Below are positions 1-38,344 of a stretch of 38,344 nucleotides of DNA, piece after piece. Position numbers and translations under genes: made by a program. The DNA is taken from the IMG/VR virus record IMGVR_UViG_3300042507_002915, positions 1 to 38,344 of that record. One strand, 5' to 3'. Position 1 is the stretch's first letter, and each line of letters begins with the position of its first letter. This stretch comes from a virus. A model generated the notes under the pieces. It had not been told where the DNA came from. It did not search any database and saw nothing but the letters and a program-made list of their open reading frames with translations.

Positions 1-126
1 CGCCTTGCCGGTTTCCACGGCCTGGCGCTTCATTTCTTCGAGCCTCTTCTCTGCGCGCTTGACATCCGTCTCAAACGCGCCCGTCCGCATCAGCAGATCA
101 ATGACGATGCTACCAGCGGTTGCCAT
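1..126 (-). CDS. Tape measure protein, N-terminal fragment (allele A)
   Basis: The first 42 codons of the tape measure protein, read leftward off the window edge. They are identical to the start of the full gene at 34887-37133, so this is the same gene seen a second time at the other end of the map. The start ATG (complement of 124-126) follows a GGA-containing ribosome site. In this allele the upstream neighbour is a small extra ORF; in the other allele it is the chaperone gene directly. Partial only because the window ends. Confidence 0.9.
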   Translation of the reverse strand, partial: MATAGSIVIDLLMRTGAFETDVKRAEKRLEEMKRQAVETGKA

Positions 127-146
127 CTTTCAGATCCTCGCTTGCT

Positions 147-284
147 TTATTGCAGTGCCCTGCAGGCGGCCGCAAATCTTTTCCATGCATCGAGCTCGGC
201 CGCGCTCATGCGGAAAATCTCCGAAAGATGAAGCCTGCAATTTTGCATTAGGAAAAAGGTGGTTTCTTTGTCTGGATGCGTCAC
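147..284 (-). CDS. Small chaperone-like ORF, present only in allele A
   Basis: A 45-residue protein between the GT chaperone and the tape measure gene. I chose the GTG start at 284 because GAGG sits about 8 bases upstream and because it begins just after the chaperone stop (295-297). Its C-terminal half carries SEIFRMSAAELDAW, closely matching EIDRLSAAELDAW in the adjacent T domain. Small ORFs in this position occur in HK97-like and GTA-like tail modules as extra tail assembly chaperones. The other allele lacks it. It may be a partial duplication of the T reading frame rather than an ancient gene, and its function is inferred from position and motif only. Confidence 0.6.
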   Translation of the reverse strand: MTHPDKETTFFLMQNCRLHLSEIFRMSAAELDAWKRFAAACRALQ

Positions 285-294
285 TGTCGGGGCC

Positions 295-929
295 TCATCG
301 AAAGTCGGGATGTCCGAATGCGGCCATTGTTCGGCGGTCCGCTTCGGAAAGGTGGGCGAATTCAGGCGGTACAGGTTTCGGCGCGAGAGCTTCGACGTAC
401 ACCTCAAACGCGCGCGTCTGGTCGCTGGCGGAACGGCTCGCGATCAGTGCTGCAGGACGGTGAAAGCGATGGAAGTCGTCGAACGGATACAGCACGTAGA
501 ACGATCGCCATGCATCGAGCTCGGCCGCGCTCAGGCGGTCGATCTCGGCAAGCGATTTTCCGAGGGCAAGGCCTAGGATGCAGCGGAACCAGTGCTCTCC
601 GCGGCGGGCGTATTCGCTTTTCCCGGCGCGCGGTTGACCTCCAGCACCGCCGGCAGGAGTGCGGCGACGCCGGCCGCGGTGAGGTTTCGGGCTTGCTCGA
701 AAGTGAGCACGGTGCCGCCGGACTCGTCGCACAGGCAGCGAGCGATGAGGCGCTGTTGCGCCTGCGTCCGCAGGTCCGCGTTGGGGCTCTTGCGCTCCTC
801 TTGTAACTTTGCGAGGTCCTGCGCGGAGAGCTGGCGGAAGTGCAGGGTTTCGACACTGCCGTCCGGCATCGTGACCTGTTGCGGGATCGGTGTTGCGCTG
901 ATGAACAGCGCGGGATTGAGCTTTGTCAT
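295..929 (-). CDS. Tail assembly chaperone GT fusion (by -1 frameshift), allele A
   Basis: Long product of the G/T tail chaperone pair. Ribosomes start at 929 in the G frame, slip back one base at 618-624 and continue in the T frame to a stop at 295, giving about 210 residues. In lambda, gpG and gpGT coat the tape measure and recruit tail tube subunits, and are absent from the virion. The T part has no plausible independent start: its open frame upstream of the slip site reads only low-complexity shadow sequence. It ends with ...AAFGHPDFR. Position between tail tube and tape measure is diagnostic. Confidence 0.82.
573..929 (-). CDS. Tail assembly chaperone, short form (gpG-like), allele A
   Basis: 118 residues, starting MTKLNPALF and ending ESTGSAAS. 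It lies directly downstream of the tail tube gene and overlaps the T frame, the universal siphovirus arrangement. This unslipped product should be the major species. Nothing resembling a catalytic motif is visible, as expected for an assembly chaperone. The allele-B copy at 37423-37779 differs at seven residues, all in the first two thirds; the stretch around the slip site is unchanged. Confidence 0.82.
   Translation of the reverse strand: MTKLNPALFISATPIPQQVTMPDGSVETLHFRQLSAQDLAKLQEERKSPNADLRTQAQQRLIARCLCDESGGTVLTFEQARNLTAAGVAALLPAVLEVNRAPGKANTPAAESTGSAAS
618..624 (-). other. Slippery heptamer G GGA AAA (-1 frameshift site)
   Basis: On the minus strand the G frame reads CCG GGA AAA GCG. Slipping back one base gives GGG AAA AGC and enters the T frame exactly where its protein similarity begins. 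This fits the X XXY YYZ rule and resembles lambda's GGGAAAG. The same heptamer is kept in allele B. Confidence 0.82.
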
Positions 930-943
930 GTGGCCTCTTTCGG

Positions 944-1438
944 TTACGGAGCGGGTGCGTTGAAGGCCCAGTTTACGGCGCCGGACCTCTGCAGCGTCAT
1001 CGTGCCGCGCACGATCTCATTGGTCGCGATGTCGAAATTCAGATCCGCGATGTAGGCATTGAACTTCGCGGACGTGCGGCCGTCGGGGGCGACCAGCGAA
1101 TCGGAGCTATCGAGCGTCGGGTCTGCGGTTCCCTCGCTAAGGCAGACCATCCACTCGACGATATCGCCGGCGTCGCGCAAATCGATCAGGAATTGATGCG
1201 AGGAATTCGTGGGAATGAAGTTGAACGGAACGGACACCTGCCCTGGATTTCCGAGTCCGCGGGCGTACTCGCGGTCGACGGTCGTATCCAGGCACGTGGT
1301 TTCGATCTGGTCGGCGGCGCCGCCCAGTCCGGTGATTCCCGTGGGGCAGGCCATCTTGAGCACCCCCGCAACGCTGGACGAAAGTGCGTCGACGGTGAAA
1401 AGCTCGGTTCCTTGGGTTTTGACGGTGCCGGTGGTCAT
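944..1438 (-). CDS. Major tail tube protein, allele A
   Basis: 164 residues starting MTTGTVKTQGTELF. It has the typical size of a siphoviral tail tube subunit and sits between a tail completion gene and the frameshifted chaperones. The C-terminal half (NAYIADLNFDIATNEIVRG) is a beta-rich pattern usual for tube proteins. The ATG at 1438 is preceded by AGAGGAT, a good ribosome site. The upstream in-frame extension to 1513 has no ribosome site and overlaps the neighbour, so I rejected it. A second allele lies at 37827-38321. Confidence 0.85.
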   Translation of the reverse strand: MTTGTVKTQGTELFTVDALSSSVAGVLKMACPTGITGLGGAADQIETTCLDTTVDREYARGLGNPGQVSVPFNFIPTNSSHQFLIDLRDAGDIVEWMVCLSEGTADPTLDSSDSLVAPDGRTSAKFNAYIADLNFDIATNEIVRGTMTLQRSGAVNWAFNAPAP

Positions 1439-1475
1439 GCTTGTAATCCTCTGTGATGCGTTGCGGTGGCGGCGA

Positions 1476-1829
1476 TCATCGCCGGGTGATGAAATCGGCT
1501 TCGAGCCCGACACGGTACAGTCGGGTTTCCGTATCGCGGTTGGTCAGGATGATGCGGCTGACGATCAGCTCAGAATCAAGCGCGGCGCGAACGGCGACGG
1601 CCAGTGCCTCGACAGTCGCCTGGTCGGCGGCGTAGCAATCGATCTGCGTCGTGGTGAAGTCCGAGCCTGGCGCATTGCTCAGGTTGTCGTGCGCGACGCC
1701 GGCGACGACCTGCCATACGACATAGGGTCGCGCCTCAGTCTGCGCGACCTCGCCGTGCCGGCCGATGCGGTCGTCGACGATCGCCTCGACCTCCGAGGTC
1801 CGCAGTGTTTGGTAGACCGGCGGGAACAT
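1476..1829 (-). CDS. Tail completion / terminator protein, DUF3168-like
   Basis: 117 residues starting MFPPVYQTLRTSEVEAIV, with PYVVWQVVAGVAHDN and later QIDCYAADQATVEALAVAVRAAL. This is the layout of DUF3168 (SPP1 gp17 / lambda gpU-like) proteins that cap the tail and join it to the head. The start overlaps the stop of the gp10-like gene by one base, pointing to translational coupling. Assignment rests on pattern and position. Confidence 0.75.
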   Translation of the reverse strand: MFPPVYQTLRTSEVEAIVDDRIGRHGEVAQTEARPYVVWQVVAGVAHDNLSNAPGSDFTTTQIDCYAADQATVEALAVAVRAALDSELIVSRIILTNRDTETRLYRVGLEADFITRR

Positions 1830-2308
1830 CAGCGCGCACCCGCTGCCAGTTTCGCGACGACCTTGTCGGTCTGCTTGATGAGTTCGACGGTGGCCACGTC
1901 GATCACCTGCTCGCCGACCTCGGCAAGAGCCGGCCGCAGCCACGGCGTCGCGGGCTGGTGGACGCTGCCGTACTCCAGCAGGTTCGCGGTCATGAGCGGA
2001 TTCGTGCGGATGCCGAGCGCGTTGATGTAGTCGCGCTTCTTGACCCGGACGAGATATCGCTCTCCGCGGCCACCGAACGGGGCTTTGCCGCGCGTCGCGA
2101 CGATCCGCTTTTCGAGAGACCCAGTAGAACGCTCGCCGTTCTGCGCGATCGCGGCGCGCAGGTTCTGCTTGGCCCGGTTGCGCAGCAGCCTCGCGCCCTT
2201 CGCGAGCGCCAGCTTTACCGGGCCGCCGCGCTTGCTGACGACCTCGGCAGGCAGCTTGTTCAGCACCGCGAGCAGCGCGCGCGTGTCGGTTTTCAGCTCG
2301 AACTGCAT
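1829..2308 (-). CDS. Head-tail joining / tail component, HK97 gp10-like
   Basis: 159 residues starting MQFELKTDTRALLAVLNKLP, with GARLLRNRAKQNLRAAI, a basic middle part, and NLLEYGSVHQPATPWLRPAL near the C terminus. The (E)YGS...(A)..PWLRPA signature is typical of HK97 gp10 family proteins that act at the neck during head-tail joining. The start lies inside the end of the GT2 gene (stop at 2293), so the two overlap by 16 bases. Confidence 0.8.
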   Translation of the reverse strand: MQFELKTDTRALLAVLNKLPAEVVSKRGGPVKLALAKGARLLRNRAKQNLRAAIAQNGERSTGSLEKRIVATRGKAPFGGRGERYLVRVKKRDYINALGIRTNPLMTANLLEYGSVHQPATPWLRPALAEVGEQVIDVATVELIKQTDKVVAKLAAGAR

Positions 2309-2985
2309 AGCAACTCCTCCGCGTCGTCGCCGACCCATTCGCGCAGCAGCGCGCCGGTCGGGTCGGCGGTGCCGCTGAATCCCTCGGCGTGCCCCATGCC
2401 GATACCGCCGCGCCCGGGCAGGCCTTTCAGGCCGACGACGCGATGGCCCGGGAACAGGCGCTTGTCTGGCGCTCGGCGCCATAGCTCGATGTCGAGAAAG
2501 GTCTGGCCGGTCTGGCAGACCCCGCGAAACAGGGCCAGCGCCCGACCGCGCATCGCGGTCGCACACAAGCTGGCGTGGTGCGCGTTCGAAAGCTGGCGGC
2601 CGACGCGCCGCGGGATGTTGTAGTAGCGGGCCCGCGGCTCGCCGACCAGCTCCGCGCGATCCAGCTCCGCGGCGACCGTCGCCAGCCAGTCGGCGGCGTA
2701 ATGGTCGTCGTCCTCGATGATGGCGACCCGCTCGCCGGCGCCGATCCGGGCCAGCCCTGCGCGTAGGTTGCGCGCCTGGGTGTTCTGGTCCGGTTGCCAG
2801 TGCGGCGTCGGCCGGACGATCTCCAGCGCCCAGCCGTCGCGCTGGAACGTCACCGGCTGCGGCTCGGGGCCGTCGTCGACGATGACCCAGCGCACGGGGC
2901 CGGCGTAGGTCTGGCGCGTCATCAGGCGTTCACAGCGCGCCCATGCTTCGGGGCGGGCGCCGGTGGCGGTGAGCAAGGTCAGCAT
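2293..2985 (-). CDS. Glycosyltransferase family 2-like protein
   Basis: 230 residues. The N terminus (MLTLLTATGARPEAWARCERLM) leads to a GT-A beta strand with VIVDDG at about 35-40, then RNLRAGL, then AIIEDDDHYAADW at about 88-100, where the acidic triplet is the expected metal/nucleotide-sugar site. That combination is the family 2 glycosyltransferase core. It overlaps the methyltransferase gene by seven bases. Glycosyltransferases are not needed for HK97 head or tail assembly, so this is cargo. Possible targets are a virion protein or a cell-surface sugar; the acceptor cannot be read from sequence. Confidence 0.72.
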   Translation of the reverse strand: MLTLLTATGARPEAWARCERLMTRQTYAGPVRWVIVDDGPEPQPVTFQRDGWALEIVRPTPHWQPDQNTQARNLRAGLARIGAGERVAIIEDDDHYAADWLATVAAELDRAELVGEPRARYYNIPRRVGRQLSNAHHASLCATAMRGRALALFRGVCQTGQTFLDIELWRRAPDKRLFPGHRVVGLKGLPGRGGIGMGHAEGFSGTADPTGALLREWVGDDAEELLCSSS

Positions 2986-3557
2986 GTGGGCGCCTCGGCA
3001 GCCGCGAAAACGTGCATCGGGATCAAGCGTCGGACGCGGCCGGGCTCGCCGTGATCGTTCAGTTCGACGGGGACCTCGCCGGCGGCAGCCGTCTCGATGC
3101 CGACGAGCCCGGCGTCCTCCAGCAGCGCGCGCAAGCCGGACTCGGTGAACCGGTAGAAGTCATCAGGAAACCCGTGGATCGGGAACGCGGTCAACGTCGT
3201 GACGATCAGCGTGCCGCCGGGACGCAGGACGCGGCGCAGCTCGGGCAGCGCCACCCACGGCCGGCGGACGTGCTCCAGGACTTCGGAGCACAGCACGCTC
3301 GAGAACCGGCCGGACCATTCGGCCGGCAGCGCGTGAATGTCGGCGACCTCGTCGACGCCCGGGCCGGGCTGCATGTCGATGCCAAGCCAGTCGCCGCGGG
3401 CAAGGTCGCGATTGCTCAGCCACCACGCCCCCGGCACGTGCTGACGGCTGCCGACTTCGAGAACGACGTCGCCGAGGCGGCCGGCGTGGCGATCGATCCA
3501 GCCGCGAACCCGGCCGCGGACGCTGGTCGGCGGCAGCGGCTTGCGGTCACTGACCAT
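2979..3557 (-). CDS. SAM-dependent methyltransferase (Methyltransf_11-like)
   Basis: 192 residues. Motif I is VLEVGS at about 32-37, the strand-2 acidic residue lies in GIDMQPG, and ADIHALP, SSVLCSEVLEHV and RRVLRPGGTLIVTT follow in the order of class I SAM methyltransferases of the Methyltransf_11 type. FPDDFYRFTESGLRALLEDAG is common in sugar-biosynthesis methyltransferases. It lies between head-closure and glycosyltransferase genes and overlaps both, so it should be translated with them. No target-recognition domain for DNA is seen, so a small-molecule or glycan substrate is more likely than DNA. Confidence 0.8.
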   Translation of the reverse strand: MVSDRKPLPPTSVRGRVRGWIDRHAGRLGDVVLEVGSRQHVPGAWWLSNRDLARGDWLGIDMQPGPGVDEVADIHALPAEWSGRFSSVLCSEVLEHVRRPWVALPELRRVLRPGGTLIVTTLTAFPIHGFPDDFYRFTESGLRALLEDAGLVGIETAAAGEVPVELNDHGEPGRVRRLIPMHVFAAAEAPTC

Positions 3558-3906
3558 CGCTCACCCCCTCGGCGCAGCGGATACGCCACTCGCGGCGGCC
3601 GGTGATATCGGTTTCCGCGGTCTCGATGCCGTAGATTCGCCCGTTCCACAAGATCCGCCACGACGGCGAAAGCCCCGGGAACCATCGGACCACGATGCGC
3701 GCCGCGGTCGTCGCCTGTTTCTGACCGGACTCCAAGAATTCGCGCCCCGGCCCGGTCAGCACTTCGGCCGGCACCGAATCGAGCGGCGCCCCGGAGTCCA
3801 GCGCGGCCGTCTCCCAGGTCGTCACCGCCCGGCCTTCGCTGTCGCGGACCGTGGTCTGCGCCTGGAACTCGACGCGGTGCCGGAGGCGTGCGGACAGGTC
3901 GGTCAC
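3547..3906 (-). CDS. Head closure / head-tail adaptor (SPP1 gp16-like)
   Basis: 119 residues starting MTDLSARLRHRVEFQAQTTV. The N-terminal LRHRVEFQ...D..G...TTWE followed by ARIVVRWFPGL and a short C-terminal strand region (ILWNGRIYGIE) matches the PF05521 head-tail adaptor fold. The protein sits below the connector in the neck and closes the filled head. The gene follows the connector gene with one base between them. Confidence 0.85.
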   Translation of the reverse strand: MTDLSARLRHRVEFQAQTTVRDSEGRAVTTWETAALDSGAPLDSVPAEVLTGPGREFLESGQKQATTAARIVVRWFPGLSPSWRILWNGRIYGIETAETDITGRREWRIRCAEGVSDGQ

Positions 3907-3907
3907 G

Positions 3908-4261
3908 TCAGACCCCCAGTCGCGCGCGGTACGGCATGAGCTTGATCTCGGCCGCGCGCCGATATCCGCTCATGTCGGCGGGCGTCATGGCTTCGTAGCT
4001 CGCTTTGACGAGCAGGATCACACCCTCGACCACGGCCGGCGCAACGGGGTCCTCGCTGCTCGGCGTTTCCTCGCTCACTTCGCTGCTGCTCGAATCGTAG
4101 ACCGGCGGATATTCGAGGGGCAGCGTCGGCAGCCGCTCGCGATTCATGAACCGCAGCGCCTCATCCTCGGCGCCATCGAGCGCGGTCTGCAGCGTGGCGT
4201 CGTCGGCGTCGTGGATCACGCGCAGCCGCGCCTTGATCGTCGAGAGCGGGATCACGCTCAT
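3908..4261 (-). CDS. Head-tail connector (HK97 gp6-like)
   Basis: 117 residues starting MSVIPLSTIKARLRVIHDADDATL, the hallmark N terminus of the gp6/YqbG-like connector family, followed by a helix DGAEDEALRFMN and a C-terminal helix VVEGVILLVKASYEAM. A Ser/Glu-rich loop (SSSSEVSEETPSSEDP) separates the helices. It forms a ring under the portal. The start overlaps the stop of the upstream MptE-like gene (ATGA). The ORF extends further upstream but lacks a ribosome site. Confidence 0.85.
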   Translation of the reverse strand: MSVIPLSTIKARLRVIHDADDATLQTALDGAEDEALRFMNRERLPTLPLEYPPVYDSSSSEVSEETPSSEDPVAPAVVEGVILLVKASYEAMTPADMSGYRRAAEIKLMPYRARLGV

Positions 4262-4737
4262 GCGATGCAGTCCTCCAGCTTGGCGCGCGGGAAGGCGTCG
4301 AGCGCCGTCTCGCGCGTGCAATTGATGATTTCCAGCCGCGGGAACGCTTCCCGCAGCTTTCGGAACTGTGCCGGCCACTTCGCCACCGTCTGGGGCGCAG
4401 CGTTGCCGGCCGTGCCCGGCGGGTGGTCGCCGTGCCAGTGCCGGCGGCCGTCCGCGGCGTGTCGGCAGTCATAGCCCAGCAGCAGCACCCGGGTCGCGCC
4501 GGACAGGGCCGCCACCGCGATCGCACCCGCACCACTGTTGCCGAATGCCGACCAGTCCCTGCGGACCGATCGCATCGATCGCGCGCCGTGCGGGACACAG
4601 TCGCCGCCGTAGCCCAGGCACTCTCCGCGGAAGTCGCGCCGCACCTCGGCCGCGTGAATCTTCCACCACGCGCCGTCCATCGCGAAGAGAGAGTCCGCCC
4701 ACGGCGCGAGCCGGAATGAGGTGTTGGCCGCGATCAC
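4258..4737 (-). CDS. MptE/DUF115-like protein, N-terminally short
   Basis: 159 residues. IAANTSFRLAPWADSLFAMDGAWW, then FGNSGAGAIAVAALSGATRVLLLGYDC, a W-H-G-D-H motif, and EIINCTRETALDAFPRA. This resembles phage and bacterial proteins related to the 6-hydroxymethylpterin pyrophosphokinase MptE / DUF115 group, which are often found with glycan-modification genes. Relatives usually begin with a nucleotide-binding GGGPSL-type strand; that part is absent, so the gene may be truncated or may use another fold edge. It is not a standard head gene. I regard it as part of a three-gene cassette with the methyltransferase and GT2. Confidence 0.6.
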   Translation of the reverse strand: MIAANTSFRLAPWADSLFAMDGAWWKIHAAEVRRDFRGECLGYGGDCVPHGARSMRSVRRDWSAFGNSGAGAIAVAALSGATRVLLLGYDCRHAADGRRHWHGDHPPGTAGNAAPQTVAKWPAQFRKLREAFPRLEIINCTRETALDAFPRAKLEDCIA

Positions 4738-5039
4738 GCGGCGTCCTTCTTGCGCGGCTTCGCGCCACCGGCGGACGGCGTCGCAGTCGTCTGCGGTGAG
4801 GCTTGGGCCACTGGCGATGCAGACGACAGTTGCGCCTCGCCAGCGGCCCGCGAAGGGATTGCTGGCGCGGCCGGCGCCTGCGTCACAACCTTGGTCTCGT
4901 ACTCGTCCGGCGACGCGGCGCGGACGAGGCCGAGCCTGATCAGCCGCGCCGCCTCCGCGTCGGGCAGATCATAGCCGCGCCCGGCGAGCATCTGCCCGCG
5001 GCGATCGTGCGGAAACGACTTGATGGGAGTGACCCACAT
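4734..5039 (-). CDS. Hypothetical head-region protein with Ala/Pro/Ser-rich tail
   Basis: 101 residues. MWVTPIKSFPHDRRGQMLAGRGYDLPDAEAARLIRLGLVR is a compact N-terminal domain. From about residue 55 the protein becomes Ala/Ser/Pro/Thr-rich and ends in KPRKKDAA. Proteins with this N-terminal pattern are frequent just downstream of HK97-type capsid genes, with no assigned role. The stop overlaps the next start. A disordered, basic C terminus may dock on a head protein, but that is a guess. Confidence 0.7.
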   Translation of the reverse strand: MWVTPIKSFPHDRRGQMLAGRGYDLPDAEAARLIRLGLVRAASPDEYETKVVTQAPAAPAIPSRAAGEAQLSSASPVAQASPQTTATPSAGGAKPRKKDAA

Positions 5040-5054
5040 TCGACACCTCCGAAA

Positions 5055-5078
5055 GCGGGGCGCCCGAAGGCGCCCCGC
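5055..5078 (-). terminator. GC-rich UUCG hairpin after the capsid gene
   Basis: A 10-bp perfect stem closed by a C(UUCG)G tetraloop, read on the minus strand ten bases after the capsid stop and just before the next gene. It is followed only by TTTC, so it is a weak terminator at best. It may protect the capsid mRNA 3' end or lower downstream expression. Confidence 0.6.
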
Positions 5079-5087
5079 GGTTGCTCA

Positions 5088-6260
5088 TCAGGCCGTGAAC
5101 GCGCCGCCGAGGATCGCGGACGGCGTGCTGATTTCGAACGCCATGCGCATTTCTGCGCGCAGCGTGACCAGGTTCTTCAGGAAGTCGTCGTCGGCATAGC
5201 CGGCCTCGACCGTGACCGACTGGCGATCCCACACGGTCACGGCGCGCGCGAACGCCCCGATCGCGAACTGACCTCGCGGCACGAAGGGCGACGGGATGAT
5301 CCGGACGTTGAACGGGTTGGTGTTCAGCATCACGCCCGGAAGGCCGTTCAGATAGTGGCCATCGCTGCCCTTCTGGAGCTCCATGTCACCCCAGTCCTGC
5401 GGGTTGACGTAGGCGTTATCCGGCACCCAGCCGGCCGCCCAAAGCTGCCACTTAGCGCGGTTGATGGCGTCGATCAGGTTGTCGTCGCTGGTCGGGGTGT
5501 AGACGGTGTAATTGCCCGAGTCCAGGATGCCCGACAGGTTGGGACTGGTGCCATTGCCGACCATCAACTGGCGATCGACGCGCTCCATCACGCCATAGGT
5601 CAGGCGGTTATCGATGTAGGCCGCAACCGCAGGCGCATCGGCCAGCAGGTTCTTGGAGACCTTGAGCCAATGCGGGATCGTGCGCACGGGGTAGTCGTGC
5701 GGTTCGAACGTCAGATCGGACTCGGGCTTGAGCGCGCCTTCGGCCACTTCAGCCGCACTGTTCGTGAAGCTGGCTTCGCGGATGCCCTCGACGGAATTCC
5801 CGGACGCCGGCGCATGCGGCAGCGACCCGTAGATCGTGAGCGGCTTGAATGCGCCGCCGGTGACGCCCGGGATCTGCTGCGCCAGCACCGTGTTGCCGTT
5901 GGACAGGATCGTGTTCTTCACCTCAATGCGACAGCGGGTCGGCTCGTCGGTGCGCATGGACTTGAACTGATCGCTGAACGCGAACTGTTCGCCGATGGTG
6001 CGGGTCTCGACCGCCGACGCCACCGAGACGCCTTTTTGCTCGATCTCGCGCATGCGCGCGTTCAGTGCCTCGATGGTCGCGGCCTGCTTTTCGAGCGCAG
6101 ATTTGAGTTCGGGCGCGATGTCGCCGCTCGCCTTGACGGCGGTCTCGGCCTTCATCAGCAGATCGGCGGCCTTCTTTTCGACATCGCGCAATTCGCCCTT
6201 GATCTCGGTGCGGAGCGCGTCGATGCCTTCGGTTATGGCCGTGGTGATTTCGTTCGCCAT
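5088..6260 (-). CDS. Major capsid protein, HK97 gp5 type
   Basis: 390 residues. Residues 1 to about 80 are a charged helical/coiled-coil segment (ELRDVEKKAADLLMKAE, ALEKQAATIEALNARM) matching the delta scaffolding domain that the prohead protease removes. The rest has HK97-fold features: PLTIYGSLP, SDLTFEPHDYPVRTIPHWLKVSKNLL, an E-loop/A-domain run, and VTVEAGYADDDFLKNLVTLRAE near the end. The order portal, protease, capsid directly upstream is the canonical HK97 arrangement. Whether chainmail crosslinking residues are kept cannot be judged without an alignment. Confidence 0.92.
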   Translation of the reverse strand: MANEITTAITEGIDALRTEIKGELRDVEKKAADLLMKAETAVKASGDIAPELKSALEKQAATIEALNARMREIEQKGVSVASAVETRTIGEQFAFSDQFKSMRTDEPTRCRIEVKNTILSNGNTVLAQQIPGVTGGAFKPLTIYGSLPHAPASGNSVEGIREASFTNSAAEVAEGALKPESDLTFEPHDYPVRTIPHWLKVSKNLLADAPAVAAYIDNRLTYGVMERVDRQLMVGNGTSPNLSGILDSGNYTVYTPTSDDNLIDAINRAKWQLWAAGWVPDNAYVNPQDWGDMELQKGSDGHYLNGLPGVMLNTNPFNVRIIPSPFVPRGQFAIGAFARAVTVWDRQSVTVEAGYADDDFLKNLVTLRAEMRMAFEISTPSAILGGAFTA

Positions 6261-6294
6261 GACTGTGTTCCTCGTGGTTGCGGTTGGCGGGCGA

Positions 6295-6939
6295 TCAGCC
6301 CGCGATCGTTTGCTGGAAGGCCCGCCGGATTTCTTCGGCGGTCAGTTCGGCGCCGCGATCCCCGCAGCCCATGGACTTGATCTTGGAGACCAGCGCCCCC
6401 GCGACAGCCCGACTCAGACCGGCCGCATCCCGCAGGACGGTCTCAATTTCTCGGATGGTGTTGGCCGCCTCGATGGCGGACTTGATGTCGGAGATTCGCG
6501 CGCCGAGATCGGCGGGCTCCTCCACAATACTGATCTCGATCAGCTCGATTTCTTTCAGTTCGCGGCGGCCGTCGCCGAGGTCGCGAATTTGCACAGGTCG
6601 AAACCCAATACTGAGTCCGTCGACCGCGCCGTGCGCCATCGATGCGCGCGCATCCTCGGCGACACTGTGGCCGCGGGTCAGCTCGCCGTGAACCTTCAGC
6701 CCGATGTCATCCTCCCTGATTTCAAGCCACTTCCCAATAACGTTGCCGTAGTGATTCCATCGCATCCTGATCGGGCGCTCCCGCTTCTTGATGGTCTTGC
6801 GGTACGCGCCAGGCAGGATCGTGTCGCCGTAGCTGTCCACGCCGTTGAACTTGGACGCATAGCCCGTGAACTGGTAGCCGTCCGAACCGTCGAACTTCAG
6901 TTCAACTTCGGCAAGCGCGTAGTGTTTGGTTTCCATCAT
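6295..6939 (-). CDS. Prohead protease, HK97 family (U35)
   Basis: 214 residues starting MMETKHYALAEVELKF. GYASKFNGVDSYGDTILPGAY, then RMRWNHYG with the catalytic His, then GAVDGLSIGF with the catalytic Ser, and EIELIEISIV: the ordered signature of the HK97 (U35) prohead protease. It cleaves the delta domain of the capsid protein during maturation. The ATG at 6939 overlaps the portal stop and has GAGG eight bases upstream. A second ATG at 6936 is possible. The C-terminal about 60 residues are variable. Confidence 0.9.
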   Translation of the reverse strand: MMETKHYALAEVELKFDGSDGYQFTGYASKFNGVDSYGDTILPGAYRKTIKKRERPIRMRWNHYGNVIGKWLEIREDDIGLKVHGELTRGHSVAEDARASMAHGAVDGLSIGFRPVQIRDLGDGRRELKEIELIEISIVEEPADLGARISDIKSAIEAANTIREIETVLRDAAGLSRAVAGALVSKIKSMGCGDRGAELTAEEIRRAFQQTIAG

Positions 6940-8156
6940 TGCAACCCCTCTTGTGGCGCCGGCTGCGATTGCTGGCCGGCTTTGTCGATTGGAACCATCG
7001 TTCCATTCACGAGAAGCTGATCGCCGCCGGCGGCAGGGTCCCAACCTTCCTGCGCGCGCGCCTCGTTCGGCGTCATCACACCGGCATTGATGGCTTTTTG
7101 GTATGCGTCGAAGCGTGCGCCCTGATCCATGCGCAGCAGCGTGTCGACATCCAGTTCAATCTCCCACTTCGCACGATCCGCCGGCTGGAGCAGATGCACG
7201 ACCGCCGACAACTCGATGTTTTCCAGGTACGGGCGCAGGCCGAGCTTGAACCAGCCTTCGATGATCTGCTGAATTCCCGACCCCCATGCAGTCGTTCCGC
7301 TGGTGTCGTTGATGAGCACCGAGGGGGTGCCCATAAAACGTGCGATGTCCTCGACCTGGAACCGGCGCGAGGTCAACAGCTCGACATCTTGCGGAGACAT
7401 CGAAAGTTGTTCGTAGCTTTTCGCTTTTTCGAGCACGATCAGGCCGCCGCTCGATCCCTCCGCAAGCTCGCGAAAAGATGCGCGATACATATCGCGTTGT
7501 TCTGTCGTCAGCTTGTCGTCCAGCATCAGCACGCCGCTCGGCTTCATGCCGTTGCGCATCACGTCGCTAACCATGTCCTCGGTGGCCTGCGCGATGCCGA
7601 TGGCATTCATGGCGTGCGACAGCGGAGAAAGGCCGGTGATTCCGTTTCCCATCAGCTTGACATGCCAGACACTTGACTCGGCGAATACCTGCATTCCGCG
7701 ACTGTCCGCGTACTCGTAGGCGATCGCGCCGTCGCTCAGCAGCCGCACGGTGACCTGCGATGGCATCAGCGGCAACAGGCTGACGATTTCGCCGGCGCCA
7801 TTGCGCAAGACCTGAGCGTAGAAGTTCCCCCACGTCGATAGGCACAAGCCCATCGTGGTCAGAAAATCGACGCGCGTCTGGTAGCGGTTTGGCTTCATCG
7901 CGAGGACGCTGAACAGCGGATGCGCTCGGTCCTCGATTCGGCGCCCGCCCTCGATGCGGTAGAACTTGACCGGCAAGCTACCGATCGTGTCCGCGGTCAG
8001 CCGAACGCACGCCCAAAACGCGGAAACCTGCATTGCCGTGTCGAACGTGACCGGCTTTGCGCTGCGCGTGGACCGCGCGCCGGGCTCGCCGGACTGTAGG
8101 CCGGCGATACGGCGAAGCCCGCCCAGCCAGCTGACGATGGCGTTTACCCACTGCAT
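6936..8156 (-). CDS. Portal protein, HK97 family
   Basis: 406 residues starting MQWVNAIVSWLGGLRR. AFWACVRLTADTIGSLPVKFY, EYADSRGMQVF, NAIGIAQATEDMVSDVMRNGMKPSGVL and FMGTPSVLINDTSGTTAWGSGIQQIIEGW are characteristic of the phage portal PF04860 family. It forms the dodecameric DNA channel at one head vertex. It lies four bases downstream of TerL and overlaps the protease start. Length is normal. Confidence 0.92.
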   Translation of the reverse strand: MQWVNAIVSWLGGLRRIAGLQSGEPGARSTRSAKPVTFDTAMQVSAFWACVRLTADTIGSLPVKFYRIEGGRRIEDRAHPLFSVLAMKPNRYQTRVDFLTTMGLCLSTWGNFYAQVLRNGAGEIVSLLPLMPSQVTVRLLSDGAIAYEYADSRGMQVFAESSVWHVKLMGNGITGLSPLSHAMNAIGIAQATEDMVSDVMRNGMKPSGVLMLDDKLTTEQRDMYRASFRELAEGSSGGLIVLEKAKSYEQLSMSPQDVELLTSRRFQVEDIARFMGTPSVLINDTSGTTAWGSGIQQIIEGWFKLGLRPYLENIELSAVVHLLQPADRAKWEIELDVDTLLRMDQGARFDAYQKAINAGVMTPNEARAQEGWDPAAGGDQLLVNGTMVPIDKAGQQSQPAPQEGLQ

Positions 8157-8160
8157 CGGA

Positions 8161-9852
8161 TCAGAACCTCAGAATCAGCGGCTCGGCCGCCGTGTTGTCG
8201 GGCACTTCTTGCGCCAGCATCAGGCCCAAGGCCATCAGCAGCGCGCTCATGTCGTCGATCTTGTCCGCAGACCTGCGTTTGTCCGGCGCCATGCTCAGAT
8301 TCACATCGCGGCGCGCGACGAGGTTCGACGCGCACCACGTCAGCACCGGATCGCCGCCGTGTGCGAACCGGCCGCCGATGTAGAGCCTTTCAAGCTCCTG
8401 CATCGGCGGGTGATAGCTGCGCGTGCCTTGCACGAACTCGATCATCGGCAGCTCGTCGGCGACGAGGCGGCCGACCATTTCGGTCGCATTCCAGCGGTCG
8501 AAAGCGATGCCGTGAACGTTGAATCGTTCGCACGCATCGCGCACGGCCCGCTCAATCACCGCGTAGTCGGTAACTTCGCCCTCGGTCTCCTCCATCAGTC
8601 CCTGCGCGACCCAGCTTGCATAGGGCACGCTGCCGCGCTCGGTGCGGCGCGCGACCGCTTCGGCAGGCACCCATCGGCGCCCCCAGGTCAGCACCTTGCC
8701 GTCGACACGCCACACCAGCCGCAGCGACGTGAGGTCGCCGGTGCTGGCGAGGTCCAGTCCGCCCCAGCACGGCACGCCTTCGAGCGCCGCAAGGTCGACG
8801 GCGCCGCCGCATTCCTGCCACTTCGTCAGGTTGATCCAACCATCTGCTGCCGACGCCTGCCGGTTAAGTCGCTTGATGCGGTACTCGGCGAGCTTCGACG
8901 GCATCCGCTTCGCCTCGGCCGCCTCCTTCCGAATAGCTTCGGCGAGGTGCGGATTCGCGTCGATCAGCGGATTCGCCTTGATGACGACCCGCTCATCGAA
9001 GTCGCTGTCGTCCTTGTCGACGGCGTAGAACACGACCAGGAAGTGATCGAGCGTGTCGCCGAACACTCCGGCGCACAGGTTCTGCGCCATCTTCCGCAGG
9101 TCGGCCCACGGCCCGGACGGGTTGATGTAGCCCTCCGTCGTCGTGAACAGAAACAGCGGACTGCGTCGCGCGCCGTCAGCAGACCGCAGAACGTTCAACA
9201 AGTCGGGAGTCTTGTGCGCATGAATCTCGTCTAGCACCACGTACGAAGGATTCAGCCCGTCTTGTGTCGACGCCTTCGCATGAAGCGCCTTAAAACTCGC
9301 GCCAATCTCCATCCTTGTGATTGCTTTTGACCAAACCTGAAGCCCGTATGCTTCGCGAAGCTCCGGCGTTCTCTCAACCATCCTTTTAGCAATTTTTGAA
9401 AAAATGATGGATGCCTGATCGTACGTCGTCGCCGCTGAAATAATCTGCGCGCCGGGCTCATCCTCACAGCACATGCAGTAAAGCAGGATCGCCGCGGCAA
9501 GCGTGGACTTGGCATTCTTCCGAGCCACCGCGAACAGCGCCGAAGTAAACCGGCGCCGGCCGTCGAGACGCCGGAACCCGAACAGCTGGACCACGAACCA
9601 GACATGCGACACGTGCAGCGTGATCGTCGGCGTTTCCCACTCGCCTTCAACGTGCGGCAGTAGTTCGATCCAGGCGCAGGCGTGGTTCGCATGCTCGCGC
9701 GAGAAAACGAACGGCGGATCGTCGGCCTCCGCCCGGCCCAGGTCCCGCAGGAACCGCGCGGCCGCCTGTCGGATCAACAGGCCAAACCGAGTGCCGCCCT
9801 CGTCCGCGACAGCTTCGCGGGCGTAGGCGATGGCGCGGTCGACGTAATCCAA
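8161..9852 (-). CDS. Terminase large subunit
   Basis: 563 residues. Walker A-like ARKNAKST at about 110-117, Walker B VVLDEIHAH at about 205-213, a coupling FTTTEG at 236-241, and a C-terminal RNase H-type nuclease with GGLDLAST and a late SADKIDDMSALLMALGL. This is the HK97-type (Terminase_1) packaging motor that cuts concatemers and pumps DNA into the prohead. Codon/base composition is visibly less GC-rich across roughly 9250-9450, inside the ATPase domain, suggesting a recombined patch. Confidence 0.93.
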   Translation of the reverse strand: MDYVDRAIAYAREAVADEGGTRFGLLIRQAAARFLRDLGRAEADDPPFVFSREHANHACAWIELLPHVEGEWETPTITLHVSHVWFVVQLFGFRRLDGRRRFTSALFAVARKNAKSTLAAAILLYCMCCEDEPGAQIISAATTYDQASIIFSKIAKRMVERTPELREAYGLQVWSKAITRMEIGASFKALHAKASTQDGLNPSYVVLDEIHAHKTPDLLNVLRSADGARRSPLFLFTTTEGYINPSGPWADLRKMAQNLCAGVFGDTLDHFLVVFYAVDKDDSDFDERVVIKANPLIDANPHLAEAIRKEAAEAKRMPSKLAEYRIKRLNRQASAADGWINLTKWQECGGAVDLAALEGVPCWGGLDLASTGDLTSLRLVWRVDGKVLTWGRRWVPAEAVARRTERGSVPYASWVAQGLMEETEGEVTDYAVIERAVRDACERFNVHGIAFDRWNATEMVGRLVADELPMIEFVQGTRSYHPPMQELERLYIGGRFAHGGDPVLTWCASNLVARRDVNLSMAPDKRRSADKIDDMSALLMALGLMLAQEVPDNTAAEPLILRF

Positions 9853-10275
9853 TCAGCCCGCCTCGCCCGGCTTGCCGAGCGCGCCGAATTTGTTACCGGG
9901 AAGACGGCCATCACCGGCCGGCCGAACCTTGCCCTGAGACACCGGCGTCAGCCCGAAGTCATTGGCCAGTCCCCGCAACTGCGCCACCATCGAGGCGTTC
10001 GGCGCCTCGCCCGCGGCGTAGAGCTGGACGACCTTTCCGTGCATGGCGCACAGGTGCGCCAGTGCGACCGTGCCGGCCTCGGTCAGCAGGCGGTTTGCCA
10101 CCAGGATTGGCGCCAGACGCTCCCATTCCTTCGTGGCGTGCGCGTTCGGCAGCCAGTCCGGCGGCAGCGGGATCTCGTCGACCAGCGGCAGATCGACAAA
10201 GCTCGCCGGCTCGCGATCGGCGCGCGCGGTCCCGGCGACGACCTTGAGCGGAGTCGGTTTTCGCGGGTTCGGCAT
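9853..10275 (-). CDS. Terminase small subunit, P27 family
   Basis: 140 residues starting MPNPRKPTPLKVVAGTARADREP. The KP-P-KV-GT/R opening, then LPPDWLPNAHATKEWERLAPIL and LLTEAGTVALAHLCAMHGKV, then GLTPVSQGKVRP, is the P27-type small subunit (PF05119) that recognises the packaging site. The ATG at 10275 was chosen because the family begins exactly here; the in-frame extension to 10350 covers the presumed packaging site. It abuts TerL with no gap. Confidence 0.9.
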   Translation of the reverse strand: MPNPRKPTPLKVVAGTARADREPASFVDLPLVDEIPLPPDWLPNAHATKEWERLAPILVANRLLTEAGTVALAHLCAMHGKVVQLYAAGEAPNASMVAQLRGLANDFGLTPVSQGKVRPAGDGRLPGNKFGALGKPGEAG

Positions 10276-10387
10276 CGTTCTATTTCTGAGTCGAAAATCA
10301 GGACTTGGGAACTGACCGTGTGAAAAAAAGATGGGGCGGCGGGTGTCCATCCCCGAAGATAGCCACTTTTGCGCTACCCCCGGGGGT
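10276..10387. other. Candidate packaging (cos) region
   Basis: A short gap between HNH and TerS holding a perfect 12-bp palindrome (ACCCCCGGGGGT) at 10376-10387 over the HNH stop region, plus an A-run and a G-rich tract. In HK97-like cos phages the cleavage site commonly lies between HNH and TerS. No cleavage position can be proven from sequence. Confidence 0.35.
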
Positions 10388-10739
10388 TGACCGTTCCATT
10401 TTCAGAACGACGGCGCGATCCGTGCCTGCGCGCGTCGGCCGCCTCGCGCTGGGTCTTGATCGCATGGCACCGCACGTTGATGGCGCGCAGGTTGCCGGGG
10501 TCATCGGTGCCGCCGCGCGACCTTGGAGTGATGTGATCGACCTCGGTCGCCAGCAACATCGCGCCGGCAGCCTTGCAGTCCTCGCACTGGCACAGCCTGC
10601 CGTCACGCTCCAGGATCGCATCGCGCAGCCTGCGCCAAGGCCTGCCGCCTCGCCCCTTGCCGTAATTCGCCGAGGGCTCTTGGACGCGGTGAGCGGGCGC
10701 GATGGGCGCATGACGCAGCCGGGGCGCAGACTTCGGCAT
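10374..10739 (-). CDS. HNH endonuclease (HK97 gp74-like)
   Basis: 121 residues starting MPKSAPRLRHAPIAPAHRV. A Zn-finger pattern (CQCEDCKAAGAM) precedes EVDHITPRSRGGTDDPGNLRAINVRCHAIKT, the complete HNH metal-binding motif with the paired Cys/His. HNH proteins directly before TerS stimulate terminase cleavage at cos in HK97 and relatives, so this is probably a packaging factor rather than a homing enzyme. The start overlaps the previous stop (TGATG). Confidence 0.88.
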   Translation of the reverse strand: MPKSAPRLRHAPIAPAHRVQEPSANYGKGRGGRPWRRLRDAILERDGRLCQCEDCKAAGAMLLATEVDHITPRSRGGTDDPGNLRAINVRCHAIKTQREAADARRHGSRRRSENGTVNPRG

Positions 10740-10912
10740 CAGAGCGGGGCCGGCTGACGGTCGCGTCCGGCGGCGTTGCCGTCGAGGTCGACCTCGGGCT
10801 GGCCGCTGCCGTCCTCGGACTCATCGAGCAACGCCGCCTCGATGTCGTCGATGCGCAGGTGCAATGCTTCGATCGCCGCCTCAATGGTCTTGAGTCTTGC
10901 AGCGATGCTCAT
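10739..10912 (-). CDS. Small helical protein between Rz1 and HNH
   Basis: 57 residues (MSIAARLKTIEAAIEALHLRI...). The first about 30 residues form a heptad-like amphipathic helix, followed by an acidic Gly/Asp tail. The start overlaps the Rz1 stop and the stop overlaps the HNH start (TGATG), so it fits tightly in the operon. Not recognised. It could be a late regulatory or packaging accessory, without direct evidence. Confidence 0.6.
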   Translation of the reverse strand: MSIAARLKTIEAAIEALHLRIDDIEAALLDESEDGSGQPEVDLDGNAAGRDRQPAPL

Positions 10913-11187
10913 CGGATCAGGCCCTCGTCACGATGCCGGCGCAGACAGGCATGCTCCACCGCCCGCAGTCGCCGCTCCTCCTCCCAGCCGGCCAGGATCG
11001 ACAGCACCCAGGCCGGCCCATCCCGCAGCCAGTCCTCTGGCGGTGGTGTCGGATCGATCGTCGCGCCCTGCTCGCAGCGAACTTCCGGCGGTGGCGGTGC
11101 GCTCGGCCGCGCGGGCAAGTTCGTCGCGCACGCTGGCAGGCAGAGCATGAGGGCAGCCAGCAGGTATCGGCATGGATCGGGTGACAT
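10909..11187 (-). CDS. o-spanin lipoprotein (Rz1-like), nested in Rz
   Basis: 92 residues. MSPDPCRYLLAALMLCLPAC is a lipoprotein signal with lipobox LPAC; Cys20 would be acylated and sorted to the outer membrane. A Pro-rich stretch (LPARPSAPPPPE) follows, as in Rz1 proteins. The ORF lies almost wholly inside the i-spanin gene in another frame and ends 19 bases past it. With the i-spanin it bridges the periplasm and fuses the inner and outer membranes at the last step of lysis. It proves a Gram-negative host. Confidence 0.85.
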   Translation of the reverse strand: MSPDPCRYLLAALMLCLPACATNLPARPSAPPPPEVRCEQGATIDPTPPPEDWLRDGPAWVLSILAGWEEERRLRAVEHACLRRHRDEGLIR

Positions 11188-11515
11188 AGCGGATTCTCTC
11201 GACCGCAGTAGCGGCCGCGGTTCTGGTATCGGTGACGGCCGCGGCGGCGGCCTTCGAAGCGTCGGCGTTGACCGCCTGCGCGGCGCGGTCGCGGCGCTCG
11301 GCCTCCGCCTTGGCCTTGGCGTCAGCCTTGGCCTGCACGGCGATCCAGCGGGCGCGCTCGGCCTCGACGCGTAAATCGCAACGGCGATCCGTCCACAGCC
11401 AAGTGAGAATGGCGATCAGCGCAATCGTCCACCACTCCGCAGGGATAGCCCGCAGCAGTTCGAACAGCCGCCCGGCGCCGGCCTTGACCAGCGCCCAGCC
11501 TGCGACCAGGGTCAC
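10928..11515 (-). CDS. i-spanin (Rz-like)
   Basis: 195 residues from a GTG that overlaps the holin stop (GTGA). A membrane segment at about 28-45 (WWTIALIAILTWLW) is followed by a long charged, Ala-rich helix (about 50-120), the coiled-coil periplasmic domain of Rz proteins. The C-terminal third shares DNA with Rz1 and has biased Gly/Ala/Arg content, as expected for dual-coding DNA. It is longer than lambda Rz (153 residues). Confidence 0.78.
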   Translation of the reverse strand: MTLVAGWALVKAGAGRLFELLRAIPAEWWTIALIAILTWLWTDRRCDLRVEAERARWIAVQAKADAKAKAEAERRDRAAQAVNADASKAAAAAVTDTRTAAATAVERIRYVTRSMPIPAGCPHALPASVRDELARAAERTATAGSSLRAGRDDRSDTTARGLAAGWAGLGAVDPGRLGGGAATAGGGACLSAPAS

Positions 11516-11805
11516 GGCTTCGGGGCCTGCTGAATCACGCGGGCCACGCCTGCAGCGCCGCCGCAGAGCAGCGCGCCCAACGCGTGGATCTGCACGAACC
11601 ACTCAGGCACGGTCGGCAGCCAGCCATCGGGCAGGATGGCGTAAGCGGCGCTGACGCCCGAGAACCAGGCGCCGGCGATGATGAATCGCATCGACCACCA
11701 GCGGCGCCAGTTGCGGACATCCGGCACCAACTGGACGCCGAGGACTTTCTGCGGTGGCGGCGGGGGCGGTGGCGGGGTGTTGATGATCGGGCCGGAGGTG
11801 CTCAT
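11512..11805 (-). CDS. Holin-like membrane protein
   Basis: 97 residues. A Pro8 run at about 11-18, then WRRWWSMRFIIAGAWFSGVSAAYAILP (first membrane segment), DGWLPTVPEW, and VQIHALGALLCGGAAGVARVI (second segment). The layout R-W-S-x-R-F...S..YA.LP..W is common in phage holins just upstream of Rz. It would open the inner membrane at the lysis time. The start overlaps the stop of the preceding gene. Confidence 0.75.
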   Translation of the reverse strand: MSTSGPIINTPPPPPPPPQKVLGVQLVPDVRNWRRWWSMRFIIAGAWFSGVSAAYAILPDGWLPTVPEWFVQIHALGALLCGGAAGVARVIQQAPKP

Positions 11806-12179
11806 TGCCTGGGCTCCTGTTTCGGTTTGAGGTGCGGCGCGATCATGTAGATCGCATTGAGCTGATGGCCGTGCTCGCTGTTCTCGCGGTCGATCCGGCC
11901 GAGCCAGAGGGCGCCGGCGACCAGCAGACACAGATTCACCGCGAGCATGACCGCGGCCGCGGTGACCGCAACCCATAGGCCGATCGGGCCGGCGTTGAAG
12001 TGCATCTCGGCACGGCCGCCAGTGGCGCGCGCAGACTCGACGTTGCGCGCTTCCATTGCGCGAGAAAGGTCGCGCACGGCCTCGGTCTGCGCGGTCACGG
12101 ACTCCGCCACTGCCGCTGTAAAGGCTTCGACGGCCCGGCCGAAGTGCTCGAAGTCGGCGCGCGTGGCGGGCTCGCTCAT
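11802..12179 (-). CDS. Membrane protein of the lysis region
   Basis: 125 residues. An N-terminal helix with heptad character (FEHFGRAVEAFTAAVAES...LSRAMEAR) precedes one strong membrane segment at about 70-93 (IGLWVAVTAAAVMLAVNLCLLVAGALWL) and a polar tail. ATGA coupling to both neighbours. It could be a second holin, an antiholin, or a membrane anchor for the muralytic protein; sequence alone does not decide. Confidence 0.65.
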   Translation of the reverse strand: MSEPATRADFEHFGRAVEAFTAAVAESVTAQTEAVRDLSRAMEARNVESARATGGRAEMHFNAGPIGLWVAVTAAAVMLAVNLCLLVAGALWLGRIDRENSEHGHQLNAIYMIAPHLKPKQEPRQ

Positions 12180-12544
12180 GTGCTCTGGCCTCGCCGGACG
12201 GACGAAACGACGAGCTGGTCGGAGATCGGGCCGAGCATGGCCGTCACCGCCTGCGTGTATTCCTGCATCCGCTCGCCGAGCTGCCGGAACGAGCTTTCGA
12301 CCGTGCGCTCGACACGCTCCAGGTCCTCTTTGGTGACGTACTTGTCGGCGACGTGCTCGCGGGTTTCGCTGCGATACCTGACCATCTCGACTTCGAGCGC
12401 GTTGACCTTCCGGCGCAGCTCGTCTCCTCCGCCAAAAAGGCGCTGCAGCAGGAAGAGCGCAAGAGCGGTAAGCACCGGCATTCCGATCCCGAATGCAGTG
12501 AGGATCAGCGCGATGTGACCGGTCGAAACTTCGTTCCCGCTCAC
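12176..12544 (-). CDS. Membrane-anchored coiled-coil protein
   Basis: 122 residues. A membrane segment near the N terminus (IALILTAFGIGMPVLTALALFLLQ) is followed by a charged coiled coil (DELRRKVNALEVEMVRYRSETREHV...ERTVESSFRQLGERM). Proteins of this shape recur in lysis cassettes of GC-rich phages but have no fixed role. Not a spanin, because the true spanin pair lies downstream. Confidence 0.62.
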   Translation of the reverse strand: MSGNEVSTGHIALILTAFGIGMPVLTALALFLLQRLFGGGDELRRKVNALEVEMVRYRSETREHVADKYVTKEDLERVERTVESSFRQLGERMQEYTQAVTAMLGPISDQLVVSSVRRGQST

Positions 12545-12547
12545 GCA

Positions 12548-13045
12548 TCACCCCCTGTCGCGCGCCGCCGCATGGTTCGCCGGCCACCGCTTCGGATGCG
12601 GCTTGCCCGGGCGCCAGTTGCGGATGTAGTACTTCCAGGCCGCGGCCGCGTCGTCCACGGCAGGCAGCGGCCGCGGGTCGGTGAACAGCAGCAGCCGGGC
12701 GAAGATCGCGGCCAGAACGTCGTCGGTTTCGAGCGCGCGCCAGACCGCCGCAGACCTCGCTTCGACGCCGCGCCATTCGCACGCCTTCCGCGCCCAGAAC
12801 CGGCTGGCGGCGTGCCCCAGAACGCCATCGACACCGCCGCCGCTCTCGAACTGCCACAGACCGCGGGCCGGACCCTTGCGGGCGCGCCCGGCGACGATGA
12901 CGCGCTGCGCGCGCAACTGTTCGGGGTCTTCCTGCAGGCTGATCGCGACGAGCATCACGCGAGCCTCGGGCGAGGTCATCGCCGGCGGCAGCCATGCGAG
13001 CGCCGCGTCGATCGCGGCGATGACAGGAGTCAGGGGTTGGGTCAT
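12548..13045 (-). CDS. Putative muralytic protein, first gene after the late promoter
   Basis: 165 residues starting MTQPLTPVIAAIDAALAWLP. ARVMLVAISLQED then RKGPARGLWQFESGGGVDGVLGH resembles the Glu...G..GLWQ arrangement of lytic transglycosylase (SLT)-like domains; a later DPRPLPAVDDAAAAWKYYIRNWRPGKPHP is characteristic of a conserved phage family. The gene opens the lysis cassette, right after the terminator. In the usual motif the catalytic residue reads QES; here it reads QED, so the active site is uncertain. Role as endolysin is an inference from position and partial motif. Confidence 0.55.
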   Translation of the reverse strand: MTQPLTPVIAAIDAALAWLPPAMTSPEARVMLVAISLQEDPEQLRAQRVIVAGRARKGPARGLWQFESGGGVDGVLGHAASRFWARKACEWRGVEARSAAVWRALETDDVLAAIFARLLLFTDPRPLPAVDDAAAAWKYYIRNWRPGKPHPKRWPANHAAARDRG

Positions 13046-13063
13046 TTGCTCGGGCGTCGAAAA

Positions 13064-13094
13064 CGAAAAAAGCCCGCCGGTGAGGGCGGGCTTT
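13064..13094 (-). terminator. Rho-independent terminator downstream of the late promoter (tR'-like)
   Basis: On the minus strand, a 10-bp perfect GC-rich stem (AAAGCCCGCC / GGCGGGCTTT) with a 6-base loop is followed by a run of T. It lies about 25 bases after the predicted transcription start and before the first lysis gene, so it would stop late transcription until an antiterminator acts. Confidence 0.88.
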
Positions 13095-13126
13095 CGTGAG
13101 GTGGCAGGGATGGCAGCGTGCCGAAA

Positions 13127-13155
13127 ATCAAAGCATGCGGGTGCGCACCTGTCAA
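13127..13155 (-). promoter_or_regulatory. Late promoter, sigma70 type (pR'-like)
   Basis: Minus strand: a perfect -35 TTGACA (13150-13155), a 17-bp spacer and -10 TTTGAT (13127-13132, four of six consensus bases). The -35 overlaps the stop codon of the Q-like gene. Transcription would start near 13120 and meet the terminator at once. Confidence 0.75.
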
Positions 13156-13586
13156 GCGGCCCGCGCAACCTCCATCAGTCGCCCGCGGACGACCGCGACC
13201 CCGACATCGACCTGCGCCAGGTACGCGCGCTGTCCGACAGCGCGCAGCCCGCAGTGCGTCAGCAAGAGGTTTGCGGTCTCCCACCTCTCGACCTTGCGCC
13301 GGCCGAGCCCGCAGAAATAGGCGCGCAGTACGCACGCGGTTGCGCGCTGCCCGGTGGTCGCCATGTCGTGGACGAAGGTCTCGATCTGCATCGCTTCGGC
13401 GTCGACCTCCAGCGGCTTGAATCCCGTTGGTCGCGCCGGCATTTCGCCGCGATGATCGATCAGCACCTGCAGCATGCTGCGCGAAACGTGGCCCAAGTAT
13501 TCGCAATCGCGGTGCAGCGCAAACACATCGCCCCAGCGATCAAGGCGACGGCGAACGTAGGCGCCGAAAAGGTCGGTTTCGGTCAT
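13152..13586 (-). CDS. Late antiterminator, Q-like (putative)
   Basis: 144 residues starting MTETDLFGAYVRRRLDRWGDVF. The N-terminal LxRWG...H.DCEYLG and the C-terminal RKVERWETANLLLTHCGLRAVGQRAYLAQVDVGVAVVRGRL give a small, basic, helical protein of Q size. Primary similarity is weak, but position is decisive: last early gene, followed by a strong promoter, a terminator and the lysis genes, exactly as lambda Q-pR'-tR'. Its role would be to load RNA polymerase at the late promoter and let it pass the terminator. The ATG overlaps the RusA stop. Confidence 0.65.
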   Translation of the reverse strand: MTETDLFGAYVRRRLDRWGDVFALHRDCEYLGHVSRSMLQVLIDHRGEMPARPTGFKPLEVDAEAMQIETFVHDMATTGQRATACVLRAYFCGLGRRKVERWETANLLLTHCGLRAVGQRAYLAQVDVGVAVVRGRLMEVARAA

Positions 13587-13933
13587 GTGGCAGCCTTCGG
13601 CGTGATGGTTACGCGCACCGCATAGGACTTTCGCTTGCCGCGCTCCTGCGCATAGCGCCACTCGATGCGCGGATCGTTGTCCTTGACGCCGAAAGCGTCC
13701 GCGATGCCGTCGCGTATCGCTTTGAGTGCGCCGCGCAGGTTGTCGTCGTCAAGCTCGCGCGGTGCGACTCTCGCCATCTGCACGACAACAGGAAGGCCGA
13801 CATCGGCGCAGTAGCTGCGCACCAAGAGCCGCGCCGTGCCGCGGTGAAGGCTGGCGCGCTCCGCCTTTGGCGCCCAATGCTCGCGCCTGTTGTTTTCGCT
13901 TACCGTGCGCACAGGGATCTCGAATTCAATCAC
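13583..13933 (-). CDS. RusA-like Holliday junction endonuclease
   Basis: 116 residues from a GTG overlapping the previous stop (GTGA). VSENNRREHW near the N terminus, then RELDDDNLRGALKAIRDGIADAFGVKDNDPRIEW: the spaced Asp residues (DDDN..., DN/D) are the metal-binding signature of RusA. It would resolve branched DNA during replication and recombination before packaging. Length (116) matches E. coli RusA (120). Lies between the Zn/membrane protein and the Q-like gene. Confidence 0.88.
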   Translation of the reverse strand: MIEFEIPVRTVSENNRREHWAPKAERASLHRGTARLLVRSYCADVGLPVVVQMARVAPRELDDDNLRGALKAIRDGIADAFGVKDNDPRIEWRYAQERGKRKSYAVRVTITPKAAT

Positions 13934-14256
13934 TTGGCCACCTGCGAAGAATGCGCAACACCAACGCGATTGAGCGCAACCGTTCCGGCCGCGATTGTCG
14001 CCATCGTGATGATCCAGGCCGCGAACGCGATGGCGTAAAGCCAAAAGCGGATGCGGGCGATGTTGCGGATGATGGCGCCGCAGACCCACTCACCAGGGGG
14101 TTGTTTTGGTGCCGCGGCAACGCGAATGCTGAGCGTTGTAAAACTTCCGCTGCTCCGGCACGCGCCGCAAATCACTTGTGGAGATGAGCAGACATCCTCA
14201 GGGACGACGTTTTTTGTCCCGCAAAACGGGCAAAAAAAGAAATGCTCGTAACTCAT
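13930..14256 (-). CDS. Zinc-ribbon membrane protein
   Basis: 108 residues. An N-terminal rubredoxin-type Zn ribbon (CPFC at about 9-12, CGAC at about 30-33) is followed by a linker and a hydrophobic membrane segment (about 70-92, FWLYAIAFAAWIITMATIAAGTVAL). ATG at 14256. Not recognised as a named family. The topology places the Zn ribbon probably in the cytoplasm; a role in superinfection exclusion or host take-over is possible but unproven. Confidence 0.65.
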   Translation of the reverse strand: MSYEHFFFCPFCGTKNVVPEDVCSSPQVICGACRSSGSFTTLSIRVAAAPKQPPGEWVCGAIIRNIARIRFWLYAIAFAAWIITMATIAAGTVALNRVGVAHSSQVAK

Positions 14257-14259
14257 GAA

Positions 14260-14736
14260 TCACTCCTCATCAAAGCTCGGCGGGTTGTTGGTCGGGGTCG
14301 GCACTCCGAGCTGCCGCAGCGCACGCTCGGCCTCTGCGCGTTCCTCGTCGCGCCGTGCGACCGGGTCGAAATTGGGGTCTGCGGTCTCGGGGTTGTATTC
14401 GGTGCCGAGGATGCGAGCGAGGTGCTGCGACTTCGCAGCGCGATCCGTCGGAATTCCGCGGTCGTGCGTCAATGCCGGCGCGCGCGGGACCTCGGGGAGC
14501 ATGGTCAGCAGCTCGCGCGGCGCCGGCCATCGCTCGGCCTCGGCAAGCAAGCGCGAGAACGCAGCGCGGAGCCGCGGCGTGTCGCGCTGCTGGTCCCATG
14601 CGCGGCCGTGCGTCAACGCCTCGACCCAGGCGCGCGCAGTGCCCGGCAGTACGTCAGCGGCGGGCGTCCGGTCCAGCGAGAGCGTGTACAGCTTCTGCAG
14701 GCCGGTCAGGATCTCGTTCAGGAACCAGGGTTCCAT
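14260..14736 (-). CDS. Putative helicase loader-like replication protein
   Basis: 158 residues starting MEPWFLNEILTGLQKLYTLSL. A helical protein with ...WPAPRELLTMLPEV at the centre, a pattern found in conserved phage proteins placed directly after DUF1376 replication proteins, in the slot of lambda P. It overlaps the DUF1376 gene by 83 bases, so the two are co-translated. No ATPase motif is visible. Function is inferred from position. Confidence 0.55.
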   Translation of the reverse strand: MEPWFLNEILTGLQKLYTLSLDRTPAADVLPGTARAWVEALTHGRAWDQQRDTPRLRAAFSRLLAEAERWPAPRELLTMLPEVPRAPALTHDRGIPTDRAAKSQHLARILGTEYNPETADPNFDPVARRDEERAEAERALRQLGVPTPTNNPPSFDEE

Positions 14737-15685
14737 GCTTCATCTGCTCCAGTGCGGCGAGCCCCTGCAGCGTGCGCGACGGCGCGGCCGCGGCTGGCCG
14801 GGGGCTCGGGTGGGTGGTGGTGGGTTTCGTCGCCCTCGCGTCCCGCAGACGCCCGTGCGCGGTGCTGATCGCCCACGGGAACAGGCGGGCGCCTTCGATC
14901 GGCGGATTGCGGGCGAGGCCTTCGCGCACGGTGTCGGCAAGGGCTTGCGGGGTGACGCCAAAAGCGAGGGCTTCGAGTAGGCGCGCGTCACTGGGGTTCG
15001 CGTGGAACAGTCCGGCGTCGCGCATGGCTCGGCAGGCGAGCCCGGCGTCGGTTGGCTGGCGATTGGGTGCGGGGTCATCCTCGCGCGCGCGCTCGGGCGC
15101 ATGCGCGGGAGGAAGCAATTCAGCGTGCTGGGATCTATCTGGAGAAATAGAAGATGAAGATGAAGATGAAGCGCCGTCACCTTCTCCGTCACCTTCTCCG
15201 TCACCTTCTCCGTCACCAAAGCCCCCCATTGGTTTGGGCTTTGGTTTGGGCTTTGGTTTGGCGCTTGGTCTTCGGCTTGGTTGGTTGTCGTCGCTGTCGA
15301 ATCGCGTGCTTTCGCCTCGGCGCTGGCGCTTGTACTCGTCCACCACGAACCGGCTGCAGTACCAGCACGGACCGCCCGCGGACTCGACAAGGACGACGTC
15401 GGCGCCCTTCCGGCCGGCGTGCGACGGCGCCCAGGTGAAGCGCACTGGCTCGACGTCGGAGCCCTTGAGCACCCCGCGATCGACCAGCTCGCGCGCGTGC
15501 TTGAGGTCGACGCCGGCAGCCCGGCACAGTTCGCGCAGGGGGTAACGGGCGACGCCGTACTCGTCGCAGTCGTGGAGGACGCAGAGGATGTCCAGCCAAG
15601 CACCGCGCGCCGCGGGCGAGCAGCGGCGCAGCTTCTGGTTCGACTGCCAGTCTCCCGGATAGAACTGGAACGAGGGACGCTTCAC
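14654..15685 (-). CDS. DUF1376 (YdaU-type) replication protein with repeat-rich linker
   Basis: 343 residues from a GTG overlapping the previous stop. The N-terminal domain (about 1-125: FQFYPGDWQSNQKLRRCSPAARGAWLDIL...GPCWYCSRFVVDEYKRQRRGES) is DUF1376, common at the initiator position in phages. A low-complexity linker follows with (KP)5, GDGE repeats and Ser7, then a helical C-terminal domain. The linker is encoded by tandem DNA repeats and should vary in length among relatives. It probably acts as replication initiator, like lambda O, with repeats possibly marking the origin as in O. That analogy is inference. Confidence 0.72.
   Translation of the reverse strand: MKRPSFQFYPGDWQSNQKLRRCSPAARGAWLDILCVLHDCDEYGVARYPLRELCRAAGVDLKHARELVDRGVLKGSDVEPVRFTWAPSHAGRKGADVVLVESAGGPCWYCSRFVVDEYKRQRRGESTRFDSDDNQPSRRPSAKPKPKPKPKPMGGFGDGEGDGEGDGEGDGASSSSSSSISPDRSQHAELLPPAHAPERAREDDPAPNRQPTDAGLACRAMRDAGLFHANPSDARLLEALAFGVTPQALADTVREGLARNPPIEGARLFPWAISTAHGRLRDARATKPTTTHPSPRPAAAAPSRTLQGLAALEQMKHGTLVPERDPDRPAEAVHALAGPDARR
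15149..15266. repeat. Short tandem repeats in the replication gene
   Basis: Three neighbouring arrays: a GAAGAT hexamer tract, three perfect copies of a 12-mer (CTTCTCCGTCAC, 15181-15216) and two to three copies of GGTTTGGGCTTT (from 15231). They encode the Ser, GDGE and KP stretches of the linker. In lambda the origin lies as iterons inside gene O, so these are also candidate origin elements. Confidence 0.8.
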
Positions 15686-15939
15686 CTCGCCCCCTTCGTG
15701 GCCAGCGCCGCCGCCCGCCACCGGTACGCCGTCGCCCGACTGACGCCGTGCGCAGCCCGAATCGCGGCGACGCTCGGCACCTCTTTGACCGGGCGCATCG
15801 CCTTGGCCACCACTCGGCTGACCCAGGCGCGGGCGACATCGATCGGGATGCCCGCGTAGGCCGCCAGCTCGTTCGCGTTGACGCGCTCGGTGGCCAGATT
15901 CCACACGTCGGCGTCGGTGAGGGTTGGGCGGTCGCTCAT
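15682..15939 (-). CDS. Small helix-turn-helix protein
   Basis: 85 residues starting MSDRPTLTDADVWNLATERV. AAYAGIPIDVARAWVSRVV in the middle and SVAAIRAAHGVSRATAYRWRAAA near the C terminus look like two successive HTH-like units; the second is a good DNA-recognition helix. Overlaps the Dcm stop (ATGA) and the DUF1376 GTG start. Its slot between methyltransferase and replication protein suggests a regulator or replication accessory. Confidence 0.68.
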   Translation of the reverse strand: MSDRPTLTDADVWNLATERVNANELAAYAGIPIDVARAWVSRVVAKAMRPVKEVPSVAAIRAAHGVSRATAYRWRAAALATKGAR

Positions 15940-16862
15940 GGCGCGCACTCCATGTACGCCGCGATCACTTCCGCCGCGACTTGCGGGACGATCGCGTTTC
16001 CGCCCGCTCGGAGCGCGCCGACGCGGTTGTACCAGTGCGAAACCTCGGCTCCGGTTTGTTCGTCGGTGCGCACCACAGCCACGCGGCCGGAAACCCCATG
16101 AGCCAGAAGACGAATGCCGGGTTCAACGCGCCGGGCTTTTCCGTCGTGTCCAACGATCCATGTGGCGGAATCCCAAGCACTTCGCCGACCTTCTGCGGCA
16201 ACGGCTTCCCGGTGTCCTGCGGCCGCGTGGTCAGTCCTCGCGCTCCGTCCACGGCCGTCGCGGTCGGCCACATCGCCATCGCATGCGCTCGAATCGCCAC
16301 CAGCCCCGCCGAATTGCCTGCTCCGTTGTTGCCGTTCTTCGCTGGCGCGAGCGATGTCGGCGTCGGCCACAAACCACAGACGGTCTCTTCGATGGGGCGC
16401 GTCGACGGCACAAGCCGGGACAACGGCCGCCCCGCAGGTGTAGCCGATGCCCTCCAGGTCAGCGCACACTCCGTCGAGCCAATGCGCGCCAACCGCTGCC
16501 GCAACCTGCTCTCCCATGACGACAGCGGGCCGTCGGGCGGCGATGAGTCGGAAAAAGTGGGGCCACAGATGCCGCTCGTCGTCGGTGCCTCGCTGCTGGC
16601 CAGCGACGCTGAACGGCTGGCACGGCGCGGAGCCGGTCCACAGCTCGCGGTCGTCGGGCCAGCCGGCGAGTCTTGCTGCGTAGGACCATCCGGCGATCCC
16701 GGCGAAGAAGTGGCACTGGCGAAACCCGGCAAGGTCATCTGCTTCAACATCGGCAATGCTCCGTTCGTCGACATCGCCGGCCGGAATCAGTCCGGCCGCG
16801 ATCAGGTTGCGCAGCCACTGCGCGGCGTATGGGTCAAGCTCGTTGTAGTAGGCCGCGCTCAT
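15936..16862 (-). CDS. DNA (cytosine-5) methyltransferase
   Basis: 308 residues starting MSAAYYNELDPYAAQWLRNL. The N-terminal about 50 residues are the extension seen in phage enzymes. Motif I FFAGIAG (about 52-58), motif IV SAPCQPFS with the catalytic Cys (about 78-85), motif VI GEQV (about 117-120), motif VIII HRRDRLWFVA (about 157-166) and motif X GNAIVPQVA near the C terminus are all present in order, so it should be active. The variable target-recognition part is short. It probably protects phage DNA from host restriction; the recognition sequence is unknown. Confidence 0.9.
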   Translation of the reverse strand: MSAAYYNELDPYAAQWLRNLIAAGLIPAGDVDERSIADVEADDLAGFRQCHFFAGIAGWSYAARLAGWPDDRELWTGSAPCQPFSVAGQQRGTDDERHLWPHFFRLIAARRPAVVMGEQVAAAVGAHWLDGVCADLEGIGYTCGAAVVPACAVDAPHRRDRLWFVADADIARASEERQQRSRQFGGAGGDSSACDGDVADRDGRGRSARTDHAAAGHREAVAAEGRRSAWDSATWIVGHDGKARRVEPGIRLLAHGVSGRVAVVRTDEQTGAEVSHWYNRVGALRAGGNAIVPQVAAEVIAAYMECAP

Positions 16863-17032
16863 GCTCGCCCCCGATACTGCCCGCCCTTCCAGCGAGCGAG
16901 CGCCATCATCGCGTCCCGCTCGTTCTGGCGCCGACGGTGGGCCTCCAGGTGCACGGCGGCGAGCGCGGCCGTGTCGCGGTCCTGCGGCGTGAGGATGTAC
17001 TCGATTGGCGGGAGATCTTGTTGCGGAGTCAT
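16859..17032 (-). CDS. Small hypothetical protein
   Basis: 57 residues starting MTPQQDLPPIEYILTPQDRDT. Mostly one long helix (AALAAVHLEAHRRRQNERDAMMALARW) with a basic Gly/Arg end. It overlaps both neighbours by ATGA junctions, which supports it as a real gene. The family is not recognised. Confidence 0.68.
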   Translation of the reverse strand: MTPQQDLPPIEYILTPQDRDTAALAAVHLEAHRRRQNERDAMMALARWKGGQYRGRA

Positions 17033-17370
17033 GGCTTGACCCTCGCGCGGCTGCTCGCCGTAAATGGCCCCGCCGGGTCGAACATGTCGATCGTGTCCTG
17101 ACACCGAGGCGCCGGGATCGGGTCGCCGAGCGGTATCCATGCCGTGCACCGCGGATTGCCGTCCACCAATATCCACTCGGCCGGGTAATCGGCATCTTCG
17201 ATGTCGTACAGCATGGTCCGCCCAGTGATTGAGCACCCGGTCAGCTCCTCGCCGACATCGTCCGGCTTACCGGGTCCGCCGCTGCGTTCGCAGGTGCCGC
17301 ACCATGAGCTGATGAAGCACTCGCCCTCGGTGCCGTTGCTGGGCCGGTACGGCTTGTGTAGGCGGGTCAT
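17029..17370 (-). CDS. Conserved phage protein with YRPSNGTEGE motif
   Basis: 113 residues. HKPYRPSNGTEGECFISSWCGTCERS near the N terminus, then TGCSITGRTMLYDIEDADYPAEWILVD and a C-terminal NPRCTAW. Cys residues (CGTC, GC, RC) may bind a metal. This family is widespread in phages of Proteobacteria, without a known role. The start overlaps the frame-restored Dam stop (ATGA). Because of the Dam frameshift the Dam reading frame now runs straight into this gene. Confidence 0.78.
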   Translation of the reverse strand: MTRLHKPYRPSNGTEGECFISSWCGTCERSGGPGKPDDVGEELTGCSITGRTMLYDIEDADYPAEWILVDGNPRCTAWIPLGDPIPAPRCQDTIDMFDPAGPFTASSRARVKP

Positions 17371-17850
17371 GGCGCCACCTCGACGACGACGCCGAGCCCA
17401 GACGCGCGCAGTGCGGCGGCGTTGCTCGGCCCGTAGGCGATGAGCGCGATTGGGCAGCCGGAGTTGAACGGCGCGCGCGATCCGTCCGGCAGATGGAAAT
17501 GCGGCCGCCTGCGGGCAAACAGGACGGCGTCGGCCCGCCCCCCAAACGCTCGAATACCACGTCTGGGTCTCAGGGCGCGCGGGCAGCAGCAGGACGCCGT
17601 CGCCGTGATCGGCCATGCGCTCGGCCCATGCGCTGGCCACCTTGCCGAATGGTGGATTGCACCAGACCCGGCCGCGCCATCCGGCAGCCAGGCCATCCTC
17701 GGGCAGCTCGATATGCCTCGCCGCCGTCGGCCATGGCCGCGGCGAGGGTGCCGCGCATGGATCAAGATCGAAAGGACCGAGCGCGGCCAGCCACTCGGGC
17801 GGCGTCAGGTAGGTCACGGACTTCGGTCGGGCGGATTGGTGGCTGGACAT
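17367..17850 (-). pseudogene. dam: Phage DNA N6-adenine methyltransferase (Dam), frameshifted
   Basis: Start MSSHQSARPKSVTYLTPPEW at 17850. FDLDPCAAP and the catalytic motif CNPPFG, then VLLLPARPETQTWY, are the phage Dam (PF05869) pattern. At a run of six C (17538-17543; G on the coding strand) the frame breaks. Removing one base restores RADAVLFARRRPHFHLPDG...NSGCPIALIAYGP and a stop at 17367, giving a normal-length protein of 160 residues. As written, the frame reads through into the next gene. A sequencing error, a true mutation, or a slippage switch are all possible. Confidence 0.8.
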
Positions 17851-17852
17851 GC

Positions 17853-18098
17853 TCACACCTCCACCTCCCGCAACCACGCCCGATCGTGCCGGTTGTACGC
17901 GTTCGCCCGCGACTTCTTGCGCTTCGCCCGGGCCTTGCGGAGTTTCGTGCGGCCGGCGACGTGCCAGCCGCCGCAGTGACGACATTGGTAGGTCTCCGCG
18001 CTGAACCCGTCAACTCGCGCGCGGATGCGCTGCGCGGCGTTGGCGGCGTCCTGCGGGGTCGGATATCGGATGTTGCCGGTGGCGCATTCATCGTGCAT
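17853..18098 (-). CDS. Small Zn-finger-like basic protein
   Basis: 81 residues starting MHDECATGNIRYPTPQDAANA. A helix (AANAAQRIRAR) leads to YQCRHCGGWHVAG, a CxxC...H treble-clef-like half, and then a very basic C terminus (KLRKARAKRKKSRANAYNRHDR). Such proteins are common early phage genes and probably bind nucleic acid. It lies between the Cro-like gene and Dam. Confidence 0.7.
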   Translation of the reverse strand: MHDECATGNIRYPTPQDAANAAQRIRARVDGFSAETYQCRHCGGWHVAGRTKLRKARAKRKKSRANAYNRHDRAWLREVEV

Positions 18099-18123
18099 CT
18101 GCGGTCCCTGGGCTGGGCCGGCC

Positions 18124-18327
18124 TCAGTCGGCCGGCAGGATGAAGTCGTCGGCCCTGAGCGCGATCTTTCTGGACGCGGCCAGCGCGATCATGCGCGCAT
18201 AGAGCCGGCGGGTCGGGAATCGCTGCCCGCGGCGGTAGTATCTGACCAGGGCCTCGGTGCACTGGAGGCCGGCGGCGATGTCGGCCACTGTCAGGCCGGC
18301 CTTTTCGAGCTTGGTGATCGCTTTCAT
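18124..18327 (-). CDS. Cro-like helix-turn-helix regulator
   Basis: 67 residues starting MKAITKLEKAGLTVADIAAGLQCTEALVRYYRRGQRFPTRRLYARM. The helix-turn-helix LTVADIAAGLQCTEALVRYYRRG is clear. First gene of the leftward unit, next to the divergent switch. I prefer the ATG at 18327, but no good ribosome site precedes it; ATG at 18339 is possible, and the message may be leaderless like lambda cI from pRM. By place and size it is Cro-like. No partner repressor gene is present. Confidence 0.75.
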   Translation of the reverse strand: MKAITKLEKAGLTVADIAAGLQCTEALVRYYRRGQRFPTRRLYARMIALAASRKIALRADDFILPAD

Positions 18328-18359
18328 GGCGTGGAGCATAACAGCGCGTGCGGCCGCCC

Positions 18360-18425
18360 GCAACGCCATGTTGCCGGCGATAATGGCAACGCAGCGTTCC
18401 ATCGTTGCGCGCAATTCGGTGTTGC
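18360..18425. promoter_or_regulatory. Cluster of GCAAC/GTTGC operator half-sites
   Basis: Five half-sites in 66 bp: GCAAC at 18360-18364 and 18386-18390, GTTGC at 18370-18374, 18404-18408 and 18421-18425. The first two form an inverted repeat with a 5-bp spacer, the middle pair one with a wider spacer. Expected by chance is well below one. They overlap the divergent promoters, so they are candidate operators of the adjacent HTH protein. Confidence 0.6.
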
Positions 18426-18449
18426 GTTTTTACCGATTCCGCGTAACAT
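18422..18449 (+). promoter_or_regulatory. Candidate rightward early promoter
   Basis: -35 TTGCGT (18422-18427), 16-bp spacer, -10 TAACAT (18444-18449). Moderate matches. The -35 shares bases with the last GTTGC half-site, so a bound regulator would block it. It drives the rightward genes starting at 18496. Confidence 0.45.
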
Positions 18450-18495
18450 GGCGTCACACCGAAGCAGCGCCCCACGTCGGGGCCGGGAGACGAAA

Positions 18496-18849
18496 ATGGG
18501 AAGCGTCGAGGCCGATCTGGCCCGCCACATGTCCGAGCAGGATCGGGCGGACCGGTACAGTGATGCGCTGTGCGACTGGATTACCGGCGAGAGGCTGATC
18601 AAAAAGCTCCGTGAACTGTCCGATGCGGGCAGACTCTCCGCAGACGAAGTTCTGGCGATTGCCGCGTCCGCAATCGCAGACGCCGCGCCCCGAGAGTTCA
18701 CCGGCAGCGCGGCCGCTTATGACGGCAGTCTCGGCGAGTTGCCGCAGAGAGTTGCCGGCCTTGTCATGGCCGAGCTGCAAATCGAATTTGATCGCGAATG
18801 CGACGAGATCAACGCGCAGAACCGCGCGGACGCGAGGGATGCGGCATGA
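18496..18849 (+). CDS. First rightward early protein, unknown
   Basis: 117 residues starting MGSVEADLARHMSEQDRADRY. All-helical, acidic, with DWITGERLIKKLRELSDAGRLSADEVLAIAASAIAD. ATG preceded by GGGAG. Not recognised. As first gene of the pL-like unit it occupies the place of lambda N, but it is acidic and has no Arg-rich motif, so N function is unlikely. Confidence 0.72.
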   Translation: MGSVEADLARHMSEQDRADRYSDALCDWITGERLIKKLRELSDAGRLSADEVLAIAASAIADAAPREFTGSAAAYDGSLGELPQRVAGLVMAELQIEFDRECDEINAQNRADARDAA

Positions 18850-19112
18850 GCGCGCCCATGGATGTTCTGGCGGTCTTGAAGAGCATGCGCCTTACCGCCG
18901 AGGCTTATCTCGAAGCGCAGGGCGTCAGCGACGACGATGACAGCTATTCGGCCGCCATCGACGCCGTGGCCGATCTGGTCGAGGCAGGCAGGGAGCTTCG
19001 CAACGATTACCACGATCCGGAATGCGAGTCGTCTGACGCATACCAATCGCGCATGCGAAAGGCACGCGCCCGGTTTGACGCAGCCCTCGCCCGCTTCGGG
19101 GGTGTCAAGTGA
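18846..19112 (+). CDS. Early hypothetical protein
   Basis: 88 residues starting MSAPMDVLAVLKSMRLTAEA. Helical, acidic, with a Ser/Asp-rich turn (GVSDDDDSYSAAI) and a final basic helix. Overlaps both neighbours (ATGA, GTGA), so translation is coupled. No known family. Confidence 0.7.
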   Translation: MSAPMDVLAVLKSMRLTAEAYLEAQGVSDDDDSYSAAIDAVADLVEAGRELRNDYHDPECESSDAYQSRMRKARARFDAALARFGGVK

Positions 19113-19330
19113 ACGCAGAGCAGGCGCTGGCGGTGCTGGAATCTGTGATTCAGCGCAGCGGGCATGTCGTGGCTAGCGATGTCGTGCAAGCCCGCGCCTT
19201 CTTCGCCGCGATGGCGAAGCGCGAAGCTCTGCAGCGCAACGCGCTGGAGCATATCGCGAACACCTGTCCCGGTCGCGCGGCTGAAGTTGCGCGAGCCGGC
19301 CTTTCCGCCCCGCAGGAGCCGCAGGCATGA
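19109..19330 (+). CDS. Early hypothetical protein
   Basis: 73 residues from a GTG start overlapping the previous stop. Helical: AEQALAVLESVIQRSG, ARAFFAAMAKREALQRNALEHI. It ends at the next ATG (ATGA). No known family. Coupling and coding-like composition support it. Confidence 0.66.
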   Translation: MNAEQALAVLESVIQRSGHVVASDVVQARAFFAAMAKREALQRNALEHIANTCPGRAAEVARAGLSAPQEPQA

Positions 19331-19488
19331 ACAGCGACACCAAGCCGAGAATCACGGTTGTAATTGGTTCGGCGGGCACGATCTATTTTTGCGAAGGGCT
19401 GGGGTGGACAGCAGTCGGAGACTCGGCGCGCAAGGCCTACGAGAGGTGGCGGGGCGCGGTCGACGATGCCAAAAGGAGCGCGACATGA
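19327..19488 (+). CDS. Small early protein
   Basis: 53 residues starting MNSDTKPRITVVIGSAGTIYF. An initial strand, ITVVIGSAGTIYFCEGLGW, then one helix (ARKAYERWRGAVDDAKR). Overlaps both neighbours by ATGA. Not recognised. Confidence 0.62.
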   Translation: MNSDTKPRITVVIGSAGTIYFCEGLGWTAVGDSARKAYERWRGAVDDAKRSAT

Positions 19489-19664
19489 GCAGCGAAAAGG
19501 CCGCGCCACCCTGCACCGAATGCCGCTGGTTCGACCCGCCGAACCGCACATGGCCGGGCGGCTGCGCCAACCGCAGCGGCACCTACGCAGTCGCCAAGTT
19601 CGAGCGGCGGGTCGGCGCATGCGGACCAATCGCAAAGAACTTCAAGCCAAAGGATCAACCATGA
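19485..19664 (+). CDS. Small Cys-rich early protein
   Basis: 59 residues starting MSSEKAAPPCTECRWFDPP. CTEC followed by CAN and a late GACGP: four Cys spaced as a metal-binding unit, with KFERRVGACGPIAKNF near the end. Similar CxxC...C...C small proteins are common early phage genes, unassigned. ATGA coupling on both sides. Confidence 0.7.
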   Translation: MSSEKAAPPCTECRWFDPPNRTWPGGCANRSGTYAVAKFERRVGACGPIAKNFKPKDQP

Positions 19665-19867
19665 CCACCCGCCACCTTCGCAGCATCACGACGCGCGAAC
19701 AGCCCGCGCAACTCGTCAACGCCGGAAGATCCCGCAGCGTCGTCGGCAGCGAGACCGACATCATCGCTCGCGCGCTGTCGGTCCTGGTCGGCGTGATCGG
19801 CAAGCATCCCGGCAATCTCACAATCGACCAGGCGCGCGACGTGATCGCGTGGTCCGGCCAGAACTGA
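19661..19867 (+). CDS. Early hypothetical protein
   Basis: 68 residues starting MTTRHLRSITTREQPAQLVNA. A long helix DIIARALSVLVGVIG and a short one (IDQARDVIAWSG). Its start overlaps the previous stop. A 92-bp gap follows (19868-19959) with GC-rich inverted segments and, at its end, the AGGAG ribosome site of the next gene; no other element seen there. Confidence 0.65.
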   Translation: MTTRHLRSITTREQPAQLVNAGRSRSVVGSETDIIARALSVLVGVIGKHPGNLTIDQARDVIAWSGQN

Positions 19868-19959
19868 ACGCGTCACCCGTGCGCGCGCCGGGGTTCCGGC
19901 TGGAGCGCATTTCCTGACCGCCCGGGCGGAATCCCGGCACCAATTCATAGGAGCAAAAC

Positions 19960-20397
19960 GTGGGGACCAGATCAATAACGCGAATCAACTATCTCGGCAA
20001 ACCGTTATTGACGTTCTATCGTCAATTCGATGGATACCCGAGCGGGCACGGCCGAGAGATTGCAGAGTTCATGTCAGGATGCGTGCTCATCAACGGATAC
20101 AATGAAACACATTCGGCCGGTAAGAATGCAAACGGCGCAGGATGCTTTGCGGCGCAATTGATCGAGCGCCTGAAGTGCGGCGACCTCGGGGGCATCTACA
20201 TCAGGCACCATGATGCAGATGATCAGGAATACGTTTACACGATCAACATCAGCAGCGGCGGAGATGGATTCAACCGTGTTGATTTTTTCGAGTCGGTGAA
20301 GTGCGAAGGCCACGGCGAGGCGGACAGCTATGACGGAGACCTTGCTGGGTTCGTCAGGTTTTGCGCAAAAGAAAGCTACTCGGCAGAGCCCGCATAA
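19960..20397 (+). CDS. Conserved MGTRSIT-type phage/plasmid protein
   Basis: 145 residues from a GTG with ATAGGAG about eight bases upstream. MGTRSITRINY, then FYRQFDGYPSGHGREIAEFM, ANGAGCFAAQLIERLK and DQEYVYTINI: a conserved soluble family found in phages and plasmids whose role is not known. Less GC-rich than its neighbours, which may reflect recent exchange. A structured non-coding stretch follows. Confidence 0.78.
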   Translation: MGTRSITRINYLGKPLLTFYRQFDGYPSGHGREIAEFMSGCVLINGYNETHSAGKNANGAGCFAAQLIERLKCGDLGGIYIRHHDADDQEYVYTINISSGGDGFNRVDFFESVKCEGHGEADSYDGDLAGFVRFCAKESYSAEPA

Positions 20398-20699
20398 ATT
20401 CCGTGCAGGTGCAAGACGGCAGCCCGCCGCCGTGAGTGCGGGCACCCGCGGAGTGGAGGCGCAAGCCTGCGAAGCTCCGGTCGGCTGGAAGGCATCGCGT
20501 CCGGACGGCTGGCGAAGTCGATACGCACGACAACGGGCGGCCGCTCGCCGCCGTGCCTGTACAGGCGAGCACCTTGACGCATGCGGCTGGATACATGGGT
20601 GTCGGCCCGAAACCAGCCCCGACAGGCACCCTCGCTGAGAGGGCCGGCCGCAGACTTGAAGGTCAACAACAGCCCGGAAGGGCGCAACTGGAGAGGAAA
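20398..20699 (+). ncRNA. Structured non-coding region A (candidate RNA leader)
   Basis: About 300 bases with no supportable gene. It holds many stems: CGGAG...AGGC-GCAA-GCCT...CTCCG (GNRA-type tetraloop, about 20450-20485), the palindrome GCCTGTACAGGC (20555-20566), GTCGG...CCGAC and CCTC-gctga-GAGG near the end. It shares GAAGTCGATA, the following GCA-AC-GG pattern and CTGAGAG with region B downstream. I cannot match it to a known riboswitch. A TPP-like CTGAGA is present, but the rest of that riboswitch is not. Confidence 0.4.
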
Positions 20700-20984
20700 A
20701 TGAGCGACAAACTCAATGTTAACGGCATCGAATACGTCCGAGCCCAAGCGTCAGAAACGCAAATCGTGGTCGCTCAGCGCGGCTGGGTATACGTCGGCCG
20801 TGTTTCGGTCGAAGGGGACGATCTCGTGATCCGCGATGCCAAGAATATTCGGAAGTGGGGCACGTCTCGCGGGCTTGGCGAGTTGCGAAACGGCCCGCTG
20901 CCTGCAACGGTCGCAGATGACTACGGCACGGTCCGCATGCCGATGCTGTCTGTCGTGTCCAGAATCGACGCGGAGGGCTGGTAA
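20700..20984 (+). CDS. Small hypothetical protein after region A
   Basis: 94 residues starting MSDKLNVNGIEYVRAQASETQ. Beta-rich (IVVAQRGWVYVGRVSVEGDDLVI, RMPMLSVVSRIDAEGW) with a KNIRKWGTSRGLGEL turn. ATG preceded by GGAGAGGA. NGIEYVR and QRGWVYVGRV are found in other phage proteins of unknown function. It overlaps the repeat-protein start (TAATG). Confidence 0.75.
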   Translation: MSDKLNVNGIEYVRAQASETQIVVAQRGWVYVGRVSVEGDDLVIRDAKNIRKWGTSRGLGELRNGPLPATVADDYGTVRMPMLSVVSRIDAEGW

Positions 20985-21232
20985 TGGCCCCGGTCACTGT
21001 GGATGTCGAGTCCGTAGCCGTCGGCAACGGCTACGGCGACGGCGACGGCTACGGCAACGGCAACGGCTACGGCAACGGCTACGGCAACGGCGACGGCTAC
21101 GGCAACGGCAACGGCTACGGCGACGGCTACGGCGACGGCGACGGCGACGGCTACGGCTACGGCAACGGCTACGGCAACGGCGACGGCTACGGCAACGGCA
21201 ACGGCTACGGCGACGGCTACGGCGACGGCTAA
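20984..21232 (+). CDS. Gly-Tyr-Asn-Asp hexanucleotide-repeat protein
   Basis: 82 residues. After MAPVTVDVESVAV the protein is entirely GN, GY and GD dipeptides, with Tyr every four to ten residues and many Asp. It is disordered low-complexity sequence with evenly spaced aromatic 'stickers'. The DNA is a tandem array of GGC-NAC hexamers. The TAATG overlap with the upstream gene and an unbroken frame indicate that it is translated. No family function is known. It is flanked on the right by a second structured region. Confidence 0.75.
   Translation: MAPVTVDVESVAVGNGYGDGDGYGNGNGYGNGYGNGDGYGNGNGYGDGYGDGDGDGYGYGNGYGNGDGYGNGNGYGDGYGDG
21063..21229. repeat. 77-bp perfect direct repeat within the hexamer array
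   Basis: 21063-21139 and 21153-21229 are identical, offset by 90 bp, inside the GGC-NAC hexamer array. It implies recent slippage or unequal recombination, so copy number should vary between isolates, and short-read assemblies may have collapsed it. Confidence 0.85.
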
Positions 21233-21508
21233 TCTCCACGCGCAACACCGGGCGCCCGGACCCCAAGCCGGGCGCTCTCAGGAAATCGGACTCGGAATGC
21301 GCAGGCTGATGCGCAGCGACGATGAGATTCAAACCCGCCGAAACGTGAGCAATCACGATTGGGGATTCCGCAGAAAGGTCCGCTAGATGTTCGGTGAAAT
21401 GCGGCCCGTCGAATCCGTGAAGCCGGCAAGCCGGAGGAAGTCGATAGCAGCACCGGCCCGAGTCCGATCCCCTGAGAGCAAACCGCAACACAACACAGCG
21501 AGGAAACC
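21233..21508 (+). ncRNA. Structured non-coding region B (candidate RNA leader)
   Basis: About 275 bases without a supportable gene, between the repeat protein and the next ATG. It includes the palindrome CCGGGCGCCCGG (21248-21259), CAATC-AC-GATTG (21350-21361), two TGCGCA boxes and GCCGGCAAGCCGGAGGAAGTCGATA. It shares GAAGTCGATA and CTGAGAG with region A and ends in a GAGGAAA ribosome site. Could be a regulatory leader or a small RNA. Confidence 0.38.
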
Positions 21509-21739
21509 ATGAGCGACGAAAAGAAACGAAACGACGTGTACGAGGTCAAGATCAGCGGCGACTACAGCGCCTTCGTCGAGGCCGCCAGCATCCCGAAGGC
21601 CCGCGCGATCGCGCTCCGCCGCGTGAGCGTCCGCAAGCTGTCCGGCTCCGAGGTCGCGCGCATCGTCGCGGCCGGCGGAAAGATCGATGACGGAAGCGAC
21701 GACAACCAGGCCGAGCTGCAGCTCGGCGGCGAGGCATGA
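21509..21739 (+). CDS. Small early protein before the recombination genes
   Basis: 76 residues starting MSDEKKRNDVYEVKISGDYSA. A strand pair (DVYEVKISGDYSAFVEAAS) and a helix with Arg/Lys (KARAIALRRVSVRKLSGSEVARIVAAGG), then an acidic tail. Good GAGGAAA site at 21495-21505. Similar small proteins often precede YqaJ in phages. Role unknown. Confidence 0.7.
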   Translation: MSDEKKRNDVYEVKISGDYSAFVEAASIPKARAIALRRVSVRKLSGSEVARIVAAGGKIDDGSDDNQAELQLGGEA

Positions 21740-21945
21740 CCATGATCGCCACCCTTCACGACACCAGCACCCGGCGCGCAAACGGCGCCGGGCAGGCTGC
21801 GGCGATTGCCGCCACGCGCTACGGTCTAGGGCCACAGCAGGCCGCACAGTGCGCGCGCACGGCTCGGGCGATGGTGTCCCGCGGGTTCAGCGCCGCGCGT
21901 GCCGTGGCGGCCGTGCGGCGGATGGCGCGGGGGATGGTCGGATGA
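21736..21945 (+). CDS. Small hypothetical protein
   Basis: 69 residues starting MTMIATLHDTSTRRANGAGQA. Ala/Arg-rich helices (RYGLGPQQAAQCARTARAMVSRGFSAARAVAAVRRMARGM). Overlaps both neighbours (ATGA). Basic and helical, so perhaps nucleic acid-binding. Unassigned. Confidence 0.62.
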   Translation: MTMIATLHDTSTRRANGAGQAAAIAATRYGLGPQQAAQCARTARAMVSRGFSAARAVAAVRRMARGMVG

Positions 21946-22871
21946 ACGACATGCTGCCGGTCGTGGATCGCCGTCAGTTCATCGGCGGGAGCGATGTCGC
22001 TGCCGTCCTCGGCGTCAGCCCGTGGCGCACGCCGTTGGCGTTGTGGGAAGCCAAGACCGCGGCCGAGCCTGAGGCCGAGACGCCGACCGCTGGCGTCAAA
22101 CGCCGTGGGCAGCGGTGGGAATCCGTGGTCGCCGAGATGCTGGTCGAGCACCTGGAGGATGCCGGTCACTCGGTCGAGATCGTCGGCTCGAATCGGCGCT
22201 ACATCGACCCCGCGCTCGACTTCCTCGCCGCCGAGATCGACTTCGAAGTGCGCCTCGACGGCGAGGACGAGGTCACGAACGTGGAACTGAAAACGGTTCA
22301 CCCGTTCAAGGTCCGCGAGTGGGGCGAGGCCGGCACCGACGAGGCGCCCGTCTGGTACGTGGCGCAGGCCATGCACGGCCTTGGCGTGACCGGCCGCAAC
22401 CGCGCGCTGATCGCGCCGCTGTTCGGCGCCGATGAGATCCGCTGCTACTCGGTCCTGCGGGACGAGGAGACGATCGCCGCCATGCGCGCGCGCTGCGCGA
22501 AGTTCTGGCAGCTGGTCACGACCGGCGTCCGCCCGGACCCGCTCACGCTTTCTGACCTCGACAGGCTCTACAGGGGAGACGCCGCGGCGCCCGCCCTATG
22601 GGCAGACAACGAGCTTCACCGCAGTTGGCTGCGACTGCGCGCGATCAAGGCCGAGATCAGAGCGCGTGAGCGCGAGGCCGAGGCGATTGAGTTCGACGTG
22701 AAGCGCGCGATGGGTGATGCCGTAGAGCTTCGGACAGAAAACCAGGTCGCCGCGACATGGAAGCCCCACGAAACAAGCAGGTTCGATCTTGAGCAATTCA
22801 AGGCCGACCATCCGAAACTCGCGCGCCAGTATGTCGTCAAGTCTGCGGCCCGCCCCTTCATCGTGAAATAG
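21942..22871 (+). CDS. YqaJ-like viral recombinase exonuclease
   Basis: 309 residues starting MNDMLPVVDRRQFIGGSDVAAVLGVSPWRT. GGSDVAAVLG plus LALWEAKTA is the YqaJ opening; DFLAAEIDFEV and NVELKTVHP supply the Asp and Glu-x-Lys of the PD-(D/E)XK nuclease core; WYVAQAMHGLGVTG is the conserved Q. A helical C-terminal domain follows. It degrades double-stranded ends 5' to 3' to give RecT a single strand, like lambda Exo. Followed directly by recT. Confidence 0.92.
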   Translation: MNDMLPVVDRRQFIGGSDVAAVLGVSPWRTPLALWEAKTAAEPEAETPTAGVKRRGQRWESVVAEMLVEHLEDAGHSVEIVGSNRRYIDPALDFLAAEIDFEVRLDGEDEVTNVELKTVHPFKVREWGEAGTDEAPVWYVAQAMHGLGVTGRNRALIAPLFGADEIRCYSVLRDEETIAAMRARCAKFWQLVTTGVRPDPLTLSDLDRLYRGDAAAPALWADNELHRSWLRLRAIKAEIRAREREAEAIEFDVKRAMGDAVELRTENQVAATWKPHETSRFDLEQFKADHPKLARQYVVKSAARPFIVK

Positions 22872-22884
22872 AGGACGCCACACC

Positions 22885-23766
22885 ATGAGCACATCCGCAC
22901 TTCGCGCCGCCGCCACTGGCCAAACCTTGCCCACCGATTCCAGCAAGCAGAAAACCATCGCCGGCCTTCTGACCGACCCCAAGATCAAGCAGCAGATAGC
23001 GCTTGCTCTGCCCAAGCACGTGAGCGCCGACCGCTTGGCGCGCATCGCGTTGACCGAGATCCGCAGGGTGCCGAAGCTGGCGCAGTGCGATCAGACATCT
23101 TTTCTCGGCGCGATCATGCAATGCGCCGCGCTTGGGCTGGAGCCCGGCGGCGCGCTCGGCCACTGCTACCTGATCCCGTTCGAGAATCGCCGACAGGAGT
23201 GCACCGAAGTGCAGTTTATCCTCGGCTACCGCGGCATGATCGATCTTGCCCGCCGATCTGGGCAAATTGTGAGCCTAACGGCGCGCGCAGTGCACGAGCG
23301 CGACGAGTTCCGCTATCAATACGGGCTTGATGAAAGCGTACATCATGTGCCTGCGGCCGTGGATCGGGGCGAAATCGTGGCCGTGTACGCTGTCGCGAAA
23401 CTGCAGGGCGGCGGCGTGCAGTTCGAGGTGATGAGCCGCGCCGATGTCGAGAGAGTCCGAGACAACTCCCAAGGGTACAAAACCGCACTGAAATTCGCGA
23501 AACCCGGTCAGCCCCCGAACACGCCATGGCATGAACACTTCGAGCCAATGGCCCTAAAGACGGTTACGCGCCGACTGTTCAAGTGGCTTCCGGTCTCAGT
23601 TGAAATCCAGTCCGCCATCGCGAACGATGAACGCGTCGACGCGGGCATTCCGCAAGAAAACCCGCTCACCATCGATGGCGACTTCACGGAGATTCCGGCG
23701 GCTGCTGCATCCGACAACCCCGACTTCCCGCTCGAAGATCGCGACCCGCCGCCGGGTGACGAATGA
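22885..23766 (+). CDS. recT: RecT single-strand annealing protein
   Basis: 293 residues starting MSTSALRAAATGQTLP. RLARIALTEIRRVPKLAQCDQTSFLGAIMQCAALGLEPGGALGHCYLIPF, then VQFILGYRGMIDLARRSGQI, then TPWHEHFEPMALKTVTRRLFKWLPVS: the complete RecT family signature in order. It anneals complementary strands during phage recombination. C terminus acidic (DFPLEDRDPPPGDE). Forms a unit with YqaJ and the SSB-like gene. Confidence 0.95.
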   Translation: MSTSALRAAATGQTLPTDSSKQKTIAGLLTDPKIKQQIALALPKHVSADRLARIALTEIRRVPKLAQCDQTSFLGAIMQCAALGLEPGGALGHCYLIPFENRRQECTEVQFILGYRGMIDLARRSGQIVSLTARAVHERDEFRYQYGLDESVHHVPAAVDRGEIVAVYAVAKLQGGGVQFEVMSRADVERVRDNSQGYKTALKFAKPGQPPNTPWHEHFEPMALKTVTRRLFKWLPVSVEIQSAIANDERVDAGIPQENPLTIDGDFTEIPAAAASDNPDFPLEDRDPPPGDE

Positions 23767-24053
23767 GCCAAGTCCTCGAAAGACTCGACATCTGCGCGGG
23801 CAGGCCATACGGGACAGAGGGCAAAAAGAACTGGATTCGCGTCGGCGAAATGACGATCTGGAGCGATGGCGGATACAGCATGCGGCTGGATGCGGTGCCG
23901 ACCGGCAACTGGTTCGACGGGCAACTCAAGTGCTTCAAGCGAGACGGCGACCGCCCGCAGCGAGAACGCCCGGCACGCAGTCCGAATGCCGGCAGCAGTC
24001 GGTCGCCGATGGCGCAGGAGGTGCCGTTTGACGATTCCGATATACCATTTTAG
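23763..24053 (+). CDS. SSB-like protein with acidic DDSDIPF tip
   Basis: 96 residues starting MSQVLERLDICAGRPYGTEGKK. A short beta-rich body (NWIRVGEMTIWSDGGYSMRLDAVPTGNWFDGQLKCF) is followed by a disordered Pro/Arg/Ser linker and EVPFDDSDIPF, which closely matches the conserved C-terminal tip of bacterial SSB (DDDIPF) that binds RecO, exonuclease I and other partners. It overlaps recT (ATGA). The body is shorter than a classical OB fold, so it may be a small SSB or a mimic that occupies SSB partners. Confidence 0.7.
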   Translation: MSQVLERLDICAGRPYGTEGKKNWIRVGEMTIWSDGGYSMRLDAVPTGNWFDGQLKCFKRDGDRPQRERPARSPNAGSSRSPMAQEVPFDDSDIPF

Positions 24054-24076
24054 AATTGATACAGTATCAATTTTAA
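24050..24076. promoter_or_regulatory. AT-rich palindromic operator candidate
   Basis: AATTGATAC-A-GTATCAATT (24054-24072) is a perfect 9-bp inverted repeat with a 1-base centre, extending to 12-bp arms with one mismatch. It overlaps the SSB-like stop and sits just before the HNH gene, in a strikingly AT-rich patch. It could be a repressor site or a short hairpin. Confidence 0.55.
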
Positions 24077-24087
24077 CACATTCAAAA

Positions 24088-24579
24088 ATGGCACCTGAAA
24101 TCGCAGAAATTCCATCGATTCCTGGCGCCCTCGCGAATAGCGAGGGGTTCGTGAAATTCCCACCTGTCACCGCCGCCATGCCGAACGGAGGCGAGCGGGC
24201 ATACGAGACGAAATGGACCCGAGGCGGCAAGCGGAAAGCCTCAAAAACGGCCCGGCACGAATACTACGGCACGCTGTACCGTGGCCGAAATTACAAGATC
24301 CACCGACTGGTCTGCGAGGCATTCCATGGGCCGCCGCCATTCCCGGGCGCCGTGGTCATACACCTCGATGAGGACGCACTGAACAACCGACCATCAAATC
24401 TTCGGTGGGGCTCGCAGAAAGAGAATTTGAACATGCCCGGGTTCATCGAATACTGCCGCGGCCGAAAAGGTGCGAATAGCGGCTGGGCAAAGCACAAGGC
24501 CGCGAAAGCTGACCCATGCCCCAACCCGCCGGCAACGGCCCGCACGCGCCGGCAGCGCGACCAAACGAGGAACCCATGA
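24088..24579 (+). CDS. HNH endonuclease, NUMOD/homing type
   Basis: 163 residues starting MAPEIAEIPSIPGALANSEGFV. A NUMOD-like start (IPGALANSEGFVKF), GTLYRGRNYKIHRLVCEAFHGPPPF and VIHLDEDALNNRPSNLRWGSQKENL: the HNH core, here with IHLDE...N...NLRWG, a standard variant. Basic C terminus. AT-rich upstream DNA and free-standing placement suggest an inserted selfish gene. The upstream part of the frame to 23866 overlaps the SSB-like gene and was not used. Confidence 0.85.
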   Translation: MAPEIAEIPSIPGALANSEGFVKFPPVTAAMPNGGERAYETKWTRGGKRKASKTARHEYYGTLYRGRNYKIHRLVCEAFHGPPPFPGAVVIHLDEDALNNRPSNLRWGSQKENLNMPGFIEYCRGRKGANSGWAKHKAAKADPCPNPPATARTRRQRDQTRNP

Positions 24580-25106
24580 CGAAGAAGAACCCGAAGAAGC
24601 CCGCGGCGAAGGCTCCGGCCAAGGCCGCACGACGTGCAAGTGGCGCCACCGCGCCCCGCCGGCGCAAGGCCGAGCCCGGACCGATCAGTCCCGCCCCGAG
24701 GCTGGTAATCGTGAAGCGCGTGATCCCGGGCCGCGATTTGGCCGAACTGCTGGCGTCCGGCGCGGTGACTGGCGTCTCCAGCTTCCAGCCGACGCACGCG
24801 CCCGTCTCCGAGATCGTGGAGCGGTTCGTCGACGCCACCCCGTCGCCGACGCGAGCCCGCCCGATCGACGAGGCGCTGGCGGAGCTGTCGAGCGCGTTGG
24901 CGGACATGCAGCGCATCACCGAGGACGAAAGCGTGGCGCTGGCCGCGGTGCTCGAACCCTCCCCGCCAAACGCAGGCGGCAATGCCACGCCACCGCCGAT
25001 GCCGGAGTCCACGCTCGCGGCGTTGATCGCGCGCGCGGCCCAGCTCGTCCGCCAAGACATCGCCGTCCGCACGGCTCGGCTGTCCCGCATCGATCTGCCG
25101 CGCTGA
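24576..25106 (+). CDS. Protein with histone H1-like basic N terminus
   Basis: 176 residues. The first about 35 are Lys/Ala/Pro-rich (TKKNPKKPAAKAPAKAARR, PRRRKAE), like AlgP/H1-type tails. The remainder is helical and acidic (SEIVERFVDATP, ALAELSSALADMQRITEDESVALAAVLE). The start overlaps the HNH stop. The tail may bind DNA; nothing else can be assigned. Confidence 0.68.
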   Translation: MTKKNPKKPAAKAPAKAARRASGATAPRRRKAEPGPISPAPRLVIVKRVIPGRDLAELLASGAVTGVSSFQPTHAPVSEIVERFVDATPSPTRARPIDEALAELSSALADMQRITEDESVALAAVLEPSPPNAGGNATPPPMPESTLAALIARAAQLVRQDIAVRTARLSRIDLPR

Positions 25107-25165
25107 TCTTGGCCCGCGCCCGAAACTCACACCCGCGCCGGCCGGGAAAAGCCGACGGAGGATTC

Positions 25166-25438
25166 ATGCGAACCAGGATCAAGCGGAAAAACCTGCGGAC
25201 CTGCAGCTATACAGAGGTCGCCGACTTCGTTTTCAAATCAATCCAAGGCGAGCCGGGCAGGTTTGGAGTCTACGTCGGCAGGTGCGGAACGACAAACGTG
25301 CTTAAGCTCAAGAACAATCATCATAACCCGCGGCCCGACGATGAGCTGGTCGGCGTGTTCACCGATGGCGTCGAGATCAACATCATCGAAGATGCGTTGC
25401 TTGAGCGCAAGCGCGAGTTGTCGAGGATTGCCGCATGA
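25166..25438 (+). CDS. Hypothetical early protein
   Basis: 90 residues starting MRTRIKRKNLRTCSYTEVADF. Basic start, then FGVYVGRCGTTNVLKLKNNHHNPRPDDELVGVF and INIIEDALLERKRELSRI. A strong CGGAGGA ribosome site precedes the ATG. The overlap at the 3' end (ATGA) links it to the wHTH gene. Not recognised. Confidence 0.72.
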   Translation: MRTRIKRKNLRTCSYTEVADFVFKSIQGEPGRFGVYVGRCGTTNVLKLKNNHHNPRPDDELVGVFTDGVEINIIEDALLERKRELSRIAA

Positions 25439-25722
25439 CCGCCCGAGCCAGAAACTCAGATCCCAGCAGCAGCCACGACGCCGCGGCGCATGTCGCGAGG
25501 AAGGGTGTCGCGCGCCGCCAGTGCGAGACCGTGCTCGCCGCGCTCAAAATGCGGCCAGGGCGCACCAGCAACGAACTAGCCAACGAGGCCGGGCTCGATC
25601 GATACGTCGTCGCGCGACGGCTGCCGGAGCTGAAAAAGCGCGGGCGCGTGCAGCAGGTCATCGACAAGCGCCGCGATCGGATCACGAATCGATGGGCCAC
25701 AACCTGGAGGGCGAAGGAATGA
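25435..25722 (+). CDS. Winged helix-turn-helix regulator
   Basis: 95 residues starting MTARARNSDPSSSHDAAAHVA. CETVLAALKMRPGRTSNELANEAGLDRYVVARRLPELKKRGRVQQV is a winged-HTH with recognition helix DRYVVARRLPELKKRG and a basic wing. MarR/ArsR-like small regulators of this shape are frequent phage early genes. It probably binds DNA; its target is unknown. Confidence 0.78.
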   Translation: MTARARNSDPSSSHDAAAHVARKGVARRQCETVLAALKMRPGRTSNELANEAGLDRYVVARRLPELKKRGRVQQVIDKRRDRITNRWATTWRAKE

Positions 25723-26648
25723 AATGGGAAGAACTGACCACCCCCGAGATGGTTCTCTCGGCTTTCGAGGCGGGGCGAAGACTGGAGCATATGCCACAAA
25801 AATGCATCCGCACGGGCTGGCTTTTGGTTGGACCGGAGGCTGGGCCCGAACAACTCTCGGCGTGGTTTTCGTGCGGGGACATATTCCGCGCCCTGATCGA
25901 AGAGCCCACGATTCCCGCCGGCTTCGCGCCTTGGGCCGGGGGCGAGTGTCCGGAGGATGCGCGCGGTAAGCGTGTGACTTACGCGATGCGGTGCTGGGGG
26001 TTGCACGACAGACTTGCAGATGAAGATGCGGAAAATCTCAGATGGAGCCATGATGGGACGCTGGGCGACATCATCGCCTACCTCGTCGAGAGCGAGCAAC
26101 CGAAGCCCGAGCCCGCCAAGGCAGCGCCGGACTATCGCGCAATCCTGATCGATGTGGCTGGCAATCTTCGGCGGATGCTCGACGATGAGTTTTCAGAATG
26201 CGACCATGAGCGAGCCAATGCGGTAATGGAACGCATCAACAATGCAATCTCTGCCCCGGCGCCCGCACCGTCCGATGTCGAGGCGCTGGCGCTATCGGTT
26301 GGCGCAGACCGCTTGCCTGCGGAGCCAGAAGCCGGGATTGTTTCCGTCTACTGGGAATTCAGCGATGCGCAGCTGCACGAATTCGCCCGCCGCCTGCGCC
26401 CGCGCGACACCATCGAACTGGACATTGACGGCATCGGCCGCTGCCAGCTGCAGGTCCGCGATGGCGTGGCCTGCATGCCGGCCGTGACGGTGCGGGACAT
26501 CTTGGGCAGGTCGGGGCTGATCCCGCAGGTGGACGATGCGATGGTGGAGCGGTTCGTCGACGCATACGTGCCCGACCTGCCAGATCCGCGCGTCGCCATC
26601 CGTGACGCCCTCACCGCCGCCCTGAACCCGGAGGCCGACAATGGCTGA
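25719..26648 (+). CDS. Modular early protein, unknown
   Basis: 309 residues starting MKWEELTTPEMVLSAFEAGRR. Three parts: an N-terminal half with GWLLVGPEAGPEQLSAWFSCGDIFRALIEE and a Cys/Trp-rich segment; a linker (EPAKAAPDYRAILIDVAGNLRRML); and a C-terminal DVEALALSVGAD...FARRLRPRDTIELDIDGIGRC...FVDAYVPDL. Modular mosaic proteins like this (Ea22-like) are common in the early regions of lambdoid phages. The next gene overlaps by eight bases. Confidence 0.7.
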   Translation: MKWEELTTPEMVLSAFEAGRRLEHMPQKCIRTGWLLVGPEAGPEQLSAWFSCGDIFRALIEEPTIPAGFAPWAGGECPEDARGKRVTYAMRCWGLHDRLADEDAENLRWSHDGTLGDIIAYLVESEQPKPEPAKAAPDYRAILIDVAGNLRRMLDDEFSECDHERANAVMERINNAISAPAPAPSDVEALALSVGADRLPAEPEAGIVSVYWEFSDAQLHEFARRLRPRDTIELDIDGIGRCQLQVRDGVACMPAVTVRDILGRSGLIPQVDDAMVERFVDAYVPDLPDPRVAIRDALTAALNPEADNG

Positions 26649-27333
26649 CCTGCGCGAACTCATCAAGACCTGGCGTGCACGCGCCAAAAAGTATCGTGAT
26701 GCACGCATGCTGGTGTATTCATCACATTTCGACGAGTGCGCCGACAAACTGGAGCGCGCCCTCGCCGCGCAGCCTGCGCATGACAATGATGAAGAAGAAC
26801 TGCAAGCGATTCGCGAGCGCGACCATTGCGAAAACGTGATTGACAGGATTCTCGACATTGTGCTCGGGTCTGACCGTCGCGAGTGGAGCAGTATGTACGA
26901 CTACACAGATGCCATCGAGGATGTCGAAGATCGCATGGCCGCACTCGAACGCAAGCCTGCGCCGGGCGGCGACGCCCGCGCTGCTGCTGCGGTGCCGACG
27001 CATCGCGAGTTGACCGACGACGAGGCGCGGGCATCATTTCGCGCCATCTATGCCGAAGTCATGCGGATTGCGCCATGGTCAGAGTCGAACGACATGCGGG
27101 CAGTGGATGAATTGCTGTGCGGAATCGGGTTGCTTGCGCAAGACCGGGACGAGGCTCGCGCCGAGGCCGAGAGGCTGCGGAAGGATGCGGAGCGGTATCG
27201 GCTGCTGCGCAGCGCGCCGCATCATACCTTCGTCACCCGATGCGTTGGTGGCGCGACAATCCCGAGATTTGAGGGCGATGCGCTGGACCGATTGACTGAC
27301 GCTATCCTCGCCAATCGCGGGGGTGACAAGTGA
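26641..27333 (+). CDS. Ea22-like modular early protein
   Basis: 230 residues starting MADLRELIKTWRARAKKYRDA. An Ea22-like helical N terminus (SSHFDECADKLERALAAQ), IRERDHCENVIDRILDIVLGSDRREWSSMYDYTDAIEDVEDRM, and a C-terminal AERYRLLRSAPHH...DALDRLTDAILANR, all modules seen mixed in lambdoid early proteins. Role unknown in all cases. The GTG of the next gene overlaps its stop. Confidence 0.74.
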   Translation: MADLRELIKTWRARAKKYRDARMLVYSSHFDECADKLERALAAQPAHDNDEEELQAIRERDHCENVIDRILDIVLGSDRREWSSMYDYTDAIEDVEDRMAALERKPAPGGDARAAAAVPTHRELTDDEARASFRAIYAEVMRIAPWSESNDMRAVDELLCGIGLLAQDRDEARAEAERLRKDAERYRLLRSAPHHTFVTRCVGGATIPRFEGDALDRLTDAILANRGGDK

Positions 27334-27503
27334 ACGACGACACCGCGCTTCTGGACTTCCTCGCCGACCCCGGCCAGAACATCGCGCAGGTCCTGCTGCC
27401 GACGGACATTGTCGAGCGCAACGCCCACAGTCTCCGGGACGCGATCCGTGAGGCGATGGCCATGCATGCCGAATCAGTCACCAAGGGCGGGGGCGAATCA
27501 TGA
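27330..27503 (+). CDS. Small early hypothetical protein
   Basis: 57 residues from a GTG overlapping the previous stop (GTGA): starts VNDDTALLDFLADPGQNIAQV. Acidic, helical (NAHSLRDAIREAMAMHAESV). The stop overlaps the next ATG. Unassigned. Confidence 0.6.
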   Translation: MNDDTALLDFLADPGQNIAQVLLPTDIVERNAHSLRDAIREAMAMHAESVTKGGGES

Positions 27504-27649
27504 GCCTGCACCGCAAGAAGCCGCAGATGGCGCGTGCGGCGGCTCGTTCAGTGTGGAACGACCTGATCGGGTGCAGGGTTCGCCCTTGGCTTCGGCTTGG
27601 GGCAATCCTCCGTTGGCATCGCGCAGTGGGCGGCCGCGCCCGAAACTAG
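27500..27649 (+). CDS. Small basic protein, last rightward gene
   Basis: 49 residues starting MSLHRKKPQMARAAARSVWND, strongly basic throughout. It ends ten bases before the stop of the convergent tail fibre gene. The ATGA overlap and codon pattern favour it, but it is short and could be an unused tail of the operon. No terminator hairpin is visible at the junction. Confidence 0.5.
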   Translation: MSLHRKKPQMARAAARSVWNDLIGCRVRPWLRLGAILRWHRAVGGRARN

Positions 27650-27659
27650 GGTCAGGCGA

Positions 27660-29456
27660 CTACCCGACAACCTCGACTGCCTCCAGCTTGCAAACCCACC
27701 TCAGACTGTGTGCAGCCTCGCCGGTGACGTTGATGCGGGCCGCGCCGTTGGTCGTGTCGGCCGCCACGGCCGCCGCCCAGGTTGTCGCGCCGGCGTCGGC
27801 GTAGACCTGCGTGACCGTACTACCCACAACCGCGGTGGCCGCGGCATTGGCGCCACGTCTCACCAGCGCCCGGATGTCGTAGGCCGCGCAGTCGCCGGTC
27901 GCGTTTTCGCGAACGACGAGATGCCCGCGGATGCTGAATGCGGAGCTGTTCGGCAGGACAAGCTGATTCGTGGTTCCGGCCGCGGCGTTGGTTGTGGTGA
28001 CGGCCTCGGTGGTCGCGTCGGTCGTGTCCGAGCGCAGGATGATCTCGCGCGCCTGGGCATCTCCAGTCGCCGCGAACTGCCCGTTCGCGAACACATCCAC
28101 GCCGGTGATGCCGCGATCGGTGGCGCGCTCGCCGCCGGCGCGACTGTTCGATCCGGTCGCGCTGTTGTTCTGGCCGTTGGTGATTCCGCTGCCGGTGCCG
28201 CCCACGGTGTTGCTGACACCGCCGGCGATGGCGCAGTAGGTGGCGCTGGCGTTGGCCGAGTTCGACTGGCCGCCACCGATGGCGCAGGCGTAGGAGTTGG
28301 CGCCGTGGGTGTTGCTTCGGCCGCCCGCCGTGGTGGCGTACTGCGCGGAACTGTTGATGCTGTTGCCCTCGCCGCCACCGATGGCGGAATAGGCGCCAGC
28401 ACAGTTGCAGTTGAAGCCGCCGGCCACGGTGCCGCAGGTCTGCGAGGCCGTGTTCTGCGCCCCGCCGCCGATGCACGATGAGGCGCCGGAGGCGACCTCG
28501 GTCGCGGCGACCCTCCGCTGCTGCCAGTCGACCGCATTCGTGCCGCGTTTGTTGCCGCCGGTCGCCGTGCCGTCCGGGATCTGCGCCAGGATGGCGCCCG
28601 TACCCTTCTTGCCGTAGACGCCATCTTGGTTCGTCGTGCCGCCGGACGGGATCAGGCTGGAGGCGTTGATAGTGTTGTTCGGGCTGGACGTGTTCAACGC
28701 GGACGTGAAGCCCGTGAGGCCGCCGCCGGCGCTGGCGAGCGCCGTGCCGGCGGCCCGCTGGTAGGCGACGCAGCGCCAGTTGCCGCTGCCCTCGGACACG
28801 AACACAGCGCAGTCGTTGGCCGCGGTGGTGATGTTCGCGCCGGTGGGCAGGATCAGGCTGGTGGTGTTGTGGGTCAGCGTCAGCGCGCCGGCGAACCGGA
28901 CGATGCGGCGAGCGCCGGCCTGTGCGGTGCCGAGCGCGGTGATTGTCGTGGTGCCGGTGACGTGCACGAAGTTGCCGGCCGCGCCGCCGATGTTGGTGGT
29001 CGCTGCGCTGGCGATGTCCGCGGCCTTGGCCTCGTCGAGTGCGGACGTGAGCGCGCCGCCCGTGAAGCTCCCGCCGCCCCCGGCCGAGACCTCGACCACG
29101 TCCGACACGCCGGCGGCGATGAACTTGGAGGCGCCCGCGGCGATCGTGATGCCGGTCTGCCCGGACTTCTTGAGCGTGAGCGTCTGCGCAGTGTTGTTGA
29201 TGACCAGCATGTTCGGGAACCGGGCCGGGAAAACGACATCGCGGCCAGCGGTCAGGGTGCTGGGAGAGTCGGTGAGCCGCAGGACGCTTGCCAGGTACTC
29301 GTCACGGACCAACGTGCGGTTGGCGTCGGTCGTGAACTCGACCGTGACCAGCGCCGCCAGCGCGGCGTCGATGTCGCCGAGCGCATCATTGACGGGCACG
29401 GAAACCTGCGTCACGTTGGCCGGCAACTCCTGCAGGCCGATGTTCGTTGTGCTCAT
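27660..29456 (-). CDS. Tail fibre with YadA-like repeats
   Basis: 598 residues starting MSTTNIGLQELPANVTQVSVP. The N-terminal part (about 1-200) is beta-rich and Ala/Thr/Gly-rich. The region encoded at about 28120-28490 carries AIGGGEGN, AIGGGQSN, AIAGGVSN type units spaced about 20 residues apart, the head repeat of YadA trimeric adhesins. The C terminus (LVVRENATGDCAAYDIRAL, WVCKLEAVEVVG) is a conserved phage fibre tip. It probably forms a trimer for host recognition. Several Cys sit in the repeats (SCIGGG, TCG, CNC, YCAI), which is unusual. Overlaps the tip gene by four bases. Confidence 0.85.
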   Translation of the reverse strand: MSTTNIGLQELPANVTQVSVPVNDALGDIDAALAALVTVEFTTDANRTLVRDEYLASVLRLTDSPSTLTAGRDVVFPARFPNMLVINNTAQTLTLKKSGQTGITIAAGASKFIAAGVSDVVEVSAGGGGSFTGGALTSALDEAKAADIASAATTNIGGAAGNFVHVTGTTTITALGTAQAGARRIVRFAGALTLTHNTTSLILPTGANITTAANDCAVFVSEGSGNWRCVAYQRAAGTALASAGGGLTGFTSALNTSSPNNTINASSLIPSGGTTNQDGVYGKKGTGAILAQIPDGTATGGNKRGTNAVDWQQRRVAATEVASGASSCIGGGAQNTASQTCGTVAGGFNCNCAGAYSAIGGGEGNSINSSAQYATTAGGRSNTHGANSYACAIGGGQSNSANASATYCAIAGGVSNTVGGTGSGITNGQNNSATGSNSRAGGERATDRGITGVDVFANGQFAATGDAQAREIILRSDTTDATTEAVTTTNAAAGTTNQLVLPNSSAFSIRGHLVVRENATGDCAAYDIRALVRRGANAAATAVVGSTVTQVYADAGATTWAAAVAADTTNGAARINVTGEAAHSLRWVCKLEAVEVVG

Positions 29457-32269
29457 GTGGTGATCGCCTCGCTGGTCGGGCCGTCGCCCGTGATTGCATT
29501 GGTGGGGGTTACGGTCACGGTGGCGCCAGTCGGAACGCCGGGCGCGCCACTGGGGCCGTAATTGGTCAGGGATGTCGCGAACGTCACGAAGCTGTCGCCG
29601 CTGCTGAAATCGACGCGGTAGCCCGTGAACCATCGTGAGTGATACGGCGCAGTCTCGGGCCCGAGCCGCGGGCGGCCGACCCAGGTCACCGTCACGTTGT
29701 CGCTGCTGTCGCGCGTCGCGTCGACCATGACCACGGGCCACTCGGTTTGAGAAACGCACTCCGCGAACTCGAACGGAATTTGCACCGAATCGTCGGGGAG
29801 CGATCCCGAAGTGACGGCGCGCACCTGCAGCGTGGAGCCGATATAGGCTCGCGGCACCGGCACGAACAACACGCGACTGTCGAACAGCACGAACCGCGTA
29901 TTGGCAGGGTGCGCCGGTGCGCCGGTGTCGAAGCCGCCGCGAACCAATCCGGTCAGGGTGTAGGTTCCGTCACTGTTGTCGACGACATCCTGATACTGCA
30001 GAACCTCGTTGCCGATGATCGCGAGATTTCCATAGCGCAACATTTCCTCATACGTCAGCGACTCCGGCGAGTCCGGCAGCGAAACCGTCAGCGATCGATC
30101 GTCCGGGAAGCCGGTAACGCCTGCGCCGATGCCTGATGTCGTCCAGCCGATCACGGCGCCATCGGTGACAGTGGCCGCGACGGCGTAGGTCTGGAAGCCG
30201 TCGACGCTCACATGAATCTCGCAGCCGTCCCACGTCGAAAGCACGCCGCCGGCCGCGACGTACAGGCCGCAATCATCATCTTCGCTGCGCATCGCCGGCA
30301 GATTCATGACCTCAAGCCGCGTCGCGCCGCGAATGCCTTGGAACGACGGGCGCCCCTGCGAGAATGCGCCTTCGGCCGAGGACTGATACGCGCTGACGCG
30401 ATCGTATCGCGCGCGCGCCGTCAGCACGCCGTCGGCACATTCGGTCTGATAGATCATGTAACGCTTGCTGCGGTAGGTGACGCAGTCTGTCGGCGTGAGC
30501 CATGTCCATTCCTCCGGAAGCATGAACACTGCCTCGCCTTCGGCGCTTGCCCATATGATCTTGAGCTGCATGTCGGCGATCTGCGCGAGCTCGTCCGGGG
30601 TAAACGAAAGCGCCATTCCGATGCTGGCCTCGGATTCGGCCTTGACAAGCTCGCTTCTCCGAGTCGCAGACTGCGACATCGGTGAGTGATTCGCGGTCGG
30701 GTCGGGCGCGGTTAGGGTCAGCTTTCGCGGGAATTCAAGCGACTGCTTTCTAACCACTCCCTCTTCGTCGGAATCGACAAGATCATCGTCCGTGATGGTT
30801 GCGACAACCGCGCCGCCGCGCGGGATAGCGCGTAGTTTTTTGTCCCACTCGGGGAGGTCGAACATATACGGCAGCATGAGGCCGCGCACAGCGTCGGCTG
30901 CGCTCATCTGTCGCGCGAGCGGATATCCTCGCACCATGATCGTCGCGATCTGCGAAACGTCGAGACTACCCGCGGTGATGCCGACGCGCTCGCAGATGTC
31001 CGACACGATGTCGGATGCGGCGATCATGTTGGCCTCAATGATCCGAGACGGCGACGGCGTGACCCATGGTGGCCAATACAAATCGCCATCGCTCCCAAGC
31101 AATGCGCCGCCAACGTCGGGCGCATGCTCGAACGTGATAGGTCCGGAGTAGTCGCAGTATTGCGCATCAAATTGCGTTACATCGAAAACCTTTTGCCACG
31201 CGTCGACCCACACAAACAGGCCGGTAAAAACGCGCGGAAGGCGGATGACGGTATCCGCCGGGGCTCCCACCTGAATCGCGGGCGGCGACGTGTAGAAGCT
31301 GCGGAACTCGTCCGCCAGCGCCTCGGTTGCGGCAAACCATCCGGAATCGAAAACGACGCCCTGCGTAAGAACGTCCCTGTCCGCATCGGTTGCGGCGCGC
31401 TGCAGGTTGACGACGCTACCGTATAGCGGGACGACTCGAATTCGCGCGATGCGCTCGATGATGAAATCCTGCAGGCGGACGATCGGCGCGCCATTGTCCG
31501 GCATCGCCTGATACTGGACGCGCTCGGTGAAGCCGTCGAAAAATCCATCAAACCCAAGTTCGGACGCCTCACCAGAAAGCAGGTTGTTGGTCGTTTCGGT
31601 GACGGTGCCGGAACTGACGACTTCGAACAGGTAATCCGGGATCGACCCGCCTCGCTCAGTGATGTCGTCAAGCTCGACGACCATGTATGGGGTGCCGCGA
31701 TACGCGGGGGTCTGACCTACACCATGAATCGCCTCAAGCGCGGGATCGATCGGCTGATCTTCGGTTCCCAGGTAGAAGCGCGCCTTGCGCTCCCATTGCA
31801 TCGACAGCCACACCTTTTGCGCGATCACGCCGGCCCAGCTGTCGAGGTCGAACTCGGGGCGCTGCGCCTCGTCGCTAATGTCATAGACTAGCTTCCCGTC
31901 GCGCCAAACGCGCCGCACGCCGGCAATCGGGCCTTCGCAGATGCGAATGGCGTAGGTCCTCAGCCATCGCTCGCTCTCGACGACAGGGCCGCCCTTGCCC
32001 TGTTGCTCGCGCCGCTTGCGCTTGATGAGCGGCCCCAAGTCGATGATATTGCCGCGCACGGCGCACGTGCCGTAGACGATGGGGCGCGGCACGCCGGCCT
32101 GCGCGGTCTGCGTCACGCCGTCGCCGAGGGACGGCCCCTCGATGACCTGGGGGCCGACGATCGTCCCGACCGCGGAGCCGATCATGTAGCCCATGCGCGC
32201 GCCGGACGGGCCGCCGATAAAGAATCCGATCGCGGCGCCTGCGACGCCGAAAAGCTGGCCGGTGCTCAC
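29453..32269 (-). CDS. Tail tip / baseplate protein (GTA gp15 / TipJ-like)
   Basis: 938 residues from a GTG that overlaps the NlpC stop (GTGA). The N terminus has a glycine-zipper hydrophobic stretch (FGVAGAAIGFFIGGPSGARMGYMIGSAVGTIVGP), then RPIVYGTCAVRGNIIDLGPL, a long beta-rich body and late Fn3-like segments (VMVDATRDSSDNVTVTWVGRP...). Size and order fit the central tip protein of GTA-like and lambda J-like tails, which forms the trimeric tip and helps inject DNA. Less GC-rich than average. Confidence 0.85.
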   Translation of the reverse strand: MSTGQLFGVAGAAIGFFIGGPSGARMGYMIGSAVGTIVGPQVIEGPSLGDGVTQTAQAGVPRPIVYGTCAVRGNIIDLGPLIKRKRREQQGKGGPVVESERWLRTYAIRICEGPIAGVRRVWRDGKLVYDISDEAQRPEFDLDSWAGVIAQKVWLSMQWERKARFYLGTEDQPIDPALEAIHGVGQTPAYRGTPYMVVELDDITERGGSIPDYLFEVVSSGTVTETTNNLLSGEASELGFDGFFDGFTERVQYQAMPDNGAPIVRLQDFIIERIARIRVVPLYGSVVNLQRAATDADRDVLTQGVVFDSGWFAATEALADEFRSFYTSPPAIQVGAPADTVIRLPRVFTGLFVWVDAWQKVFDVTQFDAQYCDYSGPITFEHAPDVGGALLGSDGDLYWPPWVTPSPSRIIEANMIAASDIVSDICERVGITAGSLDVSQIATIMVRGYPLARQMSAADAVRGLMLPYMFDLPEWDKKLRAIPRGGAVVATITDDDLVDSDEEGVVRKQSLEFPRKLTLTAPDPTANHSPMSQSATRRSELVKAESEASIGMALSFTPDELAQIADMQLKIIWASAEGEAVFMLPEEWTWLTPTDCVTYRSKRYMIYQTECADGVLTARARYDRVSAYQSSAEGAFSQGRPSFQGIRGATRLEVMNLPAMRSEDDDCGLYVAAGGVLSTWDGCEIHVSVDGFQTYAVAATVTDGAVIGWTTSGIGAGVTGFPDDRSLTVSLPDSPESLTYEEMLRYGNLAIIGNEVLQYQDVVDNSDGTYTLTGLVRGGFDTGAPAHPANTRFVLFDSRVLFVPVPRAYIGSTLQVRAVTSGSLPDDSVQIPFEFAECVSQTEWPVVMVDATRDSSDNVTVTWVGRPRLGPETAPYHSRWFTGYRVDFSSGDSFVTFATSLTNYGPSGAPGVPTGATVTVTPTNAITGDGPTSEAITT

Positions 32270-32721
32270 GGGCGGTAGACCTCCAGGATTCGGGCTGACC
32301 ACGGGGCGACAAGGCCGTGCTCGACCACGGCACCGAAACCGCTGTCGGCGTGGATCACGGACAGCCCGCCGCTGGCGCGAGTGGCGATGATCGCGACGTG
32401 CTGCGGCCGGTCAGACCAGCGCATCAGCACAACGTCGCCGGGCTCGGCCGCCGTGGCCGCGTCTCGGCCGGCGGCGACCGGCGGCCCGAAGTGCGCCCGC
32501 ACGGCCTCCTGCAGCCGATCGCGGTCGGGCGCGCGGCCGTAACTGCGCCGGTCCTCCGGATCGCGCCCCACGGCGCGCAGAGCGGCCACCAGGAGGCCGA
32601 TGCAGTCCAGCGCCGACCCGCGGCCGCGGTGGCGGAAGGATGCGCCCACGCGCGCCCTGGCGGCGTCTACGAAGGCGCCGCGTTCGGCCGGGCTCAGGGG
32701 GGCGATCAGGCGACCGGTCAC
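32266..32721 (-). CDS. NlpC/P60 cell-wall peptidase of the tail tip
   Basis: 151 residues starting MTGRLIAPLSPAERGAFVDAAR. DCIGLLVAALRAVG provides the catalytic Cys and PQHVAIIATR the catalytic His of NlpC/P60, with VIHADSGFGAVVEHGL near the end, as in the GTA gp14 family. It cuts peptidoglycan during DNA entry. It overlaps the hub and tip genes with ATGA/GTGA junctions. Confidence 0.87.
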   Translation of the reverse strand: MTGRLIAPLSPAERGAFVDAARARVGASFRHRGRGSALDCIGLLVAALRAVGRDPEDRRSYGRAPDRDRLQEAVRAHFGPPVAAGRDAATAAEPGDVVLMRWSDRPQHVAIIATRASGGLSVIHADSGFGAVVEHGLVAPWSARILEVYRP

Positions 32722-34283
32722 GCCGAGGCCCCGGGGATCATCGCCGGCTCGCCGACGGGAATGTACGGCTCGCCGCGGAAGCGCAGCCCCTTGCCGGCGC
32801 CGAAGTAGGTCTCGCAGCTGTTGTGGCCGGACCAGGCGCGCGAGCAGTCGCGGCGAAGGCGTCCGGTGTCGCCGGCCGCGATGGCATCCGGCAGCGTAAA
32901 CTGCAGCGTCACCAGCCCGCCCGTGAGGTTCGTCGGCGCCGTCGTCGGTGGAGCGAATGCGGCGGTGTAGAGCGCGTCGCCCCTGCAGATCGCGACCGCG
33001 TCGACCCAGCCATTGAGATCGTAGCCGCCGCCGATCGCGGCATTGGCACCGATGTTCAGCGTGGCCGTGCCGTTGTTCATGGGCTGCGGGAGAGATGCGG
33101 ACGCGATGATGGCGCCGTCGACGAAGATCCGAACGACGCCCGCAGCATCACGGCTGACGGCGACGTGGTAGGCGGTCAACGCAGCAGGAGCCCATGCGGC
33201 GGTCGCCGTGCGCGTCCCGCCGCCGGATGCCTCGCGAAAGAGGAAAGTCAGGACATTGCCATTGAGGTACAGGACCCATGCCTGTTCCGCGGCTGTCGCG
33301 CCCCACTGCCCGATCAGAAACGCATTCGCCGGCGCGCCCGAGAATCTGACCCGAAGCTCGGCGGTGAACTCACCGGCGCCGAAATGCCAGTCGTCCGAAT
33401 CCGGCGCGCTGATGTAGTCGCCTGCGCCATCCAGCCGCAAGGACTGCAGGCCGAACGCCGCCCATGACGTGACCAGCGCAGCGCCACCGAATGCGGCCCA
33501 CGCGTGCCCGCCCTCGTCGTCGATATCTGATTGCTCGAAATTCAGGACTGACACGTAAACGTCGGCCTGCGCGTTGTATTGCTCGATCTCGATGACCTGC
33601 CCCGCGTTGTCGCCCGTCTCCCACTCCACAATGCCGGGCGCGAAATAGTCGTCAGCCTCGACAAGCTCCAGCGCGCGGAATTGCCGCGTCGGCTCAAGGC
33701 CCACCTCCGACACCGTGAAGCTGACCCATTCCGCTGCGAGGTCGTAACCGCACGGGAAACGCTCGTCGCCGGGCTGACTGCCGAATTTCTTGATGCGACA
33801 GGTCAAGCTGTCCAGCTCAACAACCGACTGCATCATCTGCTGAGAGAGCCCGCGCGGCTCCAGGATCGCAACGCCGCCGATCTTGATTGTCTGCTCACCG
33901 ATGGTGCCGGATGCGATAACTTCATGCCCCTGCGTCAGATCTTCGTAATTGACGCGATAGATCACGAAAGGCGCTTTGTCGAAGATGCCGCGATCGACTG
34001 CGTCCTGCGTCACGCCGGGGACGGTGTACGTCGCGACCAGCGTCTCGACCTCCGCGCCGTCGACCATGATATCTGCGGCGGCCATCTGCGCGGACGCATT
34101 CATCCCGGTGTGTGCGCGGTAGGTCACTTCGCCGTCGCCGTCGTCATAGACTACATCGCGATCAAGAGATGCGAATCCGTACACGGCGCCGCCGACAACC
34201 GGGCCGATACGGATGATATCGCAAAGCGTCGTCGCGGCCTGCGCCTTGTGTTCGAGTAGCGCGATCGGAATCGTCTTACTCAT
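32718..34283 (-). CDS. Tail hub (DUF2163/BR0599) with nested LamG-like domain
   Basis: 521 residues. Residues 1 to about 240 are DUF2163 (EHKAQAATTLCDIIRI; GTIGEQTIKIG; PCGYDLAAEWVSFTV) and start the BR0599 domain. About residues 245-450 are an inserted LamG/concanavalin-like domain (SLRLDGAGDYISAP, FTAELRVRFSG, WVLYLNGNVLTFLF, HVAVSRDAAGVVRIFVDG, NGWVDAVAICRG). BR0599 then resumes (FTLPDAIAAGDTGRLRRDCSRAW...NSCETYFG...RFRGEPYIPVGEP). Relatives are about 290 residues. The insert probably binds glycan or cell surface at the tip. Confidence 0.82.
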   Translation of the reverse strand: MSKTIPIALLEHKAQAATTLCDIIRIGPVVGGAVYGFASLDRDVVYDDGDGEVTYRAHTGMNASAQMAAADIMVDGAEVETLVATYTVPGVTQDAVDRGIFDKAPFVIYRVNYEDLTQGHEVIASGTIGEQTIKIGGVAILEPRGLSQQMMQSVVELDSLTCRIKKFGSQPGDERFPCGYDLAAEWVSFTVSEVGLEPTRQFRALELVEADDYFAPGIVEWETGDNAGQVIEIEQYNAQADVYVSVLNFEQSDIDDEGGHAWAAFGGAALVTSWAAFGLQSLRLDGAGDYISAPDSDDWHFGAGEFTAELRVRFSGAPANAFLIGQWGATAAEQAWVLYLNGNVLTFLFREASGGGTRTATAAWAPAALTAYHVAVSRDAAGVVRIFVDGAIIASASLPQPMNNGTATLNIGANAAIGGGYDLNGWVDAVAICRGDALYTAAFAPPTTAPTNLTGGLVTLQFTLPDAIAAGDTGRLRRDCSRAWSGHNSCETYFGAGKGLRFRGEPYIPVGEPAMIPGASA

Positions 34284-34885
34284 TCGCCGAAAACCTCGAT
34301 CAGCTCAAGGCTCAAATTGATGGCGTACCCGTCGCCGCGCACGTTGTCGATACTGCTCATCAGCGCATCGTTGTTGAATCGCACGGGAACGCGAAATTCC
34401 CCGCTCCACGTCAGGGCTGCCTCGGACGCCCACGGATCAGTCGGCGTGAATAGGCCAGTGGTCGTGCTCAGGGCGCCGGACTTCGGACTTCCGTTTTCGT
34501 AGACGATAGCGCCGCCGATCGGCTTGGTGATCGTGCGCACGTAAGATTCCGCGCCGGCGGCGTAGGTCTTGATCAACTGCACGGCCGCGGTGCCGGCAGG
34601 CGCGTCACCCAGCGGCTCGCCGCTCGCCGCATAGTCGTGGTGGTCTTTCACTTTGAAACTGTGCAGCCGGCCGCGGGCGGCATTGAACAGCGCGTGGATT
34701 TCCTGCAGATATGCAGCCTGCGCGATATTCAAAAACGGCAGCAGGTAGCGATGCCGCCCAATGCCTGCATTTGCGTTGCGGCGTTCGTGCGAATTGCGCA
34801 GGCCGACGACGCGCGTATTGAACTCTGGCCCGCCCTGCCACCCATACGCGGGACAGATGTCTAGCTCTACATCGAGAAACGCCAC
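34280..34885 (-). CDS. Distal tail protein, DUF2460 (GTA gp12-like)
   Basis: 201 residues starting MAFLDVELDICPAYGWQGGPEF. GWQGGPEFNTRVVGLRNSHERRN, YLQEIHALFNAARGRLHSFKVKDHHDY, AESYVRTITKPI and WSGEFRVPVRFNND are the ordered DUF2460 motifs. It forms the hexameric ring between tail tube and tip. ATGA overlap with the hub; two bases downstream of the tape measure stop. Confidence 0.93.
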   Translation of the reverse strand: MAFLDVELDICPAYGWQGGPEFNTRVVGLRNSHERRNANAGIGRHRYLLPFLNIAQAAYLQEIHALFNAARGRLHSFKVKDHHDYAASGEPLGDAPAGTAAVQLIKTYAAGAESYVRTITKPIGGAIVYENGSPKSGALSTTTGLFTPTDPWASEAALTWSGEFRVPVRFNNDALMSSIDNVRGDGYAINLSLELIEVFGE

Positions 34886-34886
34886 G

Positions 34887-37133
34887 TTATCGGCTCCTTC
34901 TCACTTGCCGCTCAGTCTCGAACGCGACGCGCGCGGCGACCTGTTTCTGCGTTCGCGGATCGGTCGGTGCGGCAAAGTTGAAATGATTGATGTTGCTGAT
35001 CGTTCGACTCGCGTCGCCGAACCTGCGCGCCGATGTTTCCGGGTTCGGGATGACGGTTCCGGCCGTCCGAGGGACGAACATTTCAGGGCCTTGCTCGCCG
35101 ACGAGATAGGCGCGATCAGGGAGGATCTGGCCGCCCTGGGCGAACCCGCCACCGAAGAACGACCCGAGCATTCCGAAGAAGTCGAAGCCGCCACCGCCAC
35201 CGCCTTTTGTGTTGCCGCCGGACTTCACCTTTCCGCCGCCGCCACCGCCGAACAGTCCGCCGAACAGCGATCCGAGCAAGCCGCCGCCGGATGTTTCGCC
35301 GCCGGTCGTGCCCATGGCGCCGAAAAGCTCTTCCATCCATCGTTCCGAAATCATCTGGATGATGCGCATATGCAGATCGTCAAAAAAGTCTTTCAGCGCG
35401 TCCCTTGCGGACTTTGTCCCGCTCACGAAGTCCGACAGCGCATTGCTTGCGCCCTGCCGGAATTCGTCCATGATCTCGACCTGATCCGAGACTGCGCGCG
35501 CCTGCGCATGAAGCTCCTCTGTCATCGCTTTGATCTGCTGCCCGCGCTCGCTGTCAAGCGTGACGCCGGCGGCCTGCAGCCGATTGCGCAAGTCCCATTG
35601 CTCATTGCTCATCGTGAGCGCGTCGATCTCTTCCTGTATCGATTCGATTACCTCGTCGAATTGCTCCGTAGCCTTTCGCTCCTCTTCGCGCAAGGCCGCC
35701 TGTCTTTCGAGTTCGTCGGTTAGCGCAGCGTTTGCGCGGACCTGCTCTTTCTGCGACTCGCTCAGCTTCGACAATTCGGAGTTCTGCAATTCATAGCTGA
35801 CGCGAAAAAGCTCGGTGACTTCTTCGCCGGTGCGCAATTCTTCCTGCAGCAGCGCATTCCGCTCTTTCTGGCGCGCGATCAGTTGCTCGAAGCTGCGCGC
35901 CAGTGCCTCGGCCTCTTTTTCGGCGTCAGACTTTCCGGGCTTGGCGGCGCTCGCCTTCTTTTCTCCGCCCGCAAAGAATCGTCCGAGATTCGCGGAGAGG
36001 CCAGCACGCTCGCCGGGGCCGACCGGCGCAGGGCGTGTGAAATCGATCTCCATGCCAGGCGCGGCCACTGTCGGCGCGCGCTGCTGTCCGAAGCGGACGA
36101 GGCTCTGGCCGGCGTTGTCGCGCCCGAACACGGCGGCATTGATCGTCGCTTGCCGGCCCTCGGCGTTGAGCGTCAGGCCCTCGCGGATCTTCGACCAATC
36201 CAGACTCAGAACACCTGCCGCCGCAACGCGCAGCCCATCCATCTGCGCGATGGCGCCGCCGATCGCGGTCCCGATCGTCCGGAAGATGTCGGCGGCAATG
36301 GTCCCGGCATCTGCAAGGAATCCAAGCGACGCCGTGATCGCGTCGGATGTTTCGCGCGCATTGTCGCCATCGGCGACGAACTCATTGATCTGTGCGACGA
36401 GATCGGAAATCGCCGGCAGCAGGTCGGCGGCCACCTGCAGCGCGAAGGCCTCGGACGCCAGCTTGAGATCGCCGAGGCGGTCATTGAACTCTGCGGCGGC
36501 CGCCGCGGTTTCGCCGCTAACGATCAATCCGAGGGCCGCAGCGCGTTCCTCCATTGCGCGCAACCCTTCGCTGCCAAGGTTCAGGAACTCCAGCATTTCG
36601 GCGCCGGACTTCCCGAACAGCTCCATCGCGAGGGCTTGCTCCAGCGTGTCGTCCTTGAGTTCCCTGAAGCGGTCCGCGACCTCTGGCAACACCTCCTCGA
36701 CATCGCGCATGTTGCCCGCAGCGTCGCGAACATCGATGCCGAGCGCGCGGAACAGTTCGGCCGAGTTGCTGCTCGCGTCGCCAGCGGCGGCGATCTGCTT
36801 CGACAGGCGCGGCAGCGCGCCCGCCACGGTGTCGATATTGCCGCCGGTGAGCGTCGCCGCGTATCCGAGCGCGGACAGCTTTTCGGCGCTGACGCCGAGC
36901 CGCTGGCTCAGCTCGTCCAGCCTGTCGGCGGTGTCTATGCCGGTCTTTGCCATGACGGCAAGCGCAGTCACGGCAACGCCAGCGCCCGCAGCAATGGCTG
37001 TCCCGATCGCCTTGCCGGTTTCCACGGCCTGGCGCTTCATTTCTTCGAGCCTCTTCTCTGCGCGCTTGACATCCGTCTCAAACGCGCCCGTCCGCATCAG
37101 CAGATCAATGACGATGCTACCAGCGGTTGCCAT
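34887..37133 (-). CDS. Tape measure protein
   Basis: 748 residues. A coiled-coil N terminus (AFETDVKRAEKRLEEMKRQA), hydrophobic segments (TAIAAGAGVAVTALAVMA), long helical middle, and a Gly-rich C terminus with QGGQILPDRAYLVGEQGPEMFVPRTAGTV, the classical end of lambda-like tape measures. It sets tail length; 748 residues predicts roughly 110 nm by the usual 0.15 nm per residue. The allele-B chaperone stops eight bases before its ATG. The start is repeated at the left window edge. Confidence 0.92.
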   Translation of the reverse strand: MATAGSIVIDLLMRTGAFETDVKRAEKRLEEMKRQAVETGKAIGTAIAAGAGVAVTALAVMAKTGIDTADRLDELSQRLGVSAEKLSALGYAATLTGGNIDTVAGALPRLSKQIAAAGDASSNSAELFRALGIDVRDAAGNMRDVEEVLPEVADRFRELKDDTLEQALAMELFGKSGAEMLEFLNLGSEGLRAMEERAAALGLIVSGETAAAAAEFNDRLGDLKLASEAFALQVAADLLPAISDLVAQINEFVADGDNARETSDAITASLGFLADAGTIAADIFRTIGTAIGGAIAQMDGLRVAAAGVLSLDWSKIREGLTLNAEGRQATINAAVFGRDNAGQSLVRFGQQRAPTVAAPGMEIDFTRPAPVGPGERAGLSANLGRFFAGGEKKASAAKPGKSDAEKEAEALARSFEQLIARQKERNALLQEELRTGEEVTELFRVSYELQNSELSKLSESQKEQVRANAALTDELERQAALREEERKATEQFDEVIESIQEEIDALTMSNEQWDLRNRLQAAGVTLDSERGQQIKAMTEELHAQARAVSDQVEIMDEFRQGASNALSDFVSGTKSARDALKDFFDDLHMRIIQMISERWMEELFGAMGTTGGETSGGGLLGSLFGGLFGGGGGGKVKSGGNTKGGGGGGFDFFGMLGSFFGGGFAQGGQILPDRAYLVGEQGPEMFVPRTAGTVIPNPETSARRFGDASRTISNINHFNFAAPTDPRTQKQVAARVAFETERQVRRSR

Positions 37134-37144
37134 GGTTCAGAGTC

Positions 37145-37779
37145 TCATCGAAAGTCGGGATGTCCGAATGCGGCCAAGGTGCGGCGGTCCGCTTCGGAGA
37201 GGTGGGCAAATTCAGGCGGGACGGGTTTCGGCGCGAGAGCTTCGACGTATGCCTCGAATGCGCGCACCTGGTCGCTGGCGGAACGGCTCGCGATCAGGGC
37301 CGCGGGCCGGTGGTGGCGGTGAAGGTCGTCGAACGGATACAGCACATAGAACGATCGCCATGCGTCGAGCTCGGCTGCGCTCAGGCGATCGATCTCGGCA
37401 AGCGATTTTCCGAGAGCAAGACCTAGGACGCAGCGGAACCAGTGCTCTCCGCGGCGGGCGTATTCGCTTTTCCCGGCGCGCGGTTGACCTCCAGCACCGC
37501 GGGCAGAAGTGCGGCGACGCCGGCCGCGGTGAGGTTTCGAGCTTGCTCGAAAGTGAGCGCGGCGCCGCCGGACTCGTCGCACAGGCAGCGCGCGATGAGC
37601 CGCTGTTGCGCCTGTGTCCGTACATCTGCGTCGGGACTCTCGCGCTCCTCCTGGAATTTCGCGAGGTCCTGTGCGGAGAGTTGGCGGAAATGCAGGGTTT
37701 CGACACTGCCGTCCGGCATCGTGACCTGCTGCGGGATCGGGGTTGCGCTGATGAACAGCGCGGAATTGAGCTTGGTCAT
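37145..37779 (-). CDS. Tail assembly chaperone GT fusion, allele B
   Basis: Long frameshift product of allele B, starting at 37779, slipping at 37468-37474 and stopping at 37145. The T part differs from allele A at about six residues (for example GEHWFRCVLG versus CILG). Because no extra ORF follows, the stop lies only eight bases before the tape measure ATG, so the two should be coupled. Same function as allele A. Confidence 0.82.
37423..37779 (-). CDS. Tail assembly chaperone, short form, allele B
   Basis: 118 residues starting MTKLNSALFISATP. Seven substitutions relative to allele A (for example P6S, K47E, N50D), none near the slip site, which fits selection to keep the frameshift signal. 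Upstream spacer differs from allele A and has its own AGGGAAG ribosome site. Confidence 0.82.
   Translation of the reverse strand: MTKLNSALFISATPIPQQVTMPDGSVETLHFRQLSAQDLAKFQEERESPDADVRTQAQQRLIARCLCDESGGAALTFEQARNLTAAGVAALLPAVLEVNRAPGKANTPAAESTGSAAS
37468..37474 (-). other. Slippery heptamer G GGA AAA, allele B
   Basis: Same G GGA AAA heptamer in the same codon register as in allele A, with the surrounding bases unchanged. Conservation across diverged alleles supports function. Confidence 0.82.
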
Positions 37780-37826
37780 ACTTCCCTCGTGGGAGGCGGG
37801 CCGGGGTCAGTCGGCCCGCGGGTTGG

Positions 37827-38321
37827 TTACGGGGCCGGGGCGTTGTACGCCCAAGTGACGGTGCCAGAGCGCTGCAGCGTCATCGTGCCGCGCACGATTT
37901 CGTTGGTGGCGATGTCGAAATTCAGATCGGCAATGTAGGCGTTGAACTTCGCGGACGTGCGGCCATCAGGGGCGACCAGTGAATCGGAACTGTCGAGCGT
38001 CGGGTCTGCGGTTCCTTCGCTGAGGCAGACCATCCACTCGACGATATCACCGGCGTCGCTCAAATCGATCAGGAACTGGTGCGAGGAATTCGTGGGGATG
38101 AAGTTGAACGGAACGGACACTTGCCCGGGGTTTCCAAGTCCGCGGGCGTACTCGCGGTCGACGGTTGCGTCCAGGCAGGTGGTTTCGATCTGGTCGGCTG
38201 CGCCGCCCAGTCCGGTGATGCCTGTTGGGCAGGCCATCTTCAGCACCGCCGCGACGCTGGACGAAAGCGCGTCGACGGTGAAAAGCTCGGTTCCTTGGGT
38301 TTTGACGGTGCCGGTGGTCAT
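37827..38321 (-). CDS. Major tail tube protein, allele B
   Basis: 164 residues, same start and end as allele A with six substitutions (G25A, T52A, R88S and three near the C terminus, where QRSGTVTWAYNAPAP replaces QRSGAVNWAFNAPAP). Beyond it only 23 bases remain, and they already differ from the allele-A upstream region. Confidence 0.85.
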   Translation of the reverse strand: MTTGTVKTQGTELFTVDALSSSVAAVLKMACPTGITGLGGAADQIETTCLDATVDREYARGLGNPGQVSVPFNFIPTNSSHQFLIDLSDAGDIVEWMVCLSEGTADPTLDSSDSLVAPDGRTSAKFNAYIADLNFDIATNEIVRGTMTLQRSGTVTWAYNAPAP

Positions 38322-38344
38322 GCTTGCGGTCCTCTGTGTAATGC

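Follow-up and report, generated by a model that had tools for sequence, protein, structure and literature searches.

Recoding of virion-operon genes has been described in several phages. In lambda, a -1 frameshift between the overlapping gpG/gpGT ORFs yields a short protein and a rarer, longer fusion, and in Lactobacillus phage A2, T3, and Listeria phage PSA recoding also lengthens a virion-operon protein at its C terminus, there the major capsid or a tail protein (PMC5009743). Capsid glycosylation linked to phage glycosyltransferases (GTs) has been reported in mycobacteriophages; Che8 and Rita have capsid-protein glycans and phage-encoded GTs, with no DUF115 fusion reported (PMC11256854). In P1 and P7, the pmgN-pmgO-pmgP-ppp-pmgQ genes (hdmA-D) bring together, as a cassette, a DUF115 protein (PmgO/HdmB), a GT (PmgQ), and a further MptE-like protein (PmgP); deletion and CRISPRi experiments show that P1 can do without pmgO, pmgP, and pmgQ (PMC10695390). 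Phage D3 (Detrevirus) holds DUF115, GT, and methyltransferase (MT) genes in its neck operon. In its record, orf6.5 and orf7 are annotated as independent genes, the latter starting at an ATC codon, and no frameshift is mentioned.

Here we describe a cassette in a 38,344-nucleotide stretch of DNA (the window; IMG/VR record IMGVR_UViG_3300042507_002915) from a virus that infects bacteria. The preliminary description had DUF115/MptE-like, SAM methyltransferase, and GT2 genes alternating with head-tail joining genes and overlapping them by a few bases. We confirmed this layout: the three genes alternate with the Ad1, Hc1, and gp10 neck genes, all on the minus strand (Table 1), and overlap their neighbors by 4 to 17 bases (ATGA at 4258-4261; MT/Hc1 at 3547-3557; GT/MT at 2979-2985; gp10/GT at 2293-2309). 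The gp10-like gene had no Pfam or PHROG match on its own. The methyltransferase identity was upheld (Methyltransf_11, 36.2 bits against a cut-off of 21.2). For the GT2-like protein, GT-A-like motifs were found, including a conserved EDDDHY, but no match in Pfam or PHROG, to a GT family or otherwise; a model built from six close sequences was unusable (pLDDT 45.7).

D3 resembles the window in gene order (orf6.5-orf7, orf12/orf13), in the -1 overlap, and in having a slip site of the C_CCN type (C_CCA_AAG in D3, the tetramer C_CC.U in the window). It differs in its GT, which we take to be GT9-like (phrog_6804) rather than GT2-like. The P1/P7 cassette, unlike that of the window, does not lie among head-tail joining genes, and its DUF115 gene has its own ATG start, no C_CCN site, and no detected DUF7210-like partner. 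Overall, the neck-cassette layout is widespread (D3, Psp6, and PAJU2, and P1/P7 with other GTs), and DUF115 relatives are encoded on at least 589 IMG/VR stretches. Modules of GT and MT genes replace one another within the same neck slots: among 48 loci with the neck fully visible, 37 have one of several swappable GT/MT modules after DUF115, and a recognized GT or MT is absent from 10. Direct BLAST found no similarity between the window GT and P7 HdmD or between the window MT and D3 orf13; thus, different families occupy the same slots. In tblastn searches, the window GT had no match among isolated phages, and the window MT matched a podovirus-like phage from Manatee Spring in three records, where GT genes lie nearby. 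The slots recur with the same genes across dozens of phages, far beyond chance, which bears out the cassette as a real accessory set of the neck operon. The preliminary description ranked the cassette as the best candidate in the window for an undescribed system; the layout itself is already visible in annotated phages. In the open-licence recoding and phage literature searched, we found no description of frameshifting linked to DUF115, to D3, or to any phage glycosyltransferase.

Table 1. Features of the neck operon and proposed recoding site in the window.
Feature	Position	Strand	Evidence or remark
Major capsid protein (MCP), HK97 fold	5088..6260	-	Pfam Phage_capsid 5.9e-34; phrog_10
Putative frameshift donor, 0 frame, 101 aa: small DUF7210-like N-terminal domain and basic tail	4734..5039	-	
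Candidate slip site CCCTTCG	4851..4857	-	C_CC.U tetramer in 0 frame
Hairpin 5' arm, GGCCGCTGGCGA	4837..4848	-	
Hairpin 3' arm, TCGCCAGTGGCC	4806..4817	-	
ASGPSL motif, upstream of GTG 4737	4798..4815	-	SGPSL invariant, 14/14
Internal GTG with SD-like AAGGA	4735..4737	-	overlaps stop of 4734-5039 (GTGA); would yield truncated DUF115
DUF115/MptE-like domain, -1 frame	4258..4857	-	-1-frame conservation from slip codon; pLDDT 90.8
DUF115-like, span as first read	4258-4737	-	phrog_4603, E 1e-43
Head-tail adaptor Ad1, gp6-like connector	3908..4261	-	Phage_connect_1; phrog_40
Head closure Hc1	3547..3906	-	Phage_HCP 2e-23; Pfam/PHROG
SAM-dependent methyltransferase, MT_w module	2979..3557	-	Pfam Methyltransf_11 9.6e-9; recurrent DUF115 neighbor
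GT2-like glycosyltransferase candidate, GT2_w module	2293..2985	-	VDDG and EDDDHY motifs; recurrent MT_w pairing
HK97 gp10-like neck/tail-completion protein	1829..2309	-	position; homology group with D3 orf14
Tail terminator	1476..1829	-	Pfam/PHROG searches
Tail tube	944-1438	-	Pfam/PHROG searches

DUF115 had first been read from GTG 4737. This is not its real 5' end, as a start there leaves out both strand beta-1 and the GPSL motif, which is invariant. The frame stays open for about 77 codons further upstream, carries VVCIASGPSLTADDC just upstream of 4737, and overlaps gene 4734-5039 in the -1 frame of that gene; in the window this extension has no canonical start codon (ATG, GTG, or TTG). 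We compared 95 homologous non-redundant loci (<90% amino acid identity). DUF115 overlaps the post-capsid upstream ORF in 72 of them, and the relation is -1 in all 72; with clustering at 60%, 38 of 56 loci show the overlap and the frameshift signal holds. Where DUF115 follows MCP, the overlap is present in 69 of 71 loci; where it follows Ad1 or Hc1, it always has its own start (0/10). No ATG, GTG, or TTG precedes the motif in 59 of the 72 overlapping loci, and 10 also lack near-cognate starts, which eliminates a non-AUG codon as the general source of the long form. Sequencing error and pseudogene formation were rejected as causes of the split, since the start-less -1 arrangement occurs in isolates, prophages, and metagenomes and in many hosts. 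Around the slip codon, conservation in the -1 frame climbs over just a few codons, from about 0.12 to 0.8-1.0. A homologous donor N-domain is encoded in 67 of the 72 frameshift-type loci, and no relative had an in-frame DUF7210-DUF115 fusion. Within the donor family, 10 of 17 members match DUF7210 (PF23843; best 6.6e-6) and 12 of 17 match phrog_2616; the window member has no DUF7210 match and hits phrog_2322 and phrog_20799 only, and tblastn with its 101 residues gave no match.

The slip motif tracks this overlap. In 61 of 72 overlapping loci C_CCN lies at a fixed place, with CCC in the -1 frame at codons -12 to -14; each upstream position has it in only 0-4/72, and none of the 23 own-start homologues carries it (Fisher 4e-14). 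Strict X_XXY_YYZ heptamers number 26 at these three offsets versus 14 at the other 62. The window has the tetramer only, and L010, which is closely related, carries the complete heptamer CCCTTTG. At the slip site, CCA is seen only inside CCCAAAG; elsewhere the codon is CCT or CCC. Measurements in E. coli found C_CC.A_AA.G to be the best heptamer, C_CC.U and C_CC.C to be prone to slippage, and C_CCA and C_CCG barely so, with tetramers reaching 0.26-5.6% at best in reporters (PMC4066793). The codon pattern at the slip site agrees with these measurements, in favor of frameshifting; the low tetramer rates count against it for the window. Some loci (L005, L075, L076, L078, L083, and L105) also have no clear C_CCN site.

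A predicted stimulatory hairpin of 12-13 bp begins about 2 nt past the heptamer position, with its GCTGGC core 6 nt past it. In the window its energy is -32.3 kcal/mol (z -4.3), and the mean z over the loci is -3.26. The covariation score was matched by 0/500 and 5/500 shuffles, and pair 11-45 is GC, AU, CG, or GU among the relatives. The own-start loci lack the hairpin (p 2.8e-9). The RNAalifold consensus energy is modest (-4.4), and conservation of the arms is partly forced by coding in the -1 frame (GRW, IASGP).

Together, the overlap, the missing start, the slip motif, the covarying hairpin, and their conservation lead us to conclude that a conserved programmed -1 frameshift very probably produces a DUF7210-DUF115 fusion; from these sequence features we infer both the slipping and its rate. 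Ribosomes on the small post-capsid gene (4734-5039) would arrive at C_CC.U (4857-4851) ahead of the hairpin. A minority would slip one base back and continue in the -1 frame to give a 260-aa protein (4858-5039 joined to 4258-4857), with a DUF7210-like domain of 62 aa and a complete DUF115/MptE-like domain. The majority would not slip and would yield the 101-aa product; the slip site may in this way set an enzyme-to-partner ratio that is low and fixed. Retroviral Gag-Pol, which likewise joins a structural-type domain to an enzyme at low ratio through a slippery site and a structure, is an analogy and not a homologue. The co-translation with neck proteins noted at first was thus understated: DUF115 probably arises by -1 frameshifting as a fusion with the product of the upstream gene, which had been missed. 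The genes and the slip motif differ from those of lambda gpG/gpGT, of which the window has a separate pair of its own, and the extension here is the enzyme-like DUF115 domain, whereas A2, T3, and PSA extend capsid or tail proteins.

We infer the chemistry, virion target, and tether of DUF115 as follows. The DUF115 domain would be a nucleotide-sugar-using transferase, and the DUF7210 part, encoded between the capsid and connector genes, would keep it close to the head or neck during assembly. DUF115 would start a glycan on a virion protein, a swappable GT (here GT2-like) would extend it, and the methyltransferase would cap it. Whether the cassette glycosylates the virion is, in our estimation, close to evenly balanced, and we lean toward the joint reading of frameshift expression with a DUF115-started virion glycan. 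The preliminary description held the cassette to be unnecessary for assembly. This fits the non-essential P1 homologues, which in turn fit a modifying role. The glycans of Che8 and Rita were measured, whereas the window cassette is known from its genes. The cassette could instead modify host-surface or exported glycans (serotype conversion, superinfection exclusion, or receptor masking); LPS is a common substrate of GT and MT proteins, and D3 is a serotype-converting phage. However, the cassette sits inside the late head-tail operon, its modules are confined to neck slots, and DUF115 is predicted to be fused with a post-capsid domain, and we consider a host-surface target unlikely.

Less likely again is that the frameshift supplies only a rare extended form of the 0-frame protein for assembly, with no glycan role. 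Phage recoding often gives structural variants (lambda gpG/gpGT and the A2 and T3 capsids; PMC5009743), and the PAJU2 DUF115 protein is labelled "structural protein." However, the extension has an enzyme-like fold with invariant motifs, and homologues without the fusion exist.

The MptE/DUF115-like identity itself was borne out by phrog_4603 and by family profile and fold matches. The DUF115 profile (PF01973) matched 12 of 14 extended relatives (best 4.5e-10), with no match for the window protein at E 0.1. The model (pLDDT 90.8) aligns with viral MptE-like models at TMq about 0.65. Comparison with solved structures supported the MptE fold but did not return a glycosyltransferase as the best match: the only structure matched well was 8sd5, the M. 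jannaschii HPPK/MptE pterin pyrophosphokinase (prob 1.00, TMq 0.51). PHROG and RefSeq label the family a GT42 alpha-2,3-sialyltransferase; no sialyltransferase was among the best 50 PDB matches of the model, and searching PDB sequences with that profile returned just ankyrin-type/repeat-protein noise from the DUF115 family. The 8sd5 match would suit an MptE-like pyrophosphokinase or another nucleotide-using enzyme, whose substrate could be, for example, DNA, a cofactor, or a nucleotide, with the GT and MT acting elsewhere. However, DUF115 is recurrently linked to several unrelated GT types and not to pterin or nucleotide genes, and a second MptE-like copy often lies beside GTs, as in P1 pmgP; we regard this alternative as improbable, slightly more so than a purely structural variant. 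Coupled re-initiation at GTG 4737 to give a shorter DUF115, with incidental upstream conservation, is very unlikely: although that GTG overlaps the upstream stop, has AAGGA upstream, and is near the GTG from which Psp6 is annotated (D3 being annotated from ATC), its product would lack beta-1 and GPSL, no internal start precedes PWAD in 47 of 72 relatives and an internal start with an SD occurs in only 3, D3 orf7 had to be annotated from ATC, and the C_CCN site, the hairpin, and their absence from own-start homologues would be left unaccounted for.

The DUF7210-DUF115 recoding site seems to have escaped notice in phages as well known as D3. Because the slip site hides the enzyme start, including the GPSL motif, database entries are truncated or begin at an unlikely codon. 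The site gives a handle on a widespread gene family without a known role, and a tie between a sugar-modifying enzyme and particle assembly in phages becomes testable. Tentatively, and with some doubt, we extend the proposal by analogy: many HK97-type phages may use a dedicated recoding site, of a kind additional to the tail-chaperone and capsid-extension frameshifts, to tether a DUF115 glycosyltransferase to a DUF7210-like head/neck protein, with DUF115 starting a glycan and interchangeable GT/methyltransferase modules continuing it. If so, the DUF115 enzyme would be built into or guided to each particle, a phage counterpart of Gag-Pol, and the neck or head of the particle would bear interchangeable sugar coats with methyl caps. 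Glycosylation of virions, if present, would matter for adsorption, immune recognition, and phage therapy.

On the minus strand, the neck operon runs in the order terminase, portal, protease, major capsid, a 101-aa gene, DUF115-like, Ad1, Hc1, methyltransferase, GT2-like, gp10, tail terminator, and tail tube (table). The preliminary description had placed three glycan-type genes among the head-tail joining genes, overlapping them by a few bases, and gene calls and family matches showed that these genes and their overlaps are real. The family of the DUF115-like protein, whose relatives include D3 orf7 and P7 HdmB/P1 PmgO, is labelled "alpha-2,3-sialyltransferase." Its predicted structure is a Rossmann-like DUF115/MptE fold (pLDDT 90.8) with a good solved-structure match to M. 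jannaschii MptE (prob 1.00, TMq 0.51), and its viral structure matches are MptE-like. We found no sialyltransferase in the top 50 solved-structure matches. Therefore, the family label is unsupported here. DUF115 also takes in Maf-type flagellin glycosyltransferases, so a sugar transferase is plausible. The putative GT2 was assigned from motifs and linkage; its structure model was unusable.

Features of the neck operon and tail chaperone region
Feature	Position	Strand	Family or basis
Major capsid protein	5088-6260	-	
101-aa gene	4734-5039	-	
DUF115-like	3' end at 4258	-	phrog_4603
Ad1	3908-4261	-	
Hc1	3547-3906	-	
SAM methyltransferase	2979-3557	-	
GT2-like (putative)	2293-2985	-	motifs and linkage
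gp10	1829-2309	-	
TAC	573-929	-	
gpG/gpGT heptamer GGGAAAA	618-624	-	
T-like ORF, -1 frame	down to 295	-	phrog_337

The DUF115 gene had been taken to begin at GTG 4737. This start lies too far downstream: SGPSL, invariant in the family directly after the first strand, is encoded upstream and in frame, where there is no ATG, GTG, or TTG. The upstream frame overlaps the 101-aa gene (the donor) in the -1 frame. This split recurs in D3, Psp6, and most relatives. Among 95 loci with DUF115 proteins mutually <90% identical, 72 overlap an upstream ORF (overlap-type), with DUF115 in the -1 frame in 72/72 and a canonical start absent in 59. A GTG or TTG stands 20 codons ahead of the motif in D3 and some relatives but is not conserved. 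Three loci (L013, L017, and L051) have a -1-frame stop only a few codons upstream of the slip site; L013 also lacks a near-cognate start. In the window, GTG 4737 has a Shine-Dalgarno (SD) sequence and could yield an additional, truncated product, but relatives do not conserve this start.

We propose a programmed -1 frameshift at CCCTTCG (4851-4857, minus strand) that would produce a donor-DUF115 fusion. Counting codons back from the motif, strict X_XXY_YYZ heptamers in the 0 frame numbered 26 at offsets -14, -13, and -12 versus 14 at the other 62 offsets. C_CCN was the more general feature: it occurred at codons -12 to -14 in 61/72 overlap-type loci, against a background of 0 to 4 of 72 per upstream codon position, and in 0/23 homologues with their own start codon. 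The signal was kept after 60% clustering, with CCC at the three positions in 28/38 versus 18 matches over 25 upstream positions. Among 55 loci aligned on the hairpin, tetramers without a heptamer were C_CCT (24) and C_CCC (16), C_CCT heptamers numbered 11, and C_CCA was seen only as CCCAAAG (n = 4). In E. coli, C_CC.U and C_CC.C are slip-prone, C_CCA and C_CCG barely slip, and C_CC.A_AA.G is among the most efficient heptamers, at 54% with a strong stimulator (PMC4066793). The window site has the tetramer form only, and its relative L010 has CCCTTTG. In L010 (IMGVR_UViG_3300034104_002243, ~2843-3523), a close relative, a long insert follows the DUF115 WR, and the slip site and hairpin are retained.

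The hairpin stem GGCCGCTGGCGA/TCGCCAGCGGCC begins ~2 nt after the heptamer position, with a GCTGGC core 6 nt after. It reaches -32.3 kcal/mol (z -4.3) in the window and a mean z of -3.26 over the 55 loci. The hairpin was absent from the same stretch of the 23 own-start loci (z 0.27 versus -2.17, p 2.8e-9), a p-value that overstates independence because the sequences share ancestry. Pair 11-45 is GC, AU, CG, or GU across loci, and pair 20-42 of the longer hairpin class is GC, AU, or GU. The covariation score was above 500/500 shuffles in one class and above all but 5 in the other. The arms also encode conserved -1-frame residues, so their conservation is not wholly structural.

Identity of -1-frame residues averaged ~0.12 over the 15 codons before the slip, and after it reached 0.80-0.96 at RW and 1.00 at ASGPSL; 0-frame identity beneath ASGPSL was 0.5-0.75. 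The slip codon's own value is uninformative, since loci were chosen by it. This jump argues that the DUF115 -1 frame is translated from about the slip codon onward. Where DUF115 follows the capsid gene, 69/71 loci are overlap-type, and where it follows Ad1 or Hc1, 0/10 are. The donor N-terminal domain, whose family matches DUF7210 and phrog_2616, is present in 67/72 overlap-type loci. At another locus (L156), the donor-type gene ends before DUF115, which there has its own start. In P1 (pmgN/pmgO) and P7 (hdmA/hdmB), a tiny gene overlaps the DUF115 5' end in a +1 relation, and DUF115 has an ATG. Public annotations cut DUF115 short, losing GPSL, in D3 (4741-5459; orf7 annotated from ATC) and vB_PaeS-D14C (1253-1959; annotated from a start further downstream). 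These entries need reannotation.

Tail tube and tail chaperone genes occur nearly duplicated at both ends of the contig, in 1-1455 and 37008-38338 (96% and 94% amino acid identity; DNA, 90-98%), in the order expected for a genome wrapping round. Rather than carrying a true duplication, this contig probably represents a circularly permuted genome that was closed with a variant strain. An ordinary lambda-type gpG/gpGT tail chaperone frameshift lies at 295-929 (minus strand). Adjoining it is a second short T-like ORF (147-407, minus strand) with an SAAELDAW motif and no family match. The copy at the opposite end lacks a segment (135-293) that covers part of this ORF.

DUF115 with glycosyltransferase (GT) and methyltransferase (MT) genes in the neck is an already known arrangement: D3, Psp6, and PAJU2 likewise carry DUF115, a GT9-like protein, and a methyltransferase (phrog_6564) in the same region. 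The D3 and Psp6 protein is phrog_6804, which we take to be GT9-like from its sequence; we likewise read HdmD, annotated as a glycosyltransferase, as GT8-like. Four main modules recur among the 95 loci: the window's methyltransferase and GT2-like gene, GT9 with MT_D3, HdmD, and a second MptE-like protein with HdmD. There were 33 module genes between DUF115 and Ad1, 27 after Hc1, and 3 after Ad1, with at least one in 37 of the 48 loci whose neck is fully visible. In a podovirus-like phage (MW202524.1, 886-9717), a window-like methyltransferase lies within a long series of glycosyltransferase-type genes directly after the capsid gene.

PAJU2 DUF115 carries the unverified database label "structural protein." Capsid glycosylation has been reported in mycobacteriophages (PMC11256854), and P1 pmgO, pmgP, and pmgQ are nonessential (PMC10695390). 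The nonessentiality of the P1 genes, the exchange of GT/MT modules, and the late-operon location favor a role for the cassette in modifying the particle, possibly with a glycan.
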